Source: Candidatus Baltobacteraceae bacterium
Lineage (GTDB): Bacteria; Vulcanimicrobiota; Vulcanimicrobiia; Vulcanimicrobiales; Vulcanimicrobiaceae
NCBI GenBank assembly: GCA_035502855.1
Contig: DATJTX010000031.1
Location: forward strand, 62,001 to 126,000
Direction: 5' to 3'
Length of the DNA stretch: 64,000 bases
The position numbers and the translations under genes are program-made. Of this stretch, positions 1 through 64,000 are shown in pieces (position 1 is the first letter of the stretch; the number at the start of each line of letters is the position of its first letter). The notes under the pieces are model-generated. The model made no database searches. It was given only the letters and a program-made list of their open reading frames with translations, and was not told the origin of the DNA.

Positions 1-140
1 TCTACATCCCGGCGACGAAAACGCTGGCACACGGCACGAAGTTCACCGAGATCGATCCCGAAACGCAAGAAGAGTTGCAGCGCTTCATTCACCTTTGGCA
101 GCTGCACCAAATTCGTTTGCGCGCCGAAGCCATGAAATAA
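1..140 (+). CDS. PilZ-domain protein, C-terminal fragment
   Basis: Only the last 45 codons are inside the window; the frame is open from base 3 and stops at 138-140. The end of the protein reads G-T-K-F-T-E-I-D-P followed by an amphipathic helix with Q-R-F-I, which is how PilZ domains finish (the last strand of the barrel, then the C-terminal helix). PilZ domains bind cyclic-di-GMP and act in motility, polysaccharide or stress control. The c-di-GMP-binding arginines would lie upstream, outside the window, so ligand binding cannot be judged. The family call rests on this short tail alone. Confidence 0.55.
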   Translation, partial: YIPATKTLAHGTKFTEIDPETQEELQRFIHLWQLHQIRLRAEAMK

Positions 141-272
141 GTTGTTTTGCCTTCGCAAACGTAGGCCGCGGCACCGAGGTCGATGGGGAGCGGCAGCGCT
201 TTTAGCGAGAGAATTCGTCGGGTGATCTACATGGCCCATTTACGGCTATATTTTTGGTTGTAGGATAGAAGC

Positions 273-1058
273 GTGGGCAGACCTGCGCTTACCCGGGGCG
301 GCGCATTAGCAGTGGCTGCGGCAGTCGCGGCGATGGCTAGCTTACTGGGGTGTGGAACTGGTGACTCCGCAACGCCGCAGGCGGGTGGCGTTCCAATTTT
401 CAATGATCCCCGACCACTCTCGACGCCGTCCTCCGGGATGGTCTGGACGTATGTCGACAGCATCGTGGAGCCGTCTCGGTGGCCCCTTCCGACAAGCGGA
501 GTCATATCTCTAGAATACCTTGGTCCCGCGACATATAGGGGCTCGGTCTACGACGAAACGCAAGAGATTGATCCGATTTCATCGGACATGATCGTCGTAT
601 ATTCCATTTGGAGCGACGGATTTGACGAGAAGGCAGCAGCCAACGCGTTATCGCCTCCGATGCCATGTGCATCGCCTCCCCGCAGTGAGACCATTCTCAG
701 CGCTGCCGCCGATTTCTCCCACGCCCATTCCATTGTCCAGGGTACGGCCGAGTATTACTTTTGCGGTTCGCCAGGCGGTACGCTCGACTGGTCTCTCGTG
801 ACGACGGCACAGGCCGGAACGTTGGTGATCGGCGTTCCTGCCGGGAGCTTTGTCGTCTCGACCGTGACGGGCGTGTGGAAATATGGAGCCATTGAGCGCG
901 ACTACACGGATTATCTCTACGGAAATGCGCTCGTCGAACGGAAGGCCACCCAATACAACAATGGATCGTTTGATGGGTCGTTCTTGATTCAGCTCGCAAG
1001 CGGCCCAACGAACGTTGCAATTCCCGGCCCCTCAACCCTCGGCGCAGACTACTGGTAA
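273..1058 (+). CDS. hypothetical lipoprotein
   Basis: This is a 261-residue protein starting at GTG. Residues 1-27 are a basic stretch and a hydrophobic core ending in the lipobox L-L-G-C, so the mature protein should be lipid-anchored at the envelope. The rest is a soluble, Ser/Gly/Pro-rich beta-type sequence with two separated Cys (P-M-P-C and Y-Y-F-C) that could form a disulphide. I recognise no domain. Upstream is the PilZ fragment on the same strand, but 132 bases away and without a clear Shine-Dalgarno. The short palindrome CCCTAGTTAGGG at about 1070-1081 could mark the transcript end. The neighbourhood (orphan lipoproteins, transposase remnant) suggests accessory DNA. Confidence 0.6.
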   Translation: MGRPALTRGGALAVAAAVAAMASLLGCGTGDSATPQAGGVPIFNDPRPLSTPSSGMVWTYVDSIVEPSRWPLPTSGVISLEYLGPATYRGSVYDETQEIDPISSDMIVVYSIWSDGFDEKAAANALSPPMPCASPPRSETILSAAADFSHAHSIVQGTAEYYFCGSPGGTLDWSLVTTAQAGTLVIGVPAGSFVVSTVTGVWKYGAIERDYTDYLYGNALVERKATQYNNGSFDGSFLIQLASGPTNVAIPGPSTLGADYW

Positions 1059-1103
1059 TAGCCGAACGCCCTAGTTAGGGTCGTTCCGAAGGGAGAACTT
1101 CCG

Positions 1104-1166
1104 ATGCGCTTTGCCTGTATCTCCATGCTGCTTTGCACTCTGGCACGCCAAATCGCAGTGGCTTAA
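1104..1166 (+). pseudogene. signal-peptide remnant of a lost gene
   Basis: A 20-codon frame starts at ATG 1104 behind a good ribosome-binding site (GGGAG, 9 bases upstream). It encodes a short hydrophobic leader, M-R-F-A-C-I-S-M-L-L-C, and then stops at 1164-1166. It looks like the start of a secreted protein whose body has been lost or shifted. It could also be chance, or a leader peptide. The DNA that follows is better read as a lipoprotein on the other strand. Confidence 0.2.
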
Positions 1167-1170
1167 AGCC

Positions 1171-1731
1171 TTACGTCGCGGTGGGGCATTCGCCGCCGGC
1201 GATGCCAAGGGGATCGTCAGCGATGCTGAACTCGCCGTATAGCGGGGGGCCTCGATGGATGAACCGGCGCACTCCCAGCGGCGGCGGAGCGTGCGGAAAG
1301 GCGAGTACAGCGAAAAACATCGTCGCACGGTGACGCTTGTCGTCCCACGCTTCACCGAACGTCCGAACGTGAGCGTCGGACACGATGCCGTCTTGTACGA
1401 ACTGTACCGAGCGAGCGTGGCCCAGCGTGACGAAGACGATATTCTTCCCAAATTGGTGCCCACCGCACCCGGTTCGCAATAGGTCTGCCTCCGTGCGCGA
1501 CATGCACTTGTACGCGCGGTAAGGTATCGGCTGGGAAAACAACCGCGCGGCTCGTGAGCCGAAGATTTGCCGGGAACCTGGTCGACACGCGCCGTGATGG
1601 GCCGTTGTGATGCCTACCACGAGAAGCGGCGGGGGATCGGAACCGCCGTGGTGCGCCGCGCAGCCCGCCGCGCACAGCAGCACTGCCAGCAGCGTGCGGC
1701 GCACGATCGAGAAGTACAGTCGATACTCCAT
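1171..1731 (-). CDS. hypothetical lipoprotein
   Basis: I take the start at ATG 1731 because the next residues form a basic N-terminus, a hydrophobic core and a lipobox (A-A-G-C, Cys24). A longer frame continues upstream, but that part is low-complexity and not signal-like. The mature 160 residues contain several His and Cys, including a C-G-G-H motif near residue 90, and a P-H-A-P-P-P turn near the end. No domain is recognised. It stands alone, convergent with the lipoprotein at 273-1058. Both strands of this stretch are open for some length, so coding status is uncertain; the signal peptide is the main argument for this strand. Confidence 0.45.
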   Translation of the reverse strand: MEYRLYFSIVRRTLLAVLLCAAGCAAHHGGSDPPPLLVVGITTAHHGACRPGSRQIFGSRAARLFSQPIPYRAYKCMSRTEADLLRTGCGGHQFGKNIVFVTLGHARSVQFVQDGIVSDAHVRTFGEAWDDKRHRATMFFAVLAFPHAPPPLGVRRFIHRGPPLYGEFSIADDPLGIAGGECPTAT

Positions 1732-2150
1732 GCGCGCGACTTTGAGGCAGCGCACGCCCGGGCCACCTCGCGGATTACAAAAGTATTTCGGTTCGGGGGA
1801 GACGTCGTATCTGTCTTCGCTTGGGTTCGATGGCCTAGCGCGGATCACAACGAGACGACCTTTTCAGGGTCCCTGACAAATTCCGTGGAAGTTGACGATT
1901 CTCGATGCGCGCGCATACTGAGCCACAACGCCATAATAGTCATTGTCGAAGCCGCCACTCGTCTGCTGCGGAGTTCTTCAGGGTGTTCACTAGCGGGTCA
2001 CCTCCCAGATCCTGTCGCTGCATCCATCGAACGGTCCCGCGGGCGATCGCTGCCCAAATTCAGCCAGCGCAAAGGCAGCAAAGGCCACTACTATTTTCGC
2101 CGTTCGCGGGGCGGAGTGCAACGGTATTCGCGGATCTTGATTCTGATGCG
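1732..2150. other. non-coding or decayed stretch
   Basis: About 420 bases lie between two minus-strand genes. Several frames are open on both strands, but none has a convincing start, ribosome-binding site or protein-like composition. It should contain the promoter of the lipoprotein that starts at 1731. I see no RNA gene or repeat in it. Confidence 0.4.
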
Positions 2151-3797
2151 TTAGTGCGATCCGAGCAGTTCGCCGGTCACCAGGCTGACATAATACCACA
2201 TAAGACCACTGCCCGACGTGTACTGCTGACACGGAATGGCGGTCGTTGAGGTGCTTGCCATATCCGGAGCGCAATACCCGGTTGTCGTGGCTGGCGCCGA
2301 TGGGTCGCTTTCAAAAGTCGCGGGAAGTGAAATCATCGAAGCTTTGCCTGGGCTTCCCCCAAGTGTGCGCCACACACGCGAGTACAGCCGGACGCTGGGG
2401 CTTGATATCCAGGGCTGGTTATAGTACTTGACAATTTGGTTGCCATAGAACGTCCACGAGCCGGCATCATCTACCATCACCTCTATCTTATCGCCGTCAA
2501 TAATATCGCTCGCATGGCGCCAGATAAAAACCCACGCACGAACGTTGTTATACGCTGCATACGCCGGGACACCTGAAATAGGAATAACAACCTGATACGG
2601 ATAGCCTTGCGTGATGATACCGGGATTGGGGTTGCTGATTTCCCCACCGTAGGAGAGGACGGCGTCCGACGGCATGCCTCCGTTGTTCGCGATCCAGGTC
2701 TCCGCGTATTGCAAAGCCTGGCTCTCGCTCACCGCACCGGCAGTGCCGGAGGCAGGCGTCAACGCTACCACTCCTCCACTGGCCACGTAATGCCTTACGA
2801 CAGCTGTTGATGTTTTATATACGTGTTCATTTGCGGACGGATAGGTCATCGTACCCGTGGGATCGCCGTAGGCGCTCAGCCATTGCGATTCGTTCACAGC
2901 TTCCGGAACAAGCGTATATTCTGTGCCATCAACTGCGGTTCCGGAGGTTTGAACCGTACTGACGCCACCCCCGACTGCCTCGTAGAACAGTGGGTTTGTC
3001 GCTCCGTTAACGCCGAAATTTGCACCTCCACTTAATTCGATCGCGGCGCTGGCATTCGCTTGCGGTACGAGCATCCCGATGTATGGTGTTTGGTCGGCCG
3101 TGCCCACTGCGTCCTCCCAATCCTTGATCGCTGGCTGGTAGCTGCCGATGTCGTTGACCAACGTTTCGAGCCCGCTTTGTCCGACAGCGCTGGTACCATC
3201 GCCGACCGTATTAACCTCGCCAGAAAAGCCTAGGATCCCGTGAAGGTTCCCGCCAAATTTCGACTCCCAGCCGACATTCTGGTTGACAACCAGGCAGGAA
3301 TCGATGATCAGCCAGTTCGGGCCTCCCCAGGAGTTTGGGATCACGCCGCCCGCTGCATTTAGATCGGTAGTGATGGCTATGTTGCTACCGGAAGTTTCGC
3401 CATCGCACGCGTAGAGACAAAGGTACGCTTGACCATTGTATGGCACGTATGAGTTGCCGTGTGTGCTTATATAAACGAGGTTCGACGTGTCGCCGAGAAT
3501 TGTGCTGGCATTTGTATACGTGACGTTCCCCTCGTAGTCGCCATCGGTATCACCGTAACCTAAGTGCCAGCTAGAGTTGTCCATCAGTGGTATTCCGAAG
3601 TCGTTAGCGACTTGGTAATAACACGCGAAATCTGTCGAGAGGCAAAATGGAATTTGGCTATTCGAGGCAAAGGCGACCTCGTCGTAGTAGGAAAACGAGC
3701 CGGGGGATTGGCCAATTGAGCCGCCAAAGAGGGTGCACCCCCATAGAACTAAAGCCGCGACAGTGAAGGCTCCGAAAATCAACAGCTGCTTGCGCAC
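2151..3797 (-). CDS. large lipoprotein with a caspase-like His/Cys dyad
   Basis: This 548-residue protein has a signal peptide ending in W-G-C (Cys21), probably a lipoprotein although Trp at -2 is unusual. After a Tyr/Asp-rich region there is a hydrophobic strand followed by S-T-H-G (His113), then a second hydrophobic strand followed by D-S-C (Cys168), and then H-G-I-L-G-F. A strand-H-G block followed about 55 residues later by a strand-(A/S)-C block is the signature of clan CD cysteine peptidases (caspase, gingipain, clostripain type). A DUF6345-like fold is the other possibility. The C-terminal third is beta-rich and could bind substrate or surface. The gene follows a smaller lipoprotein with a 13-base gap, so they are probably one operon. 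Base composition is less GC-rich than the 6-25 kb region, which suggests acquisition. Confidence 0.6.
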   Translation of the reverse strand: MRKQLLIFGAFTVAALVLWGCTLFGGSIGQSPGSFSYYDEVAFASNSQIPFCLSTDFACYYQVANDFGIPLMDNSSWHLGYGDTDGDYEGNVTYTNASTILGDTSNLVYISTHGNSYVPYNGQAYLCLYACDGETSGSNIAITTDLNAAGGVIPNSWGGPNWLIIDSCLVVNQNVGWESKFGGNLHGILGFSGEVNTVGDGTSAVGQSGLETLVNDIGSYQPAIKDWEDAVGTADQTPYIGMLVPQANASAAIELSGGANFGVNGATNPLFYEAVGGGVSTVQTSGTAVDGTEYTLVPEAVNESQWLSAYGDPTGTMTYPSANEHVYKTSTAVVRHYVASGGVVALTPASGTAGAVSESQALQYAETWIANNGGMPSDAVLSYGGEISNPNPGIITQGYPYQVVIPISGVPAYAAYNNVRAWVFIWRHASDIIDGDKIEVMVDDAGSWTFYGNQIVKYYNQPWISSPSVRLYSRVWRTLGGSPGKASMISLPATFESDPSAPATTTGYCAPDMASTSTTAIPCQQYTSGSGLMWYYVSLVTGELLGSH

Positions 3798-3810
3798 GAG
3801 ACTACCTCGC

Positions 3811-4356
3811 CTAAGAGACGGAGTTCAAAAAAGCGTCGATTACAGATAGGGGGGTCCCAGCTGGCACGCGCGCAACGATGATCGTCCCCCCGATCGTCAA
3901 TTGCACGAGCCAGTTGTTAGCCGACGCCGCAACGATAAAATACGCGCCGCCTATGTTCGTCGTGCCCTGCTGAATGACTGCGTTCGTCTGATTTGTTGCC
4001 GCCGGAGAAGGCACGGGCGACAGCGGCGCTTTTGCGCTTTTTTGTTCGGAAATCGTAAGCGGGCCGAGTGGTGTCGAGTATTCCCTCTGATTTACGTATC
4101 CGGTCGATGTCTTAAGAAAAATGGACAAGAGTAACTTGGTGCCCGCCATATGGGGCGAGAAAAGGCGCGTACCGTCGGGCGAGAGCGTGCTGGGGTTCTG
4201 GATACTGTCTACCAAAAAATTCGAACCATTTCGTAAGGCTGCCGCTGACGAATCTGCGTCGCCGGTTGCGAGCCCAGGCGCGAGACTGTGATGACCGGCG
4301 CATGCGACGAGCGCACACGCGAGCGCGATATCTAGTGCGGGGGCAAATCTTTTCAT
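3811..4356 (-). CDS. hypothetical lipoprotein
   Basis: The start at ATG 4356 is chosen because GGAGAAGG lies just upstream and because the residues after it form a signal peptide with lipobox L-V-A-C (Cys19). The 181-residue protein has a Ser/Thr/Pro-rich middle (A-P-L-S-P-V-P-S-P) and a C-terminal hydrophobic beta segment. It resembles no family I know. It is the first gene of a two-gene minus-strand unit with the larger lipoprotein at 2151-3797, so the two may act together at the envelope. If the large protein is a peptidase, this one could be a partner or inhibitor; that is speculation from position only. Confidence 0.6.
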   Translation of the reverse strand: MKRFAPALDIALACALVACAGHHSLAPGLATGDADSSAAALRNGSNFLVDSIQNPSTLSPDGTRLFSPHMAGTKLLLSIFLKTSTGYVNQREYSTPLGPLTISEQKSAKAPLSPVPSPAATNQTNAVIQQGTTNIGGAYFIVAASANNWLVQLTIGGTIIVARVPAGTPLSVIDAFLNSVS

Positions 4357-4528
4357 CGGACCTTCTCCATAGCCCACTGTTGTGGAGCTTGAACGAATCG
4401 CCGCAAAGCGAGCTGTCGGAACTCGTTCCAGTGACTTTGCCTTCGGACGAGATTTCCGCAATAGGGCGAAGCGCCCGGCGCTATCGGGTGGAGTTGACCC
4501 GCTTTCGCGGAGGATTGCGATTTGGACA

Positions 4529-5172
4529 TCAGGCGGCCTGACTCATGCGCCGCTCAAAGTTGTTGGGTGAGAGATAGCCGAGGGCTGAATGCCGTCGGTG
4601 CGGGTTGTACCAACCCTCGATGAAGTCAAAGATCGCGAGCGACGCCTCACACTGCGTTTTGAAGCTATGCTGCACGAGCAATTCGCATTCGAGCGTAGCA
4701 TTGAAGCTTTCGCACATTGCATTATCGTAGGCATCTCCGACCGAACCCATCGAGGGTCGCACACCGGCCTCGCGGCAGCGAGCGCCAAACGCGATAGAGG
4801 TGTACTGGCAACCTTGATCGGAATGATGGATAACGTTATCAGGGTGTCGGCGATAGATCGCCATGTTAAGGGCTTCAAGAACGAGCTCCGTCCGCAAATG
4901 GTTCGCCATCGCCCAACCGACGACGCGGCGACTGCAAGCATCGAGTACCACGGCGAGATATAGGAAGCCGCCCCAGGTCGGAATGTACGTGATATCGGCA
5001 ACCCAGAGCTGGTCGGGGCGATCCGTGCGAAAATTACGGTCGACCAGATCTGGCGCTGGCCTGGCATCGCGACTGCGAATCGTTGTCACAGTCGATTTCC
5101 GGCGAGAAGCGCCGAAAATTCCGCGTTCCCGCATGAGCCGAGCGACGCGCTTTCCAGAGATCGCAACGCCGT
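4529..5172 (-). mobile_element. remnant of an IS3-family insertion sequence
   Basis: The segment covers the 3' two-thirds of an IS3-type orfB. The left end of the element (terminal repeat, orfA, start of orfB) is missing at about 5170, where host sequence begins. The right terminal repeat should lie within about 100 bases below 4529, but I could not fix it because no matching left end remains. No second copy is seen in the window. Confidence 0.7.
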
Positions 5173-5254
5173 CGGCGCACGCAGTACAAGAAAGAAAGAG
5201 GCCGCCAAGGGCGACACTTAAGATGCGCAAGAACGCGAGCGTTAGACGAAGCAT
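4529..5254 (-). pseudogene. IS3-family transposase OrfB, 5'-truncated and fused to a signal peptide
   Basis: Residues from about 29 onward are an IS3-type OrfB: an S-G-K-R-V-A-R-L-M helper segment, then the rve integrase core with all three catalytic acids (Asp in L-W-V-A-D-I-T-Y, Asp in H-H-S-D-Q-G, Glu in M-C-E-S-F-N) and the usual H-R-R-H-S-A-L-G-Y end. The first 60-70 residues of a normal OrfB and the whole OrfA helix-turn-helix are absent. In their place are M-L-R-L-T-L-A-F-L-R and a hydrophobic core ending in L-S-C-T-A-C-A, a Sec signal peptide with its own ribosome-binding site (GGGGAG, 4 bases before ATG 5254). The frame is intact through the junction near 5170. Without OrfA the product is not expected to transpose. 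Confidence 0.85.
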
Positions 5255-5266
5255 AGAACTCCCCAC

Positions 5267-5734
5267 ACCGGAAGGGTGAGACTATTGGTCCGCAGGGCCT
5301 AATCTTATGCCAAGCATCTCGAAATTAGCAAGCGGGCCAAAAGTCCCAAGACCGAGTGACTGCTCGGACCCCTCGCGTTACGTGGTTCGGCTCGACGGAA
5401 CCTCGGCGGCGCCGCAGCGTTACCTAGGCTGCGCGCTACGAAAGGCGCGAATCTACGACCTGCCACTCTGCTCGCGCTTCGGCCTACTCCGCAGTTAGTT
5501 CGTCGGACAGATCGCGGCGATCTGCTGCATCCACCTACGTTCCAGATACGACGCAGGACTACTACGAATGGGCGGTGACGACCGTTAGCCTACGCCTTCT
5601 CCAAGCCCGACCCCGACTCCGACGCCAAGCCCAAGTCCGACTCCTACACCTAAGCAAATTCACTGCATCACGCCTCGATGTCCGTGCGGCGGCGTCGGCT
5701 AAGCCTTCGTCCCGATTGCGGCGGCCTCGGCTCC
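5267..5734. other. intergenic stretch with gene debris
   Basis: No intact gene is visible in these roughly 470 bases. At about 5589-5690 the plus strand encodes, behind an in-frame stop, a Pro-Ser-Pro-Thr linker (P-S-P-T-P-T-P type) followed by K-Q-I-H-C-I-T-P and a stop, like the linker of an extracellular protein whose remaining parts are gone. With the truncated IS next door this suggests deletion and decay. The rest shows nothing I can name. Confidence 0.35.
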
Positions 5735-5767
5735 GCGCCTGCGGCGCTACGCTCGGGATGACAAGTG
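5735..5767 (-). repeat. 3'-end repeat, TGTCATCCCGAGC family (copy 1)
   Basis: On the minus strand, starting three bases after the gltB stop, the sequence reads CTTGTCATCCCGAGC and continues with GTAGCG and a GC-rich palindrome. The same 15-base opening (one G/A variant) recurs at 29865 after the FAD reductase gene and at 35638-35624 at the end of the threonine aldolase gene, each time pointing the same way relative to the gene. Confidence 0.6.
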
Positions 5768-5769
5768 GG

Positions 5770-8700
5770 TCAAATCGGCTTGATCGCAACGATCGACCCC
5801 ACTATTTCGCCCCACTGATCGAGCAATCGATTCGAACGCGGACTGTGCGTTGCGTCGGCATGGCCCTCGAGCAATTCACGCACGGTGCGTGCGTCCTCGG
5901 ATGCAGGATCGAGCGCCATGCACTCGACGGAGTCGGCGTTGTAGCGGCGCTCGCGCACGAACGATCCGTCGGCATCGTACACGTAGGCGACGCCGCCGGT
6001 CATGCCGGCGCCGAAATTGCTTCCCGCCCTGCCGAGTACCAGCACCGTTCCGCCGGTCATATACTCACACGCGTGCTGGCCGACGCCTTCCACCACCGCG
6101 ATCGCGCCGGAATTGCGCACGCCGAAACGTTCGCCCGCGGTTCCCGCGGCATAGAGCGCGCCGCCGGTCGCGCCGTAGAGTGCGACGTTGCCGAGAATGA
6201 CCTGCGGCTGAGCGGCACGGCCGATCGCGCCGGTCGCACGCAACACGATCACGCCGCCGCACAACCCCTTGCCGACGTAATCGTTCGCGGTACCGTCGAG
6301 CTCGAGCCGCATGCCTTCGGTTGCGAACGCGCCGAAGGATTGACCCGCCGTGCCGTGCAGCGCGAAGCGCAGATCCGGCGTGCGCGGCAACGGTTCGAGC
6401 GCGAGCCGGCCCGCCAGGCGAGCACCCAGGGTGCGATCGGCGTTGCTCACGCGCTCGCTGCGATGATACGGCGTTCCCGCGCGCGCTGCGGCGAGCGCCG
6501 GCTCGATCCAGGCGCGATCGAGCGGAACCCGGTCGACCGGCCGGTCATTGCGTCCGCCCTGATGGCGAATCGGCCCGTCACCGGTGCGGGCAAGCATCGC
6601 GTGCAGATCGAGGCCGCCGTCGTCACGCACCTGATCGATCAGGTCGACGCGTCCGATCGCCTCGTCGATGCTGCGCAAGCCCAGTGAGGCGAGCAGCGCG
6701 CGCACGTCTTGGGCGAGGTTGGTGAAGAAGCGCACGACGTGCTCGGGTTTGCCGCGGAACTTTGCGCGCAAGTCCGGGTTTTGCGTCGCGATTCCGGCGG
6801 GGCACGTGTTCAGGTGACACTGACGGGCCATATCGCAGCCGAGTGAGACGAGCACCGCGGTGCCGAACGCGAACTCGTCGGCGCCGAGCAGCGCCGCGAT
6901 GACCACGTCACGTGCGGTCGCAATGCCGCCGTCGGTTCGCAATCGCACTCGTCCGCGCAGCCCATGGTGCATCAGCACCTGCTGGGCTTCCGCCAGACCG
7001 AGCTCCCAGGGATTGCCCGCGTACTTGATCGAGGAGAGGGGCGAGGCGCCGGTGCCGCCCGCATAGCCGGCGATCGTGATGAAATCCGCATACGCTTTGG
7101 CTACGCCGGCGGCAACGGTGCCGACACCGAGTTCGGAGACCAGCTTCACGCCCACTGCCGCGCTCGGGTTCACGCACTTCAGATCCCAAATCAATTGTGC
7201 GAGATCTTCGATCGAATAGATATCGTGATGCGGCGGCGGGCTGATCAAGCCGACGCCCGGCTGCGCGTGGCGCAGGCGCGCGATCAACGCCGTGACCTTG
7301 TGGCCGGGAATCTGGCCGCCTTCACCGGGTTTGGCACCCTGCGCGATCTTGATTTCGAGTTCTTCGGCGCGCGCGAGATACGCCGCGGTCACGCCGAAGC
7401 GCGCCGACGCAACCTGTTTGATTTTGTTCTCGTACGGCGCGTCCTCGCCGCCCTCGCCGGTGTTCGAGCGCGCTCCGAGTTCGTTCATCGCTTGCGCGAT
7501 CGTGCGATGCGCCTCGGGCCCCAGGCTTCCGAGCGACATTGCACTGGCAACGAAGCGGCGCACGATCGCTTCGACGCTTTCGACCTCGCCGATCGCGACC
7601 GTCGCGCCGGCGGGGCGCAGCGTCACCAGGTCGCGCAGCTCGTGCACGCCGCGTTCCGCGACCGCTTCGGTGTATGCGGTCCAGGCGGCCGGAAGATCGG
7701 CGACGGCAGCGCCGCGCGCAACGCCGGCGGCGTGCTGAAGGGCGCGAATCGTTTGCGGCTGCCAGCTATGGATTTCCGCGCGCTCGCCGCGGCGGAAACG
7801 AATCCAGCCGTAGTCGGGCAACTCGCCGTCACCGTGACTCCAGGTCTCACGCACCTGCTGCTCGATCTGCGCGAAGGTGCGCCCCGAGAGCGGGGAGGAC
7901 GCGCCGAAGCAGCGTTCCGCGATCGATTCGTGCAAGCCGATGATGTCGAAGAGCTGCGCGCCGCGGTAGCTGTCGACGATCGAGATGCCGCACTTCGACA
8001 TGATCTTCGAAATGCCCAGATCGAGCGCGGCGATCGCGCGCATCTCTCCCTCCTCGCCCGCGACGGCGCGCACCGTTTCAAGCGCAAGCCACGGACAGAC
8101 CGCGCCTGCGCCGTAGCCGATCAAGACGGCGACGTGATGCACGTCGCGGCAATCTCCGGCTTCGACCGCGAGCCCGGTGCGCGTACGCACGCCCCATTCG
8201 ACGAGCGCGCGGTGCACCGCACCCAGTGCGAGCGCCATCGGAATCGCCGGCTTCTCGGGCGTCGCCATGCGATCGGAGAGGAGCAACAGTTTCGCGTCCG
8301 AGCGACGCACCAGCTCCACCGCTTCGATGCAGACTCGATCGATGGCGGCTTCGAGCGTTTCGTCGGCTTCGAGGACACAAGCGATGCGGTCGAGCCCGTG
8401 CAGCGCCGCGATCTGCCCGAGCGAGAGCACCGGCGATTCCAGCACGAGCCCCGGCAGCGGAGCGTGCTTGTCGAGCAGGTGCGGCCACGGTCCCAGACGC
8501 GTGCGCAGCGAGAACACGCAGGCTTCGCGCAGCGAGTCGATCGGCGGATTCGTCACCTGCGAGAAGCGCTGCCGGAAGTAGTTGTAGATCGGGCGCGGCG
8601 CGCGGCCGAGCGGCGCGAGCGGCGTATCGTCGCCCATCGACCAGAGCGGCTCCTTCGCATCGGCGGCCATCGGCTCGAGGATCATCTTCACGTCCTCGCG

Positions 8701-9996
8701 CGAGTAATTGAAGCGATGCTGCAGTTCCACGAGCTGCTCGGGCGAGAGCGTCCGCGCCGGTACGGGTTCGAGCCGTTCGTCGTCGATCAGCTCGCGATAG
8801 GGCGTGTCGTCCTCGAACGCACGCGTCAGCTCCGCATCGAAGAGCACGCGGGCGTTGTAAACGTCGAACGCGATCATCTCGCCGGGTCCCAGCCGTCCGC
8901 TGTGCACGATGCGCTCGGGATCGAGATCGGCGATTCCGACCTCCGAACCGGCGACGATCAGGCGGTCGTCGATCGTATACCGGCACGGTCGCAGGCCGTT
9001 GCGATCGAGTGCCGCACCGACGAAGCGTCCGTCGGCGAAGGCGACGGCCGCCGGGCCGTCCCATGCTTCGATCACGTCGGCGTGATAGCGATGGAAGAGC
9101 GATTCGTTGCGGTCGGCGACCGGCGGCATCAGCATCCGCAGCGACTCGCACACCGTGCGTCCGTGACGGGCGAGCAATTCCGCGACCTCGTCGAGATTCG
9201 CCGAGTCCGAGACGCCCGGTGTGAGCAGCGGCTCGAACGCCGAAGGGAGCGAGGCGCGCCGCGCATCCATCCGCGCACGATTGCCCCAAATCGTGTTGAT
9301 CTCGCCGTTGTGCGCGAGCAGCCGGAACGGCTGTGCGAGCGACCAGCGCGGCAGCACGTTGGTCGCATAGCGCTGGTGAAAAACCGCGAAGGCGCACGTG
9401 AACGCCGGATCGGCGAGGTCGGGGTAGAAGCCGGCCAGATCGTAACTCGAACAGAGCGCCTTGTAGACGATGGTCTGGCTCGAGAGCGAGCAGACGTACG
9501 CGCCGCATTCGCGCTCGAAAGCCTTGCGCAATAACGAACAACGGCGCTCGATTTCGTCGGCGCCGTTGCTGGAGGTGTGCCCCGCGGATGCTGCCGTTCT
9601 TAGCAGCGCCTGCCGTATCGTGGGGAGTCCATCTCGAGCTTTGGGGCCGAGGAGCGACGTATCGATCGGTACGTCGCGCCAGGTAATGCTTACGAACCCA
9701 TGCTCGGTCGTAAGTCGCGCAAAGGTCGCGGCTTCCTCGTCGGCATGCGCCGGGGTGAGGAACAGCATCGCAACCGCATCGGCGCCGCCGAAGAAGCTGT
9801 GTGGAAGCTGGGTTAGGATTCCGACTCCGTCGCTGCTACGTCCGTCGGAGGCCACGGCGCCGCGGTGCCCCAGGCGGGTCAACGCCACCAGCGCGCGGTC
9901 GAGCACTTCACGGCTTGGACGGGCGTCGAGCGCCGCGACGAACCCCACGCCGCAGGCGTCGGAGTCATGACGGGAGTCGAGGAGCGTTCCAGCCAT
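5770..9996 (-). CDS. gltB: glutamate synthase large subunit
   Basis: The enzyme converts glutamine and 2-oxoglutarate to two glutamates. The 1408-residue protein has the class-II amidotransferase domain first (nucleophile Cys in D-A-C-G-V-G-F close to the N-terminus), then the central and FMN/TIM-barrel synthase domains, the 3Fe-4S cysteines in C-H-L-N-T-C-P-A-G-I-A, and the C-terminal GXGXG beta-helix (G-G-T-V-L-V-L-G and G-M-T-G-G). It is slightly shorter than the usual 1,480-1,520. I prefer ATG 9996 to TTG 10002. As Cys must be freed at the N-terminus, about 13 residues would be removed. There is no Shine-Dalgarno, but TATAGT lies just upstream, so the mRNA may be leaderless. No gltD is nearby. 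Confidence 0.95.
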   Translation of the reverse strand: MAGTLLDSRHDSDACGVGFVAALDARPSREVLDRALVALTRLGHRGAVASDGRSSDGVGILTQLPHSFFGGADAVAMLFLTPAHADEEAATFARLTTEHGFVSITWRDVPIDTSLLGPKARDGLPTIRQALLRTAASAGHTSSNGADEIERRCSLLRKAFERECGAYVCSLSSQTIVYKALCSSYDLAGFYPDLADPAFTCAFAVFHQRYATNVLPRWSLAQPFRLLAHNGEINTIWGNRARMDARRASLPSAFEPLLTPGVSDSANLDEVAELLARHGRTVCESLRMLMPPVADRNESLFHRYHADVIEAWDGPAAVAFADGRFVGAALDRNGLRPCRYTIDDRLIVAGSEVGIADLDPERIVHSGRLGPGEMIAFDVYNARVLFDAELTRAFEDDTPYRELIDDERLEPVPARTLSPEQLVELQHRFNYSREDVKMILEPMAADAKEPLWSMGDDTPLAPLGRAPRPIYNYFRQRFSQVTNPPIDSLREACVFSLRTRLGPWPHLLDKHAPLPGLVLESPVLSLGQIAALHGLDRIACVLEADETLEAAIDRVCIEAVELVRRSDAKLLLLSDRMATPEKPAIPMALALGAVHRALVEWGVRTRTGLAVEAGDCRDVHHVAVLIGYGAGAVCPWLALETVRAVAGEEGEMRAIAALDLGISKIMSKCGISIVDSYRGAQLFDIIGLHESIAERCFGASSPLSGRTFAQIEQQVRETWSHGDGELPDYGWIRFRRGERAEIHSWQPQTIRALQHAAGVARGAAVADLPAAWTAYTEAVAERGVHELRDLVTLRPAGATVAIGEVESVEAIVRRFVASAMSLGSLGPEAHRTIAQAMNELGARSNTGEGGEDAPYENKIKQVASARFGVTAAYLARAEELEIKIAQGAKPGEGGQIPGHKVTALIARLRHAQPGVGLISPPPHHDIYSIEDLAQLIWDLKCVNPSAAVGVKLVSELGVGTVAAGVAKAYADFITIAGYAGGTGASPLSSIKYAGNPWELGLAEAQQVLMHHGLRGRVRLRTDGGIATARDVVIAALLGADEFAFGTAVLVSLGCDMARQCHLNTCPAGIATQNPDLRAKFRGKPEHVVRFFTNLAQDVRALLASLGLRSIDEAIGRVDLIDQVRDDGGLDLHAMLARTGDGPIRHQGGRNDRPVDRVPLDRAWIEPALAAARAGTPYHRSERVSNADRTLGARLAGRLALEPLPRTPDLRFALHGTAGQSFGAFATEGMRLELDGTANDYVGKGLCGGVIVLRATGAIGRAAQPQVILGNVALYGATGGALYAAGTAGERFGVRNSGAIAVVEGVGQHACEYMTGGTVLVLGRAGSNFGAGMTGGVAYVYDADGSFVRERRYNADSVECMALDPASEDARTVRELLEGHADATHSPRSNRLLDQWGEIVGSIVAIKPI

Positions 9997-10001
9997 GCCC
10001 A

Positions 10002-10033
10002 ACTATACGACATGGGCGCGGCTCTTGTATAGT
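10002..10033. promoter_or_regulatory. inverted repeat between gltB and the STAS gene
   Basis: ACTATAC (10002-10008) and GTATAGT (10027-10033) form a perfect 7-base inverted repeat with an 18-base spacer. Read on the minus strand, the proximal half gives TATAGT five bases before the gltB ATG, a good -10 hexamer for a leaderless transcript. The symmetry could also be an operator. Confidence 0.35.
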
Positions 10034-10102
10034 CCAGACCCCCGACGCTTTACCGGGTGGCTAATGCCGCACAGGGCGTGGTCATCGTACGATCAGAGCA
10101 CG

Positions 10103-10420
10103 ATGACACAGCATAACCTCGCGTTCATCACGGGTCATGCACGCGGGAGCGAACCGTTGGAAGCGGTGCTGCTCTCGCAGATCGAGCGTTTCGTGGCGTT
10201 GGGCCGGCGCAACATCGTCATCGTCATGGACACGTTCCCCAATCTCGAGGAAGCAACGATCGCGGCGCTGCAGGGGCTGCTGCGCCGCGCATCGGAGCTG
10301 GAAGCTCGCGTTACCTGCGTCGCGCTGGAGGAGCGCATTCAGACCGCGCTGCGCGCGATCCCGCTTGCGCAAGCGCTTACGATCATCAGCCGCGTCGACG
10401 AGCTGCCCGGCGCGGCTTAG
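10103..10420 (+). CDS. STAS-domain protein
   Basis: A 105-residue protein divergent from gltB. The pattern of a beta strand (N-I-V-I-V-M-D-T-F-P), a helix (A-L-Q-G-L-L-R-R-A-S-E-L), a strand (V-T-C-V-A-L) and a final helix is that of STAS domains, which bind anti-sigma kinases or act in signalling scaffolds. The usual phosphoacceptor segment D-S-S/T-G is replaced by N-L-E-E-A-T, so the switch serine is absent and only Thr could serve. The start at ATG 10103 is favoured because the strand order begins soon after it; an upstream extension to 9995 would be Arg/Pro-rich and run through the promoter. No kinase or phosphatase partner is adjacent. Confidence 0.55.
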   Translation: MTQHNLAFITGHARGSEPLEAVLLSQIERFVALGRRNIVIVMDTFPNLEEATIAALQGLLRRASELEARVTCVALEERIQTALRAIPLAQALTIISRVDELPGAA

Positions 10421-10440
10421 CCCTTAGCCGCATCGCGCGG

Positions 10441-11664
10441 CTAATACAGAAGATATTTCGCGCGGACGGTACGGAATTCGTCGAGACGCGGAATCCATTC
10501 GCCGATGATGTCCTGGGCGCTCTTGCCGCTCGTGAGACCCGTGCGCAGCGAACTCGTGCCCCAATCGCGATCGAGCGCTGCCGGCTGGCGGATATCGATC
10601 GCGTGCGGGGCGGTCTCGCGAACGGCGCAGAGCAGTTCCACCGCGCTGCGCACCGCCTGAAACGTGCGCGGATCGAAGACCACCAGCTCGACCCCGCTCA
10701 GTTCTTTGTCTTTCCAAAACCCGGCGATCGGCGACCACGATGCTGCGCGGAAATACACGCCGGGTAAGTCGCGCGCATTCAAGTACTCCGCGAGCGCATC
10801 ACGGTCGAGTTCGTACGCGCCGGCGTAGAAGAAAGGCTTGGTCGTGCCGACGCCGCCGTTGACGCCGGCGTTGTCGATCAGGCCGGTGCACAAGTACACG
10901 AACGTCGTTTGCCAGGTCGGAATGTTCGGCGAACTCTGGATCCATTGCAGCCCGGTGTCGGGCCAGGTCATCGAGCGGCCGTACCCGCGCATCGCAATCA
11001 CCCGCAGCTTTGCGCCGATGCCGAAGCGTTCGTTGAAAAGGCGCGCCAGCTCGCCGACGGTCATGCCGTGGCGCATCGCGATCGGATAGAGCCCGATGAA
11101 CGATTCCTCGTCGGGTTCGAGCACGGGGCCTTCGACGATCGCGCCGCCGACCGGATTGGGACGGTCGAGCACCCAGAATTCTTTATCCTGCGCGGCTGCG
11201 CTCTGCATCGCGTACGCCATCGTGGAGATGAAGGTATACGCGCGCGAACCGACGTCCTGGATGTCGAAGAGCAGCACGTCGACGTCGCGGAGCATCGCTT
11301 CGCTGGGGTGACGCGTGGGGCCGTAGAGACTATAGACCGGCAGCCTGGTCGCCGGGTCGACGTATGACGGCACGTAGGCGCCGGCCGTGCGGTCGCCGCG
11401 AAAGCCGTGCTCGGGCGCGTAGATCGCGGTGAGGTGAATTGCCGGATTGCGGCGGATCGCGTCGACCAGCGATTGCAAGCGCGACGTAACGCCGGTCTGG
11501 TTGGTGATGACGCCGACGCGCCGCGACCCCAGCTCGCGCCAGGCTTGCGAAAGGAACACCTCATCGCCGAGCGTGACGTTCGCGGCCGGCAGCGGTGCGG
11601 CGCGCAGCCCGCCGGGAATCGCGCACAGCGCACCCAAGCTAGCGAGAAAAGATCGGCGCCGCAT
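10441..11664 (-). CDS. DUF1343 protein, exo-beta-N-acetylmuramidase NamZ-like
   Basis: The 407-residue protein begins with an R-R-R-S-F-L Tat-like signal and hydrophobic core, so it is exported. The body has the DUF1343 landmarks: V-G-V-I-T-N-Q-T-G, Y-A-P-E-H-G-F-R-G, L-F-D-I-Q-D-V-G-S-R, L-D-R-P-N-P-x-G-G and P-N-I-P-T. This family includes NamZ, which removes terminal N-acetylmuramic acid from peptidoglycan fragments, so a role in wall recycling is likely. ATG 11664 is chosen for its GGAG site and the signal peptide. The start lies 26 bases inside the 3' end of mqnD, so translation is probably coupled to it, although the pathways are unrelated. Confidence 0.85.
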   Translation of the reverse strand: MRRRSFLASLGALCAIPGGLRAAPLPAANVTLGDEVFLSQAWRELGSRRVGVITNQTGVTSRLQSLVDAIRRNPAIHLTAIYAPEHGFRGDRTAGAYVPSYVDPATRLPVYSLYGPTRHPSEAMLRDVDVLLFDIQDVGSRAYTFISTMAYAMQSAAAQDKEFWVLDRPNPVGGAIVEGPVLEPDEESFIGLYPIAMRHGMTVGELARLFNERFGIGAKLRVIAMRGYGRSMTWPDTGLQWIQSSPNIPTWQTTFVYLCTGLIDNAGVNGGVGTTKPFFYAGAYELDRDALAEYLNARDLPGVYFRAASWSPIAGFWKDKELSGVELVVFDPRTFQAVRSAVELLCAVRETAPHAIDIRQPAALDRDWGTSSLRTGLTSGKSAQDIIGEWIPRLDEFRTVRAKYLLY

Positions 11665-12490
11665 CGGACTCCAGAATTCCCGCCGCACGCGCTCGGGCGA
11701 AGAGCTCTCCTACGGCGGCGATGCCGTCGTCTGCGAGATCGTCGCTGTACTCGTTCACGTAGAGGCCGATGTGTTTACGCATCACCGATTCGCTCATTTC
11801 AAAAGCGTGCGCGCGTACGAACGGCATGATGGCCGCTTCGTTCGTCCGCGCAAATCGCAGGCTCGCGCGGATCGCCTCGTCGATAGCACGCATGCGCTCC
11901 TCGCCCAAGTCGTTACGCGCGAGGATCGCGCCCAGCGGAATCGGCATTCCGGTTGCCGCCTCCCACCATGCGCCGAGATCGGCAACGCTCACCAGACCGG
12001 CCTGCGCGTAGGTGAAGCGGGATTCATGAATGATGAGACCCGCATCGACGTCGCCGCGCGCGACTGCCGGAATGATGTGATCGAAGCGCATCTGCGTGGT
12101 ACGAGGGCGCGTGCCCAGCGCGAGCCGCAGCAGCACGAACGCCGTGGTGCGCTCGCCGGGGATGGCCACGCGAAGCCCGCGCACGGCCTCGAGCGAGCTT
12201 GCGACGCCGGGACGCGTCACGACGAGCGGTCCACATCCGCGTCCGAGTGCGCCTCCCGCGCGCAGGATGCGATAGTTGCGCATGAGATAGGGAATCGCGC
12301 CGTAACTCACTTTGGTCAGTTCGTGTTCGGCGCGAGCGGCCGCCGCGTTGAGTTCCTCGATGTCGGCAAAATGCACGCGCACCGGCGGCGCGTTCTCCAA
12401 CAACCCATTGGTGAGCGCAGCAAAAATGTACGTGTCGTTCGGACACGGTGAGTAGGCCAGCGTGTGCGTGCGTATTCCGCTACTCTGCAT
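11639..12490 (-). CDS. mqnD: 1,4-dihydroxy-6-naphthoate synthase
   Basis: MqnD converts cyclic de-hypoxanthine futalosine to 1,4-dihydroxy-6-naphthoate, the last dedicated step of the futalosine route to menaquinone. The 283-residue protein has the signature Y-S-P-C-P-N-D-T-Y-I-F near the N-terminus, and the periplasmic-binding-protein-like fold with V-S-Y-G-A and a G-L-I-I-H-E-S motif (MqnD Asp/Glu-His region). MqnA lacks the S-P-C-P-N-D-T motif, which decides between them. The start at ATG 12490 overlaps the end of mqnB by 11 bases. mqnA, mqnC and mqnE are not in the window. Confidence 0.92.
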   Translation of the reverse strand: MQSSGIRTHTLAYSPCPNDTYIFAALTNGLLENAPPVRVHFADIEELNAAAARAEHELTKVSYGAIPYLMRNYRILRAGGALGRGCGPLVVTRPGVASSLEAVRGLRVAIPGERTTAFVLLRLALGTRPRTTQMRFDHIIPAVARGDVDAGLIIHESRFTYAQAGLVSVADLGAWWEAATGMPIPLGAILARNDLGEERMRAIDEAIRASLRFARTNEAAIMPFVRAHAFEMSESVMRKHIGLYVNEYSDDLADDGIAAVGELFARARAAGILESDAAPIFSR

Positions 12491-13097
12491 GCGCCGGTGC
12501 GGTATGGAGGAGATCGAGAGTGGCGTTGAGCACGCGGCGCAGGCCGGCGAGGCCGGCTTCGAAGTCCCATTCACCCTTGGACCGATCGCCTACGATGTTT
12601 GAGATGCCTCGAACCTCGATCGCCGGAATTCCCGCAAGTTGCGCAGCCCGCAGAACGGCGAAGCCTTCCATCGATTCGATTTCTGCGCCGCGCGCCCGCA
12701 AACGCTGTGCCGTCGCGTCGGTGGTGGTGACTTGCGAGACGGTGATGCCGCGCACCAGCGGAAAGCCGAGTCCGCTGATCGCCTCGATGAGCGGCGCGTC
12801 CGATGGTATGCGTTCCGCGAGGAGGTTGCCAAACGGCAGCACCAGCGGCGCACCGCTTTCCAGTTGCAACTCGTACAACTCCTCGCCCACGACGACGCCG
12901 TCGCCGACGTGTGCCACGCCGGCGAAGGCACCGGCGATGCCGGCGTTGACGAGCATGTCGTACTGCTGCTCCGCGAGTGCGCGCGCAACGCGCGCCGCCG
13001 CGTCGACCGGCCCGATACCGCAGGTCAGGGTTTCAACGCCGGCGCGGGGTCCCAGCCAGTCAAGTTCTTGCGCGGTCGCGCTGACCAATAGAATCAT
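12480..13097 (-). CDS. mqnB: futalosine hydrolase
   Basis: MqnB removes hypoxanthine from futalosine to give dehypoxanthine futalosine. The 205-residue protein is a nucleoside-phosphorylase-fold enzyme: an N-terminal I-L-L-V-S-A-T-A-Q-E-L strand, the G-I-G-P-V-D-A-A segment, N-A-G-I-A-G-A-F, and the nucleoside-binding I-E-S-M-E-G-F-A-V with its catalytic Glu/Asp region (G-I-S-N-I-V-G-D-R). The pairing with mqnD confirms the pathway. Its ATG overlaps the stop of queE by 4 bases and its end overlaps mqnD, so the queD-queE-mqnB-mqnD-namZ genes form one translationally coupled unit on the minus strand. Confidence 0.92.
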   Translation of the reverse strand: MILLVSATAQELDWLGPRAGVETLTCGIGPVDAAARVARALAEQQYDMLVNAGIAGAFAGVAHVGDGVVVGEELYELQLESGAPLVLPFGNLLAERIPSDAPLIEAISGLGFPLVRGITVSQVTTTDATAQRLRARGAEIESMEGFAVLRAAQLAGIPAIEVRGISNIVGDRSKGEWDFEAGLAGLRRVLNATLDLLHTAPAHAE

Positions 13098-13669
13098 CGT
13101 ACCCCGATCATCTTATGCGTTTGGAGAGAGAGACGAAAGCGCTTCGGATGCGATTTGGCGTATTCGAGCGCGAGCTCGATGTTCTTGCGTTTGTTGCCTT
13201 CGGGCTGGAGCAAAATAACGGGCTTATCGGCGAAGAGCGCGAGATGCTCTTCGGGAACGCGCTCGTCGACGATGAGCTTGGCTTCGTCGGCGCGCACCGC
13301 CATGCGCGGATCGACGCGCTCCTTCGGGGAGACGCAGAGCCAGACGTCGCTCGGTAATTCGGTGAAGATCGTGCCGTTCGACTCGATGTGCACGCGCCGA
13401 CCGTCGCGCCGCAGCGCCTCGATCAGCGCGGGGACATCGGCTTGCGCGAGCGGCTCACCGCCGGTGAGGATCACCATCGGGCACTCCCCGCCGGCGTCGC
13501 GAACCATCGCGATCACCTCGTCGACGCCGGCCAAGAATTTCAGCGAGTAATCGGTGTCGCAAAAATCGCAGGCGAGGTTGCATCCGGCGAGACGCACGAA
13601 CACCGCCGGCGTACCGCTCCAGGTCCCTTCTCCTTGGATGCTGTAGAAAATCTCGGAGAGCTGCAGCAC
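13094..13669 (-). CDS. queE: 7-carboxy-7-deazaguanine synthase
   Basis: QueE is a radical-SAM enzyme that contracts 6-carboxytetrahydropterin to 7-carboxy-7-deazaguanine in queuosine/preQ0 synthesis. The 191-residue protein has the substrate motif S-I-Q-G-E-G at residues 10-15, the cluster motif C-N-L-A-C-D-F-C (CX3CX2C), and the SAM-binding T-G-G-E-P-L. The length suits the short, compact QueE forms. The start is GTG 13669, with GGAGAA at the end of queD 7 bases upstream. It sits 6 bases behind queD, the preceding enzyme of the pathway, and overlaps mqnB by 4 bases. Confidence 0.93.
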   Translation of the reverse strand: MLQLSEIFYSIQGEGTWSGTPAVFVRLAGCNLACDFCDTDYSLKFLAGVDEVIAMVRDAGGECPMVILTGGEPLAQADVPALIEALRRDGRRVHIESNGTIFTELPSDVWLCVSPKERVDPRMAVRADEAKLIVDERVPEEHLALFADKPVILLQPEGNKRKNIELALEYAKSHPKRFRLSLQTHKMIGVR

Positions 13670-13675
13670 GCGACG

Positions 13676-14050
13676 CTATTCTCCCGGTCCGAAATCGGAC
13701 CGACGCAGCACCGCGCAGCTCGTCCCGGTCTCCCAAAGCACGAGTTCGTCGAGTCCGCGCAGCTCTGGTTCGAGACGCCGCCAGATCCACATGACGATGC
13801 GTTCGGCGGTCGGATTCTCGAGGAAATCGTTGAGATTTTGGTGATCGAGCGGGTCGATCACTTCGCTGCGAACGATGCGTTTGAGGACGTCGAAATCCTC
13901 GATCATGCCGCGCCCCGGACCATCCGATTGTAAAGGACCGCGTACGGCGACCTCTAAGCGATAGGAATGTCCGTGCAAACGGGCACATTTACCGGGATGG
14001 AACGGAAGTACGTGAGCCGCCTCGAAGCGGAAGTGCTTTCGGATCTGCAT
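13676..14050 (-). CDS. queD: 6-carboxytetrahydropterin synthase
   Basis: QueD makes 6-carboxy-5,6,7,8-tetrahydropterin from dihydroneopterin triphosphate. The 124-residue protein has the zinc ligands F-E-A-A-H and L-H-G-H-S-Y and the catalytic Cys in G-K-C-A-R-L-H-G-H, with the downstream D-H-Q-N-L-N and W-E-T motifs of the family (the Glu binds the pterin). It heads the queD-queE pair; no queC or queF is nearby. The divergent DUF4438 gene starts 48 bases away, so the promoters share this short gap. Confidence 0.95.
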   Translation of the reverse strand: MQIRKHFRFEAAHVLPFHPGKCARLHGHSYRLEVAVRGPLQSDGPGRGMIEDFDVLKRIVRSEVIDPLDHQNLNDFLENPTAERIVMWIWRRLEPELRGLDELVLWETGTSCAVLRRSDFGPGE

Positions 14051-14097
14051 AAGAGAAGACGTGATCGGGTGGTTCGCGCCCGCGGGGAGCGAGTCCG

Positions 14098-14964
14098 TTG
14101 ACCTTACGCATCAATCGCGAGGAGCTGGTGGTCTGCGCCGTTACCGGCGAGATTGCGCCCATGCTCGTCAATAGCGGGCTCTACGACGTCAGTTTCGAGG
14201 GGCAGCCGCTTATCGTGCCCTCGGTCGGGGGCATTACACCGAACGTGCGAATCGGCGATTCCGCCTTCGCCTTCATGGCCGACCACATCGAACCGGCGGT
14301 CAGCGTCAAGCATCCGGACGAGCGCCAGAATACCACGCTCAACGTGCTTTCCTGCATCGGAAACGAGGCCGTGGTTACGTCGGGTGACGCCAAAGGCGAA
14401 CGCGGACGCGTTACCGGTAAACATGGCGGCGTCGAACATTTGATCGTCGATTTCAGCCCCGAGGTGATGCGCCGAATGACGATCGGCGATCGGATCACCG
14501 TGTGGTCGTGCGGGCTCGGCATGCGCCTTCTCGATCTTCCCGACGTGCGCGTGTTCAATTTGGATCCCGAGCTCGTGCCGCGTATGGGCATGGAAATCGC
14601 CGGCGGGCGGCTGCGGGTGCGTGTGGCGCGCATGGCGCCGGCTGCGGTGATGGGCTCGGGCTTGGGACGTTCGACCGTGGTGCGCGGTGATTACGACATC
14701 CAAACGTTCGACGATGAGTCGGCAAAGAAGTACGGGCTGCGCGATCTGCGGCTGGGCGACGTCGTCGCGATCGTCGACGCCGACAACTCGTACGGCCGTA
14801 TCTACCGGACCGGCGCGATCTCGGTCGGCGTCGTCGCGCACGGAAGGTCGTTCATGGCCGGGCACGGGCCGGGCATTACGACGATTCTCACCTCGTCGAA
14901 GGGCGAGATCGACATCGAAGTCGACCAGTCCGCCAATCTTGCAAATTATTTGCGAACATTTTGA
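14098..14964 (+). CDS. DUF4438 family protein
   Basis: A 288-residue cytosolic protein without signal or membrane segment. Its landmarks (V-P-S-V-G-G-I-T-P-N-V near residue 42, H-G-G-V-E-H-L near 105, G-L-G-R-S-T near 190, and G-H-G-P-G-I-T-T near the C-terminus) match what I recall of DUF4438, a two-domain beta-rich family whose biochemical role is unknown. The start is TTG 14098, supported by GGGGAG 9 bases before it; no ATG exists nearby. The gene is followed after 48 bases by an ECF sigma gene on the same strand. Nothing in the context gives a substrate. Confidence 0.7.
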   Translation: MTLRINREELVVCAVTGEIAPMLVNSGLYDVSFEGQPLIVPSVGGITPNVRIGDSAFAFMADHIEPAVSVKHPDERQNTTLNVLSCIGNEAVVTSGDAKGERGRVTGKHGGVEHLIVDFSPEVMRRMTIGDRITVWSCGLGMRLLDLPDVRVFNLDPELVPRMGMEIAGGRLRVRVARMAPAAVMGSGLGRSTVVRGDYDIQTFDDESAKKYGLRDLRLGDVVAIVDADNSYGRIYRTGAISVGVVAHGRSFMAGHGPGITTILTSSKGEIDIEVDQSANLANYLRTF

Positions 14965-15012
14965 GGGCGGCTGGCCCTCTCTAGGATAGAACGATTCCGA
15001 GGGAGGGACCTG

Positions 15013-15567
15013 ATGGAGCACTGGGCGCCCGGCGAGATGGTGTCGGCCGCCATGAGCGGCGGTGAAGCCGAGAGAGAACGCCTCATCGCCGCGATCTGGC
15101 CGCGCTGCTTTCGCCTCGCGCTCACGGTGATCGGCGATCGCGATCTCGCGCAGGACGCCGCTCAAGAAGCCTGCGTGATCGTCCATCGGAAGCTGCGCGG
15201 TCTTCGCAGCGCGCAGTCTTTCGAAAGCTGGCTGTATCGCATCGTGATGCGCGAGGCATCCCGAGCACGCCGGCGGAATCGCCCGGCCGATGTTCGCGGA
15301 TACGAAGAATTCCGGGGAGAGGAGCCGGCGGCCGCGATCGACGTGTGGAGCGCACTCGCCCGTTTGGCGCCCGAGCTTCGGGACGTGACGGTGCTGTTCT
15401 ATTTCCGCGATCTAAAGAGCGATGAGATCGCTTCGATCTTGCGTATACCGCACGCCACCGTGCGAACGCGTCTGGGCCGCGCGCGCGAACGGCTGCGGGC
15501 GATCCTTGGCAACTACCTGGATGATCCCAACAGCGAAGCCCGAGAGGTAAAGCAGCATGCACTTTGA
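15013..15567 (+). CDS. ECF RNA polymerase sigma factor
   Basis: A 184-residue sigma-70 ECF protein with region 2 (A-Q-D-A-A-Q-E-A-C-V-I-V, then S-F-E-S-W-L-Y-R-I-V) and region 4 (V-L-F-Y-F-R-D-L, I-A-S-I-L, A-T-V-R-T-R-L-G-R-A-R helix-turn-helix). It directs RNA polymerase to a small regulon. GAGGGAGG lies just before ATG 15013. The stop overlaps the start of the downstream membrane-protein gene by 11 bases, the arrangement usual for a sigma factor and its own anti-sigma factor. The inducing signal is unknown. Confidence 0.9.
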   Translation: MEHWAPGEMVSAAMSGGEAERERLIAAIWPRCFRLALTVIGDRDLAQDAAQEACVIVHRKLRGLRSAQSFESWLYRIVMREASRARRRNRPADVRGYEEFRGEEPAAAIDVWSALARLAPELRDVTVLFYFRDLKSDEIASILRIPHATVRTRLGRARERLRAILGNYLDDPNSEAREVKQHAL

Positions 15568-16648
15568 TTTCGGCGCCGCCGGAAAATCGGCGATGGAGCA
15601 GATTCGCGTTCCGGAACTCTCGATCGATCTGGTGCGGATGCGTTCCCGCGAGAGATCGCAGCGTGGTCGCATGCGCGCGCTGCTACTGTACGCGCTCGTC
15701 AGCGTATCGCTTATCGGTGTGGGGACAGGGCTGGCGGCTCGATTCTACAACGGCGTGCACATGTGGTTCTACGGCGACAAATTCGCAATAGCCGTGAACT
15801 CGCTCGTCATCCAACACAATCCGACGCTGGAGGACCTCCGCGCCGTTGTGAATCGGGCAGCATTCCCGGTCGTGTTGCCGGTCGGCATGCCGTCCGGCAC
15901 GCGCATCGACCGGATCATGTACGCACCGCTCAATCATCCGAATTCGATCACCATCATATATGGCAATGCGCGCATGAACACCCACTTTGGCATTTCGCTC
16001 TTCGACTCCGTTGCGGTCACGAATGGCACGACGGGCTTACCTTCAGGCCTGACGAGCATGGTTCATCCCGCGTCGACGCTCCATGTGTGGACCGTGGGAA
16101 AGGAGACCGTTGTGGCGGGTAGACAAGCAGCTCAACCAACGCAAATCGATGAAATCGAGGGTTCGATGATGAGGACATCTCCGCGGGCGAGCCTCGAGGC
16201 AACGGAGCCGATGCTCCGGAGCATCATCGTGGAAGGCGGACCAGGTGCGGTCGCTGATGCAGTCGAGCGGTATGCTCCCCGAGGGTACCGCAGCGTTCTC
16301 CTCGATCGCAAGTATATCGGCTGGATCCCTTGGCTTGCGAAGCGCGAGAAACCCGGACCCGATTCGCGGATGGCGATTCTAACCGCGATTCCGACGGTAC
16401 ACGGTCAGCCGGACTACATGAAGGCCACGGTCCATTGGCCCAACAAGATCATGCCGAAGTTGGGCGTACGAGCCGTCCGGGCATTCCTGCAGGCTACTCA
16501 TACCGGGCCGGCGTGCCGGTGCGAGTTGCTGTACTACCGTCCGAATCGTGCGACGTTCGCAATCTGGAAGGTCTCCGTTCTCGATCCGAACCGTGTAGCA
16601 AAATTCGTCGTCGACGCGAAGACGCTCGCAGTGAGAGCCGAGCGCTGA
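15557..16648 (+). CDS. single-pass membrane protein, putative anti-sigma partner
   Basis: A 363-residue protein with about 38 cytosolic residues, one transmembrane helix (A-L-L-L-Y-A-L-V-S-V-S-L-I-G-V-G-T) and a large outer domain. The topology and the 11-base overlap with the ECF sigma gene suggest a membrane anti-sigma factor. However, the short N-terminal part carries no zinc-finger (H-x3-C-x2-C) or RskA/RseA-like helix bundle that I recognise, so the contact with sigma, if any, is atypical. The outer domain has a possible disulphide pair, C-R-C, near the C-terminus. It could instead be a sensor that the sigma factor regulates. Confidence 0.55.
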   Translation: MHFDFGAAGKSAMEQIRVPELSIDLVRMRSRERSQRGRMRALLLYALVSVSLIGVGTGLAARFYNGVHMWFYGDKFAIAVNSLVIQHNPTLEDLRAVVNRAAFPVVLPVGMPSGTRIDRIMYAPLNHPNSITIIYGNARMNTHFGISLFDSVAVTNGTTGLPSGLTSMVHPASTLHVWTVGKETVVAGRQAAQPTQIDEIEGSMMRTSPRASLEATEPMLRSIIVEGGPGAVADAVERYAPRGYRSVLLDRKYIGWIPWLAKREKPGPDSRMAILTAIPTVHGQPDYMKATVHWPNKIMPKLGVRAVRAFLQATHTGPACRCELLYYRPNRATFAIWKVSVLDPNRVAKFVVDAKTLAVRAER

Positions 16649-16658
16649 GCGCCTCGGG

Positions 16659-18155
16659 CTACCAGTCGAAGTTTGCGATCGCGTTCCATTGATACGGCTG
16701 CGTGCCGTCCCAGTCGAAGAAACATTCTCCGATCGCGCCGGCGGCTTTGCTTGCCTCCAGGCTCGCCGTGATCTCATCGGCCGGCGGATATCCGTTGCGG
16801 CCGACCGCGGTCGTCTGTCCGCCGATCGAAATCGGAATCGAGCGGCCCGCGTCGGCGAGCAGCGTGGTGTAATCGCGCTCCATCATCGTGCGGATCAGCG
16901 CAGGAGAGAAGTCGGCGTGCCGCGTCATCATGCGCCAATAGGCCATCGGCTGCAGGACGCTCGCGTAGCGCGCGATCTCGCGGAACGGATACATCGATTC
17001 GTCGAGATGTTCGAAGAACGGATCCTCGACGGTAGCGACGATGAGATAGCGCGGCCCGACCGCTTCGCGTAGATACTTTTCATACATCCAGAGCGCGTCC
17101 AATCCGTTGGGATCGCCGCCCATGAAATCATCGCCGCGTTCGAGGTCGAGCGCGATGCCGCGCAGCGGCGTTCCACTCGCGGTTCGATATTCGATACTTC
17201 GCATCGAGGCGGAGAGATCTTCGAAGGTCACCTCACGCGGGACGGCCCAGCCGATCGGAACGATGCCGTGTGCGGCCAGGCCGTCGATGATCGCGTCGAT
17301 CGTCGGCTTGGCGGCCGGCGGAATCAGCCACTGCGCGCCGTACGTGGTGCGCAATTCGACGTAATGCAAGCGCGCTTTGACCGCCTGGTCGACGATCGCG
17401 CTCGGATCGAGCTTGGCGTAATAGTTGTCGTCGAGCGGATTGACCGACCAATACAGCCACATTCCTTTGCCCGATGCAAACGCGTCGCCGGTCGGCACGA
17501 GCGGCGCGGGAACGGCGACCGCCGGGAGCTTGGAAACGTGCGCGCCTTGTGTCACCACGTAGCGATAGTGGCCGCCGGGGCGCACGGACGCATCGCGGAA
17601 GGTCGACGTGCCGGGCGGCAGCGTGGCCATCACGCGGCGCACGTCGCGCCCGTCGACGCGTACGATGCGCACGGCCTGCACCGCGCGCGGAAACCAGCCG
17701 ATTTGAACCATGTGCGGGCCGAGCGCCGCCGCGACGACGCGCGGCTGCGGCCAGGAGCGCGTGTCGGTGCGCACCGTCACCGTGCCGAGCGCGGGCTCAT
17801 TCGCGTGGATCCTCGCGACCACGGGACCCTCGGTGTCGACCAGTACGATCGCGGCCGGCGATCCGTAGCGCATGCGATTTTGCCATTGCACCCTACCGCG
17901 GTTCGCGCTCCAATCGAAATCGCTGTTCGCCAGGATCGTCGTCGGTTGACTCATCGCGTCGAAGAAGCGAGCAATCAGCAACAACCGTGCGTTACCGTCG
18001 GGATCGAAACCCTCGATCCGCGATTCGACGGTGAAGCGCGCCGCCGGGTTTCCGACGTAGACCGGCGTATCCGGCGTGATCGAGGGCGAGGGAGCAGGCT
18101 GGGCGGTCGTCTGTGCAACGAGTACGGCGAGCGCCGCAAAAAGCGAGCGAATCAT
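16659..18155 (-). CDS. secreted protein, probable TIM-barrel hydrolase-like
   Basis: A 498-residue exported protein with a signal peptide at residues 1-19. The first half is beta-sandwich-like, with fibronectin-like strands and V-R-I-V-R-V-D-G. The second half reads as a (beta/alpha)8 barrel: L-H-Y-V-E-L-R-T-T-Y, I-V-P-I-G-W-A-V-P, G-I-A-L-D-L-E-R-G-D-D, Y-L-I-V-A-T-V-E-D and V-L-Q-P-M-A-Y-W. The D-x-E-x-G-D at a strand end would suit acid/base residues of a glycoside hydrolase-like barrel, but I cannot name the family. ATG 18155 overlaps the stop of the APH-like gene by 4 bases. An upstream extension would be Arg-rich and unrelated. Confidence 0.6.
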   Translation of the reverse strand: MIRSLFAALAVLVAQTTAQPAPSPSITPDTPVYVGNPAARFTVESRIEGFDPDGNARLLLIARFFDAMSQPTTILANSDFDWSANRGRVQWQNRMRYGSPAAIVLVDTEGPVVARIHANEPALGTVTVRTDTRSWPQPRVVAAALGPHMVQIGWFPRAVQAVRIVRVDGRDVRRVMATLPPGTSTFRDASVRPGGHYRYVVTQGAHVSKLPAVAVPAPLVPTGDAFASGKGMWLYWSVNPLDDNYYAKLDPSAIVDQAVKARLHYVELRTTYGAQWLIPPAAKPTIDAIIDGLAAHGIVPIGWAVPREVTFEDLSASMRSIEYRTASGTPLRGIALDLERGDDFMGGDPNGLDALWMYEKYLREAVGPRYLIVATVEDPFFEHLDESMYPFREIARYASVLQPMAYWRMMTRHADFSPALIRTMMERDYTTLLADAGRSIPISIGGQTTAVGRNGYPPADEITASLEASKAAGAIGECFFDWDGTQPYQWNAIANFDW

Positions 18156-18976
18156 GCCGTCGTATACTCCCGCGCCAGCTCGCAGGCTTGCTGCAAACGC
18201 GCGTCCCCGCGTGCGAGCGCGTACTCCAGTGCGAACCCGGCGTGATGCCGGGCGCGGTAGCGTGCGAACCGCCATGCGCGCTCGTCGACCTCGCCGTAGA
18301 CCGCGAGGAAGTCGTCGTGGAAGCGCGCGGGAACCATCATGTGCACGGCTGCGAGGTCGACCGCGGGCAAACCCTCGTGCACGTCGCTCCAATCGATCAC
18401 CGCGCACAGCCGGTGATGGTGGTCGAGCAGCAGATGCCGCGCATAGAGATCGCCGTGCACGACGCACGGCTTGCCGTCGAGGGGCGGTTCATCCACCTGC
18501 AGACGCGCCGGGTCCAGCCTTCCGATGTCATCACCGGCCAGCCCCAGATCGCGCAGCGGTCCCGGGTCGACGTCGTGGAGCCGGCGTAGAAACACGCCGA
18601 GGTCGTGGGCCAGGTGACGGCGGTCATCGTCGGAGAGGTCGCGCGAACACGCACTGGCGCCGAGCAGCAATTCGTATCCCCCGAACTGCCAGGGATACTC
18701 ATCGCTCGGTGTGCCGGCGTAAACCGGCCGCGGAATCGGGGGCGCGACCTTCGGCGCAAGCACCGGCAAGATCGCCAACTCCTTGGTCATCAGCGGCGCC
18801 GCGATCGTGCGCCGCGGAAAACGAAAGACGAGATGCTCTTCGACCAAATACGCGGCATTGTCCCAACCCGAGCCGATGCGACGCATCGAGGCGCGCGCGA
18901 GTTGTGGAAACTGCGCGCCGATCAGACGCCGGGCGAGAACTTCGTCGACGTCGATCTCGGCTTCCCAGGGCTTCAT
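18152..18976 (-). CDS. APH-like small-molecule phosphotransferase
   Basis: The 274-residue protein has the aminoglycoside/macrolide phosphotransferase fold: an N-lobe with G-S-G-W-D-N-A-A-Y and F-R-F-P-R-R, the catalytic loop V-V-H-G-D-L-Y-A-R-H-L, and the metal site V-I-D-W-S-D-V. The usual Asn of H-G-D-x4-N is His here, a variant I recall in related proteins. The substrate is unknown: antibiotic, homoserine and choline kinases share this fold. It lies between a PLP enzyme of Cys/Met metabolism (6-base gap) and a secreted protein (4-base overlap), so a metabolic role is at least as likely as resistance. Confidence 0.8.
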   Translation of the reverse strand: MKPWEAEIDVDEVLARRLIGAQFPQLARASMRRIGSGWDNAAYLVEEHLVFRFPRRTIAAPLMTKELAILPVLAPKVAPPIPRPVYAGTPSDEYPWQFGGYELLLGASACSRDLSDDDRRHLAHDLGVFLRRLHDVDPGPLRDLGLAGDDIGRLDPARLQVDEPPLDGKPCVVHGDLYARHLLLDHHHRLCAVIDWSDVHEGLPAVDLAAVHMMVPARFHDDFLAVYGEVDERAWRFARYRARHHAGFALEYALARGDARLQQACELAREYTTA

Positions 18977-18982
18977 CTTTTT

Positions 18983-20161
18983 TTATGCGCCCTCGAGCGC
19001 GTGCTGCAGGTCGGCGATGAGATCCTGCGGACGCTCGACGCCGATCGAGAGGCGCAGGAGCGAGGGAATGATGCCCATTTCGCGCGCATTCTCGGCGTTG
19101 CTCGAGCCGGGCCACATTGCCGCCGGCTGCGCGACCAGCGACTCGACTCCGCCCAAGCTCGCCGCCGAGTTGAAGAGCTGCAAGCGGTCGATCACACGTC
19201 GTGCGTCGTCGAAGGAACCGTCGATCTCGATGCTGACCAACCCGCCGAAGCCGCGCATCTGCCGTGCGGCGATCGCGTGTCCGGGATGCGACTCCAATCC
19301 CGGATAATAGACGCGCACGACGCGCGGATGGGATTCCATCGCGCGCGCGACGGCGAGCGCATTGGCGTTGTGCCGTTCGACACGCATCTCGAGCGTGCGC
19401 AGGCCGCGCAGGAGCAGCCATGCCTCGAAAGGGCCGAGCGAAGCTCCCAAGATATGATGCACGTCCCAGATGCGCGCGATCAGCTCGCGCGAAGAGATGA
19501 CGGCGCCCGCGATCAGGTCGGAGTGACCGCCGAGATATTTCGTCGCACTGTGCAAGACGATGTCGGCGCCGAAGTCGAGCGGCCGAGTGTTGACCGGCGT
19601 CGCGATCGTGCTGTCGATGCTCACCAATGCGCCGCCTTCGTGCGCAATGCCGGCGACCGCTGCGACGTCGGTGACGCCGAGGAGGGGATTGCTCGGCGAT
19701 TCCAGCATGATCAGCCGCGTGTTGGGGCGCATCGCTGCAGCGAACGCCGTCACGTCGTCCTGCGGCACGAACGTCACCGCGACGCCGTAGCGCCCGAGGA
19801 TATCGCTCAGCAGCGCCCGCGTGCCGTCGTAGATCACGCGCTGGGCGATTACGTGATCGCCGGCGCTGGTCAGAGCAATCGCCGTCGAGGCGATCGCGCC
19901 CATACCCGACGCGCTGACCATGGCCGCCTCGCCGCCTTCGATCGAGGCCAGGATGCGTTCGACCGCGCCGTGGTTGGGATTCCCGTACCGCGTATAGAAC
20001 CGTTCGAACGTCGGCGTGCGAGCTGCCTGCGCCATCGATTCGGCGTCGCCGAACGCGAAGCTCGAGGTTTGGTAGATGGGCGGCGTTACACCCGCGCCGG
20101 CAGCCGCGCTGCGGTCGCCGTGGACGAGTTGCGTTTCGATGCCGAGCTCCGGGCGGTCCAT
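18983..20161 (-). CDS. PLP-dependent trans-sulfuration enzyme (cystathionine gamma-synthase/lyase or methionine gamma-lyase type)
   Basis: A 392-residue fold-type I PLP enzyme of the Cys/Met metabolism family. Visible marks are Y-T-R-Y-G-N-P (tetramer-site Tyr), S-G-M-G-A-I (phosphate loop), S-P-S-N-P, D-S-T (cofactor Asp) and the Schiff-base Lys in S-A-T-K-Y-L-G-G-H. The C-terminal G-V-E-S-L-V and S-x-G-V-E are also typical. Which reaction it catalyses cannot be told from sequence. ATG 20161 is preferred over 20203 because the upstream part is not family-like and overlaps the previous gene. Gaps of 7 and 6 bases place it in a minus-strand operon. Confidence 0.88.
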   Translation of the reverse strand: MDRPELGIETQLVHGDRSAAAGAGVTPPIYQTSSFAFGDAESMAQAARTPTFERFYTRYGNPNHGAVERILASIEGGEAAMVSASGMGAIASTAIALTSAGDHVIAQRVIYDGTRALLSDILGRYGVAVTFVPQDDVTAFAAAMRPNTRLIMLESPSNPLLGVTDVAAVAGIAHEGGALVSIDSTIATPVNTRPLDFGADIVLHSATKYLGGHSDLIAGAVISSRELIARIWDVHHILGASLGPFEAWLLLRGLRTLEMRVERHNANALAVARAMESHPRVVRVYYPGLESHPGHAIAARQMRGFGGLVSIEIDGSFDDARRVIDRLQLFNSAASLGGVESLVAQPAAMWPGSSNAENAREMGIIPSLLRLSIGVERPQDLIADLQHALEGA

Positions 20162-20168
20162 GCTCGCG

Positions 20169-20876
20169 CTATTCGCGGTCGATCGCGATAGCGCCCGTTG
20201 CAATCGTGAGGTCGATTGACGCCGTTCCCTTGCCGATCGTTCCCTGCGCGTTCGAACCGACCGTGCTGCGGGTGATCGAAAGCGGAAAATCGGATTTGAT
20301 CGCGCCGACCGACGTCGAGGCCGTAACGGCGGCGTCAGTGTTACGCGGTAGGTTCAGACGGATCGCGCCGACGCTGACGTCGAGCTTGATGTGCTGTGAG
20401 GATCCGGCAGAGGCCATCGAGACTTCCATCGCGCCCGTGCTGGTCGACGCGTCGAGGTTTGCGGCGAAGCCGGAGGATTTGATCGCACCAACGCTTTCGT
20501 CGAGATTCAGGTTGGTGTCGGCAGGGGCATGAATCGTGTAGTCGACCTTGCGGCCTCCCGCGTTGCTGCCGAGGTCGGAGGCGATCACCAGCGTCGATCC
20601 GCTGTGCGTCACGGTGATGGTAATGGCGTGGACGTCGTCGAGGGTGTTCCCGCGTTTGCTCGCATCGATCTGCACGCCGGGCTTATTCCAAGCGTCGATC
20701 GTGATTTGTCCGACCGGATTGTGCACCTCGATCGTAGCCGGAGCCCGGTTAAACGAGGTGTGATAATCCGCGCTCACCTCGTCGCCGAAAACCGCGCCGA
20801 TGCAGCCGCCGAGCGGCAAGAGGGCAAAGGCCGTCAATGCCGCGTAGATCGTCAAAAACCGTCTTGGCTTCTTCAT
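20169..20876 (-). CDS. DUF4097-like beta-helix lipoprotein
   Basis: A 235-residue lipoprotein with lipobox L-G-G-C (Cys25). The mature part repeats short strands with the pattern S-V-G-A-I-K-S / T-G-A-M-E-V / S-V-G-A-I-R-L / S-V-G-A-I-K-S / T-G-A-I-A-I, spaced about 18-25 residues. This is how DUF4097 (putative auto-transporter adhesin head, beta-helix) proteins look. An N-terminal strand set (V-H-N-P-V-G-Q-I-T-I-D) fits the same family. The function is unknown; such proteins are often found with ECF or PadR regulators. It is 40 bases downstream of the propeller gene and 7 bases upstream of the PLP enzyme gene. Confidence 0.75.
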   Translation of the reverse strand: MKKPRRFLTIYAALTAFALLPLGGCIGAVFGDEVSADYHTSFNRAPATIEVHNPVGQITIDAWNKPGVQIDASKRGNTLDDVHAITITVTHSGSTLVIASDLGSNAGGRKVDYTIHAPADTNLNLDESVGAIKSSGFAANLDASTSTGAMEVSMASAGSSQHIKLDVSVGAIRLNLPRNTDAAVTASTSVGAIKSDFPLSITRSTVGSNAQGTIGKGTASIDLTIATGAIAIDRE

Positions 20877-20916
20877 ATCGGAGAATACGTTTGACGGCCC
20901 CGGCCTGTTTCATCGT

Positions 20917-21582
20917 TTAGGGTTGCGCGAAGGCGACGATCTGGTGATTGTCGCGGTGGCTGGTCCAGAAGCGGGTTCCGTCGTAGGTGAGCCCGCGGGC
21001 ATCGAACGGAATCGACGCGATGACGCTCACGTGCTCTTTTTCGCTGCGGGCGTCGAGCTTCCAAAATTCGAGATCCTCGAACTCTTCATCGCCGGTAATC
21101 AGGTAGAAGCAGCCGTCGACGATCGTCATGCCGATCGGCGTGCGCGCGAGTGAAATCTCGCGTAGGATGTTGCCCTGGCCGTCGAGGGCGAGGATCTTGC
21201 GATAGTGCGCTTGCGAGAGGAAGAGGGTATCGCCGTCGAAGGCGACGTGCGAGCCGGTGAGATCCGGGCAAGCGATGCGATCGTTCTTGAATCCGTGGCC
21301 GGGAACGAAGCGATAGATGTAGCGATCCTGGTCCTTCTTTCCGTCCCGCTCGTTCTGACCGATTACGACCCGCAGCTCGTCGCCGAGCATCGTCATGCCG
21401 AACGGTCCGCCCGGCGCGGGCGATTCCTCGAAGACGGTCCACTTCTTCATATCGATTCCGTAGATGCGATGCGTCTCGCGACTTCCCATCCACAGCGTAT
21501 TGCCGTCGACGGCAAGGCCAAGCGGTAAGGGCGCGGGCGAAGGCAGGCGCAAGAGTTCTTCGATAACGTGGGTCGTTTCCAT
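20917..21582 (-). CDS. beta-propeller protein (NHL/SMP-30-like)
   Basis: The start codon overlaps the E2 stop (TAATG), which fixes it at 21582 even though a longer frame exists upstream inside E2. The 221 residues contain repeated blade-like units: L-P-L-G-L-A-V-D-G-N-T-L-W, P-F-G-M-T-M-L-G-D-E-L, T-P-I-G-M-T-I-V-D-G-C-F and A-R-G-L-T-Y-D-G-T-R-F. That is about five blades of a cytosolic propeller with no signal peptide. No catalytic residues are assigned. Its position at the end of the 2-oxoacid dehydrogenase operon suggests co-expression, but I know of no established partner role. Confidence 0.7.
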   Translation of the reverse strand: METTHVIEELLRLPSPAPLPLGLAVDGNTLWMGSRETHRIYGIDMKKWTVFEESPAPGGPFGMTMLGDELRVVIGQNERDGKKDQDRYIYRFVPGHGFKNDRIACPDLTGSHVAFDGDTLFLSQAHYRKILALDGQGNILREISLARTPIGMTIVDGCFYLITGDEEFEDLEFWKLDARSEKEHVSVIASIPFDARGLTYDGTRFWTSHRDNHQIVAFAQP

Positions 21583-22994
21583 TATAGTGTTGCTCCCTCG
21601 GCGGTCATGCGTTCGAGACGTTTTTTCAAGTCGGCCAGAAAGCCGCTCGCGACGTACCCGTCGACCACGCGGTGGTCGAGCGAAAGACACGAATTCATCA
21701 CGTATCGCGGCGCGAACGAATCGTCGTCGCGCACGAGCAGGCGCTTTTCGACCGTCTCCATCGTGATGATACCGGCTTGACCTGCGTTTATGATGGGAGC
21801 CGACGCCCAAGATCCGTTCGTGCCGTTGTTGTTGACGGTAAAGGTTCCGCCGGCCAAATCGTCCGCGCTCAATTTCCCGCGGCGAGCTTTATCGATCATC
21901 GTGCCGGCGGCAAGTGCCAGACCCTTGATCGAAAGCTTGTCGGCGTTCTTGATGACCGGCACCACCAGCGTCGCCGGCAGTCCGATCGCGATCCCGATGT
22001 TCACGTCCTTGTTGACGTAGATTCCAGCTTGCCCTGAGCTTGTCGAAGGGGTAAACTTTGCGTTCATCAGCGGGTATGCCGCCAGCGATTCAACGACCGC
22101 ACGGATGAAGAAGGGCAGTAACGTGAGTTTGTAGCCCGTCTCGCGCTCGAAGCGGTCCTTTTCGCGCGCGCGCCATTTCCACACTCCGGTAACGTCGATC
22201 GACGCCATCGTCCATGCGTGGGGCGCCGTTTGAACCGACTCGACCATGCGTTCGGCGATGATGCGACGTGCTTGAGTCAGTGGAACGAGCGTGCCTGGAA
22301 TCGGTTCGGCATAGGTTGACGTACCGGACGCCGGCGCCGGAACGGTTGCGATCGCGTGACCGACGGCTGCGGAGGGCCCCATCCGCGCCGCGCTGAGCAC
22401 GTCGTCGGCGGTGACGCGCCCGTTCGCGCCGCTTCCGCGCAACGTGCGAATGTCGATATGATGCTCGCGCGCGAGCTTGCGTACGGCGGGTGAGGCTTTA
22501 CGCAGCGCGTCCTCTCCGGCCGCGTCGGGCTCGAGTCCGCCGGGCGCTCCGTACGAGCTCGGGATCACGCCTTCGCTGCCGCCGCGCGCCGAACGCCCGT
22601 TGGTCTGTGGCGGCGCGCTCGCGGGCTTGGCCGCCGCGGTTTCGAGCTGCGGAATGTTGAAGCCGGGAATCGGATCCTCTTGCACGCTGTTGGCCATCGC
22701 GGCGTGGGTCGCGGGAGGAGCGGACGCGGACTCGGGCGCGCGGGCGGCCGCCGCGCCGGCTTCCTCGATCACCGCGATCGCGGTGCCGATCGGCACGGTG
22801 TCGCCCTCTTTGACCAAGACTTCCTTGATGACACCGGTAACCGGCGAAGGAACTTCGGCGTTGACTTTATCGGTCGAAACTTCGAGAAAGGCTTCGTATT
22901 TCTCGACGGAGTCGCCGACTTTCTTCAGCCACTGCGCGACCGTGCCCTCGGTGACGGTCTCGCCGAGCTGCGGCATCGTAATTGTGGTTGCCAT
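21582..22994 (-). CDS. dihydrolipoamide acyltransferase (E2) of a 2-oxoacid dehydrogenase complex
   Basis: The E2 core transfers acyl groups from lipoate to CoA. The 470-residue protein has one lipoyl domain (Lys43 in S-T-D-K-V), an Ala/Pro linker, the E3-binding domain (S-P-A-V-R-K-L-A, then G-x-x-G-R-V-T-x-x-D-V) and the catalytic domain with D-H-R-V-V-D-G. After P-L-M-N-A-K-F-T the sequence P-S-T-S-S-G-Q-A is inserted before G-I-Y-V-N-K-D; homologues run through without it. The insert is the translation of a 24-bp repeat at 22026-22049 and keeps the frame. Acyl specificity (pyruvate or branched-chain) is open; the E1 alpha/beta type favours branched-chain or acetoin/pyruvate complexes. E3 is not nearby. 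Confidence 0.92.
   Translation of the reverse strand: MATTITMPQLGETVTEGTVAQWLKKVGDSVEKYEAFLEVSTDKVNAEVPSPVTGVIKEVLVKEGDTVPIGTAIAVIEEAGAAAARAPESASAPPATHAAMANSVQEDPIPGFNIPQLETAAAKPASAPPQTNGRSARGGSEGVIPSSYGAPGGLEPDAAGEDALRKASPAVRKLAREHHIDIRTLRGSGANGRVTADDVLSAARMGPSAAVGHAIATVPAPASGTSTYAEPIPGTLVPLTQARRIIAERMVESVQTAPHAWTMASIDVTGVWKWRAREKDRFERETGYKLTLLPFFIRAVVESLAAYPLMNAKFTPSTSSGQAGIYVNKDVNIGIAIGLPATLVVPVIKNADKLSIKGLALAAGTMIDKARRGKLSADDLAGGTFTVNNNGTNGSWASAPIINAGQAGIITMETVEKRLLVRDDDSFAPRYVMNSCLSLDHRVVDGYVASGFLADLKKRLERMTAEGATL
22026..22049 (-). repeat. 24-bp repeat unit inserted in frame in the E2 gene
   Basis: On the minus strand it opens CCTTCGACAAGCTCAGGGC and is 24 bases long, so it adds eight codons (P-S-T-S-S-G-Q-A). 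A variant of the same unit (CTTCGACTCGC...GCTCAGG) is part of the longer intergenic repeat at 29865-29936. The dispersal of this unit is seen directly only within this window. Confidence 0.7.
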
Positions 22995-23996
22995 CTAAAA
23001 CCTTACCATCTCTCGCATCGCGTCGGCCATCTTGGCGGGCGACGACATGAACTCGTGCTCGAGCGGCTCCGCATATCCCATCGCCGGAACGTCGGGCCCA
23101 CACAGGCGCCGGATGGGAGCATCGAGCGCGAAGAGTGCTTCCTCGGCGACCATCGCCGAAATCTCGGCGCCGATACCGCCGAACTTATTGTCTTCGTGGA
23201 TGATCAACAACTTGCGCGTCTTCTCCACGCTGTTCAGAATCGTCGCCCTGTCCATTGGCCGAATCGAGCGCAGATCGATCACTTCGACCGATATCCCTTC
23301 ACTTTCGAGCGCGCTTGCCGCATCGAGTGCCCAGTGCACGTAGAGACCGTACGAGACGACGGTGAGTTGCGCGCCTTCTTTGACGACGTTGGCTTTGCCG
23401 ATCGGAATGGTGTAATGACCGTCGGGGACCTCGCCCTTGACCAGACGGTAGGTTTTTTTGTGCTCGAGAAAGAGGACGGGATCGGGATCGTCGATGGCTG
23501 CGTTGAGCAGACCTTTGATATCGGCGGGGAACGCCGGCGCAACGATCTTCAATCCGGGCACGTGGTAGAAGAGGGCTTCGATCGAAACCGAGTGCGAGAG
23601 CGCCCCGCGCACGCCGCCGCCGTACGGCGTGCGGATCACCAGCGGACAGGTATATTCGCCGTTGCTGCGATAGCGCGTCTTGGCCGCCTCGCCCACGATC
23701 TGATTGAACGCCGGATAGATGAAGTCGGCGAACTGGATCTCGGCGATCGGGCGCAGGCCCTCCATCGCCATGCCAATTGCGATGCCGACGATCGAGGCTT
23801 CGGCGATCGGCGTATCGATCACGCGCTGCGGACCGAACTCGTTGACGAAGTCCTTGGTGATGAGGAACACGTTTCCGCGCGCGCCGACGTCTTCGCCCAG
23901 GATGATCGTGCGCTCGTCGTTCTTCATTGCTTCGTACAACGTTTCGCGTACGGCTTCGACGTTGCTCAGGACTTTCGATCCGGCGGTTACTGCCAC
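22995..23996 (-). CDS. 2-oxoacid dehydrogenase E1 component, beta subunit
   Basis: The beta subunit forms the E1 heterotetramer that decarboxylates the 2-oxoacid with ThDP. The 333-residue protein has I-L-G-E-D-V-G near the N-terminus, I-A-E-A-S-I-V-G-I-A-I-G-M-A, P-Y-G-G-G-V-R-G-A-L-S-H-S and D-L-R-S-I-R-P-M-D. The start is GTG 23996: AAGGAG lies 10 bases upstream, and no ATG is possible before the conserved region. It overlaps the E1-alpha stop by 10 bases and runs to within one base of the E2 gene, so the three subunits are translationally coupled. Confidence 0.92.
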   Translation of the reverse strand: MAVTAGSKVLSNVEAVRETLYEAMKNDERTIILGEDVGARGNVFLITKDFVNEFGPQRVIDTPIAEASIVGIAIGMAMEGLRPIAEIQFADFIYPAFNQIVGEAAKTRYRSNGEYTCPLVIRTPYGGGVRGALSHSVSIEALFYHVPGLKIVAPAFPADIKGLLNAAIDDPDPVLFLEHKKTYRLVKGEVPDGHYTIPIGKANVVKEGAQLTVVSYGLYVHWALDAASALESEGISVEVIDLRSIRPMDRATILNSVEKTRKLLIIHEDNKFGGIGAEISAMVAEEALFALDAPIRRLCGPDVPAMGYAEPLEHEFMSSPAKMADAMREMVRF

Positions 23997-25012
23997 GGTT
24001 GCCACGCTCCTTCGTACACGTTTGTATACAGATCCGAAGGCTCCGGGAACGGCATCGCCTCGGCCTTGTCGGTCGCCTCGTTCGTTTCGCGCAAGACCTC
24101 TTTCTTCAGCGTCGCGACGTCGGCTTCGGTTACGACGCCGGCGTCGACTAGCAACGCTTCGAAGCGCGGCACCGGATCGTCCTTTCGGTGCTCGGTGACC
24201 TCTTCGCGCGTGCGATACGTCATGTCGTTGTCGTCGGTCGAGTGCGCGAGGAAGCGGTAGCAGGTGCCTTCGAGCAGCGTCGGTCCGCCGCCCGAGCGTG
24301 CGCGCTCCATCGCTTCGTGAACGGCGGCGTAGCTCTCGATCGGATCGAAACCGTTGAAGCGCTTGCCCGGCATGCCGTAGCCGGCCGCGCGTTTCCAAAT
24401 TTCGGGCTGAGCCATCTGCCGGTCCAGTGGCGTCGAGATTGCCCAAAAGTTGTTCTCGACCAGCATCACCAGCGGCAGTTTGTGGACGGCGGAGAAATTC
24501 ATCGACTCGTGCCACTCGCCTTCGCTCGTCGTGCCGTCACCGCAGGTGACCAGCACGGCGCGTCCGCCCTGGCCGCGATACTGCAGCGCGTAAGCGGCGC
24601 CGACCGCGTGCGGGATGTGCGCCGCCAAAATCGACGAGAACGACAACAGGCCGGCGCGTTTGGATGAATAGTGGTTGGGAAATTGACGGCCGCCGTTGTG
24701 ATCGGCGGCCCTTGCGAAGATCGAGAGCATGATTTCATACGGGCTGAGCCCGATACCGAGCGCCAGGCCGAGATCGCGGTAATAGGGTGCGAGAATGTCT
24801 TTGCCGCGCGCGAAGGCCATGGCAGCACCGGCTTGTAACGCTTCATGTCCCTCGCTGCCGAGTGCGAAGGGGACTTTCCCTTGCCGGTTGAGCTGGAAGC
24901 CGCGGTTATCGAGTTGCCGCTGCAGGAACATGTTGCGAAGCAGCTGCCGAAGCTGGTCGTCGCTAAGTCCACGACGATCCAGCCCCTTGGCCTTCGTGTC
25001 GGTTTTTGCCAT
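23987..25012 (-). CDS. 2-oxoacid dehydrogenase E1 component, alpha subunit
   Basis: A 341-residue alpha subunit of the ThDP enzyme. The ThDP/Mg motif G-D-G-T-T-S-E-G ends with E-N-N. Also present are L-G-S-E-G-H-E-A-L, Y-Y-R-D-L-G-L, and the phosphorylation-loop region Y-R-F-L-A-H-S-T-D-D-N. The H-S-x-D-D form and the Y-R-x-x-x-H loop are usual for branched-chain/acetoin-type E1 rather than for E. coli-type AceE. ATG 25012 is preferred because the preceding 13 residues of a longer frame are unlike the family. It is the first gene of the operon E1-alpha, E1-beta, E2, propeller; its promoter must lie in the 109 bases shared with the divergent gene at 25122. Confidence 0.92.
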   Translation of the reverse strand: MAKTDTKAKGLDRRGLSDDQLRQLLRNMFLQRQLDNRGFQLNRQGKVPFALGSEGHEALQAGAAMAFARGKDILAPYYRDLGLALGIGLSPYEIMLSIFARAADHNGGRQFPNHYSSKRAGLLSFSSILAAHIPHAVGAAYALQYRGQGGRAVLVTCGDGTTSEGEWHESMNFSAVHKLPLVMLVENNFWAISTPLDRQMAQPEIWKRAAGYGMPGKRFNGFDPIESYAAVHEAMERARSGGGPTLLEGTCYRFLAHSTDDNDMTYRTREEVTEHRKDDPVPRFEALLVDAGVVTEADVATLKKEVLRETNEATDKAEAMPFPEPSDLYTNVYEGAWQPWQ

Positions 25013-25121
25013 GTCGGTGCCTTCGTTTGTCCGGGGAGCGCGCCCCTCCATAGTGCGAGTGGCTCAAGGGAAATCCTCTTGCGCAGGGCGCCCCGGGCGG
25101 AGCAGCGGAATCTGCGCCATC

Positions 25122-25970
25122 GTGAGTCGCTGGTTTCTCGTTCTCGGTTGCTTCGTTGTGCTCGCCGCAGCGTGTGCGGCGCGAGCTCAGGCGAACGTGG
25201 TTGAGTTGTGTCCGGCCGAGTTTGCCGGCTCACCGCAGGTCGTAGATGCTTCTGATCTCGGCGTGCAACTCGAGTCCGACGGTCCGCGCAGCGTTTCGGG
25301 TTCGCTCTTGATGCTGACGGCCACTGGTTGGTATCAGGCGGATTTTACATCGATCGCGTTGGCGCAGACGTCGGTCAAGGGGAATGACGGCGGCGTCATC
25401 TACACGCGCAACCCGTATCGCTCGGTTCCGGTGTATGTCGGTATCCCCAACGCCGCGTCGGTACTCGCGGTCTTCATTGCGCAAGCGCAAGCCGTCGATG
25501 ATCCCGCTTTCGGCTGGGACAAGCGTGGGATGGTCGCTTGTGACCCGCCGTCCGATCCGCGACCGGGACGTCGCCCGAATCTGCGCGGCGAACCCGTCGT
25601 GACGCTTCCCCCGCCGGTCGCGTCGTCGCTCCGAATCGCCGCGCAGCCGATCGCGGCTCCACCGATATTGCGCGTCGACTGCGACAAGCCGTTTGCACCG
25701 CCAACCATGACCTCGCACCCGGATCTCGAAGTCGATCCAAACGATATCGGCGTGCGGGGCAGGTTCGTCGTGTATGTGCGCGTCGCGCTCTCCGAACACG
25801 GGGACGTGATCGACGCCTGGCCATACGTGAGTTCGGGATACAAGGTGTTTGACGATGGCGTTGTGGCATTCGCGCGGCGTGCCACGTATTCACCTGCACG
25901 CTCGTTCTGCATGCCGGTTCGAGGCTTTTATCTTTACCGCATGCAGATGGGAGACTATTACCGCCGGTGA
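25122..25970 (+). CDS. secreted protein with TonB-C-like domain (paralogue 1)
   Basis: The start is GTG 25122, directly before a clear signal peptide (S-R-W-F-L-V-L-G-C-F, cleavage after A-R-A). The 282-residue protein has an N-terminal domain (residues about 30-160) with F-G-W-D-K-R-G, a Pro-rich linker, and a C-terminal domain of about 90 residues (V-V-Y-V-R-V-A-L-S, D-V-I-D-A-W, S-S-G-Y-K-V-F-D-D, A-R-S-F-C) that looks like the TonB C-terminal / energy-transducer fold. There is no N-terminal membrane anchor of TonB type, so it is probably periplasmic. The next gene, overlapping by 3 bases, is a diverged copy with the same layout. Confidence 0.65.
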   Translation: MSRWFLVLGCFVVLAAACAARAQANVVELCPAEFAGSPQVVDASDLGVQLESDGPRSVSGSLLMLTATGWYQADFTSIALAQTSVKGNDGGVIYTRNPYRSVPVYVGIPNAASVLAVFIAQAQAVDDPAFGWDKRGMVACDPPSDPRPGRRPNLRGEPVVTLPPPVASSLRIAAQPIAAPPILRVDCDKPFAPPTMTSHPDLEVDPNDIGVRGRFVVYVRVALSEHGDVIDAWPYVSSGYKVFDDGVVAFARRATYSPARSFCMPVRGFYLYRMQMGDYYRR

Positions 25971-26824
25971 AACGCCTTTGCATCGTCATCGCGTGTGTCC
26001 TCGCACTCGGAGCGGCTTGCGGCGCTCGCGCGCTCGCGCTCACGGAGTATTGTCCAGCGAGCGCGGGTGTCTTCACCGCGCTCGGCGGGGGACACGCAGA
26101 CACGCTTTATTCCTACGACCTCCTTGCCGAAGGCGCCCGTAGCGTTCAGGGGACGGTATTGGTCGATACGAGTTCGGGTTGGTTCAAGGTAGAATTTCCG
26201 TCGACCGCTCTGACCGAATGGAAGTTCCACTACCAGGGCGAGTACGTGACGTTTTCGCGGTCGGCGTATGAGTCGGCGCCGCTCTATGTCCGGTTTCCGA
26301 CACCAGTTACCATCATCTCATTTTTCGTTTCCGACGCGAGATCGGATGGCGATCAAAACTTCGGCTGGGACGAAAAGGGCGACGTTGCGTGTTCGCCGCC
26401 AGCCGGGCTCGAGACAGTCCAAAAGTTCCCTCCGATGCCGCTCCCGAAGGTGCTCAATCCGCGGACGGATCTTGCAGCGCCGCCTGCGCCCGATGCCTCG
26501 ATCGCGATTGCATCGCCGACGACGGTGCCGGGCTCCGAATCCTGTTCTCAGCCGTTCACTGCCGCGACTGTTACAAAGGCCGCCGCCCTCTCCTATCCAG
26601 CGGAAGAACAATTCCGCAGCGTGAGCGCGATCGCGGTCGTGAAAGTTGCGGTCAACGGTAACGGTACGCTCGATGATGCATGGATATACTATCCATCGGG
26701 GTCACGATGGTTCGACCAGGCTGCGATCGATTCGGCTAGGAGTTCAAAGTACAAGGGTGGTACGGCGTTTTGTGAGCCGGCGAACGGGCTATATTTATTT
26801 CGCGCGACGTTCACTCCGAACTAG
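25967..26824 (+). CDS. secreted protein with TonB-C-like domain (paralogue 2)
   Basis: A 285-residue protein starting at GTG 25967, whose GTGA overlaps the stop of paralogue 1. It has a signal peptide (hydrophobic core L-C-I-V-I-A-C-V-L-A-L). It shares with the first copy E-x-C-P-A near the mature N-terminus, R-S-V-x-G-x-x-L, W-x-x-x-F, N/P-F-G-W-D-x-x-G, a Pro-rich linker, and the end domain with D-D-A-W, S-G-S-R-W-F-D and A-F-C-x-P-x-x-G-x-Y-L-F/Y-R. The shared layout indicates tandem duplication. The conserved Cys of each half could pair. Function is unknown. Confidence 0.65.
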   Translation: MKRLCIVIACVLALGAACGARALALTEYCPASAGVFTALGGGHADTLYSYDLLAEGARSVQGTVLVDTSSGWFKVEFPSTALTEWKFHYQGEYVTFSRSAYESAPLYVRFPTPVTIISFFVSDARSDGDQNFGWDEKGDVACSPPAGLETVQKFPPMPLPKVLNPRTDLAAPPAPDASIAIASPTTVPGSESCSQPFTAATVTKAAALSYPAEEQFRSVSAIAVVKVAVNGNGTLDDAWIYYPSGSRWFDQAAIDSARSSKYKGGTAFCEPANGLYLFRATFTPN

Positions 26825-26861
26825 AAGAGGTAACACCCCGCTCTAGTAGGTAGAAGAGGGC

Positions 26862-28025
26862 ATGATGACCCCTGCGCTCGACGTGCCGGTCGAGGAACTC
26901 GTTCGCTACCGCCGCCACTTTCACGCCAACCCGGAGCTTTCGATGGAAGAGCACGAAACGGCCGCGTTCATCGAGCGCGAGCTGCGCGCGTGTTCGTTCG
27001 ACGAGATTCGCACCGGCGTCGGTAAAACGGGTATCCTCGCGACGCTGAAGGGCGGGCGCCCCGGTCCGGTGACGCTGCTGCGGGCCGACATGGACGGCTT
27101 GCCGATGGATGAAGCCGCCGACGTGCCCTACCGGTCCACGCGCAAAGGCGCGATGCACGCGTGCGGACACGACGGGCACATGGCGATTCTGCTGAGCGCC
27201 GCCCGCGCGCTGGCGCGTTCGCGCGAATCGGTCGCCGGAACGATCGTCTTCTGCTTTCAACCGGGCGAAGAGGGGCCGGCCGGCAACAAATTGATGATCG
27301 AGGACGGGGCGCTGGAGAATCCGCACGTCGATCGCTGCTTCGCGCTGCACCTGTATAGCGGTCTGGACGTCGGAAAGATCGGCGTGCGCGACGGCGCGTT
27401 CTTCGCCTCCTCCGATCGCTTCGAGTTGACGATCAAAGGGAGGGGCGGCCACGGTGCGATGCCGCAGACGTCAGTCGACCCGATCGTCGGCGCCGCGCAA
27501 CTGGTCACGATGCTGCAGACGATTCCGAGCCGTGAGATCGCGCCCAAAGATCCCGTGGTCGTCACGGTGGGAACGCTGCACGCCGGCACGACCTTCAACG
27601 TGATACCCGACAATGCCGAACTGCTCGGCACGACGCGCGCCTTCAGCGACGAAGTGCGCCGTTCCATTCCCGAGCGCATGGAGCGGATGATCGAAGGCGT
27701 GTGCGATGCGATGCGGCTCGACTACACGTTCGAATATCTTTGGGGTTATCCGCCGACGGTCAACGATCCGGCGATGAACGAGATCGTGCGCGCCGCGGCC
27801 GCGCGCGCGATCGGTGCCGAGAACGTCGTCTATCCGCATGACGTCGTGATGTGGGCCGAGGACATGTCGTATATGATGGAAGAGCGGCCCGGGGCGTATT
27901 TCATCGTCGGCGTGCGTGGCCCTAAGCTCGGCCTCGAGCCCCAACACTCATCGCGCTATGATATCGACGAACGCGGCCTCGAGGTAGGGTTCAAAATGAT
28001 GACCGAACTCGCACTGATCGGCTAG
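26862..28025 (+). CDS. M20-family amidohydrolase
   Basis: A 387-residue di-zinc amidohydrolase of the hippurate / N-acyl-amino-acid hydrolase group. Motifs in order: R-R-x-F-H-A-N-P-E-L-S, L-R-A-D-M-D-G-L-P, H-A-C-G-H-D-G-H-M-A (Cys and His zinc ligands), P-G-E-E-G-P-A-G (catalytic Glu), H-L-Y-S-G, G-R-G-G-H-G-A-M-P of the lid domain, and E-D-M-S-Y near the end. ATG codons at 26862 and 26865 follow AGAAGAGG. It hydrolyses an N-acyl or amide bond of a small substrate that cannot be predicted. It stands alone, convergent with the small genes at 28043-28614. Confidence 0.9.
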   Translation: MMTPALDVPVEELVRYRRHFHANPELSMEEHETAAFIERELRACSFDEIRTGVGKTGILATLKGGRPGPVTLLRADMDGLPMDEAADVPYRSTRKGAMHACGHDGHMAILLSAARALARSRESVAGTIVFCFQPGEEGPAGNKLMIEDGALENPHVDRCFALHLYSGLDVGKIGVRDGAFFASSDRFELTIKGRGGHGAMPQTSVDPIVGAAQLVTMLQTIPSREIAPKDPVVVTVGTLHAGTTFNVIPDNAELLGTTRAFSDEVRRSIPERMERMIEGVCDAMRLDYTFEYLWGYPPTVNDPAMNEIVRAAAARAIGAENVVYPHDVVMWAEDMSYMMEERPGAYFIVGVRGPKLGLEPQHSSRYDIDERGLEVGFKMMTELALIG

Positions 28026-28042
28026 ATTTGTACATCGCTCGA

Positions 28043-28270
28043 TCATTCGTTTCGGAGGAATTTCTGGAGAAATTCCGAGCCCGATTTCATCGCCGCCTCG
28101 AGATTATCGAGCGCGGTTTTGGTTTGCTCGTTGGTCACGTCGGCGCTCTGCCGCGCCTGCTCGATGAGTGTTGCGCGCAGTTTGTCGCTCTCGCCGATCG
28201 CCTGCGCGATCTTGGCCTGCAACTCGCGCGCTTGTTCCATCGCTTTGGTCATGAAGTCGTCGGTGCTCAT
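28043..28270 (-). CDS. small coiled-coil protein
   Basis: A 75-residue, almost wholly helical protein with heptad-like spacing (A-M-E-Q-A-R-E-L-Q-A-K-I, then L-I-E-Q-A-R-Q-S). It resembles phasin- or apolipoprotein-like small helical proteins, but no family can be assigned. ATG 28270 is chosen because it overlaps the stop of the preceding gene in the ATGA fashion; a longer frame upstream is Arg/Gly/Pro-rich and unlikely. It forms a two-gene unit with the protein at 28267-28614. Confidence 0.6.
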   Translation of the reverse strand: MSTDDFMTKAMEQARELQAKIAQAIGESDKLRATLIEQARQSADVTNEQTKTALDNLEAAMKSGSEFLQKFLRNE

Positions 28271-28614
28271 GACGGATCCTCGCTTTCGGTAACGGTCAGC
28301 ACCCATCGGATTGCCCGCGCGTATTGGTCCAGCTCGCGCAGTGCCCGGTCGAACGCCCGGTAGGCGGCCTCCTCGTTCCACCGTTTACCCGTGCTCCGCG
28401 ATAAATGTTTCCCGTAGCTGAGCGCCGCCTCCAGCTGCCGTTCGATGGCGGGCCACTCGTCGCGAAGCGCTCGCTCGGATGCGTCGCTCAGGCGATCGAT
28501 CACCGGCGGCGCCGGGAGACTGGGATCGTGCATCGCGCATTCGAGCCGCACCAGCGCGTACTCGCTGCGCGCGGTGATGAACGAACCAAGGAGTTGCACG
28601 AGCCGAACGTCCAT
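28267..28614 (-). CDS. hypothetical helical protein
   Basis: A 115-residue soluble protein, charged and helical, with Trp/Arg clusters (D-E-W-P-A-I-E-R-Q, K-R-W-N-E-E-A-A-Y). No motif is recognised. Its ATG lies only 10 bases from the ATG of the divergent FAD reductase gene. CATAAT lies 7 bases before the ATG, with no Shine-Dalgarno between, so the message may be leaderless. It is coupled to the small coiled-coil gene downstream by a 4-base overlap. Confidence 0.55.
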   Translation of the reverse strand: MDVRLVQLLGSFITARSEYALVRLECAMHDPSLPAPPVIDRLSDASERALRDEWPAIERQLEAALSYGKHLSRSTGKRWNEEAAYRAFDRALRELDQYARAIRWVLTVTESEDPS

Positions 28615-28624
28615 ATATCTTATT

Positions 28625-29863
28625 ATGCCGGTTTCCGATGTGCGACGCTATGTCATCGTGGGTAACGGCTTTGCCGGGACCACGGCCGCCGAGCAGCTGC
28701 GCAAGCACGACGACTCGTGCGAGATTACGCTATTCGGCGACGAGCCCTATCCACTATATAACCGTATCTCGCTGCCGCCGATGCTGCGCCGTCAGCTCCC
28801 GGAAGAAAAAGTGATGATGCGCAACCTCGCAGCGCACGAGGAGCACCGCATCGCCTTAAAGCTGGGAACGCGGGTCGAGGCGATCGATACCGAGGGACGC
28901 ACCGTGCTGGCTGACGGCCACGAGTACCCCTTCGACGCACTGTTGATCGCGACCGGCGGGCGACCGAACCCAGCCCCGGCGCCGGGCGGCACGGGCGCGA
29001 GCAACGTTTTCAACTTCCAGTATCTGGACGACACGCGCGCGATCTCCGAGCAGATCGACCGCTCGAAGAGCGCGATCGCGATCGGCGGCTCGTTCATCGC
29101 CTACGAGCTTGCCGAGGCCTTCGCCTCGCGTAAGGTCGAGACGCATTGGATCATCCGTGGTCCGCACGTGCTGCACCGCCTGCTCGACGACGTCGCCGGC
29201 GAGTTCGTCGATGAAGCCGCGAAGAACGACGGCGTGCAAATGCACTACGGCGAGGAAGTCGAGGAATTCGTTCGCGACAACGGCGTGGTTACCAAAGTGC
29301 GGACCAAGAAGGGAACCGAGATCTCAGCCGATTGCTACGGTGTCGGATTCGGTCTGACGATGAACACCGAAATCGTCGATGGAACGCCGATCGAAGTGAG
29401 CAGAAACGGTATCCTGTGCAACGACCACCTCGAAACCAATATCCCCGGCATCTATGCCGCCGGAGACATCGCCGACTTCTACGATCCGATCCTCGAGATG
29501 CGCTACCGAATGGGTACGTGGAACAACGCCGGCGCGCACGGCAAGGTCGTGGCGCAGAACATGCTTGGCGGCAGCGAAAAATATCACGACGTTCCTGAAT
29601 ATTCATCGCTGCTCTTCAAAGGTCAGACGATCACGCAGTTCGGACTCTCGCCCGACCTGCAGCCGCAGCTCGAGGTCGCCCGCAAAGTCGATCGCGAGAA
29701 GCGCTGGTACCGCGCCTTATTCTTCTGGCAGGACCGTCTGGTCGGCGGGATCATGCTCGGCAAAGGCAACCGCGCCGGCAAACGCAAGTACGTCGAGGCG
29801 ATCAAGAGTAAAGAGCGCTTTCCCAAACCCCAGTGGGAATCCATGCTCGACTGGACGGCCTAA
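28625..29863 (+). CDS. FAD-dependent NAD(P)H oxidoreductase (NirB-N / rubredoxin reductase-like)
   Basis: A 412-residue flavoprotein with two dinucleotide-binding motifs: G-N-G-F-A-G near the N-terminus for FAD and A-I-G-G-S-F-I-A-Y for NAD(P)H. It also has L-I-A-T-G-G-R-P-N and the second FAD motif G-I-Y-A-A-G-D-I-A-D. The C-terminal 80 residues match the small domain of NirB-N-type reductases. Partner proteins (rubredoxin, ferredoxin, Rieske) are absent, so the electron acceptor is unknown. A start at 28625 gives the FAD motif at the right distance. A family repeat begins one base after its stop. Confidence 0.85.
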   Translation: MPVSDVRRYVIVGNGFAGTTAAEQLRKHDDSCEITLFGDEPYPLYNRISLPPMLRRQLPEEKVMMRNLAAHEEHRIALKLGTRVEAIDTEGRTVLADGHEYPFDALLIATGGRPNPAPAPGGTGASNVFNFQYLDDTRAISEQIDRSKSAIAIGGSFIAYELAEAFASRKVETHWIIRGPHVLHRLLDDVAGEFVDEAAKNDGVQMHYGEEVEEFVRDNGVVTKVRTKKGTEISADCYGVGFGLTMNTEIVDGTPIEVSRNGILCNDHLETNIPGIYAAGDIADFYDPILEMRYRMGTWNNAGAHGKVVAQNMLGGSEKYHDVPEYSSLLFKGQTITQFGLSPDLQPQLEVARKVDREKRWYRALFFWQDRLVGGIMLGKGNRAGKRKYVEAIKSKERFPKPQWESMLDWTA

Positions 29864-29864
29864 C

Positions 29865-29936
29865 CTTGTCATCCCGGGCCCTTCGACTCGCTGCGCTCGC
29901 TCAGGACAGGCTCCGCGAAGCGTAGTCGAGGGACCG
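29865..29936 (+). repeat. 3'-end repeat, TGTCATCCCGGGC family (copy 2, longest)
   Basis: Beginning one base after the stop of the FAD reductase gene, it opens CTTGTCATCCCGGGC and then has CCTTCGACTCGC, a GC-rich centre ending in GCTCAGG, and CGAAGCGTAGTCGAGGGA. CCCTTCGACT and AGTCGAGGG are near-complementary, so the RNA can fold. It contains both the opening seen at 5767 and 35638 and the closing segment seen at 35601. Confidence 0.65.
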
Positions 29937-29990
29937 CGGAAGCGTCCTCTGGCGGCGTGAACATTACGGCAGCGTTGCTGACTACCGGTT

Positions 29991-31241
29991 CTACGCGAAG
30001 AGATCTTGCCCGATGTATTCGCCCGGCTTCACTCCGCGAGGGCAGGCGAAGATCCCACCGCCCGTGTGCGTGGTGAACTGGTTGAGCATGTCGATCTTCG
30101 ACATCTTGTCGAATATCGAAATGAACGCCGTTCGTGGATCGCGCTGATAGCACACGAACAATAGGCCGGCGTCATACTCCATGCCTTGGCGCCATGGCGG
30201 CCAGCGTTCCGTCGTGAAATCAATGCCGTCGTTGTAAGAGTAACCGCGGCGCAGGATTTCCGCCCCGTTATTCGTCGACGGATCCGCCAAGCGCACGTGC
30301 GCGTTCTCGGCGATGACGGGATTTCCGTCCTCATCGGTCGCATCGAGCGGCAACGCATCAAACTCGTTTTTCATGCCGATCGGGGCACCGGAGAGCTTCT
30401 GCCGTCCGATCGTCTGCTCTTGAAACGAGAGCTTCATCTTATCCCAATGCTCGAGAACGATGCGGATGCGCCGAGCGACGACGTAGCTGCCGCCCTGCAT
30501 CCAACGCGGTGCTTCATTGCCCGCCCACACGTACCGATTCGGATCGGTTACGGTTTCCGTTCCGTCTTTGAAACCCATGAGGTTGCGCGGCGTGCCGTGC
30601 GCATCCGGCGGAGACAAAAATCCACTTTGCACCCAACGAAGCTGCGCGGCGCCCGAGCCAAGACGTGCGAGTTGCCGAACCGCGTGAAAAGCCACCTGCG
30701 GGTCGTCCGCACAGGCTTGTACGCTCAGCTCTCCGCCGGTTTTGCTCGGGATCATTTTATCGCCGACGAACGTCGGTAACGTTACAAGCGCTTCGGGACG
30801 GCGCGCAGACAAATTAAACCGATCCTGCCCACCCTTGATGAAAAGCTCGGGACCAAACCCGAACGTGAGCGTGAGCCGCGCCGGCCCGAGGCCGATCGTC
30901 TCGCCGCTGTCCGGGATCTGCGCGGAGGCATCGTATCCACCGCCGGACTCCGGTGAGACGAGCTGCCCCGACGTCAACCGCGCTGCGGCCGTCGTCCACG
31001 TCTGTAGCAGCGTGACGAGATCTGCGCGGTTCGTCGCAATCACATCGAATGCGGCGAAGTACGTATGACGCTGCTGCTCGGTGAGGATACCGGACTGATG
31101 CGGGCCATAGAACGGCTCAGTGTTTACCGTGTCGCTGCCACTCGTCGCCAGCGCCGTCGCCGGGCGACCCAGACCGATGACCGATCCGACTGCCGCCGCC
31201 GACGCCAGGAGCGACCGGCGGCTCAAATTGCCGTTGCTCAT
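29991..31241 (-). CDS. DyP-type peroxidase, EfeB-like
   Basis: A 416-residue haem peroxidase with a Tat signal (S-R-R-S-L-L plus hydrophobic core), so it folds in the cytosol and is exported. The DyP marks are G-F-K-D-G-T (catalytic Asp), the proximal His in A-H-V-R and the R-R-G-Y-S-Y segment. EfeB enzymes oxidise haem precursors or take iron from haem in the periplasm with EfeU and EfeO. Neither is here. Instead the gene follows a secreted propeller (4-base overlap) and an OprB-type porin, so it may act with an outer-membrane channel. Iron control is plausible. Confidence 0.9.
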   Translation of the reverse strand: MSNGNLSRRSLLASAAAVGSVIGLGRPATALATSGSDTVNTEPFYGPHQSGILTEQQRHTYFAAFDVIATNRADLVTLLQTWTTAAARLTSGQLVSPESGGGYDASAQIPDSGETIGLGPARLTLTFGFGPELFIKGGQDRFNLSARRPEALVTLPTFVGDKMIPSKTGGELSVQACADDPQVAFHAVRQLARLGSGAAQLRWVQSGFLSPPDAHGTPRNLMGFKDGTETVTDPNRYVWAGNEAPRWMQGGSYVVARRIRIVLEHWDKMKLSFQEQTIGRQKLSGAPIGMKNEFDALPLDATDEDGNPVIAENAHVRLADPSTNNGAEILRRGYSYNDGIDFTTERWPPWRQGMEYDAGLLFVCYQRDPRTAFISIFDKMSKIDMLNQFTTHTGGGIFACPRGVKPGEYIGQDLFA

Positions 31242-32416
31242 TTCGTTATCTCGACGAGCGCGTTGATGTCGTCCTCGACGTAATACAGAGCACGCCCATC
31301 AGGCGTAACGGCCAATCCAAAGAGATCGCCGTTGCCGGGTGGCGTCTGCGCTTGATCGACATCGAGCCATTGCGCGTAGATCTGCTTTCCCGTAGCGGGA
31401 TCGATCTCGACGATCTGGCCGTTGAGTCCATTGCACGTGAGCAGATGACCGTTCGGCGCCATGATGAGAGAGAGTGGATTCTTCAGCAGACCATTGATCG
31501 TGAGGGTCTCTCCGGTTCCGGCGCTCGTAGTGCGCGTGGGTGCGTCATCGATCTTGATGATCCGATTACCGACGCCGTCGGAGACGTAGAGCGTACCATC
31601 CGGCCCGAGCGCGACGCCGGTTGGCCCGAACAAAAAATTGTCGAGATCGGCTCGTTCCGGCAGACCGTTCGCGATGACGGTTTGGCTCTGAATGACCGGT
31701 ACCTTGCCGTCGGTAATCGCAAGGTCGAGACGAAGCACCTTGGCCTTTCGTACGATCACCGCAGCGCCTGTCGCCGGGTCCTTCACCCGGGGACTCGGAA
31801 GATCGAAGCCCGCCATGCTGATGAACAATGACGCCGTCGTGCCGTTGTCGAGCGTCGCCATATTGCCCCACGGATCGTCGATGTTGGGGCCGCTCCACAC
31901 CGCGGCGACATCGCCGCTGGGATTGAGGACGAAGAGACAGCCGTTACCCTTCGTGGCCGTCGTCCCATCGGTGCTCGGCGTGCTGCCGACGATAATCCAC
32001 CCGGACTTGAGCATCGTCATCGCCGTTGAAAGACCGACACCGCCCGGGCAGCGCGGGTCCTGCTGCGAGAGCTTTGCGAAGAGCGTCATCTTCTTGGTCG
32101 CGGGGTTGTAGTCGACGATCGTCGTGCCGGTGCCTTGCAGGTTCGACACGTTATTGAAGTTGTCGACCAGCACGTCGCCTGCGCTGATGCGGCCGGCCGA
32201 AACGGGCGCAATGATGACCGCATAGGGATTCAGATCACCGTTGTTGGCGACGGTCGACGTGAGGATCGCATGCTTGTGCAGCTGCTCGAGAAGGCCTTGC
32301 GGTGCCGCAGCGACGCTACCCGCGCCGAAAACGCAGATCGCGAGCACTGCGATGATGGCGCTATAGATGATGGCGCTATAGCTGAATGATCGCACGGATA
32401 CCGACAACGGCTTCAT
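31238..32416 (-). CDS. exported NHL-type beta-propeller protein
   Basis: A 392-residue protein with a signal peptide (hydrophobic I-I-A-V-L-A-I-C-V-F-G-A-G, cleavage near V-A-A-A). The mature part has blade units such as G-P-T-G-V-A-L-G-P-D-G-T-L-Y-V-S-D, N-P-L-S-L-I-M-A-P-N-G-H-L-L and D-L-F-G-L-A-V-T-P-D-G-R-A-L-Y-Y. A C-P-G-G-V pair near residue 120 and G-C-L near 160 could form a disulphide. ATG 32416 lies 41 bases inside the upstream porin gene; a longer frame is not signal-like. Propellers of this type may bind ligands or partners; here it is sandwiched between porin and peroxidase genes. Confidence 0.7.
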   Translation of the reverse strand: MKPLSVSVRSFSYSAIIYSAIIAVLAICVFGAGSVAAAPQGLLEQLHKHAILTSTVANNGDLNPYAVIIAPVSAGRISAGDVLVDNFNNVSNLQGTGTTIVDYNPATKKMTLFAKLSQQDPRCPGGVGLSTAMTMLKSGWIIVGSTPSTDGTTATKGNGCLFVLNPSGDVAAVWSGPNIDDPWGNMATLDNGTTASLFISMAGFDLPSPRVKDPATGAAVIVRKAKVLRLDLAITDGKVPVIQSQTVIANGLPERADLDNFLFGPTGVALGPDGTLYVSDGVGNRIIKIDDAPTRTTSAGTGETLTINGLLKNPLSLIMAPNGHLLTCNGLNGQIVEIDPATGKQIYAQWLDVDQAQTPPGNGDLFGLAVTPDGRALYYVEDDINALVEITK

Positions 32417-33857
32417 CTTGCACCTTCTTGAACGGCGGATCGACATTGAGGATCCCCGCCCCGGGATTGAACGTGTACTGGAAGTCGGGTTGCAATTGGA
32501 TCCACGGATAGAGCTGATATTGATACGTGGATTCGACGTAGGCTTCGCCCGATTGCAACGGTATCGCCGGATTGACGTACTGCTGAGCGTACTCATCCGC
32601 CATCAACGCACCGCTGCTGACGTGCGTATAGCCAAAACCGATACCGAGCGTGTCATCGCGCCGGTGTCGAATCGGTTCGTGCAGCGTCAGCCCGGCGTTT
32701 GCGCTGAACTCGATCAGGTTGGATGCGCCGAGCGGGTCGCCCATCACACGTGCGAATGCGCTGACCGTGCGGTATGGGTCGTCGGCTTGTTGATAGAGCA
32801 ATTGATCGATGGTCACATAGGCCGAATAATTGCCTTGATGCAGGCGCGGCACGCCGCTACTCGCCGGGCTCACGAGCGGAATACCGTTCCGATCGATTGC
32901 GAGATCGGGAAAATTTTCCGAATCGTACCAGAAGCCCAATTTGATCGTGCGCGCCAGCGGTTCGGGCTTGTCGCTATAAACGATCTGGCCGAGGGCTGGA
33001 TACGTGTATTGGAGTTCACCGATCGCGAGGACCCCGCCGTTTAGCGGAAAGATCAACCCGTTTGGATTCTCACGTTGCGGATCGCCGACGTTGACGGTGT
33101 CGGGACTACCGTTGAACACGCCCGTCAGAACGGTCAGCGAGTTCGTCGGCTCGGCACGCAGGCGGACGCCCAACGCAGAAAGCGGATACGCCGGGCCGCC
33201 GCCGGGCAGATTCGCTGACGGGAGCATCGGCCAACCGAACATCGTGTTGACGAACAGCGACGCGTTCTGATTGACGATGAACTCCTGATCGAGGCTCTGT
33301 TGCCCTACCTTCACGTCCATGCGTCCGTCGCGCCGTAGCTCCTGTTGATACCACAGCTCCCATAACCGCGACGCGTCGTCGGCTTCGATTCCGCTCGCCG
33401 TCTGAAGAGAACCGAGGTTCGACTCACTGAGGTCGCGGCCGTGAATCGACAGAGCGCTGGCGTTAAACGTTCCACCGAACCAACCGAACCCACGTTGCGT
33501 ATCGAGTTGAAGGTCCATCTGCGTCAGACCATCGTAGTCAAAGCCCTGCTTGTACCCGCCGGTAACATTGCCGAGTTCCTCGCTCGTCTCCGAGGCGGAC
33601 AAGGTCATCCCGTAACGGCTGAGCCAGGTTCGGGCACCAAACGGGTCGCCTAGCAATTGGGTGCGGCGGCGGAGCCCGGTAAAAAAGCCGGCAGGCTGTG
33701 CCGAGGCGCCCGGCGAGGCGCTCGCTACCGGAGCGGGCACGAGTGGCGGCGGAGTAGCCGCGGCGGGACCGCTTGCCAGGACGAGCGCAACCGCCGGCAG
33801 GAACAGCATGGCCGCCGCCATCTTCCAGCGATGGCGGTTCCCAATCTGAAGACGCAC
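32376..33857 (-). CDS. OprB-family outer-membrane porin
   Basis: A 493-residue protein with a Sec signal peptide, a Pro/Ala-rich spacer and a beta-barrel body of alternating residues ending in an aromatic/hydrophobic strand (V-V-G-I-R-A-I-I-Q-L). The W-L-S-R-Y-G-M-T-L near residue 80 and the L-W-E-L-W-Y-Q-Q segment are as in OprB (carbohydrate-selective) porins. It shows that the cell has an outer membrane. It heads the operon porin, propeller, DyP peroxidase. What passes through it is unknown; OprB members carry sugars, but the company of a peroxidase suggests another ligand. Confidence 0.85.
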   Translation of the reverse strand: MRLQIGNRHRWKMAAAMLFLPAVALVLASGPAAATPPPLVPAPVASASPGASAQPAGFFTGLRRRTQLLGDPFGARTWLSRYGMTLSASETSEELGNVTGGYKQGFDYDGLTQMDLQLDTQRGFGWFGGTFNASALSIHGRDLSESNLGSLQTASGIEADDASRLWELWYQQELRRDGRMDVKVGQQSLDQEFIVNQNASLFVNTMFGWPMLPSANLPGGGPAYPLSALGVRLRAEPTNSLTVLTGVFNGSPDTVNVGDPQRENPNGLIFPLNGGVLAIGELQYTYPALGQIVYSDKPEPLARTIKLGFWYDSENFPDLAIDRNGIPLVSPASSGVPRLHQGNYSAYVTIDQLLYQQADDPYRTVSAFARVMGDPLGASNLIEFSANAGLTLHEPIRHRRDDTLGIGFGYTHVSSGALMADEYAQQYVNPAIPLQSGEAYVESTYQYQLYPWIQLQPDFQYTFNPGAGILNVDPPFKKVQDEAVVGIRAIIQL

Positions 33858-33871
33858 GCTGAGCTAGTTAG

Positions 33872-33903
33872 AGGCGAGCCTATGATTTTCATTTTGCTCG
33901 CCT
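33872..33903. promoter_or_regulatory. operator-like inverted repeat upstream of the porin operon
   Basis: AGGCGAGC (33872-33879) and GCTCGCCT (33896-33903) form a perfect 8-base inverted repeat 15-46 bases before the porin ATG. The AT-rich 16-base centre reads AAAATGAAAATCATAG on the minus strand, which resembles half of a Fur box (GATAAT-type hexamers). It could be an iron-linked operator or an RNA stem. Confidence 0.4.
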
Positions 33904-33998
33904 AATTTATTACTACGGAATGTCTAACTTCACAAGAGGCTTACCCTCCCTAGGCCGTGGTTCGAACGACTCGATCGCTGTAAACCACTCCTCCACGG

Positions 33999-35207
33999 TC
34001 ATGTTGCTTGCGTTACTTCCTCCGCATCAGATACTTCGGGCGGAGCCTCTGCCGGAATCGCCTCCGCCCGGTCCAAAATCTCGACAATCTCAGTCGCGAG
34101 AAAATACTGCACGCGGCCGGGAACATCGACACGCTGAACGATCTGGGCATCGACGAGTTTCTGGATATTCTCGCTCGCCGCTTGCCACGAAAAGCCCAAG
34201 ATCGACTGTGCTCGGCGATTCGTAAGAACGGGAAGCTCGAAAAGGGCATCGACGAGCGTAAGGACGGATGCTGCCGTTCTAGCTGTGCGAAAGCGGTCGC
34301 GATATTGCTGCCGTAGTGCCTGCAATTGCCGCGTACGTTGAATCGCGTCCCGCGCTTGTAACGCTACGCCCCGTAGAAAAAATATGATCCAGTCGGTCCA
34401 AGCACCACTGCGACTAACCTCTAACATCAGATCGTTGTACTGCTGTCGGCGTCGCTCGAAGTACGCACTGAGATAGAGCATTGGTGCGTTCAGTCGACGT
34501 TCTTTGCAAAGCATCAACACAATGAGTAACCGACCAAGACGGCCGTTACCATCAATGAATGGGTGAATTGCCTCGAACTGATAGTGGGTGATTGCGAGCC
34601 GTATAAGCAGCGGAAGTTGATTTGGCGCTTGCAAATACGCAGCGAGGTTGTCAAAAAGTGGTTCCACTTCCAGTGCCGGCGGTGGAACGTAGCGTGCGTC
34701 GCGAATCGTCAAGCCTTTTTGGGCAATGAACACCTGACGGTCGCGAAATTGACCGCGCCGAACCTTCGCTTCGGCGCTCGCCATGAGCGTGTCATGGATT
34801 TCTAGGATCAGTTGCCGACCAAACGGGATTTCCTCGGCGCGGCGGACGCCATATTTGAGCGCAGAAATATAGTTGCGCACCTCGCTTGTATCGCCGGTGT
34901 TCGCCGCGATCTCGGCCGCTTCGAAGAGGACGAGATCCGAATAGGTCGTTTGCGTTCCTTCAATGCGGCTGGAAAGCACCGCCTCGCGCCGGAGAAAGGG
35001 ACCGATCAGTAGCTCGGGGTCGGGAAGGTTCGCCGCCAAACCGTCCAAGCGACCGAGTTCGGCGGTAGCTTCGTCGAGAGCAAGAATGAGGTCGGCGGTG
35101 TAGAGGTCGGCGCCGATCGGGAGCGGCGCCGGGATAAAGGCATGGCCGCCTTCGCTGATCTTGACCAGGCGTCCGGGCGCTTGCGGCTGGAATTGGCGGA
35201 TATCCAT
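33999..35207 (-). CDS. Fic-domain protein with C-terminal winged helix
   Basis: Fic proteins transfer AMP (or another nucleotide moiety) to Ser/Thr/Tyr of targets. The 402-residue protein has the full catalytic motif H-P-F-I-D-G-N-G-R-L-G-R and an N-terminal inhibitory helix motif S-S-R-I-E-G (class II, self-inhibited). After the Fic core a winged-helix-like segment follows (A-Q-S-I-L-G-F, then V-D-A-Q-I-V-Q-R). The layout matches the common stand-alone Fic/DUF4172-type proteins. No separate antitoxin is needed or seen. Inverted GGTGGATA sites just upstream suggest that the winged helix regulates its own promoter. Confidence 0.9.
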   Translation of the reverse strand: MDIRQFQPQAPGRLVKISEGGHAFIPAPLPIGADLYTADLILALDEATAELGRLDGLAANLPDPELLIGPFLRREAVLSSRIEGTQTTYSDLVLFEAAEIAANTGDTSEVRNYISALKYGVRRAEEIPFGRQLILEIHDTLMASAEAKVRRGQFRDRQVFIAQKGLTIRDARYVPPPALEVEPLFDNLAAYLQAPNQLPLLIRLAITHYQFEAIHPFIDGNGRLGRLLIVLMLCKERRLNAPMLYLSAYFERRRQQYNDLMLEVSRSGAWTDWIIFFLRGVALQARDAIQRTRQLQALRQQYRDRFRTARTAASVLTLVDALFELPVLTNRRAQSILGFSWQAASENIQKLVDAQIVQRVDVPGRVQYFLATEIVEILDRAEAIPAEAPPEVSDAEEVTQAT

Positions 35208-35232
35208 CGGTTAGGGGAGATACTTCCCTTCT

Positions 35233-35263
35233 TATCCACCCTTACCCCCTTATTCGGTGGATA
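35233..35263. promoter_or_regulatory. candidate operator upstream of the Fic gene
   Basis: TATCCACC (35233-35240) and GGTGGATA (35256-35263) form a perfect inverted repeat with a 15-base spacer, 26-56 bases before the Fic ATG. A further half site, GGTATCC, follows at about 35272. The spacing of about two helical turns suits a dimeric repressor. Confidence 0.4.
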
Positions 35264-35600
35264 GATGGCGAGGTATCCAACTAGATAGCATCTGTCAATG
35301 GGATGGCGTGTCAGGCCCTGGCATTACTCCCGATGTCCAACGCTGAGGGCCGCCACCCCGGGCCCATCGGAAACCAAAGCAACCGTTCGCGCGTCATGCA
35401 CCTCCTGTAAGGACACCAGAGGAGACAATCCAGGATGGACTTCGCACAGCTATTTGAAGACCCGCGCGCTCGCCGCCAGTTTCTCCAAAGCCCCGAACAG
35501 CGAAATACGACGTTGTGGCTCGAGGGCGACGCGCCCCACGCGATCGACTTCGGTAATCTCGGGGCACGTTTCCGGGTCCCCCGAAACAATGATGTCGCCG
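35264..35600. other. unassigned stretch between Fic and threonine aldolase genes
   Basis: About 340 bases without a recognisable gene. All of it is GC-rich, and three different frames look weakly protein-like. One is on the plus strand from ATG 35435 (M-D-F-A-Q-L-F-E-D-P, with AGGAG 11 bases upstream), which would run antisense into the aldolase gene. Another is on the minus strand, ending at 35450 with A-L-E-K-L-A-A-S-A-R-V-F-K. None has independent support. It could hold a small RNA or a gene fragment. Confidence 0.3.
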
Positions 35601-35638
35601 ATCCCTTGACTACGCTTCGCTATGCTCGGGATGACAGA
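35601..35638 (-). repeat. 3'-end repeat, TGTCATCCCGAGC family (copy 3)
   Basis: On the minus strand it opens CTGTCATCCCGAGC, runs through ATAGCGAAGCGTAGTC and ends AAGGGAT. The first part matches copies 1 and 2; the second part (GCGAAGCGTAGTC, A/G, AGGGA) matches the end of copy 2. It overlaps the last codons and the stop of the threonine aldolase gene. Confidence 0.65.
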
Positions 35639-36660
35639 GCAGACTTGACCGCCGCCACGAAGGCGTCGACGTCGGATTCGGTCGTGGCCCAGTGGGTCAT
35701 CCAGCGCACCTCGGGGAGCGCTTCGTCGAAGCAGTAGAAGAAGAACTGCTCCTGTACGCGCGCGATTGCTTCGCGTGAGAGCGTAGCGAAGATCGCGTTG
35801 GCGCGGACCGGCCGCGTGATGCGCACGCCGGGAATATCGCGCACACTTGCGAGCAGACGCCGTGCCATCGCGTTGGCATGCGTCGCATAGCGCAGCCAGC
35901 GATCGTTGGTCAGCAGCGCCTCGAATTGCGCCGAGATAAAGCGCATCTTCGAAGCGAGCTGCATCGCCTGTTTGCGCACGTACGGCGCGACCTGCGAACT
36001 CAGCTGTGGATCGAAGAAACAAATCGCTTCGCCACCCATGAGCCCGTTTTTCGTGCCGCCGTAGCTAAGGATGTCGACGCCCAGCTCTTTGGTGAGCGAT
36101 CGCGGGGTCGTGCCGAGCGCGGCCGCGGCGTTCGCGATGCGAGCCCCGTCGACGTGAACGATCAATCCGCGATCGTGCGCGAAGGCGCATAGCTCGCGCA
36201 CTTCGTCCGGCTCGTACACGTCGCCGTACTCGGTCGTGTTCGAGATCGAGATGGCGCGGGGTTGTGGATGATGTTCGGCATGGCCGACGCGCAGATGCGG
36301 CTCGAGGTCGGCGATTCGCACCTTGCCGTCCTCGGTCACGATCGGAATGACTTTCGCGCCGGCAAAGCGCTCGAATGCGCTGCACTCGTCGACCTGCAGA
36401 TGCGCGCTTGCCGGCGTGAGCACGGCTTCCCATGGCCGCACCACGCAGCTGAGGGCGACGACGTTGGCGCCCGTGCCGTTGAACGCAAAATACACATCGG
36501 TATCCTCGCCGAAGTGCGCGCGAAAGCGCGCGATCGCGCGCGCCGTCCAGGGATCGTCACCGTATCCAACCGCGTCGCCCTCGTTCGCATCGAGAATCGC
36601 CTGAAGAATCTCGGGTGCGACCGGCGCGTTGTTGTCGCTGGCGAAGCTGCGTTGCCTCAT
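35620..36660 (-). CDS. ltaE: low-specificity threonine aldolase
   Basis: The enzyme splits L-threonine or L-allo-threonine to glycine and acetaldehyde with PLP. The 346-residue protein has the fold-type I beta-eliminating-lyase layout: S-D-N-N-A-P at the N-terminus, N-G-T-G-A-N (phosphate loop), S-N-T-T-E-Y-G, V-H-V-D-G-A-R-I-A-N (cofactor Asp) and the Schiff-base Lys in Y-G-G-T-K-N-G. The last residues, S-S-R-A and the TAG stop, are encoded by an intergenic repeat, so the C-terminus looks replaced. Its ATG overlaps the stop of the downstream-strand neighbour (beta-CASP nuclease gene) by 4 bases. Confidence 0.9.
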   Translation of the reverse strand: MRQRSFASDNNAPVAPEILQAILDANEGDAVGYGDDPWTARAIARFRAHFGEDTDVYFAFNGTGANVVALSCVVRPWEAVLTPASAHLQVDECSAFERFAGAKVIPIVTEDGKVRIADLEPHLRVGHAEHHPQPRAISISNTTEYGDVYEPDEVRELCAFAHDRGLIVHVDGARIANAAAALGTTPRSLTKELGVDILSYGGTKNGLMGGEAICFFDPQLSSQVAPYVRKQAMQLASKMRFISAQFEALLTNDRWLRYATHANAMARRLLASVRDIPGVRITRPVRANAIFATLSREAIARVQEQFFFYCFDEALPEVRWMTHWATTESDVDAFVAAVKSALSSRA

Positions 36661-38015
36661 AGCGTCACCGTGGTTCCTCGATGGGCGACGTCGGCCTGCC
36701 AGCCGAATGCAGCGCGGCCCATCGCCGCGAGTGCGGCCGCCGATGGCGCTTCGCCGTGCACGGCGTACAGATGCGGCGTCGCCGTGCAGGTTTGCAGCCA
36801 GCGATGGAGTTCGTTGCGATCGGCGTGGGCACTGAAGCCCGAAAGGTGTACGAGCCTCGCGTGAATCGGAATCACGTCGTTGAAAAGCGTCACGTGCTTC
36901 GCGCCGTGGGTCAAAATGTAGCCGAGCGTTCCGAGCGATTGGTATCCGGGGAAGATGATCGTGGCCTTGGGGTCGCCGATGTGGTTGTGCAAGTGGTGCA
37001 ACACGCGGCCGCCCGAAGCCATGCCGCTGGCCGAGAGAATCAAATGCGGGCCCTGCACGTCGTTGAGCTCCTTCGAGCTTTGTGTGGTTACGTGCTCGGT
37101 GAAGTTTCGCACGCCGAACGGTGTCGAGAGCGAGTCGTTGGCGATCGGTCTGTGCGCGTCGGGGAAGTGTTCGAAGACCGCGTCGACTTTCTCGGCCATC
37201 GGGCTATCGAGGTGGACCGGCAACGTTGCTATGTGCGGATCGTTCGTTTGCAGGGTCGCGACCGCGAGGAGGATGTCTTGCGAGCGTTCGACCGCGAACG
37301 CCGGAATCACGATCGCGCCGCCGCGCGCGATGCCGGCAAGTATCGCTCGGCGCAAGTCTTCAAGCGGCTGCGGCGGATGGACCTGGTTGGCATAGGTCGA
37401 TTCGCAGATGAGATCGGTCGCCGCGCCCATCGGCTCGGGCCCGAAGAGCAATGGCCGGTCGTAGCGCCCGATGTCGCCGGAGAATACGACGCGCTTGCCA
37501 TCGAATTCGAGCGCAACGAAAGCCGAACCGATGATGTGGCCGGCGTCGTAATACGTCGCCTGCATGACGCCCGCGACGGTGAAGGCCTGATGTAGCGGAA
37601 TCGGCTGCACGTGTTTCATCGTGCGCTCGACGTCCTGCGGATCGTAGTACATCGGCGGTGAGTACGGGCGCTGATGCTGATACCCGCGTTCCTGCAGCTC
37701 CTGCTGCAGATTGGCCGAGTCGTCGAGCACGATCTGCATGACCGCTCGCGTAGGGGGCGTGCAATAGATCGGCCCCGAGAAGCCGTCGTGGACCAGTTTG
37801 GGCAGATACCCGACGTGATCGAGATGACCGTGCGTGACGATTACCGCGTCGATATCGCCGGCGGCGATCGGCAGCGGGATACCGTTGAGCGCAACGACGT
37901 CTTTCGTGCCTTGAAACATGCCGCAATCGACGAGCACGTGCTTCGTTCCGACCGTCAAAAGATGCTTGCTTCCGGTGACGATGCCGGCCGCGCCGATAAA
38001 CGTGAGCTCAGCCAC
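36657..38015 (-). CDS. metallo-beta-lactamase/beta-CASP nuclease
   Basis: A 452-residue member of the CPSF73/RNase-J-like superfamily, predicted to cut or degrade RNA. Motif II is T-H-G-H-L-D-H-V-G; then come D-A-G-H-I-I-G-S, S-G-D-I-G-R, C-E-S-T-Y-A and the beta-CASP domain. The RMMBL-type motif G-F-S-A-H-A-D near the C-terminus completes the site. The N-terminus (A-E-L-T-F-I-G-A-A) needs the GTG start at 38015, which overlaps the stop of the SLOG gene by 8 bases; no ATG is available. It lacks the long C-terminal domain of RNase J, so it belongs to the shorter archaeal/bacterial type. Confidence 0.88.
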   Translation of the reverse strand: MAELTFIGAAGIVTGSKHLLTVGTKHVLVDCGMFQGTKDVVALNGIPLPIAAGDIDAVIVTHGHLDHVGYLPKLVHDGFSGPIYCTPPTRAVMQIVLDDSANLQQELQERGYQHQRPYSPPMYYDPQDVERTMKHVQPIPLHQAFTVAGVMQATYYDAGHIIGSAFVALEFDGKRVVFSGDIGRYDRPLLFGPEPMGAATDLICESTYANQVHPPQPLEDLRRAILAGIARGGAIVIPAFAVERSQDILLAVATLQTNDPHIATLPVHLDSPMAEKVDAVFEHFPDAHRPIANDSLSTPFGVRNFTEHVTTQSSKELNDVQGPHLILSASGMASGGRVLHHLHNHIGDPKATIIFPGYQSLGTLGYILTHGAKHVTLFNDVIPIHARLVHLSGFSAHADRNELHRWLQTCTATPHLYAVHGEAPSAAALAAMGRAAFGWQADVAHRGTTVTL

Positions 38016-38577
38016 GATCGAAGACCACCGATGAGGGGAGATCCAAGCGCAAGTACTCCTCCAAGCAGCGATCGACGAGCTTCTCCGGATCGTCATCGGT
38101 CAGGATGATCGAGCCGGTCTCTTTTTTCACGAGCCCGGCGATGTTGGTAAATTCGTTCGAGATGCCGCCGGAGTTGGTCAGGATGCCGATCAGTTTGCCT
38201 TCGTCGTAGGCAATCGCGAACTCGCCGAGCGTGCCGCTGCGGCCGCCGACGAAGAGAACGAAGTCCGAGCTATGAATGTTGTGTGTCTCGCGGCCCATCA
38301 GCCCGGATCCGGTGAAGACCATCGTGGTATAGGGTTGCAGCGGTGAGTCGTAAACCTTGACGTGCTCCTCGCGCGAGAGCGCCGGTGAGACGCCGAGGCT
38401 GACGCCGCCCCCTGCGTGCGCTCCGAGCACGGCGGCGTGCGGCAGACCAGGGCACGCCCCGGTAACGATCGTCGCGTCGCGCTGCGCGATCCGCCGGCCC
38501 ATACGGCGCGCAAGCTCAAGCTGCGGCTTGGTGATGATGCCTCCAGCGGAGCCCATCACGCCGATTTGGATTTTCAT
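38008..38577 (-). CDS. SLOG-superfamily (LOG-like) nucleotide-binding protein
   Basis: A 189-residue Rossmann-like protein with G-V-M-G-S-A-G at the N-terminus, T-G-A-C-P-G-L-P, and G-G-R-S-G-T-L-G-E-F, the counterpart of the P-G-G-x-G-T-x-x-E motif of LOG proteins. The motif spacing is closest to the TIGR00725/LDcluster4 branch, whose ligand and role are not established; cytokinin-type phosphoribohydrolase activity should not be assumed. It is coupled to the beta-CASP nuclease gene by overlap, which hints at nucleotide or RNA metabolism. Confidence 0.8.
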   Translation of the reverse strand: MKIQIGVMGSAGGIITKPQLELARRMGRRIAQRDATIVTGACPGLPHAAVLGAHAGGGVSLGVSPALSREEHVKVYDSPLQPYTTMVFTGSGLMGRETHNIHSSDFVLFVGGRSGTLGEFAIAYDEGKLIGILTNSGGISNEFTNIAGLVKKETGSIILTDDDPEKLVDRCLEEYLRLDLPSSVVFDRG

Positions 38578-38592
38578 GAGAGACTAGAGTTT

Positions 38593-39312
38593 ATGACGAA
38601 GCAAGAAGCCACCTACCAGGCGATCGCGGCGCGGTGGAAGGCGCTGCGCGCTGCGCACGACGTGCGCGTGCGCGAGGTTGCATGTGTCGGTGCGGCGCGT
38701 ACGCTGCTCTGCGTCGAGTACGGCGATCAGTCCCTTCCGGCCGTTCATATCGCTGCCGGAGTTCACGGCGATGAGCCCGCCGGGCCGCACGCCCTGCTCG
38801 TGCTGGTCGAGAGCAACGGACTCGATTCGCGTTTTTCGTATCGCATCTGGCCCTGTACGAATCCAAGCGGCTACGACGCGCGCACGCGCGAGAGCATCGA
38901 CGGGCTCGACGTCAATCGCACGTTCGGTCGCGGCGGCTCGTCGCCCGAAGCTCGCGCGATCATCACCGCCAATCGCGACCGAAAGTTCGAACTCGCGATC
39001 GATTTGCATGAAGACGACGAGGCGAGCGGGTTCTATTGTTACGAGTACGGTGGTGCCGGCATCGGGCGGCCGCTCGTCGAGCGTCTTGCCAGCGAAGGCA
39101 CGCCGCTCGATCCGCGCGAGGTGCTCACGCCCGATCCCGATGCGGAAGCCGAAAAGATCGGCGGCCGCACCCTCACGCAGCTGTTGATGCGTAACGCGGC
39201 GCGGCTCGGGCTCACGCTCGAAACGCCGTCGGCTATCCTTCCGTTCGCCGCGCGCGTTGCGATCCACGTCGCTGCGGTAAAATTCGCACTTTCTCAGATT
39301 GCCGTGAAATGA
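38593..39312 (+). CDS. M14-family carboxypeptidase / AstE-AspA-like deacylase
   Basis: A 239-residue zinc hydrolase. The zinc site H-x-x-E is in A-G-V-H-G-D-E-P-A-G, and a later D-L-H-E-D-D provides the second His. R-T-F-G-R and N-P-S-G-Y-D match the substrate Arg/Asn region of M14 proteins. The catalytic Glu near the C-terminus is probably in L-E-T-P-S. No signal peptide is present, so it is cytosolic. It could cut a peptide C-terminal residue or an N-acyl amino acid. The ATGA overlap with the ETF-QO gene couples the two, an unusual pairing. Confidence 0.75.
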   Translation: MTKQEATYQAIAARWKALRAAHDVRVREVACVGAARTLLCVEYGDQSLPAVHIAAGVHGDEPAGPHALLVLVESNGLDSRFSYRIWPCTNPSGYDARTRESIDGLDVNRTFGRGGSSPEARAIITANRDRKFELAIDLHEDDEASGFYCYEYGGAGIGRPLVERLASEGTPLDPREVLTPDPDAEAEKIGGRTLTQLLMRNAARLGLTLETPSAILPFAARVAIHVAAVKFALSQIAVK

Positions 39313-41006
39313 TCATTTCTTCAAAAGATCGAAGTGCTCGCCTCATGGCGCAGCGCGATCAATTGGAAGTCGACGTCCTCTTCGTCGGGGCAGGGCCTGC
39401 CTCGTTGGCCGGTGCGATTCGTTTGGGTCAACTCGCGAAGGAGGCGGGAGTCCAGCTCGAGATCCTCGTCATCGAGAAAGCCGCGGAGATCGGCAATCAC
39501 GGTCTTTCGGGGCTCGTGCTCGATCCGCGCGCGATTAGCGAGTTGCTTCCCAATTGGCTCGAACTCGGCGCACCGGTCGAAGCGCCGGTCGGCCGCGACG
39601 AACTGTGGTTCCTGACCAAGAACGGAAAGATCAAAGCGCCGTTCACGCCGCCCTCGTTGAACAATCACGGCAAGTTCGTTTCGTCACTGCAGCGCCTCAC
39701 CAAATGGATGGCGACGCAGGCGGAAGAGTTTGGCGTGCAAGTCTTTGGCGAGTTTCCGGGCCAGGAACTCCTGTGGGACGGGGACCGCGTCGTCGGCGTG
39801 CGCACCGGCGACAAAGGGGTCGATCACGACGGCAAGCCCAAAGCCAATTACGAACCGGGCGCGGATCTGCTCGCGAAGATCGTCATTCTGGGTGAAGGCC
39901 CGCGCGGCACGCTCGCCAAGCAGGCGATCCCGCGGCTCGGTCTGGACGACGGCAAAGAGCCGCAAGTCTACGCCGCCGGCGTCAAGGAACTTTGGCAGCT
40001 TCCCGACGACCGATTTCCCGCGGGCACCGTGATTCACACACTGGGTTATCCGCTTCCGCCCGAGACGTTCGGCGGCGGATTCATCTACGGCATGAAAGAC
40101 CGCGTGCTCGACATCGGTCACGTCACCGGGCTCGATTACAAAAATCCGACGACCGATCCGCACAACGAACTGCAGCGCATGAAAGAGCATCCCGAGATTC
40201 GCAAGATGCTCGAAGGGGCGAAGCTGATTCGCTACGGCGCGAAAGCGATTCCGGAGGGTGGACTCTTTGCCATGATCCGCCCCTACGGCGACGGACTGAT
40301 GATTACCGGCGATTCGGCCGGATTCCTCAACGGCATGCGCCTCAAGGGCGTGCATCTCGCGATGAAGTCGGGCATGATGGCCGCCGATACGGCGTGGGAC
40401 GCGCTGCAAGCGAAGAGCTACGACGCTAAGCAACTTTCGGTCTACGAAGAACGCTTCCGCAATTCGTGGGCCTACCAAGAAATGCGCAGCGCGCGCAACT
40501 TCCACCAAGGCTTCGAGCACGGCATGTGGGCCGGCATGTTCAACGCGGGTCTCGCGCCGCTCGCCGGCGGGCGCGGCTTCGGCATCATCGAGAAGCTCCC
40601 GGGCAAGCCGGGATACGAGAACATGGTGAAGGCGGGTTACCGTCCCAAGGAAACGCCGCGCGCCAAGATCGACAACGTGCTCACGTTCGATAAGCTCACC
40701 GACGTGTATAATTCAGGGACGGTTCACGAAGAGAATCAGCCAAGCCATCTGAAGGTCGCCGACACCAACATCTGCCGCGATCGCTGTACTGTGGAATACG
40801 GCAACCCGTGCGCATATTTTTGTCCGGCGGCGGTCTACGAGCCGATGTTCGAACGCGACGGCGACGAAGGCGCGGTGCACGGCCGGCTGCAGATCAACTT
40901 CACGAATTGCGTGCATTGCAAGACGTGCGACATCGCCGATCCGTATCAGATCATCACCTGGGTGCCGCCGCAGGGCGGCGAGGGCCCCGTGTACACCGGG
41001 ATGTAG
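39309..41006 (+). CDS. electron transfer flavoprotein-ubiquinone oxidoreductase
   Basis: ETF-QO passes electrons from ETF to the quinone pool during fatty- and amino-acid oxidation. The 565-residue protein has an N-terminal FAD motif (F-V-G-A-G-P-A-S-L-A), G-L-S-G-L-V-L-D, the quinone-binding region with G-G-F-I-Y-G, the second FAD segment I-T-G-D-S-A-G-F, and a C-terminal ferredoxin-like 4Fe-4S site (C-R-D-R-C, Y-F-C-P-A, N-C-V-H-C-K-T-C). Such enzymes can use menaquinone, which fits the mqn genes. ATG 39309 or the internal ATG at 39345 may be the start. The ETF subunits are not nearby. Confidence 0.93.
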   Translation: MIISSKDRSARLMAQRDQLEVDVLFVGAGPASLAGAIRLGQLAKEAGVQLEILVIEKAAEIGNHGLSGLVLDPRAISELLPNWLELGAPVEAPVGRDELWFLTKNGKIKAPFTPPSLNNHGKFVSSLQRLTKWMATQAEEFGVQVFGEFPGQELLWDGDRVVGVRTGDKGVDHDGKPKANYEPGADLLAKIVILGEGPRGTLAKQAIPRLGLDDGKEPQVYAAGVKELWQLPDDRFPAGTVIHTLGYPLPPETFGGGFIYGMKDRVLDIGHVTGLDYKNPTTDPHNELQRMKEHPEIRKMLEGAKLIRYGAKAIPEGGLFAMIRPYGDGLMITGDSAGFLNGMRLKGVHLAMKSGMMAADTAWDALQAKSYDAKQLSVYEERFRNSWAYQEMRSARNFHQGFEHGMWAGMFNAGLAPLAGGRGFGIIEKLPGKPGYENMVKAGYRPKETPRAKIDNVLTFDKLTDVYNSGTVHEENQPSHLKVADTNICRDRCTVEYGNPCAYFCPAAVYEPMFERDGDEGAVHGRLQINFTNCVHCKTCDIADPYQIITWVPPQGGEGPVYTGM

Positions 41007-41078
41007 ACGGTTCGGCCGGCCCGATACGCGGTTGAGAGGAAATGAGAGGGATTTCCCCGTCATCTCTTCTTCATCGAG

Positions 41079-42230
41079 ATGAAGTCTGAGGATACGCTTT
41101 CCGGAACCGACATCACGGTCGTCGGCGCCGGACTCATCGGGTTGGCCGTTGCGTTCGAACTTGCCGAGCGCGGCGCGAACGTGCGCGTGTACGATCGCGG
41201 CGAGCCGGGCCGCGGCGCATCCTGGGCCGGTGCCGGCATGCTCGCTCCGTACAGCGAGCACATCGCGGATCTGCCGCTGCTCGAGTTATGCGCGCGTTCC
41301 CTCGACCGCTACCCGCGCTTCGTCCAGCGCGTCGCTGCAGCCGGTGGTGTGGCCGTCGATCTTGCGCTCGACGGCATCGTCGAAGCTGCTTTCGATTCCA
41401 TTCGTCTGGAGCAGCTCGCCTCGTTCGGACGCGATCTGCAGGCACGCGGTATCCGCGCCGAGTTGCTCGACCGGCGCGAAGCGCTCTTGGCCGAGCCGGC
41501 GCTCGGCAAACACGTGGCTGGCGCCCTGTTGATTCGCGGCCAGGGCTATGTCGACAACCGGCGACTCGGGCGCGCGCTGCTCGCTGCGATACGCGCTCGC
41601 GGCGTCACGGTCCAAGCACCGGTCGAGGGCCTCGTTATCGAATGCGATGCGCGCCGGGTTCTCGGCATCCGCACGGAGCTTGGGTTTACGCCGGCCGACT
41701 GGGTGGTCAACGCGGCCGGAGCCTGGGCGGCCGGCGTCGCCGGCCTGCCGGCCGAGGCACGTCCCGCCGTCCGGCCGGTCAAGGGGCAGATGCTGGCGCT
41801 CGCCGCGCCGGCCGGCCTCCTGCGCCGTCCGGTCTGGGTGCCGGGCGCCTACCTCGTGCCGCGGACCGACGGACGGCTGCTTGTCGGCGCGACCAGCGAA
41901 GAAGCCGGTTTCGATCAGCGCGTCACCGCCGAAGCGATCTCCTCGCTGCTGCAGGCCGCGTTAGCGGCTGCCCCGGCGCTCGGATCGTTCACGATGACGG
42001 AATCGTGGGCGGGCCTTCGCCCGGCCACGCCGGACGGTCGCCCGTTCATCGGCCCAACCGCGATCGACGGGTTGATCGTTGCGGCCGGGCACTATCGCAA
42101 CGGCATCTTGCTTTCGCCCGAAACCGCCGAACTCGTTGCGAGTTTTGTCGAAAGCGGTGACGACGCGCCGCTGCAGCCGTGGCTTCCGGTCAGGATGAGC
42201 GCGAACGCAAGCCGAATCATGCACGCGTGA
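41079..42230 (+). CDS. thiO: glycine oxidase ThiO
   Basis: ThiO oxidises glycine to iminoglycine for the thiazole part of thiamin. The 383-residue flavoenzyme has V-V-G-A-G-L-I-G-L-A (FAD), R-G-A-S-W-A-G-A-G-M-L-A, V-N-A-A-G-A-W-A and the C-terminal G-L-R-P-A-T-P-D-G-R-P and G-H-Y-R-N-G-I-L-L motifs of the DAO family. It begins the operon thiO-thiS-thiG-rhodanese. I looked for a TPP riboswitch in the 72 bases before it and found none, although GGAAAT/ATTTCC (41038-41056) and TCATCTC/GAGATGA around the start codon can form small stems. Confidence 0.92.
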   Translation: MKSEDTLSGTDITVVGAGLIGLAVAFELAERGANVRVYDRGEPGRGASWAGAGMLAPYSEHIADLPLLELCARSLDRYPRFVQRVAAAGGVAVDLALDGIVEAAFDSIRLEQLASFGRDLQARGIRAELLDRREALLAEPALGKHVAGALLIRGQGYVDNRRLGRALLAAIRARGVTVQAPVEGLVIECDARRVLGIRTELGFTPADWVVNAAGAWAAGVAGLPAEARPAVRPVKGQMLALAAPAGLLRRPVWVPGAYLVPRTDGRLLVGATSEEAGFDQRVTAEAISSLLQAALAAAPALGSFTMTESWAGLRPATPDGRPFIGPTAIDGLIVAAGHYRNGILLSPETAELVASFVESGDDAPLQPWLPVRMSANASRIMHA

Positions 42231-42427
42231 AGGCGACGATCAACGGCGAACTGCGCGAGCTTCCCGACGGAACGACCATCGCAAACCTGCTGGAATCGCT
42301 GGGGATTGCACGCAGCGGCATCGCGATTGCAAAAAACGACAAAGTCATCCGCCGCTCTCACTACGAGGACATCCCGATCGCAGACGGAGACAATGTCGAA
42401 ATAATCAAAGCGGTTGCCGGCGGATGA
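42227..42427 (+). CDS. thiS: sulfur carrier protein ThiS
   Basis: ThiS is a ubiquitin-fold protein that carries sulfur as a C-terminal thiocarboxylate to ThiG. The 66-residue product has I-N-G-E, the middle V-A-I-A-K-N-D-K-V-type strand (here I-A-I-A-K-N-D-K) and the required C-terminal Gly-Gly. The start is GTG 42227, whose GTGA overlaps the thiO stop. The Gly-Gly-stop codons are part of the left arm of a long inverted repeat that spans the gap to thiG. ThiF, which adenylates ThiS, is not in this operon. Confidence 0.92.
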   Translation: MKATINGELRELPDGTTIANLLESLGIARSGIAIAKNDKVIRRSHYEDIPIADGDNVEIIKAVAGG

Positions 42428-42541
42428 CGTCTGGACGACGTTCGCCCGAACGGGTTAGCCGAAGCGGCGAGGACCCTGACATTCATTGTCCGAGACGCGA
42501 GGCGTTAAGAGAGGGCGAATGTCGTCCAGATTTCATCCGCC
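42419..42541 (+). promoter_or_regulatory. long imperfect inverted repeat between thiS and thiG
   Basis: The 29-base arms 42419-42447 and 42513-42541 match at 26 positions when one is reverse-complemented; the inner 65 bases form the loop. The left arm opens GGCGGATGACGTCTGGACG and includes the last codons and stop of thiS; the right arm ends 21 bases before the thiG ATG. In RNA it would fold into a strong hairpin, suitable for attenuation, mRNA processing or differential expression of thiS and thiG. No known riboswitch consensus is recognised in the loop. Confidence 0.6.
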
Positions 42542-42562
42542 CGCGACAACAGGTATGAATAT

Positions 42563-43351
42563 ATGAGCAGTGACACACTCAAGATCGGGAAGTACGAGTT
42601 CACTTCGCGGTTGATCGTCGGAACGGGAAAGTATCCTTCGATGGAGGTGATGCAGCAAGCGCACGCGGCAAGCGGGGCGCAGATGGTGACGGTTGCGATC
42701 CGGCGCATCAACATCGACGATCCCAGCGGCAGAACGCTGCTCGACTACATCGACCGGTCCGCGCTGCGCATTCTCCCCAACACGGCGGGATGCTACAACG
42801 CCAAGGACGCCGTTCTGACCGCGCAACTCGCGCGCGAGCTGCTCGAGACGGATTTGATCAAACTCGAAGTGATCGGGGATTCGCAGACGCTGCATCCGGA
42901 CGCGCGCGGAACGCTCGAAGCCGCCGAGCAGTTGGTGAACGATGGTTTCACGGTGCTGCCCTATGTCGGCGACGATCCGGTCGTGTGCAAGCAACTCGAA
43001 GAGCTGGGCTGCGCCGCGGTCATGCCGCTGGCCGCGCCGATCGGAAGCGGTTTGGGCGTCTGCAATCCGTACACGATCGCGATCATCAAGGAGCGAGCCA
43101 ACGTGCCGGTGATCGTCGATGCGGGCGTGGGCACTGCGAGCGACGCGGCAATCGCGATGGAGCTCGGCGTCGACGCGCTACTGATGAATACCGGCATCGC
43201 CGCGGCGCGCGAACCCGTGCTCATGGCGGATGCGATGAGACACGCGGTCATTGCCGGACGCGAAGCGTTTCTCGCCGGCCGGATGGAGAAGCGACTCTAT
43301 GCGAACGCCTCGAGCCCGATGCGCGATTTGATCGCCACGAAGAACACGTGA
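42563..43351 (+). CDS. thiG: thiazole synthase ThiG
   Basis: ThiG joins iminoglycine, deoxyxylulose phosphate and ThiS thiocarboxylate to make the thiazole phosphate. The 262-residue TIM barrel has [10 protein letters not shown] near the N-terminus, V-A-I-R-R, N-T-A-G-C-Y, the Schiff-base Lys in [16 protein letters not shown] and L-M-N-T-G-I-A-A-A. It is separated from thiS by 135 bases containing a long inverted repeat, and overlaps the rhodanese gene by GTGA. Confidence 0.95.
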
Positions 43352-43668
43352 TCGGCGAAATCAGCGTCGACGAGTTGGCGCGCTGGCGGCGCGAGGGCAA
43401 AGCGTTCGTGCTGCTCGACGTGCGCGAACCGGACGAAATCGCGATTGCGCGCATCGCAGATTCGGTCTGGATCCCGATGCGCGAAATTCCGGCGCGGATC
43501 CGTGAACTCGACCCGGCCGTTCCGGTGGCGGTGTACTGTCACCACGGCGGCCGCAGCGAGCGGGTAGCTGCGTTTCTGGCAGCGCAAGGATTTTCCGACG
43601 TGGTCAACGTCGACGGCGGCATCGACGCCTACGCGGAGCGGATCGAACCGGCGCTCGCCCGATACTAA
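43348..43668 (+). CDS. rhodanese-domain sulfurtransferase
   Basis: A single-domain 106-residue rhodanese with L-L-D-V-R-E-P-D-E near the N-terminus and the active-site loop Y-C-H-H-G-G-R-S (catalytic Cys). The start is GTG 43348 overlapping the thiG stop. Its place as the last gene of the thiO-thiS-thiG operon suggests that it supplies persulfide sulfur to ThiS, a job done elsewhere by ThiI or a ThiF-linked rhodanese; this is inference from context. Its stop overlaps the stop of the convergent methyltransferase gene. Confidence 0.88.
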
Positions 43669-44222
43669 CCGGTGCGCCGTGCGGTCACGAACCAATGCAC
43701 GGCGCCGCGCAGCGGCGCGGTCGGGTGCGCCCAGCGTCCCGCGATATCGTCGACCCCCACTTCGCGCATCGACTCGATCGTAAAGCGCGGCGCAAGCAGC
43801 CGCCGCAGCCGCGCCTCGTCGAAATAGACGTGCGCGACGCCGGCCTCGTCGCCGTCCGCAGGCGCATAGACGTGAGGCTCTTGAGCTGCGCCGGTGCCGT
43901 ACCGCGCATCACGGATTGATCCGAAGGTCCCAAAGAGTGGCGCTCCCGGCTCGAGTCCGTCTGCAATCTCTCCGAGCACAAAGGCGAGGACCGACGGTGT
44001 TCCGTGCAGGAGCGCGTGGGTCGAAAGCGCAGCCGCGCACGGGCGCTCGACCGGCAGGGAGCAGACGCGAAACCCTGCGCCTTCCAAGGCGCGCGTATTG
44101 CGGCCGGCGCCCGATCCGATTTCGAGCACGCATGCGCCGGAGCGGCCCTCGAGCCGCCCGATCAGGGCGAGTGCCAGCGGATGCGGCGGACGGTGCGGGC
44201 CTTGCGGCGAATCGGGAGACAT
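43665..44222 (-). CDS. class I SAM-dependent methyltransferase
   Basis: A 185-residue protein with motif I V-L-E-I-G-S-G-A-G-R-N near residue 32, then a post-I strand (F-R-V-C-S-L) and A-F-V-L-G-E-I-A-D-G-L in place of motif IV. The methyl acceptor is unknown. The ATG lies two bases from the ATG of the divergent potassium-channel gene, so both promoters must lie inside the neighbouring coding sequence. It has no visible Shine-Dalgarno. A shorter start is not available before motif I. Confidence 0.75.
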   Translation of the reverse strand: MSPDSPQGPHRPPHPLALALIGRLEGRSGACVLEIGSGAGRNTRALEGAGFRVCSLPVERPCAAALSTHALLHGTPSVLAFVLGEIADGLEPGAPLFGTFGSIRDARYGTGAAQEPHVYAPADGDEAGVAHVYFDEARLRRLLAPRFTIESMREVGVDDIAGRWAHPTAPLRGAVHWFVTARRTG

Positions 44223-44224
44223 CT

Positions 44225-46141
44225 ATGGCAACCGAGACGCTGATTATCGTCGTCGGCGGTGACTACCTGGCATACGAGATCTGCCGCGAGATTTTGAAGA
44301 CGGCCGGGCAGCGCGTTGCCTTGGTATGGAAGCACGAGGAAGAGCGTGCCGCGAACCTGCTCGCGCAAACCGTCGCGCGGTTCCGCGCGGAATTTCCGGC
44401 CACGTTCGCGCACTTCGCGCTCGATCCGGCCGAAAGCGCGAGCCTCCGCGAGGCCGGATTGGAGCCGCCCGGCGCACATCCGGATCAGCCCAATTATTGC
44501 ATCGTCGCCGTCTCTCAGGACGATCGTCTGAACCTGCGCGTGGCGCTAATCGCTCGCGACATCAACGAACGCACGCGCGTGACGATCCGTCAGTTCAATC
44601 CGGTGCTCGGCCACAAGATCCAAGAAGGTCTCAAGTACAATTGCACCGCGATCTCGCCCGCAGCGCACGCCGCGGCGACGTACGCCGCTTCTGCCGTCGA
44701 TCGCTCTTGTTACTACGCGCTTCCCTTTCCAACGCTGGAGACGCTCGTCGCCAAAGCCGTTCGCCGCCACGATCAGCACGATGACGACGAGGGCGACGGG
44801 GTGGGAAGTCTCTTCGGGTTTTGCGAACGCGATGCGCGAGAATTCGGGATCGCCGGACTCGACGTCGTCGCAGCGGAAGCGCATCTGAACGCCCGCATCG
44901 TCGCGATCGACGGCCGCGCACCGTACATCCTCCACGGCAATGAGGATCATGCGGACGAGGGCGCGCTCGGGACTCCCATCGCCGAGGATGCGCGGGTGTG
45001 CGTGTTCGGACCGATACGGCACATCAAGCGAACCTGGCCGCAGGGAGAGGCCCGGCGCGAAACGTCTTGGCGCAGCCGCGCGAGGGCCACGCTGCGCGAC
45101 CTGCGCGTTGCGGTGCGCCGCACCGAGCCGATTTTGCGGATGGTCTTCAGCGTCGCGGTCGTACTGTATCTCGTCTTCGCGTTCTACTTCGCGGTGATGC
45201 TCCACCTCAATCCCATCGCGGCCCTGTATTTCGTGATGGCGACGATGACGACCGTCGGATACGGCGATATAACGCCTTGTACGAATTGCACGACCCATGC
45301 AATCGGGCTCGCCGAAGGCGCCTCGATGCTGGTCGATATGCTCACGATGCTCGTGGGCGTCACGATTTTCGCGGTGTTCACCGCAACCGTGACCTCCGCG
45401 CTCAACGCGGCGACGACGCGGCGCACGCGCGGCTTGCGGCGCATCCATCGGGCAGGACACGTGATCGTGTGCGGTGCGGGAAACGTCGGATCGCTGGTCA
45501 TCGACTATCTGCGCGAACAGGGCGAAGATCTCGTCGTCGTCGAGCGCGATCCGGACGCGCTCTTGATCGAGCTCGCGCGCGACCGCAAGATCGATTTGCT
45601 GACCGGAGATGCGACGAACGACGAGACGATTGCGTACTGCTCGCCCGAGCGGGCGAAGGCGCTCGTCGGCGTTACCAACAGCGATACCGCAAATCTCGAG
45701 GTCGCGCTCGGAGCGCGAACGCGCACGCGCGAACACGCCCGGTCCGAAATGCACGTCGTCTTACGAATCGACGACCTGGCTTTTGGTGCGTCGATCAAGC
45801 GCCACTTCGGCATCACCTCCTTTTCGACCACCGAATTGACGGCGCCGACGATCGCCGGTCTCGCGCGCTTTGAAAGCACTCGCGGACGGTTTGCAATCTT
45901 CGGCGATCGGCCCTATGCGCGCGTCTTTCAGCTCGCCGAACGTTTTCAAGGCGTCGAAAACGCTCCACCCCCGGCGCCGCCGGAACGGCCCGGCTACAAG
46001 GTGCGTTGGGTCCCGCTCTACGCGTGGCGCGAGACCGGGGCCGGCAAAGGGGTTGCCGTGCCGGTACACAAGTTTGACGAGGACGTGCGATCGGGCGATC
46101 GCCTGTTGTTCATGGTGCCTCTGGATCAGTTCAGCGAATGA
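44225..46141 (+). CDS. potassium channel with RCK-like domains on both sides of the pore
   Basis: The 638-residue protein has an N-terminal domain (residues about 1-280) with a nucleotide-fold start (L-I-I-V-V-G-G-D-Y-L-A-Y-E-I), then TM1 (about 305-325), a pore loop with the selectivity filter T-V-G-Y-G-D, TM2 (L-T-M-L-V-G-V-T-I-F-A-V), and a C-terminal TrkA-N/RCK domain (V-I-V-C-G-A-G-N-V-G, then G-D-A-T-N-D). It should conduct K+ under nucleotide or ion gating. An RCK-like domain before the pore as well as after it is less common than the MthK/KtrB plans. GGGAG 8 bases before ATG 44225 supports the start. Confidence 0.85.
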   Translation: MATETLIIVVGGDYLAYEICREILKTAGQRVALVWKHEEERAANLLAQTVARFRAEFPATFAHFALDPAESASLREAGLEPPGAHPDQPNYCIVAVSQDDRLNLRVALIARDINERTRVTIRQFNPVLGHKIQEGLKYNCTAISPAAHAAATYAASAVDRSCYYALPFPTLETLVAKAVRRHDQHDDDEGDGVGSLFGFCERDAREFGIAGLDVVAAEAHLNARIVAIDGRAPYILHGNEDHADEGALGTPIAEDARVCVFGPIRHIKRTWPQGEARRETSWRSRARATLRDLRVAVRRTEPILRMVFSVAVVLYLVFAFYFAVMLHLNPIAALYFVMATMTTVGYGDITPCTNCTTHAIGLAEGASMLVDMLTMLVGVTIFAVFTATVTSALNAATTRRTRGLRRIHRAGHVIVCGAGNVGSLVIDYLREQGEDLVVVERDPDALLIELARDRKIDLLTGDATNDETIAYCSPERAKALVGVTNSDTANLEVALGARTRTREHARSEMHVVLRIDDLAFGASIKRHFGITSFSTTELTAPTIAGLARFESTRGRFAIFGDRPYARVFQLAERFQGVENAPPPAPPERPGYKVRWVPLYAWRETGAGKGVAVPVHKFDEDVRSGDRLLFMVPLDQFSE

Positions 46142-46153
46142 GAAAGGACGGCG

Positions 46154-46609
46154 ATGCTGGCGGAAGGCGATAAACTTCCGAAGATCACGGTCGAAGACGA
46201 CGCGGGGAAGCCGATCAAGACGGCCGATTTGCTCGGCGGTCCGCTGATCATCTATTTCTATCCGAAGGACGACACGCCGGGCTGCACCAGCGAGGCCTCG
46301 CAATTTCGCGATCTATACGCGAAGTTCCAAAAGAAGGGCGCACGAATCGTCGGAGTGAGCCGCGACACGCCCGAGTCACATCGGAAATTCAAAGCCAAAT
46401 TCGCGATTCCATTCACGTTGCTCGCGGATACGAAATCCGAGCTGTGCGACGCGTTCGGCGTTATCGTCGAGAAGAATATGTACGGAAAAAAATCGCTGGG
46501 CGTACAGCGCGCGACGTTTCTGATCGACGGAAACGGTGTGATCGTCAAAGCATGGCCAAAAGTCAAAGTCGACGATCACGCCGATGAGGTGCTCGCATCG
46601 CTACCGTAA
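46154..46609 (+). CDS. peroxiredoxin, Bcp/PrxQ type
   Basis: A 151-residue thiol peroxidase. The peroxidatic Cys is in D-T-P-G-C-T-S-E. The position five residues on, where many Bcp proteins have the resolving Cys, is Ser/Gln here; another Cys occurs in E-L-C-D-A-F-G and may take that role, or the enzyme is 1-Cys. Y-F-Y-P-K-D-D and R-A-T-F-L-I-D are family marks. It follows the channel gene by 12 bases and overlaps the next gene (TAATG). Confidence 0.92.
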   Translation: MLAEGDKLPKITVEDDAGKPIKTADLLGGPLIIYFYPKDDTPGCTSEASQFRDLYAKFQKKGARIVGVSRDTPESHRKFKAKFAIPFTLLADTKSELCDAFGVIVEKNMYGKKSLGVQRATFLIDGNGVIVKAWPKVKVDDHADEVLASLP

Positions 46610-47385
46610 TGGCCGCGGCGATGCGGGTGCGCGTCGTCGGCTCGAGTGCGTCGGTCCCGCGTCCCGGTCGCGCGTGCAGCTGCCACCTCGTCCGCGCGCG
46701 CGGTACGAACCTTTTGCTCGACATCGGTACGGGCGCGCTCGCGAACCTGCGCATCGTGATGGACTATCCCGACCTCGACGCGATCGTCATCACGCACATG
46801 CACGCCGATCACTTCCTCGACCTGATCCCGCTGCGCTACGGGCTGAAGTACGGCCCACTGCTTCGCGACGATCGAATGCCGGTCTGGTTGCCGCCCGGCG
46901 GCGAGGCACAGTTGCGCGCCTTAGCCGAAACCTTTGCGAGCGAAGGTCCGAGCAATTTTCTCGATGAGGTCTTCGAAATTTCCGAATACGACCCGGGCGC
47001 GCCGCTGACGATTGGACGGCTCGAGGTGACGTTCGCCAAAACGATCCACTATATCGACGCGTACGCGGTTCGGGTGGAACGCGACGGTGCGAGCGTGTGC
47101 TACTCGAGCGATACCGCGCCGTGCGAGCGGGTGGAAGAGCTGGCGCGCGGCTGCAGCATTTTTTTGTGCGAAGCCGCGCTCGGGCTGGCGGCGGAAAGCG
47201 GTCCGGTGCGTGGACATCTTTCGGCGGTGGAAGCCGGCGAGATGGCGCAGCGCGCGGGCGCGCGGCGGCTCGTGCTGACGCATTACGGCACCGAGTTTGC
47301 GCCCGGCGAGTTGGAAGACGCCGCCCGCAGCGTCTATCACGGACCGTGCGCTATTGCCGACGACGGTACCGAGCTGACCATCTAG
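46609..47385 (+). CDS. metallo-beta-lactamase-fold hydrolase (RNase Z-like)
   Basis: A 258-residue protein with the zinc motif I-T-H-M-H-A-D-H-F, D-I-G-T-G-A before it, Y-S-S-D-T-A-P, the later H-L-S-A-V-E-A and the final L-T-H-Y-G. The pattern matches the RNase Z/ElaC-like and phosphodiesterase branch. It lacks the exosite arm of true tRNase Z as far as I can see, so the substrate is open. The ATG overlaps the peroxiredoxin stop; a strong hairpin covers its own stop. Confidence 0.85.
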   Translation: MAAAMRVRVVGSSASVPRPGRACSCHLVRARGTNLLLDIGTGALANLRIVMDYPDLDAIVITHMHADHFLDLIPLRYGLKYGPLLRDDRMPVWLPPGGEAQLRALAETFASEGPSNFLDEVFEISEYDPGAPLTIGRLEVTFAKTIHYIDAYAVRVERDGASVCYSSDTAPCERVEELARGCSIFLCEAALGLAAESGPVRGHLSAVEAGEMAQRAGARRLVLTHYGTEFAPGELEDAARSVYHGPCAIADDGTELTI

Positions 47386-47413
47386 GGAAGCTCTTCATAG
47401 CTTCCCTAGATGG
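47378..47413. terminator. 14-bp perfect hairpin at the end of the MBL gene
   Basis: CCATCTAGGGAAGC and GCTTCCCTAGATGG form a perfect 14-base stem with an 8-base loop; the MBL stop codon lies in the left arm. No T-run follows on either strand. It sits between convergent genes, so it could serve both. Confidence 0.6.
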
Positions 47414-47414
47414 C

Positions 47415-47489
47415 GGTGGAGGTGCGCCGTGCTGCGTACCTCCACCTAGCGTTGATCGGACACGTCGGAGGATGCCTATTGTCCGATCA
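47415..47489. terminator. two further hairpins between convergent genes
   Basis: GGTGGAGGT/ACCTCCACC (47415-47423 and 47438-47446) and TGATCGGACA/TGTCCGATCA (47453-47462 and 47480-47489) are perfect stems directly after the first hairpin. The last one includes the final codons of the S53 peptidase gene. Three consecutive stems in 112 bases should block read-through in both directions. Confidence 0.5.
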
Positions 47490-49320
47490 GCGCGTTCGTA
47501 ACGGCGACGTCGAAGCTGCCCAAGCCGGTCGTATAGTCGTAGCCCGGAAGCGCGCTGTAGGCGCCGTTCGCGCCGACGAGGATGTCGTGGAACCCGCCGT
47601 ACGGACGCGTCACCGGCTCGTTGCTCGAATCCGAGCCGGCAGTGTTGTTCGCATACTCCGCGTAGAGCAGCGGCGCGGCGAAGCCGAGCTTGGAATGCGA
47701 TTCCAGCATGCGCGCCCAGACGCCGGCCGAGAGCGGTGACGACAGGCTCGTGCCGCCGATCGTCGTCCAGCCGCCGGCGTCGGTGAGATAGAGGGTCATA
47801 CCGGTCGTGAGGTCACCGTCCATCGCCACGTCGGGAACGCCGCGATCGCCAGCCTCGGACCCGACGGATTGCGCGGAGTCCTCCCACGCCGGCATGTACT
47901 CGAACTGGCTCACGCCGCCGCCGCCGGAGAACCACGACGCTTCGCCCTGATACGAGCCGTCGCTCATCGTCGCCAGCGTCGTGCCGCCGACCGCGACCAC
48001 GTACGGTGACGACGCGGGGTAGTTGACGAACGGAGCGCCGGCGGGAATGCCGTTGGGTGCGCCGACGGAGCAGAACGATCCCGAATCCCCCGCCGAGGCG
48101 AACATCGTTTGACCTTGGGCCGCACCCTCGAGCAGGATCTCGTCGTCGACGACCATCGAGCCGTCGAGATACGGGCCGTACTCGCACCCGCCGAACGACG
48201 AGTTTCCAACCCGGGCCAGATCGTCGGTCACCCACTGATTGTATTCGAGCGCGATGTCGCTGTCGGTGAGCGCGGTGGTGACGTAGAGGTAGATCGTCTT
48301 GACGTCGCGCGCCATTCCGCTCGAAGCGGTCATGTCGAGCGTCCACTCGTCGTCGCCCGACGTATCGGTGCTGGCGACGCCGACGGTTTTTTGCACGACC
48401 GGAACTTGGATCAATCCGAATCCGGATTCGTTGGTGCGGAAGTCGCTGATCGATTGGGTGACGCTGCCTTCAGCCATGATCGCGATGTTCACGTTGGTCG
48501 CGGCCGGAACGTTCATCGCGTCGTACGCGCGCCAGTAGTCCGACGGCGTGTAGTTGCGCAGACAGCCGACTTCGCTTGCGGCGGCCGAAGGTTCCGGTTC
48601 GGGCGAGGGCAGGCCGACGATGTCGAGGTTGGAGACGTCGCACGGCGTTTCCGGCTGCGCGGTCGGCGTCGGTTCGGGAGTCGGCGCGGGAACGGGGCCG
48701 CCGCGGTGCGGATTGGTCTTGAAGGTTTGTGCGTCGTTGAGTCCGAGCACCGCGACGACGATTCCGCCGAGCGCGCTCGGCACGAATGCCGGGTTCGTAT
48801 TGGCATAGACGGTCGTGCCGCCTTGCGAGAACGAATGCAGCGTCGTGTGAAACGCGGTTTGGACGTTGGAGGCGGGAGCGGTTGCGCTTACCAAGAGATC
48901 ATTCGGCGTCACGGTGATGCCGGTGAAGCCTTCGGACTGGAGATACGAGGTCACGCTCTTTACGCTCGCCGCACTCGGTGCATACGTCGAATCGAACGAG
49001 CTTTGCGAAATCGTTTGGCCGGATGCGACCAAACTCTGCAGTTGCGCTGCATTCTGCAATTGCAGTCCCAGGACCACGGTCACCGATTGCGTCGCCGGGA
49101 CCGCACCGAGATCGGTCGCGTTCACGAGCGACATGACTCCGGTCGCGGTGGCGGCCCATCCGGCCGGTGCGGTAATCGCCTGCGCTCGTGCGGACTTTGT
49201 TCCCATCGAACTGGATTGTGCGGCCGCGCCGCCTTGGGGTACGACCGATGCGCCATGTTGCCCCGAGCAAGCAACCGTAGCGACGCTGATCGCGAGTGCG
49301 AGGGCCGCGAACTTCTTCAT
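47476..49320 (-). CDS. S53-family (sedolisin/kumamolisin-like) serine-carboxyl peptidase
   Basis: A 614-residue exported pro-peptidase that should work at acid pH. It has a signal peptide with possible lipobox (V-A-C at Cys18), an S53 activation domain (residues about 60-210, with V-T-V-V-L-G-L-Q-L), a Pro/Thr/Glu linker, and a catalytic domain. The Glu/Asp pair is in D-D-E-W-T-L-D-M, the oxyanion Asp is in S-A-G-D-S-G, and the nucleophile is in G-G-T-S-L-S-S-P. ATG 49320 is set by GGAGG in the 20 bases before it. A second S53-like gene and a large LuxR regulator lie upstream on the same strand. Confidence 0.9.
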   Translation of the reverse strand: MKKFAALALAISVATVACSGQHGASVVPQGGAAAQSSSMGTKSARAQAITAPAGWAATATGVMSLVNATDLGAVPATQSVTVVLGLQLQNAAQLQSLVASGQTISQSSFDSTYAPSAASVKSVTSYLQSEGFTGITVTPNDLLVSATAPASNVQTAFHTTLHSFSQGGTTVYANTNPAFVPSALGGIVVAVLGLNDAQTFKTNPHRGGPVPAPTPEPTPTAQPETPCDVSNLDIVGLPSPEPEPSAAASEVGCLRNYTPSDYWRAYDAMNVPAATNVNIAIMAEGSVTQSISDFRTNESGFGLIQVPVVQKTVGVASTDTSGDDEWTLDMTASSGMARDVKTIYLYVTTALTDSDIALEYNQWVTDDLARVGNSSFGGCEYGPYLDGSMVVDDEILLEGAAQGQTMFASAGDSGSFCSVGAPNGIPAGAPFVNYPASSPYVVAVGGTTLATMSDGSYQGEASWFSGGGGVSQFEYMPAWEDSAQSVGSEAGDRGVPDVAMDGDLTTGMTLYLTDAGGWTTIGGTSLSSPLSAGVWARMLESHSKLGFAAPLLYAEYANNTAGSDSSNEPVTRPYGGFHDILVGANGAYSALPGYDYTTGLGSFDVAVTNALIGQ

Positions 49321-49387
49321 TATGTGCATCCTCCTGCACACTGAAGATAGGGCCGGCGTGTAGCACCGGCCCATACCCAAAACTTGG

Positions 49388-49493
49388 TAGAGAGGTCCCG
49401 ATTTAGCTCAGGTCTTCGTCAGCTCAGCCCTCATTTGCCATAGCAAACTTCGGACTTCGCTTCCTCAACCCGAGCTAAATCTGAACCTCTCTA
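49388..49493 (-). promoter_or_regulatory. long imperfect inverted repeat between the two peptidase genes
   Basis: The arms 49388-49409 and 49472-49493 pair at 20 of 22 positions (one arm opens TAGAGAGGTCCCGATTTAGC), with about 62 bases between. It lies just after the stop of the upstream peptidase gene and about 70 bases before the start of the downstream one, so it can act as a terminator, processing site or leader structure. Confidence 0.55.
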
Positions 49494-49495
49494 GT

Positions 49496-50683
49496 CTAGA
49501 AGGCTGCGAGGCCGTCAGGCGAGCCCAAGCCGGTGTACGTTCCGTACGCGGCGCCGTCGATGCGATGCAGACTGGCTGCGTGCGCGTACGTGTAGGGTGC
49601 CTGCTTGCCGTTGTCCGCGAGCGCGTACGCAGCGGCCACGATCGGTGCGCCGACACTGGTGCCGCCCGCAACGAGCCATCCGCCCGCAAGCGAGTCGTAG
49701 ATCGAAACCCCGGTTTGCGGATCCGCGACCGCGGCAACGTCGACTGCGCTGCGGGTGGTGCATCCGGTAAGACCATCCTGCCAGCGTACGCGCGGCTCGT
49801 AGGCGCTGCAGCCGTGACCGCTATAGGTCCAGGGCACTTCGACCCCGTTCTGCAGCGACGTTCCACCGACGGCAATGACGTCGGGTGAAGCGGCCGGATA
49901 CGACGGGTAATTCTGATCGCCCGAACTCGCGGTCATGAGCACGCCCGCATGATCGTAGTGCGCATCCTCGCTCGTCTCACCATTCCATTCGGCGCTGTAG
50001 TAGCTGTTGCTGACGACGCGCGCACCGCTTGCGGCCGCGGTGTCGGCCGCAGCACCTAGATCTTCGATCGAGGGTGAATTGGCTTCTACCAAGAGAATCG
50101 GGCAGTTCGGGCAGATTGCCGAAACCATGTCGAGATCGAGTGAAATTTCTTCCGACCAGGCGGAATTCGCGCTCGGATAGGCGCCCTGCGTTCCGCTCTG
50201 GTTGACGCGCGTGAAGCATCCGCTTGCGCTCGTGCATGCCGGCAGCCCGTATGCGGCACGATAGACGCTCATGTCGGCCTCGGCGCTCGGATCGTCGTAG
50301 GCATCGACGAGCGCGATTCGCTCGCCCGCTGCCTGAACGGGTAGGGCATAAAGGCTTTCCAGGTCCGAAGGATGCAAGCCGGGGATCATCGAGGCCGGTG
50401 TGTTCGGCGATTCGATCGGTGCGATGTTGATGTTGATCGCGACGCCGCAGCTCGCCGTTCCCGCCGCGATGTCGGGTGCGCACGCCATCTGCGCTCCGGG
50501 TAATGCGGTTCCCGAGTCCCCCGGTAACGCCGTTCCCGAATCGCCAGGCAACTCGGTGCCGCCGTCCAGCGGGCGAGCACTCGATTGCGAGGCTCGGTAG
50601 AGCGGCGGTTGCGTACCCTGCATCTGAGCACCGCACGCGGTGATCAGGCTGCTGCAAACCAGGATGGCAAGCGTTCGTCGCAT
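49496..50683 (-). CDS. S53/S8-like secreted serine peptidase without activation domain
   Basis: A 395-residue lipoprotein-type product (lipobox I-T-A-C, Cys17). Residues about 40-65 carry a short tandem repeat (L-P-G-D-S-G-T-A, roughly three copies). The catalytic part follows: an S53-type Glu/Asp helix in W-S-E-E-I-S-L-D-L-D, S-S-G-D-Q-N as the oxyanion region, and the nucleophile in G-G-T-S-V-G-A-P. It lacks the roughly 150-residue pro-domain of the neighbouring enzyme. Two Cys pairs (A-C-T...G-C-F and I-C-P-N-C) are likely disulphides. It starts 7 bases after the LuxR regulator gene and so is probably made from the same transcript. Confidence 0.8.
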   Translation of the reverse strand: MRRTLAILVCSSLITACGAQMQGTQPPLYRASQSSARPLDGGTELPGDSGTALPGDSGTALPGAQMACAPDIAAGTASCGVAININIAPIESPNTPASMIPGLHPSDLESLYALPVQAAGERIALVDAYDDPSAEADMSVYRAAYGLPACTSASGCFTRVNQSGTQGAYPSANSAWSEEISLDLDMVSAICPNCPILLVEANSPSIEDLGAAADTAAASGARVVSNSYYSAEWNGETSEDAHYDHAGVLMTASSGDQNYPSYPAASPDVIAVGGTSLQNGVEVPWTYSGHGCSAYEPRVRWQDGLTGCTTRSAVDVAAVADPQTGVSIYDSLAGGWLVAGGTSVGAPIVAAAYALADNGKQAPYTYAHAASLHRIDGAAYGTYTGLGSPDGLAAF

Positions 50684-50689
50684 CGGTGG

Positions 50690-53263
50690 CTAGCTCTTTA
50701 CCCACCCCGACCGGAGCGCTAACGTCACCGCTTCGCGCCGGCCGCGGCAATTCAATTTGCGGCAGATCGAGCGAATATGCGTGTCGATCGTTTGCGCGCT
50801 GCGCCCGCTTTCGGCGGCAATTTCCTTTGAGCTGGCACCGCGCGCGAGTTCCACCAAGATCGTGCGTTCGGCGAAGGTGAGCATGGTGTAGTTGCATGCT
50901 TCGGGTGCGGCGAACGGCAACGCGGAGAGAAGCCGGGCGATGCCGCCGAAATGATGTGCGCGCAAACGTTCGAGGCCGGCTTCGAATGCGGCCGGCTCGT
51001 TCTCACCCAGCGTACGGCGGTAAAGAACGCCCAACACTTGCGCGAGTGCGCGCAGATGGCGCGAACGAGGAGGCAAGATGCGTTCTGCTTCGGCGATCGT
51101 GCGGTACGCCGCCGCGCCGCGTCCGCGTAAGAGATCGCATAAGGCAAGCATCAGCTTGGTCCGAGCCACCCGCCGCGCCGTGCCGGTGTCGGTCTCGAGA
51201 AGCTGCTGCGCTTCGCGCATCCGCGCCTCGCCCTCCCCCGCGCGGCCGGAGGCGAGCGCATAGAGCGCGATCTCCGCGGCGCGCAGGGCTTTCCGATCGC
51301 TTCCGGTTTGATGTTCCACGGTACCGGCGAGCGTCCGGTACGCAGCGTCGAACTCGCCCTCCCAGGCCTTGCGCAGCGCGAGGGCCGGCAAGAGCGCTTC
51401 CTCGCGCGTCTGGGGCAGCGGCACCATCATTTGGGCGATCTCGGTCTCGAGTTGTTCGATGCCGGCGTCGTTGCCGCGATCGACCTCGATATCGTATGAC
51501 ACAAAAAGGCCATAGAGGCGCGTTTGCTGACTTGCGCTCTTGCGCGCGGATTCGATCAAGCGATCCAAAATGGCGAGGCTTTCGATCGGGTCGTCTTCGT
51601 CGTCATAGACGATCACGTAGAGCACGCTATAGGCACGGGCGGCAACATCGTAGAGTCCACGCGCTTGGGCGAGATCGATCGCAATTTTCGCAAATTTCCA
51701 CGCGTCGCCGCGCGCCGGCAAGAGGTGATGAACGAAGGCCGCCTGCTGATAGAAGCGCGCGCGAGCTTCGTCGCTCACGCTGGCGTCGATGATACTGCTT
51801 GCCGCGGCAATCGTCTTCAAGGCGTCCTCGAGGTGTCCACCACGAGCGAGGGCGGTCGCGTAGGTCCCGAGGATCGGCACGCGCAGCGCGGGCGCGAGCG
51901 CCGCGTCGTCGGCATACGGGGAGAGCAGGTCGCCGGCATCGCGGCCGTGGCGGATCAACTCGATTGCGTAGCGATGCACGAGCATCGCGCGGACGCCCGC
52001 TTCTCGAGCGCCGTCGATCGCGTCGACGAAGTCGCGCTCGGCCAGTTCAAAGGCGCCTCGCCCCGCTTCGAGCATTGCCTTGAGGCCAACGATCCGTGCG
52101 TCGCTGCGCTGGTCGCTCGCGGTCAGCGTGTCCAGCGCAGCTTGGAGTGTTTCGTTTTCGCCGTGCTCGAAAAGCGGAATTCCTTCGCGGACGAGCAGGT
52201 CGACGATCTGTTCCCGCGCCTGCGCGCGGGTAAAGAGCGCAAGCGCGCGTGCGTGGTTCCGGTTCAGCTCGAGCAGCGAGCCCGCCCGGATCAGGATTTC
52301 GCGGCGATGCCGCGGGTCTTCGCGCGCCAGTTCGTTTTCGAGAAAATCGCGAAAGAGGTCGTGGTAGCGATAGACGCCGGCCGGCTCCTCGCTCAAGAAG
52401 CCGGCGCCGCGCTTGAGCTGTGCGAGCAGTTCCGAATCCGCGCCGAGCTTGCTTGCCATCTCGAGATCGAAACTGGGAAGCGCGCTGGTGTTCAGAAGAA
52501 ACCGCCGCTGTTGCGGATCGAGGCTTGCGTAGATCTGCTCGGTCAGATAGCGGTAGAGCATTTCGCGCGCGCCCGCCGTTGCCGCGCGCAGATCGACCGC
52601 GTGACTGCGCGTCCGCAGCGCGATGTTCAGCGCGACGGGCCAACCGGCTACGAGCTCTCGCAGCGCTTCGATCTCGCTTGGAGCGATTTCGTCGGGCGCC
52701 TCGGTAGCCGCGGCCAGCGCCTCTTGCGGCGTAAAGCGCAGGTCGTCCTCGCCGATCGGGACGTCGATGCGTCCGTAGCCGACCCAGCTGGCGACCGGCA
52801 GCCCGACGTCGCTGCGCGAGGCGACGATCCACTTGACCCGTCCCGTCGTGCGCTCGATGAGGTCGACGATCAGCGGGACGCAGTTCCGGTCTACCGCGGC
52901 GTGATGAAGATCGTCGATCACGACGGTCGCAACGACGCGGCGCAGGTGCTCTGCGAACCAGTCACCGACTTCGGTGAGGGGAGCGCGAGCGTGCGCGAAG
53001 CGCTGCTGCATCGCGGGCCAGGTCGCGGCGATGTCGGGCACGAGCGGCTCGAACGCGCCGGCGAGGCCGCGTGCGAAAGCCACCAGCGAGTCGTCCTCGC
53101 GTGGAACGTCGTACCGGACGGCATCGAGGCGCGCAGTCGTGAGGTAGTCGCGCAAGGCGACGCTCTTGCCGAAACCCGCCGGGGCAACGATCAACGTCAC
53201 CGGGAATCGCGCGGCCCGCGCGATGCGTTCGTTGATGCGCGTGCGCATAAGCCCGGCAACCAT
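50690..53263 (-). CDS. large ATP-binding LuxR-family (MalT-like) regulator
   Basis: An 857-residue STAND-type activator. Walker A is A-P-A-G-F-G-K-S at about residue 27-34 and Walker B is T-V-V-I-D-D-L-H. A long tetratricopeptide-like middle (about 300-760) senses a ligand or partner, and the C-terminal LuxR helix-turn-helix has I-L-V-E-L-A-R-G-A-S-S-K-E-I-A and T-V/I-D-T-H-I-R-S-I. On ATP and inducer binding such proteins oligomerise and activate promoters. It is co-directional with, and 6 bases ahead of, the peptidase gene, so secreted proteolysis is its likely target. Confidence 0.88.
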   Translation of the reverse strand: MVAGLMRTRINERIARAARFPVTLIVAPAGFGKSVALRDYLTTARLDAVRYDVPREDDSLVAFARGLAGAFEPLVPDIAATWPAMQQRFAHARAPLTEVGDWFAEHLRRVVATVVIDDLHHAAVDRNCVPLIVDLIERTTGRVKWIVASRSDVGLPVASWVGYGRIDVPIGEDDLRFTPQEALAAATEAPDEIAPSEIEALRELVAGWPVALNIALRTRSHAVDLRAATAGAREMLYRYLTEQIYASLDPQQRRFLLNTSALPSFDLEMASKLGADSELLAQLKRGAGFLSEEPAGVYRYHDLFRDFLENELAREDPRHRREILIRAGSLLELNRNHARALALFTRAQAREQIVDLLVREGIPLFEHGENETLQAALDTLTASDQRSDARIVGLKAMLEAGRGAFELAERDFVDAIDGAREAGVRAMLVHRYAIELIRHGRDAGDLLSPYADDAALAPALRVPILGTYATALARGGHLEDALKTIAAASSIIDASVSDEARARFYQQAAFVHHLLPARGDAWKFAKIAIDLAQARGLYDVAARAYSVLYVIVYDDEDDPIESLAILDRLIESARKSASQQTRLYGLFVSYDIEVDRGNDAGIEQLETEIAQMMVPLPQTREEALLPALALRKAWEGEFDAAYRTLAGTVEHQTGSDRKALRAAEIALYALASGRAGEGEARMREAQQLLETDTGTARRVARTKLMLALCDLLRGRGAAAYRTIAEAERILPPRSRHLRALAQVLGVLYRRTLGENEPAAFEAGLERLRAHHFGGIARLLSALPFAAPEACNYTMLTFAERTILVELARGASSKEIAAESGRSAQTIDTHIRSICRKLNCRGRREAVTLALRSGWVKS

Positions 53264-53353
53264 GCGCTGGTAGTCTTACCCAAAATCCAGCGCAGGACTC
53301 CACCGCCCCAGCGTGAGCGAGCGCAGCGAGAGTAGCCGCACGAGGCGGCTGAA

Positions 53354-53398
53354 GGTTCGGAGCACAGGAAGTGCGACCGGCCGCAGGCCGGCCGAACC
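53354..53398 (-). terminator. nested hairpin downstream of pyrE
   Basis: GGTTCGG (53354-53360) pairs with CCGAACC (53392-53398), and inside it CCGGCC pairs with GGCCGG across GCA. It begins 4 bases after the pyrE stop (minus strand). No T-run follows, so it may be a factor-dependent terminator, an RNA-stabilising stem or a dispersed repeat. Confidence 0.45.
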
Positions 53399-53401
53399 GT
53401 C

Positions 53402-53956
53402 CTAGTTATCCGTTTTGGCTTCGCCGCGCGGCAACGAGAACTGGATCAGGGCACGGACGGGCGCGAGACCCCGGCTGACGACCGCGCAGGGCGTGACGCG
53501 CAAGCCCAATTCCTCGAGCCGGGCTTTGGCCGCGAGCAGTTCGCGTCCCGAGGTCACCACGTCCTCGAGTAAGAGCACATGCTGACCGGTGACGTAGGGA
53601 CCCTCGACGTACTCGTCGGCGAAAGCACCGTAGCCCTTGGGCGATTTGCGCACCGCGATGAGCGGGAGGCCGGACATCTGGGAGACCGCGGTCGCGATGA
53701 CGACGCCGCCGAGTTCGGTACCGGCCACGAGGTCGGGGTTGATCTCGGTGAGCAGCGGCACGAAAAGCCGTGCGATTCGGCGCAGCACGTGGGGATCCGA
53801 GAAGAGACGGAATTTATCGATGTAGTAGTCGCTGCGCACGCCGCCGGAAAGAACGTAATCGCCGCGGGTCAACGCGCGTTCCACGATGATTTTGCGCAGC
53901 CACACGAGTTCGGGCAACGGACCGACGGGCTGATTGGGAAAGCCTAGATGCTCCAT
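53402..53956 (-). CDS. pyrE: orotate phosphoribosyltransferase
   Basis: PyrE joins orotate and PRPP to orotidine 5'-phosphate in pyrimidine synthesis. The 184-residue protein has L-S-G-G-V-R-S-D-Y-Y-I-D (orotate-binding), A-G-T-E-L-G-G-V, R-K-S-P-K-G-Y-G-A and the PRPP motif L-L-L-E-D-V-V-T-S-G. The start is ATG 53956, overlapping the end of the peptide-binding protein gene by 13 bases. Pairing with a transporter gene is probably accidental coupling; no other pyr gene is near. Confidence 0.93.
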   Translation of the reverse strand: MEHLGFPNQPVGPLPELVWLRKIIVERALTRGDYVLSGGVRSDYYIDKFRLFSDPHVLRRIARLFVPLLTEINPDLVAGTELGGVVIATAVSQMSGLPLIAVRKSPKGYGAFADEYVEGPYVTGQHVLLLEDVVTSGRELLAAKARLEELGLRVTPCAVVSRGLAPVRALIQFSLPRGEAKTDN

Positions 53957-55569
53957 TGCCACGCGTTCCAGCTCTCGACCACCGGATTCGGATCGAAGCC
54001 TTTGAAGTCGACGCTGATGGGTTCCATTTGCCGCAACCAATTGATGAAGATTTCGGGCACGTCACGCGCGAGCAGCGCCTGCGTCTTCGCGTAGGCGGCT
54101 TTGCGCGTTGCTTGGTCGTAGTGGGTCAGCGCCATGGTTTCCGCGGCGTCCATCTCCGGGTTGCAGTACCGGGCGTAGTTGTACCCGCCGGGCGGTACAT
54201 TCTCGCACATGAATTGCGCGCTGTCGTCGGGATCGATGCCCGCGTACCACCCGTCGACGATAAAGTCGAATTTACCGTTTTGGAGGATGCCTCCCTCTCC
54301 GGCGGGTGCATAGATTTGCGCGCCGGGGAAAAGCTTGATCTGCGCCTGGATCCCGATGCGCCGCAGCTGCGCCTGGATCAGGACCGCGAGCTGCTTGTAG
54401 GTCGTGTTCGAATTTTCCGTGATCAGGAGCGGCGCGAGGGGCACGCCGTCCTTCTCCATGACGCCGCCGCGACCGGGCGAATAGCCGGCCTGAGCCAGTA
54501 GTGCCCGCGCCTTTGCCAAATCGTACGGCACCGACCGCACCTTGGGATCGAACGCCCACATCCAATTCGGGATGTCTTCGGTCGCGAGGGTCTCCTGGCC
54601 GTACATCGTCGTATCGACCAAGCCCCGCTTGTCGATGGCGTATGCGATCGCTCGCCGCACGCGCACATCCTTCATGAGCGCGCTCGCGGTGTTGATTTGA
54701 ACGTCGTAATAGCCGTTCACGCGCATCCAGGCCAGCGCGATATCTTGGGCGCCGTGCAGCTGCGGATAGAGGTGGATCGATCCCTGATAGATCCAATCGA
54801 TCGCGTGCGACTTGAGCAGTTCGACGGACGTATTCTCGTCCGGCACGATCTTGAGTTCGATGCGCCGCAGGCCCGGCTTGCCCAGGAAGAAGTTGTCGTT
54901 GGCGATGAGCGTGATGTGATCGTTGCGCACCCATTCACCGAACCGGAAGGCTCCGTCCGACACCGTCGGCTCGCTATTGAACGGAATTTGGTTGACGTTG
55001 GGGTACTTCGAGAGCACGTGTGCGGGCGCGACGCCGTACGGTTGATCGCTATCGGTGAAGAAGGTGTTGACGAACGGCGAGAATTTTTCTTTGAGGTGAA
55101 CGATCACCGTCCAATCGTCGGGCGTATCGATCGTCTTGATGTCGTCGTAGCCGTGGCGCGAGACGATATCGTTGTTCGGGTTCATCAACGCTTGCCACGT
55201 CCACTTGACGTCCTTCGAAGTGAACGGCACGCCGTCACTCCACTTCACGTCCTTGCGTAGGTGGTAGGCGATCGTCAATCCGTCGCGGCTGATGCCGCCG
55301 TTTCGCATGGTCGGGACTGCCGTCGCGAGGAGCGGCTGCTGCACGCCTTGTGCGTTCGGTTGAATGAGCGGGAGAAACATGAACCGCGCGATGAAGACGT
55401 CGACCGTATTCGAGGTCAGCAGCGGGTTCAAGTTCTTCGGTTCAGCCTGGATGGCGATGCGCAAGACGCCGGGCTGCGTCCACGAATGCTCGCCGGCAGT
55501 TTGGGTCGAGACTTTCGAACAGCCGGAAAGAAGACCGGCGAGGGCGATAAGGGCGCCCAGACGTTTCAC
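53944..55569 (-). CDS. ABC-transporter substrate-binding lipoprotein (peptide/nickel type)
   Basis: A 541-residue SBP_bac_5 protein. The start is taken as GTG 55569: GGAGG lies 11 bases before it, and the signal peptide (K-R-L-G-A-L-I-A-L-A, lipobox L-S-G-C) follows at once. An upstream TTG would place the GGAGG inside the gene. The mature protein has the family motifs W-S-D-G-V-P-F-T-S-K-D-V, R-R-A-I-A-Y-A-I-D-K-R and Y-D-L-A-K-A-R-A-L-L. It should capture peptides or similar solutes in the periplasm. No permease or ATPase genes are adjacent, so its partners are elsewhere. Confidence 0.9.
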   Translation of the reverse strand: MKRLGALIALAGLLSGCSKVSTQTAGEHSWTQPGVLRIAIQAEPKNLNPLLTSNTVDVFIARFMFLPLIQPNAQGVQQPLLATAVPTMRNGGISRDGLTIAYHLRKDVKWSDGVPFTSKDVKWTWQALMNPNNDIVSRHGYDDIKTIDTPDDWTVIVHLKEKFSPFVNTFFTDSDQPYGVAPAHVLSKYPNVNQIPFNSEPTVSDGAFRFGEWVRNDHITLIANDNFFLGKPGLRRIELKIVPDENTSVELLKSHAIDWIYQGSIHLYPQLHGAQDIALAWMRVNGYYDVQINTASALMKDVRVRRAIAYAIDKRGLVDTTMYGQETLATEDIPNWMWAFDPKVRSVPYDLAKARALLAQAGYSPGRGGVMEKDGVPLAPLLITENSNTTYKQLAVLIQAQLRRIGIQAQIKLFPGAQIYAPAGEGGILQNGKFDFIVDGWYAGIDPDDSAQFMCENVPPGGYNYARYCNPEMDAAETMALTHYDQATRKAAYAKTQALLARDVPEIFINWLRQMEPISVDFKGFDPNPVVESWNAWQWSI

Positions 55570-55730
55570 CAAGCGGAAAGCCTCCAAGGCAAAGATGGCC
55601 GGTTGAAAGATGGCTGGCTAAAGGTAAGCAAACCCGCCTATGTTTTGTGCTCCCCCGCTTGCCACCCGCTTTCCAGGTCATCCATCACGGTCGGTCCGGA
55701 TCGAGGAGCCGCAATCCGGGCAGGCTGCTC

Positions 55731-57785
55731 CTAGACGGCGGCTTTCGGGCTGACGCGGCCTCCCTGTACCGGATCGTAGCGCTCGTGCCGAGACAGGAAC
55801 GTTCCCAGGCCCTGGGTCCCGGTGCGCAGCTCGGTGATGTAGCGCGAGAGTTCGACCTGTGGAACATCGGCCTCGACCACGTCGAAGCCGATCTGCTCCG
55901 CCGGGTTCATTCCGAGAATTTGACCGCGCTTGCCGGTGAGCTGTTGGATGACGGTCGAGGTATATTGCGTCGGAACGGTGACCGTAACGCGCGAAATCGG
56001 CTCGAGCACCACCGGATGACACTTGGGCAGCGCATCGCGGACGCCCATGCCCGCCGCGGTCTTGAACGCCTGCTCGCTCGAATCCACATCGTGATAGGCT
56101 CCATCGTAGAGCGTCACGTGCACGTCGGTCACGGGAAACCCGTTCGGCCCATGCGTGAGCGCCTCGCGCACGCCTTTCTCTACCGCCGGGATGAATTGCC
56201 GGGGAACCACGCCGCCCACGATCTTTTCGTCGAAGCTTACCCCCGAGCCGCGTTCACGGGGCTCGAAACGCAGCCACACGTCCCCGAACTGGCCGTGACC
56301 GCCGGTTTGATGCTTGTAACGCGAATGGACCTCGGTCCCGGTTGTAATCGTCTCTTGATACGGAATCTGCGGCGCCGCGGTGTCGACTTCCACCTTGTAT
56401 TTGCGTGCCAAACGTTCGACGGCGATCGCGACATGCTGTTCGCCGCTGCCGAGCAAGAGCAGTTCGGCGGTGATTTCGGCTCGGTTCAGTTTGAGCGAGG
56501 GATCCTCGTCGACGATGCGCGCCAACATCGAGAAGATCTTGGCTTCGTCGATGCGCTCTTTCGGCTTGATCGCGATCGCGAAGCACGGCTCAGCGAGCGC
56601 AACACGCGGAAGCAGCACTTTATGACCGTTGCCCGTGAGTACATCGCCGGTTTTCACCGCTTCGAGACGGGCGATCGCGACGATCGCGCCGGGGCCGGCA
56701 TCGGCGATCGGCTCCTGCTTCTTGCCTTGCAGCCGATAGAGTCCGCCCGAGCGGACCTTCTCGCCCCCTTGCGTGATGTCGGTGAGCGTCGCATCGGATT
56801 TCAGCGTGCCCGAGAGCACGCGCACGATCGAGAGTTTCCCCGACTGCGGATGAATGACGGTCTTGATCACGTGCGCGATCGGCGGAGCCGCCGGGTCGGG
56901 TGCGATCGGACGGCCTTCGGCATCGAGCACGGGCGCCTGCGCGGGCGAGGGGAACCAGCGCTCGAGCGCGCGCATCAAGGCGGTCACGCCGGCACCGCTT
57001 GCGCCGGCGGCGACGAGCACCGGAACGATTTGGTCGTGCGAACACTCGCTGCACAGATCGCGCTCGACTTCATCGAGCGGCGGTTCAACGCCCTCGAGTA
57101 ATTCTTCCATCAGGTGATCGTCGAAATCGGCCATCGCCTCGAGCAATTCACCGTGTGCCTTACGCACGCGCTCGAGTACGTCTCCGGGCACTGCGCCTTC
57201 CCGCTCACCCTCGCTCTCGTACGAATACGCTTTCATATCGCACAGATCGACGTAGCCCGAAAATCCGCTCGTCTTCTCGTCCGCCGCCGAACGAGAGAAG
57301 AGCGGCCACTGCTCGGCGACGACGTGGCGACCGTAGAGCGATTGAAGCGCGGCGAGCGTACCCTCGAAATCAGCGCCCGGGCGGTCGAGCTTGTTTACGA
57401 CGAAGCAGTGTGGCAATTTCCGCGACTCGAGGTAGTCGACCAACGTTTTGGTTTGGACGACGCGAGCCGGATCGGCTTCGACGACGATCGCGGCGCCGTC
57501 GGCGCCGCAGAGGACGAGCTTGGTTTCTTCATAGAAATCGATGAAACCGGGCGCATCGATGATCGTCAGATCGACCCCGCCGCAGACACAGTGCGCGAAG
57601 CCTGCGGTCGTGGATTGCGCGTGCGAGACGTCTTCGGGTTCATGATCGGTGACGGTCGTGCCGTCGGAGATCGATCCGCGCCGTCCGATCGCGCCGGCGT
57701 GCGCAAGCACAGCCTCAACGAGCGTCGTCTTCCCAGCGTGATGCGGGCCGACAAAAGCGATGTTACGTTGCCGCTCGATGTCCAT
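55731..57785 (-). CDS. EF-G-like translational GTPase paralogue
   Basis: A 684-residue five-domain EF-G homologue. G1 is G-P-H-H-A-G-K-T (13-20) and G4 is N-K-L-D (131-134). G3 is D-A-P-G-F instead of D-T-P-G-H, so the His that positions the attacking water in EF-G is Phe81. This change is known to me from the EF-G2/EF-G-like branch, so it is not a mutation of the main factor. Domain IV (G-V-V-P-R-Q-F-I-P-A-V) and domain V (E-P-I-S-R-V-T-V) are present. It is the last gene of the sigma/MGMT operon, 15 bases after the PHP gene. Confidence 0.85.
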   Translation of the reverse strand: MDIERQRNIAFVGPHHAGKTTLVEAVLAHAGAIGRRGSISDGTTVTDHEPEDVSHAQSTTAGFAHCVCGGVDLTIIDAPGFIDFYEETKLVLCGADGAAIVVEADPARVVQTKTLVDYLESRKLPHCFVVNKLDRPGADFEGTLAALQSLYGRHVVAEQWPLFSRSAADEKTSGFSGYVDLCDMKAYSYESEGEREGAVPGDVLERVRKAHGELLEAMADFDDHLMEELLEGVEPPLDEVERDLCSECSHDQIVPVLVAAGASGAGVTALMRALERWFPSPAQAPVLDAEGRPIAPDPAAPPIAHVIKTVIHPQSGKLSIVRVLSGTLKSDATLTDITQGGEKVRSGGLYRLQGKKQEPIADAGPGAIVAIARLEAVKTGDVLTGNGHKVLLPRVALAEPCFAIAIKPKERIDEAKIFSMLARIVDEDPSLKLNRAEITAELLLLGSGEQHVAIAVERLARKYKVEVDTAAPQIPYQETITTGTEVHSRYKHQTGGHGQFGDVWLRFEPRERGSGVSFDEKIVGGVVPRQFIPAVEKGVREALTHGPNGFPVTDVHVTLYDGAYHDVDSSEQAFKTAAGMGVRDALPKCHPVVLEPISRVTVTVPTQYTSTVIQQLTGKRGQILGMNPAEQIGFDVVEADVPQVELSRYITELRTGTQGLGTFLSRHERYDPVQGGRVSPKAAV

Positions 57786-57800
57786 GCTGCTCTCCCACGC

Positions 57801-59399
57801 CTATCGGCGTTTGGTGGTTTTCTTCTTGCTCGTTCCCTTCAGCGGCTTCGAAGCCGGTTTGGCGACTTTCTTGACCGCCTTCTTCACGCCGGTTTTGGCT
57901 GCGCCGGCTTTTCGAGCCGGAGGCGCTTTTTTAACCGCACCCGGCTTCTTTGCCGGGAGCTTCTTGCCCGCTGCCTTCTTGGCGGGAGCCTTCTTGGCCG
58001 CGGCTTTCTTGACTGGAGCCGCCTTCTTCTTGATGGGAAGCGCCTTCTTGGCCGGCGCGGCTTTCTTGCCGGCGGCCTTTTTCTTGACCGGCGCCGCCTT
58101 GGCTGCGGTGATCTTTTTGACCGGTGCCGCAGCTTTCTTGACCGGCGCCTTTTTTGCCACCGCGGCTTTCTTGGCCGTGGTGGCTTTTGCGGCTGACTCC
58201 GGGCTTCGCTTCGAACTCGATTTGGGGGAAACCGCCGCGGTTGGGCGCTTGGTCAGGCGCTCCGGGCTGCTCGCTCGCTTTTTCGGGCCGAGGTCGCGCG
58301 AGGTCTTCGCGCTCTCGCGTGCCGCCCGCGGCGTAAGCTCGGGCTGGTCGGGCAGGCCGAGTTCGGCGCGGCCGAATCCGGTGATGCTGCTGCCCGGCTG
58401 CGCCGGCTCGGGAGAGCGCTGCGCCTGCGCTTCGAGATGTTCGCGCGTAGCACGCAGGACGACACGCGCCAGACGGCCGGCCACGGGGAAGACCACCTCG
58501 TTGATCTCGCATTCGTCCAGCATTCCCAGCACGACGTCGAACGCGCCGCCCTGATCTTTCGGACTATGCGCATCCGAACCGATCGCAATGCCGACGCCGC
58601 GCGCCTTGGCTTTGCGCATCAGGCGCTTGTTGGCGGCAATGTATTTGGCTCGCTGCTCCTCGTTCTCGGCGCGGTAGATCAGACGCGTGTTGACTTCCAC
58701 CGCCATGCCGCGCGCATGCGCGAGGTCGAGCAGCCGGTTCTCGTACCCTTCGAGTTTTTTCTCGTCGGGCCAATGACCCAAAGCCGCCGGTTTGTAAAAG
58801 TGGCCGACGATGTGCCCGGGCAGCTTTTCGATATCGTCGAAGAGACGGGCGACGTACAATTCCCAGGTCCGCTCGGTACCGACGTGGTCGTAGAGATGCG
58901 CGAATTCGGGATTGTCGTAGGGCCACATGAAGTCCGCGCCCTTCTCGGGATGATCGATCGGCAAGAAATGGACCGAGCGGATGATTCCGTCCGGTCGCAT
59001 TGCGTCGACGATGTTCTGCGCGTCCGGTCGCGCGCGCGGGTCGTTGTCGACCTCGGCGCCGATCGAAAAGCGCATGCCGCGTCGCAAGCTTTCGCCGACC
59101 ACCGCGGCATGAGCGACGTCGACCCCGGCGGTCTCGGCCGCGCCGTAGAGATCGCCGGCGTGGGCGAGCTTGAGCGCGCGGCGCACCGTGTGCACCGCGC
59201 CGGGATCTTCGAACGTGAGATAGTTGATGTGGTCCGTGACCATCAAAAAGCGCGGCGAATTACGCCGGCACGCATGATAGAACCAGAGGAAGAGCATCCG
59301 TGGCGAGTACGCGATGGGTCGTTCCTCGGTAAACGGACGATGTTCGCCCTTGGCGTGACCGTGGACATCGGGGATCGCGGCAATACGAGGGTCGCTCAG
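57801..59399 (-). CDS. PHP-domain phosphoesterase with histone-H1-like tail, probable CTG start
   Basis: The PHP metal site is complete only if the gene starts upstream of the first ATG (59297). The in-frame codons before it encode D-V-H-G-H, the first PHP motif, followed by V-T-D-H, G-A-E-V-D, G-H-F-Y, E-V-N-T and G-S-D-A-H. No ATG, GTG or TTG precedes D-V-H-G-H. CTG 59399 overlaps the upstream stop (CTGA) and has AAGGA 9 bases before it, so CTG is the likely start, giving 532 residues. Residues 1-330 are the phosphoesterase. The last 200 are a Lys/Ala/Pro tail of A-K-K-A and P-V-K-K repeats, like histone H1 or AlgP tails, and should bind DNA or RNA. Confidence 0.75.
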   Translation of the reverse strand: MSDPRIAAIPDVHGHAKGEHRPFTEERPIAYSPRMLFLWFYHACRRNSPRFLMVTDHINYLTFEDPGAVHTVRRALKLAHAGDLYGAAETAGVDVAHAAVVGESLRRGMRFSIGAEVDNDPRARPDAQNIVDAMRPDGIIRSVHFLPIDHPEKGADFMWPYDNPEFAHLYDHVGTERTWELYVARLFDDIEKLPGHIVGHFYKPAALGHWPDEKKLEGYENRLLDLAHARGMAVEVNTRLIYRAENEEQRAKYIAANKRLMRKAKARGVGIAIGSDAHSPKDQGGAFDVVLGMLDECEINEVVFPVAGRLARVVLRATREHLEAQAQRSPEPAQPGSSITGFGRAELGLPDQPELTPRAARESAKTSRDLGPKKRASSPERLTKRPTAAVSPKSSSKRSPESAAKATTAKKAAVAKKAPVKKAAAPVKKITAAKAAPVKKKAAGKKAAPAKKALPIKKKAAPVKKAAAKKAPAKKAAGKKLPAKKPGAVKKAPPARKAGAAKTGVKKAVKKVAKPASKPLKGTSKKKTTKRR

Positions 59400-60109
59400 C
59401 GTTCTACTTCCTTTACACCGCGGGGAATCCAGGTCGAGGACTTCGCCCCGACGCGAGGCTTCGACGATTCGGGCGTGCGCTGATCGACCCAGGGCGCGAG
59501 CACCTCGATCGTGATCTCGACGCCTTTTTTCATCAGCTCGAACGACATCGAGGGATTCGCCTCGCTTCCGGCGGCGATCGCCTGCGCGGGAAGGTAGGGC
59601 AGATGGAGGAGTCCGACCAGCGCCGGGGGGACGCCGTGCTCCGTGAGCGCCAGCATTTCGTATAGCGCTTGATTGCCGATAAACGTCCCGGCGGTATTCG
59701 AAACGTAGCCCGGCACGCCGGCTGCGCTCCAGGCCTCGATGATCTTTTCGAAGGGGAGATTCGAGATGCGCGCCTCCGGGCCGCCGCGAGCGACGACGTC
59801 GCCCTTGCGCATCACACCGACGTTGTCGGGAAATTCGAAATCCAGGATGTTGACGGCAACGCGTTCGAGTGAAAGCGCGGTGCGCCCCCCAAATTGAGAA
59901 AGCAGCAGCACGATATCCGGCTGATCGAGGAGCAGCGCCTGCTCGAAACGCTCGCGTACGTTGCGCGTTTCGACCGGGATGACGCGGGCCGCAATCGGCC
60001 GCCCGGACACGATCGCGCCATCCAAAGCGCGCGCGACCATCTCGCTCGGGTTGACCTTGTCACCGCCAAAGGGCTCGAAACCCGCGATGAGGATATGTTT
60101 AGCCACCAC
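59396..60109 (-). CDS. pyroglutamyl-peptidase I homologue lacking the catalytic Cys
   Basis: The 237-residue protein is a C15-family fold: G-F-E-P-F-G-G near the N-terminus, G-G-R-T...L-E-R-V-A-V-N with the catalytic Glu82, S-N-T-A-G-T-F, and the catalytic His169 in G-L-L-H-L-P. The nucleophile of active enzymes is Cys four residues after S-N-T-A-G-T; here it is Gly145 (codon GGC). So pyroglutamate removal is not expected, and binding or another role is possible. The start is one of two consecutive GTG codons (60109). It lies 8 bases after the anti-sigma/MGMT gene and overlaps the PHP gene. Confidence 0.8.
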   Translation of the reverse strand: MVAKHILIAGFEPFGGDKVNPSEMVARALDGAIVSGRPIAARVIPVETRNVRERFEQALLLDQPDIVLLLSQFGGRTALSLERVAVNILDFEFPDNVGVMRKGDVVARGGPEARISNLPFEKIIEAWSAAGVPGYVSNTAGTFIGNQALYEMLALTEHGVPPALVGLLHLPYLPAQAIAAGSEANPSMSFELMKKGVEITIEVLAPWVDQRTPESSKPRVGAKSSTWIPRGVKEVER

Positions 60110-60117
60110 CGCTTAGG

Positions 60118-60861
60118 TTAAAGCTTGCGTGCGGTGTAGCCTTCCATCTTGAGCAAGCGCGCCTTCATCTCGATTCCGTAGCCGTAGTTGTGGAGATCGC
60201 CTTGCGCGTCGACCACGCGGTGGCACGGAAAAAGCAGCGGGAGCGGATTGCGGGCCATCACCTGCCCGACCGCGCGCGCGGCGCGCGGCCGGCCGATCTT
60301 CGAGGCAACCCATGAATAGGAGCGGACCTCGCCCGGCGGGATTTGGGCAGCCGCCCGCAGCGCGGCCTGCTCGAACGGCGTCAGGTCCTCGATGTCGACG
60401 AACCGGTCGTCGACGCGCCACGTGGCAAAGAACTGCTCGAGCGTACGGCTGAGCCAGGCGGGCGCTTCGCCCGAGACGACGGGGCGCCGTAGGCGGCTCT
60501 CCACCCGTGCGCGCACCTGCTCGAATGCTTCCCCGGTGTCAATGCCGATGTAGGTGATCTTGCTCTCTTTGAAGCCGACGTAGAGGCGGCCGATCGGCGT
60601 ATGAGCGGAGGTCAATACGACCGGAGTCGTGCGCTCGCGCTGCCGGATCTGCGCGATGTGTTCGATGACGCTCTTCGCGAGATCGCACGAGGGTTCGGGT
60701 TGCGGCAAACAGGAGAGGCAGTAGGCGACGCCTTCGAACTCCTCATAGAGAGCCTGACAGTGCTGACAAGCGCGAAGATGGATGTCGACGGCTTCCTTGA
60801 CGGACTCCTGACAGTCTCCTCGCATCTCATCCCAGAGTTCTTCGACGTCACGACAGCGCAT
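60118..60861 (-). CDS. anti-sigma zinc-finger / O6-methylguanine-DNA methyltransferase fusion
   Basis: The 247-residue protein joins two known parts. Residues 1-40 are a zinc anti-sigma (ZAS) domain: Cys3, His28, Cys32 and Cys35 form C-x24-H-x3-C-x2-C. Extra Cys at 48, 51 and 59 follow in the linker. Residues about 80-247 are a full MGMT: the N-domain, then L-T-P-F-E-Q-A-A-L, P-P-G-E-V-R-S-Y, the Arg finger in R-A-V-G-Q-V, and the methyl-acceptor Cys213 in F-P-C-H-R-V. ATG 60861 lies 14 bases inside the end of an ECF sigma gene. The protein should bind that sigma factor and also repair alkylated guanine; the link between the two is inferred. Confidence 0.88.
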   Translation of the reverse strand: MRCRDVEELWDEMRGDCQESVKEAVDIHLRACQHCQALYEEFEGVAYCLSCLPQPEPSCDLAKSVIEHIAQIRQRERTTPVVLTSAHTPIGRLYVGFKESKITYIGIDTGEAFEQVRARVESRLRRPVVSGEAPAWLSRTLEQFFATWRVDDRFVDIEDLTPFEQAALRAAAQIPPGEVRSYSWVASKIGRPRAARAVGQVMARNPLPLLFPCHRVVDAQGDLHNYGYGIEMKARLLKMEGYTARKL

Positions 60862-61516
60862 GAACGGGGTCTCCTTCGGGGGCGATGCGTCCGATTTGCG
60901 GACCAAGTATGCGGCGTAGGATGCGGACCGCACGATGCACGTGCGACTTTACGGTTCCGATGGGTTGATGCAGGATCTCCGCGATCTCCGGATGGCTGCG
61001 GCCTTCGATGAAGCGCAGCGTTGCCGCCGCGCGCAGATGCATGGGCAGTTGTAAGAGCGCACGCTCTACCAGGGCAACCTCGGCGTTTTGCTCGACGATC
61101 GTTTCGGGCTGCGGCGGGCCGTCGTGTGACTCGCGCAGGAGCGCGTCGGGATCGGCGAGCGCGTCAAGCGCAACGTTGGTCGGACGCTTGCTGCGCAGGC
61201 GATTGCGCGTCACGTTGAGCGTGATCGTGTAGAGCCACGGCTGCAGGCGCAGATCGGCCCGCTGTTCGAGCGACATTTTGCCAAGCGCGCGGTAAGCACG
61301 CACGAACGCGTCTTGTACGATTTCCTCGGCGTCCTCGCGGTTGCCGGTCATGCGCAACGCGAAACCGTAAAGACGGCGCTGGTAGTCGTCGACGATCCGA
61401 TCGAAGGTTTCGGTGCTCGGCACGCCCCGTTCCGGCGTCCGATCGGACGGCGGTTTGGGCGGCTGGGCCGCTGGTGGCACGTGGACTCCCCGCAGGAGTG
61501 GTGCGAGCGCGCTCAT
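60848..61516 (-). CDS. ECF RNA polymerase sigma factor (partner of the ZAS-MGMT protein)
   Basis: A 222-residue ECF sigma with region 2 (Y-G-F-A-L-R-M-T-G-N, E-E-I-V-Q-D-A-F-V-R-A-Y, W-L-Y-T-I-T-L-N-V) and region 4 (L-P-M-H-L-R-A-A, I-A-E-I-L, I-G-T-V-K-S-H-V-H-R-A). The Pro-rich N-terminus (residues 1-35) is longer than usual. ATG 61516 is taken; a TTG at 61570 would add 18 residues. It heads the operon sigma, ZAS-MGMT, Pcp-like, PHP/H1-like, EF-G-like. It would recruit polymerase to a regulon when freed from its anti-sigma factor. Confidence 0.9.
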   Translation of the reverse strand: MSALAPLLRGVHVPPAAQPPKPPSDRTPERGVPSTETFDRIVDDYQRRLYGFALRMTGNREDAEEIVQDAFVRAYRALGKMSLEQRADLRLQPWLYTITLNVTRNRLRSKRPTNVALDALADPDALLRESHDGPPQPETIVEQNAEVALVERALLQLPMHLRAAATLRFIEGRSHPEIAEILHQPIGTVKSHVHRAVRILRRILGPQIGRIAPEGDPVHALS

Positions 61517-61654
61517 ACGCTGGCTCTTGACCGCTCTCGATACGCGCTGGGTTTCACGCTCGGCCGCCAAAAATCCTCAAAGTCGCGCCAGGGCCGGCGG
61601 CCACCGCGGGGAAACTCTCAACATGGTACACGACGTGCCGCACGCACCATTGAA

Positions 61655-61695
61655 TGACCGCCGGTCGCTTGAAGCGACGCGGCGGTCATTATTTT
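61655..61695 (+). terminator. stem-loop with T-rich tail in the leader of the gene at 61722
   Basis: TGACCGCC pairs with GGCGGTCA (61655-61662 with 61681-61688), and inside it GTCGCTT pairs with AAGCGAC. On the plus strand it is followed by TTATTTT, the form of an intrinsic terminator. As it lies upstream of a gene on the same strand, it may be an attenuator, or it may end transcription coming from the left. Confidence 0.45.
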
Positions 61696-61721
61696 GCGGC
61701 TTTAGCGAGAGAGGGACGCCA

Positions 61722-62114
61722 ATGCACCGGACGATCGAGCCGACGGAGATCTCATTCGACGCGTACACGCTGTGCAGTTTTCTGCCGCAACTCGACTCGT
61801 CGCGCGCGATACCGTTGGTTCTCATCGGTTACCGTCGCAATCAGGATCCTTGGTTCGTCTGGCTCGTTCCGAAAGAGGGTATCAGCGCGGTCGGATTGAC
61901 CGACGATCCCTATTACGCCAAAGTGTTGCACGATCCGCATTCGTATTTTACGAAGAAGCTTTCGAAATACATCGAAGAGACCGGCAGCGTCAAGCGCGGC
62001 ATCGAAATGCTGATCGATTGCCACCAGAATCACCTGGCCTTTACGCCGGTGACGCACCTCTCGGAAATGCCGTTCACCCACCCCCTGGAGGTGCAGCTGG
62101 TCGGAGCCTTCTGA
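61722..62114 (+). CDS. hypothetical cytosolic protein
   Basis: A 130-residue protein without signal peptide. It opens with an acidic strand (E-P-T-E-I-S-F-D-A-Y) and has W-F-V-W-L-V-P-K-E near residue 45 and a Met/His-rich end. No family is recognised. ATG 61722 with GAGGG 8 bases upstream is preferred; an in-frame ATG at 61623 would translate through the stem-loop at 61655-61688. It is divergent from the alkylation-type sigma operon, with 205 bases between the starts, and may belong to its regulon. Confidence 0.55.
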   Translation: MHRTIEPTEISFDAYTLCSFLPQLDSSRAIPLVLIGYRRNQDPWFVWLVPKEGISAVGLTDDPYYAKVLHDPHSYFTKKLSKYIEETGSVKRGIEMLIDCHQNHLAFTPVTHLSEMPFTHPLEVQLVGAF

Positions 62115-62126
62115 TTTAGCCCGGGC

Positions 62127-62867
62127 TTAGTGCGGCTCGATGATGTCGTTGCTCGCTCGGATGACGCGGTGATAGATGATTTTGACGGGTACCGCGGCGT
62201 TTTCGGCCTGAAGTTTGCCGTCGATCGTCAGAGTCGCGTCGAGCGCGAGCAGTAGTGCACCGCGTGCGGCGTAATAGGCCGTCCCGTCCATGTGCATCCG
62301 ACCCGAGAGCAGCGCGCCCGGATGTTCGGGGAGCGTGCCGCTCATCGGCCCGTCGGCCTCGAAGCGCACGCCGACGACGGCGAAGCCCTGCACCTTCCCC
62401 GGCGGCGCCGAGCGCAAGTACCCGCTTAGTTCCGATCCTCCCAGAGGTGAGGCTGCCCTGAACGGAACCAGGCCGTGCAGATGTTTGAGATCGCGCAGCG
62501 TGATCGCGTCGAGCTGCACTGCGAACGGCTGGTTGAGGATCGTGAGAAAATCAGGGTCTTCGTCGCTGCGGTCGTCAAAGGTGCCGTCGCGCTCGAGCAC
62601 TTGAACGAATTCGGCATGAACCGATGCTTTGCCCGACTCGCCGGTGCGCGTATAGCTGACGTCGGCAACGTAGCGGCGGCCGCGCCCTTCCGGCATGACT
62701 TCGAGGCGCTCGACCCCGCGATACACGATGTGCGTTGCGCGCAGGGTGGTTCCCACGCGATACGTATCCTCTCCCGTGACGCCGTACATCTGTGCGGCGA
62801 GCGCGCGAGGAGTGAGCGAAGGGATCAGCGCGCAAACGATGACGGCGATCCTGAGCGAAAAATACAT
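62127..62867 (-). CDS. hypothetical exported protein
   Basis: A 246-residue protein with a Sec signal peptide (S-L-R-I-A-V-I-V-C-A-L-I, cleavage after A-L-A). The mature domain is a beta-rich, single-domain sequence with Y-R-V-G-T-T-L, R-R-Y-V-A-D-V-S-Y and H-M-D-G-T-A-Y-Y. It could be a lipocalin- or LolA-like shape, but no signature supports it. The start is ATG 62867. It follows the membrane protein gene with a 16-base gap, and the two may be co-transcribed. Confidence 0.6.
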   Translation of the reverse strand: MYFSLRIAVIVCALIPSLTPRALAAQMYGVTGEDTYRVGTTLRATHIVYRGVERLEVMPEGRGRRYVADVSYTRTGESGKASVHAEFVQVLERDGTFDDRSDEDPDFLTILNQPFAVQLDAITLRDLKHLHGLVPFRAASPLGGSELSGYLRSAPPGKVQGFAVVGVRFEADGPMSGTLPEHPGALLSGRMHMDGTAYYAARGALLLALDATLTIDGKLQAENAAVPVKIIYHRVIRASNDIIEPH

Positions 62868-62883
62868 CTTCTTTTTAACAGTA

Positions 62884-63681
62884 TCATTCGCGGCAAGGGT
62901 CGCTGGGTTCATAACCGATCGCGTCGAGATAAACGAACGTGCAAAAAGCTTGAACCACCGGCAAGAGAAGCACTTCCGGCAACGCATCCGCCCAAAAAGC
63001 CGCCTGCGCGATGTGGCGAGCGTCTAAGGCGCCTTGGACCAAGTCGGCGGTCGCAGTGGGCAGCAGTACGCTCAGTGCGAAGAGGATCAGCGCGCGCGCG
63101 AAAGAGGCCCCCTGCCAGACCACGGCCATGCTCGCGCCGAACGACCGGGGAACGAGAAGCCACCACGGCTCGGCGTCATCGGCGACGGTCGCGTGGACGT
63201 CCGCAAAGACCATCGAGACGGCGACCAGTGCGACCGCCGTGCCGAGGACTTTTTGCAAAAGATCGGTGCCGGCGATCGAGAGTATCGCGATCCCGGCAAC
63301 CAGTGCGAACACCAGGTCCACCAAGAGCACGGCCCACGAGCGCTCGAGCACGCGCAGCCATGCCCAGGCCGCGCCCTCGCCGCGCACGTCGGCGTATGAA
63401 AACGCATTGACGATTGCGACGAAAAACGGCTGCACCAAGGCTCCCGACACGATCAGCGCGGTATTCGAGTGCCAGTTGAAAACGATCGCAGCCTCGGCGG
63501 CGACGACCACAGCGCCGCCGAGCAGATAGAGTCCGGCGTGACGGGCGAGCGATCGAAACGCGCGCGCCAGTAACGCGATCAGCGAAGCATGGGGCGCGGG
63601 TGTAGGATCTACGGCTGCAGCTCGAGGCCGGCGCGGCTGCGCCGGTTGATGAAGAACCGTACCGACACGGTTCCTTCGCAC
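62884..63681 (-). CDS. integral membrane protein of unknown function
   Basis: About 265 residues with five or six predicted membrane helices, for example L-Y-L-L-G-G-A-V-V-V-A-A, L-V-D-L-V-F-A-L-V-A-G-I-A-I-L, V-L-G-T-A-V-A-L-V-A-V-S and I-L-F-A-L-S-V-L-L-P. No transporter or enzyme motif is seen. The start is uncertain: the only standard codon before the first helix is GTG 63681, which overlaps the upstream gene by 73 bases; a rare codon closer to the helix is possible. Confidence 0.6.
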   Translation of the reverse strand: MRRNRVGTVLHQPAQPRRPRAAAVDPTPAPHASLIALLARAFRSLARHAGLYLLGGAVVVAAEAAIVFNWHSNTALIVSGALVQPFFVAIVNAFSYADVRGEGAAWAWLRVLERSWAVLLVDLVFALVAGIAILSIAGTDLLQKVLGTAVALVAVSMVFADVHATVADDAEPWWLLVPRSFGASMAVVWQGASFARALILFALSVLLPTATADLVQGALDARHIAQAAFWADALPEVLLLPVVQAFCTFVYLDAIGYEPSDPCRE

Positions 63682-63929
63682 ATGACGACCGCGTCGCCAT
63701 CGCTGAAATGGCGGCCGTCGATGTCGACCGTGAAATCACCCGCTGCCAGACCCGCAAGCGTGCGAACGACGCTGCGCTGGAATTTGTCGTGCGGCGCTCG
63801 CTCGCCGATCGCTTCACGTACGGCCAGCGCGAGGAGTTCGCGAACGCGGAGCGGTGTCGCAAGCGCGAACGCGGCCGAGCCGGCGGCGGCGACGGCGTGG
63901 AGATCGAGCGGCACGCGAACGCGAATCAC
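63609..63929 (-). CDS. hypothetical small protein
   Basis: A 106-residue soluble protein. It opens with a strand (I-R-V-R-V-P-L-D-L), then has an Ala-rich helix and a C-terminal strand pair (F-T-V-D-I-D-G-R-H-F, V-S-V-R-F-F-I-N). The layout is somewhat like FHA/SpoVT-type small domains, but no signature is clear. It overlaps the membrane-protein gene. The last 70 bases of the window beyond it are too short to judge. Confidence 0.45.
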   Translation of the reverse strand: MIRVRVPLDLHAVAAAGSAAFALATPLRVRELLALAVREAIGERAPHDKFQRSVVRTLAGLAAGDFTVDIDGRHFSDGDAVVMCEGTVSVRFFINRRSRAGLELQP

Positions 63930-64000
63930 GGCAATATCTTTGGCGCATCTTCGAGGAGCCGCCTGCCGTGAGGGAGTACGGTATCATCCGATGCCTCCGT

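Follow-up and report, generated by a model that had tools for sequence, protein, structure and literature searches.

An ECF sigma factor gene of the Eremiobacterota is paired with a predicted zinc anti-sigma factor fused to a DNA alkyltransferase

ChrR, the zinc anti-sigma (ZAS) factor of the ECF11 pair RpoE-ChrR, carries a cupin sensor domain at its C-terminus. RsiW, the partner of SigW in Bacillus subtilis, is membrane-bound and its proteolysis frees the sigma factor. Ada of Escherichia coli, an AraC-type activator that controls its own gene, joins an alkyl-acceptor DNA alkyltransferase (MGMT) to a regulatory part and has a methyl-sensing zinc domain at its N-terminus. In the ECF12 pairs of Actinobacteria, SigR-RsrA and SigH-RshA, the sigma factor is autoregulated and a soluble ZAS anti-sigma factor is encoded with it; the regulon includes trxB, Clp proteins, a protease, cysteine and thiol genes and some DNA repair functions. 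Loss of RshA in C. glutamicum raises trxB, clpB, uvrA, a trypsin-like protease, a quinone reductase and a separate MGMT gene (PMC3489674), and benzoquinone, an electrophile, directly modifies RsrA in cells (PMC5288332). Finally, a review of ECF sigma factors describes group ECF122 as lacking an anti-sigma factor, as acting by an unknown mechanism and as having a gene for a 6-O-methylguanine DNA methyltransferase in its neighbourhood (PMC8999054).

Here we describe an operon from an Eremiobacterota-type genome, located in a stretch of 64,000 nucleotides (the window), in which an ECF sigma factor gene overlaps a gene that encodes a ZAS domain and an MGMT in a single polypeptide (Table 1). The open reading frames, the 14-base overlap and the ZAS and PCHRV motifs reported in the initial annotation were all confirmed by ORF coordinates, Pfam and alignment. 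The sigma factor contains regions 2 (57 bits) and 4 (48 bits) but, according to Pfam, no region 3, scores 95 bits against the NCBIfam model TIGR02937 (cut-off 42.9) and has SigW, SigH and RpoE as relatives in the PDB; it is closer to SigW/RpoE-type models than to SigR/SigH. The overlap of the two genes likely reflects translational coupling. The pyroglutamyl peptidase gene that follows is present at 61 of the fetched loci and is probably co-transcribed with the pair in the source genome, although it is not judged part of the switch discussed below. Rfam detected no RNA family at the locus, and checking did not confirm a terminator-like hairpin noticed by eye at about 61650-61690. The neighbourhood also includes a 130-aa gene, divergent from the sigma operon (61722-62114, plus strand), that has no Pfam or NCBIfam match and occurs at 71 of the fetched loci with identities mostly of 70-90%. 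Further along the minus strand lie genes for a protein with a PHP domain (histidinol-phosphatase-like), whose long tail is rich in Lys/Ala and resembles histone H1 (57801-59297), and for an EF-G-like protein of 684 aa with a complete set of EF-G domains (55731-57785).

Table 1. Features of the sigma/fusion operon in the window and loci of the second ECF-MGMT arrangement.
Feature	Position or locus	Strand	Details
ECF sigma factor gene	60848..61516	-	222 aa; ATG at 61516; stop included; Pfam Sigma70_r2 and r4_2
ZAS-MGMT fusion gene (predicted anti-sigma factor)	60118..60861	-	247 aa; ATG at 60861
Overlap of sigma and fusion genes	60848..60861	-	exactly 14 bp
ZAS domain, fusion residues 1-75	60637..60861	-	C3-x24-H28-x3-C32-x2-C35
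MGMT domain, fusion residues 81-243	60133..60621	-	PF01035
Cys213 codon	60223..60225	-	alkyl-acceptor cysteine in PCHRV (residues 212-216)
Predicted ECF autoregulatory promoter	61529..61556	-	TGAAAC-N18-GGTC; 12 nt 5' of the sigma ATG
Pyroglutamyl peptidase gene	59396..60109	-	8 nt 3' of the fusion gene; Pfam Peptidase_C15
Second-type loci, Eremiobacterota	L407-L411, L413-L416, L418-L422		
Second-type loci, Actinobacteria	L403-L406		
Sigma, MGMT and Ada zinc domain in one protein	L400:1820-3166		448 aa; Streptomyces sp. NBC_00212 plasmid

A survey of 149 genomes of the Eremiobacterota phylum recovered the full-length fusion in 93, namely 89 of the 99 genomes of the home family and all four of a second family of the same order, while five more hold a partial fusion at a contig end. 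Every home-family genome that is at least 90% complete has the fusion, and the operon is kept across dozens of genera. The 93 full-length homologues, in none of which the fusion is split into separate genes, rule out a chance fusion of reading frames or a frameshift artefact. By contrast, the 14 genomes of a neighbouring class-level family (f3) gave separate MGMT matches only, without the fusion. When ECF genes were looked for near the fusion in related genomes, as the initial annotation had suggested, each fetched locus that included DNA 5' of the fusion had one immediately before it, the opposite of the outcome that the annotation had named as counting against its proposal; the genes overlap by 14 bp at most loci, with overlaps of 11 or 0 bp or small gaps elsewhere. 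As gene order around the locus is broadly conserved, this adjacency by itself carries less weight than might be supposed.

Pfam recognises the MGMT alone and gives no match to the ZAS part in the N-terminal half, the NCBIfam anti-sigma models return weak scores (22 bits or less, none reaching its cut-off), and the AlphaFold model has low confidence over this region. These data would fit a repair enzyme whose N-terminal zinc knuckle has decayed or has nothing to do with ZAS domains (binding DNA or protein, for example), with the ECF sigma factor controlled in some other way. However, a profile built from 44 homologous N-termini matched the ZAS of RsiW (PDB 5wuq, E=1e-4) and that of RslA (PDB 3hug, E=0.0055); Cys3, His28, Cys32 and Cys35, and with them the C/H/C/C spacing, are invariant in all 86 fusion homologues compared; and the genes overlap and share an autoregulated promoter. 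Set against these observations, the zinc-knuckle alternative is very improbable. The N-terminal zinc motif, the relation to solved ZAS domains and the adjoining ECF gene are those of a soluble ZAS anti-sigma factor, and there is good support for reading the two genes as a sigma/anti-sigma pair under an autoregulated promoter.

The fusion differs from each of the ZAS factors with which it was compared. Of the solved ZAS domains that of RsiW is nearest, and the closest sigma structures include SigW, but ZAS-MGMT is soluble and carries an MGMT. Like RsrA and RshA, it is predicted to be a soluble ZAS anti-sigma factor encoded with its autoregulated ECF sigma factor; those proteins, however, have no MGMT domain, and a score of 13.7 bits against the RsrA family model (cut-off 62.5) places the fusion outside that family. 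With ChrR it has in common an N-terminal ZAS and a cytoplasmic sensor domain at the C-terminus, but the MGMT occupies the place of the cupin, and the ChrR model scores 15.4 bits (cut-off 124.5). An additional pair of cysteines in the ZAS part, Cys48-x2-Cys51, is present in ~80% of the fusion homologues and could be a redox element.

The C-terminal half matches the MGMT DNA-binding domain, PF01035, with 101 bits (cut-off 27). Cys213, His214, the Asn hinge (Asn205) and the active-site Tyr182 and Glu240 are invariant in 86 of 86 homologues, and the Arg finger, Arg196, is kept in 85 of the 86. The AlphaFold model is confident in the MGMT part (mean pLDDT near 90 for residues 81-170), and a Foldseek search of the PDB with this model returned 4wxd as the best match (E=5e-11), along with 1sfe and 1eh7. 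The invariant residues rule out a degenerate, non-catalytic MGMT of the ATL type, and on this basis the domain should be catalytic. Since the ZAS ligands and the MGMT residues are both invariant, the two halves of the fusion are each under strong constraint.

The motif G(A/C)AAC-N17/18-(G/T)GT(C/T) was found upstream of the sigma gene at 77 of 79 loci, ending ~9-12 nt 5' of the ATG. In form it matches an ECF promoter under autoregulation, from which the mRNA of the sigma operon would be nearly leaderless. A pattern search of the source genome recovered the site listed in Table 1. The targets predicted there are the operon itself, htrA, clpB, trxB, cysK, alkB and an efflux pump, and the list is extended in individual genomes by glutaredoxin, Dps, UvrA and by aldo-keto or quinone reductases. 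In pattern searches of 26 relatives the site recurred before the same genes, and a reversed control pattern gave far fewer matches. Because the motif came from the sigma promoters and then served to search for the targets, these first matches are not independent; orthologue counts, in which the motif had to end 9-16 nt 5' of the start codon, are a fairer test. By this measure the motif precedes 18 of 23 trxB and 16 of 18 htrA orthologues and a minority of those of cysK (9/23), clpB (6/23) and alkB (5 of 30 genomes, being the source genome and 4 of 29 others), compared with a chance expectation, from dinucleotide shuffles, of 0.01-0.04 per gene set. In the f3 relatives, which lack the fusion, the motif was found before 0 of 10 orthologues.

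The regulon was derived from pattern and orthologue searches, and promoter motifs alone do not prove which sigma factor uses them. As predicted, it resembles the thiol-electrophile stress response of SigR/SigH with some alkylation repair, sharing with the RsrA/RshA systems, at the level of promoter predictions, genes of the thioredoxin system, thiol synthesis and protein quality control. A classical Ada regulon was rejected, as the promoter searches lead first to trxB, htrA and cysK. The repair regulon proposed in the initial annotation is retained in part: the MGMT itself, alkB in the genomes noted above and uvrA, once, belong to repair, but the predicted targets act chiefly in thiol redox and in the quality control of proteins. 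By analogy, the system may be a SigR/SigH-like response in which MGMT, a mere member of the regulon in Corynebacterium, has been built into the anti-sigma factor.

The preponderance of thiol and protein homeostasis genes also raises the possibility that the switch is redox-only, with the ZAS sensing disulfide or electrophile stress in the manner of RsrA and the MGMT being a co-produced repair enzyme that senses nothing. Such a view is consistent with the sensing of thiol oxidation by the ZAS factors RsrA and RshA (PMC3489674, PMC5288332), with the Corynebacterium MGMT gene, which lies separately and simply within the SigH regulon (PMC3489674), and with the possible redox activity of Cys48-x2-Cys51. 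It does not readily account for a fusion that is unsplit in 93 genomes, nor for the recurrence of related MGMTs beside ECF genes with an Ada zinc domain but without the zinc ZAS motif (see below). We regard a redox-only switch as a serious contender, if somewhat less than evenly probable.

Similar to Ada, the fusion links an MGMT that accepts alkyl groups with a regulatory part, but the latter is a predicted anti-sigma domain; Pfam found neither the N-Ada zinc domain nor an AraC helix-turn-helix in the protein. A full-length Rhizobium match turned out to be an ordinary Ada. An Ada zinc domain occurs in two proteins of the source genome (G000:C39:1239 and G000:C24:202157), and therefore alkylation sensing is present even without the ZAS-MGMT system. 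The N-Ada domain is patchy in the home family (30 of 99 genomes) while ZAS-MGMT is near universal, but its double occurrence in the source genome points to coexistence and led us to discard the idea that the fusion is a replacement for Ada. These observations bear on whether the system is a pure alkylation switch, in which alkylation of Cys213, or of the zinc thiolates as in Ada, would be the signal and repair of DNA alkylation the purpose. The invariant catalytic residues, the alkB sites and the Ada methyl-acceptor domain carried by a second operon type all agree with it; the coexisting classical Ada proteins, and the fact that the commonest predicted targets, trxB and htrA, are not alkylation repair genes, make it unlikely.

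In the second operon type, identified at 14 fetched loci of the same phylum, an ECF gene overlaps or touches an MGMT gene in whose product the MGMT is preceded by only ~30 residues and followed by an Ada-type Cys4 domain, without the zinc ZAS motif. The arrangement also occurs in Actinobacteria (Nonomuraea, Rubrobacter and two Streptomyces records), although the Streptomyces proteins have lost the Arg-finger segment of the MGMT. In a Streptomyces plasmid, sigma, MGMT and Ada zinc domain are combined in one protein, annotated solely as 'MGMT family protein', in which Pfam recognises sigma region 4. When 55 MGMT domains were placed in a tree, the 36 that are ECF-linked (ZAS-MGMT and second type, from two phyla) all lay on one side of a branch with 99/96 support, together with a single non-ECF member from Limnochordaceae (L056), and the grouping of the ECF-linked MGMTs as one exclusive clade was not rejected (p-AU 0.39). 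Ada, Ogt and the MGMTs of short-ECF operons from Tsukamurella and Arthrobacter lie on the other side. A distinct MGMT subfamily thus appears to accompany ECF sigma factors even without the ZAS motif. Because related MGMTs adjoin ECF genes that lack a zinc ZAS partner, the constant companion is the MGMT rather than the ZAS, which speaks for a regulatory function of the MGMT; that alkylation drives release of the sigma factor is a further step, which we infer.

The Tsukamurella operon, on a plasmid (L401:1411-4369), comprises a short ECF gene (156 aa), two MGMT genes, a 2OG-Fe(II) oxygenase gene and alkB; on an Arthrobacter plasmid (L402:1797-2971) a short ECF sigma gene lies beside an MGMT gene. 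These operons possibly represent ECF122. They have no ZAS and their MGMTs fall outside the ECF-linked clade, which speaks against orthology of the present system with ECF122. The locus described here has, as in ECF122, an MGMT near an ECF gene, but also a predicted anti-sigma domain, which ECF122 is listed as lacking.

Taken as a whole, the data are probably best explained by a soluble sigma/ZAS anti-sigma system with a SigR/SigH-like regulon, in which the MGMT is the sensor or effector half of the anti-sigma factor. The confidence placed in this explanation refers to the sigma/anti-sigma system and its regulon; the likelihoods given for redox-only and alkylation-only switching concern the signal, and overlap with it. 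At rest the ZAS domain would keep the sigma factor sequestered. Chemicals that alkylate or react with thiols would disturb ZAS-MGMT through oxidation or S-alkylation of the zinc thiolates, through irreversible alkyl transfer to Cys213, or both, and the sigma factor would be freed. It would then transcribe its own operon, supplying more sigma and fresh ZAS-MGMT, and turn on a cytoplasmic damage response comprising trxB, cysK, htrA, clpB and, in some genomes, alkB. The fresh ZAS-MGMT would repair O6-alkylguanine and, once the damage was gone, recapture the sigma factor and reset the system. The initial annotation is borne out in part: the sigma/anti-sigma pair, with an autoregulated promoter, is upheld by the promoter motif and the ZAS profile match, whereas sigma binding, repression, alkylation as the activating signal, release and the feedback loop are steps that we infer. 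A sensor role for the MGMT is nonetheless more than a guess, because the fusion is unsplit, the second operon type exists and the ECF-linked MGMTs group together. More specifically, the ECF-linked MGMTs, in both their ZAS-MGMT and MGMT-Ada-zinc forms, might be anti-sigma factors and single-use alkylation sensors that free the ECF sigma factor once irreversibly alkylated, a tentative proposal to which we give slightly less than even weight. If true, Eremiobacterota and Actinobacteria would possess an equivalent of the Ada response that works through a sigma factor.

To our knowledge, a zinc anti-sigma domain and a suicide DNA alkyltransferase have never been reported in one polypeptide. The claim that no such regulator had been described holds for the fusion, as no anti-sigma/MGMT fusion was found in the open-access literature searched, but not for the association of ECF and MGMT genes, already known from ECF122, the nearest case, with its neighbouring MGMT genes (PMC8999054). 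By analogy with ChrR, ZAS-MGMT would extend the plan of a soluble ZAS anti-sigma factor with a C-terminal sensor, and there is a fair chance that it constitutes a new class of alkylation sensing. It may also explain the MGMT genes in ECF122-like groups. For a soil phylum that has been little studied and in which genetics scarcely exists, the pair supplies a testable regulator together with a target promoter, and it may represent a new bacterial way to sense chemical damage. Were the MGMT the sensor, the signal would be the capacity for DNA repair itself and, with one inhibitor spent per repair event, sigma activity would count lesions.
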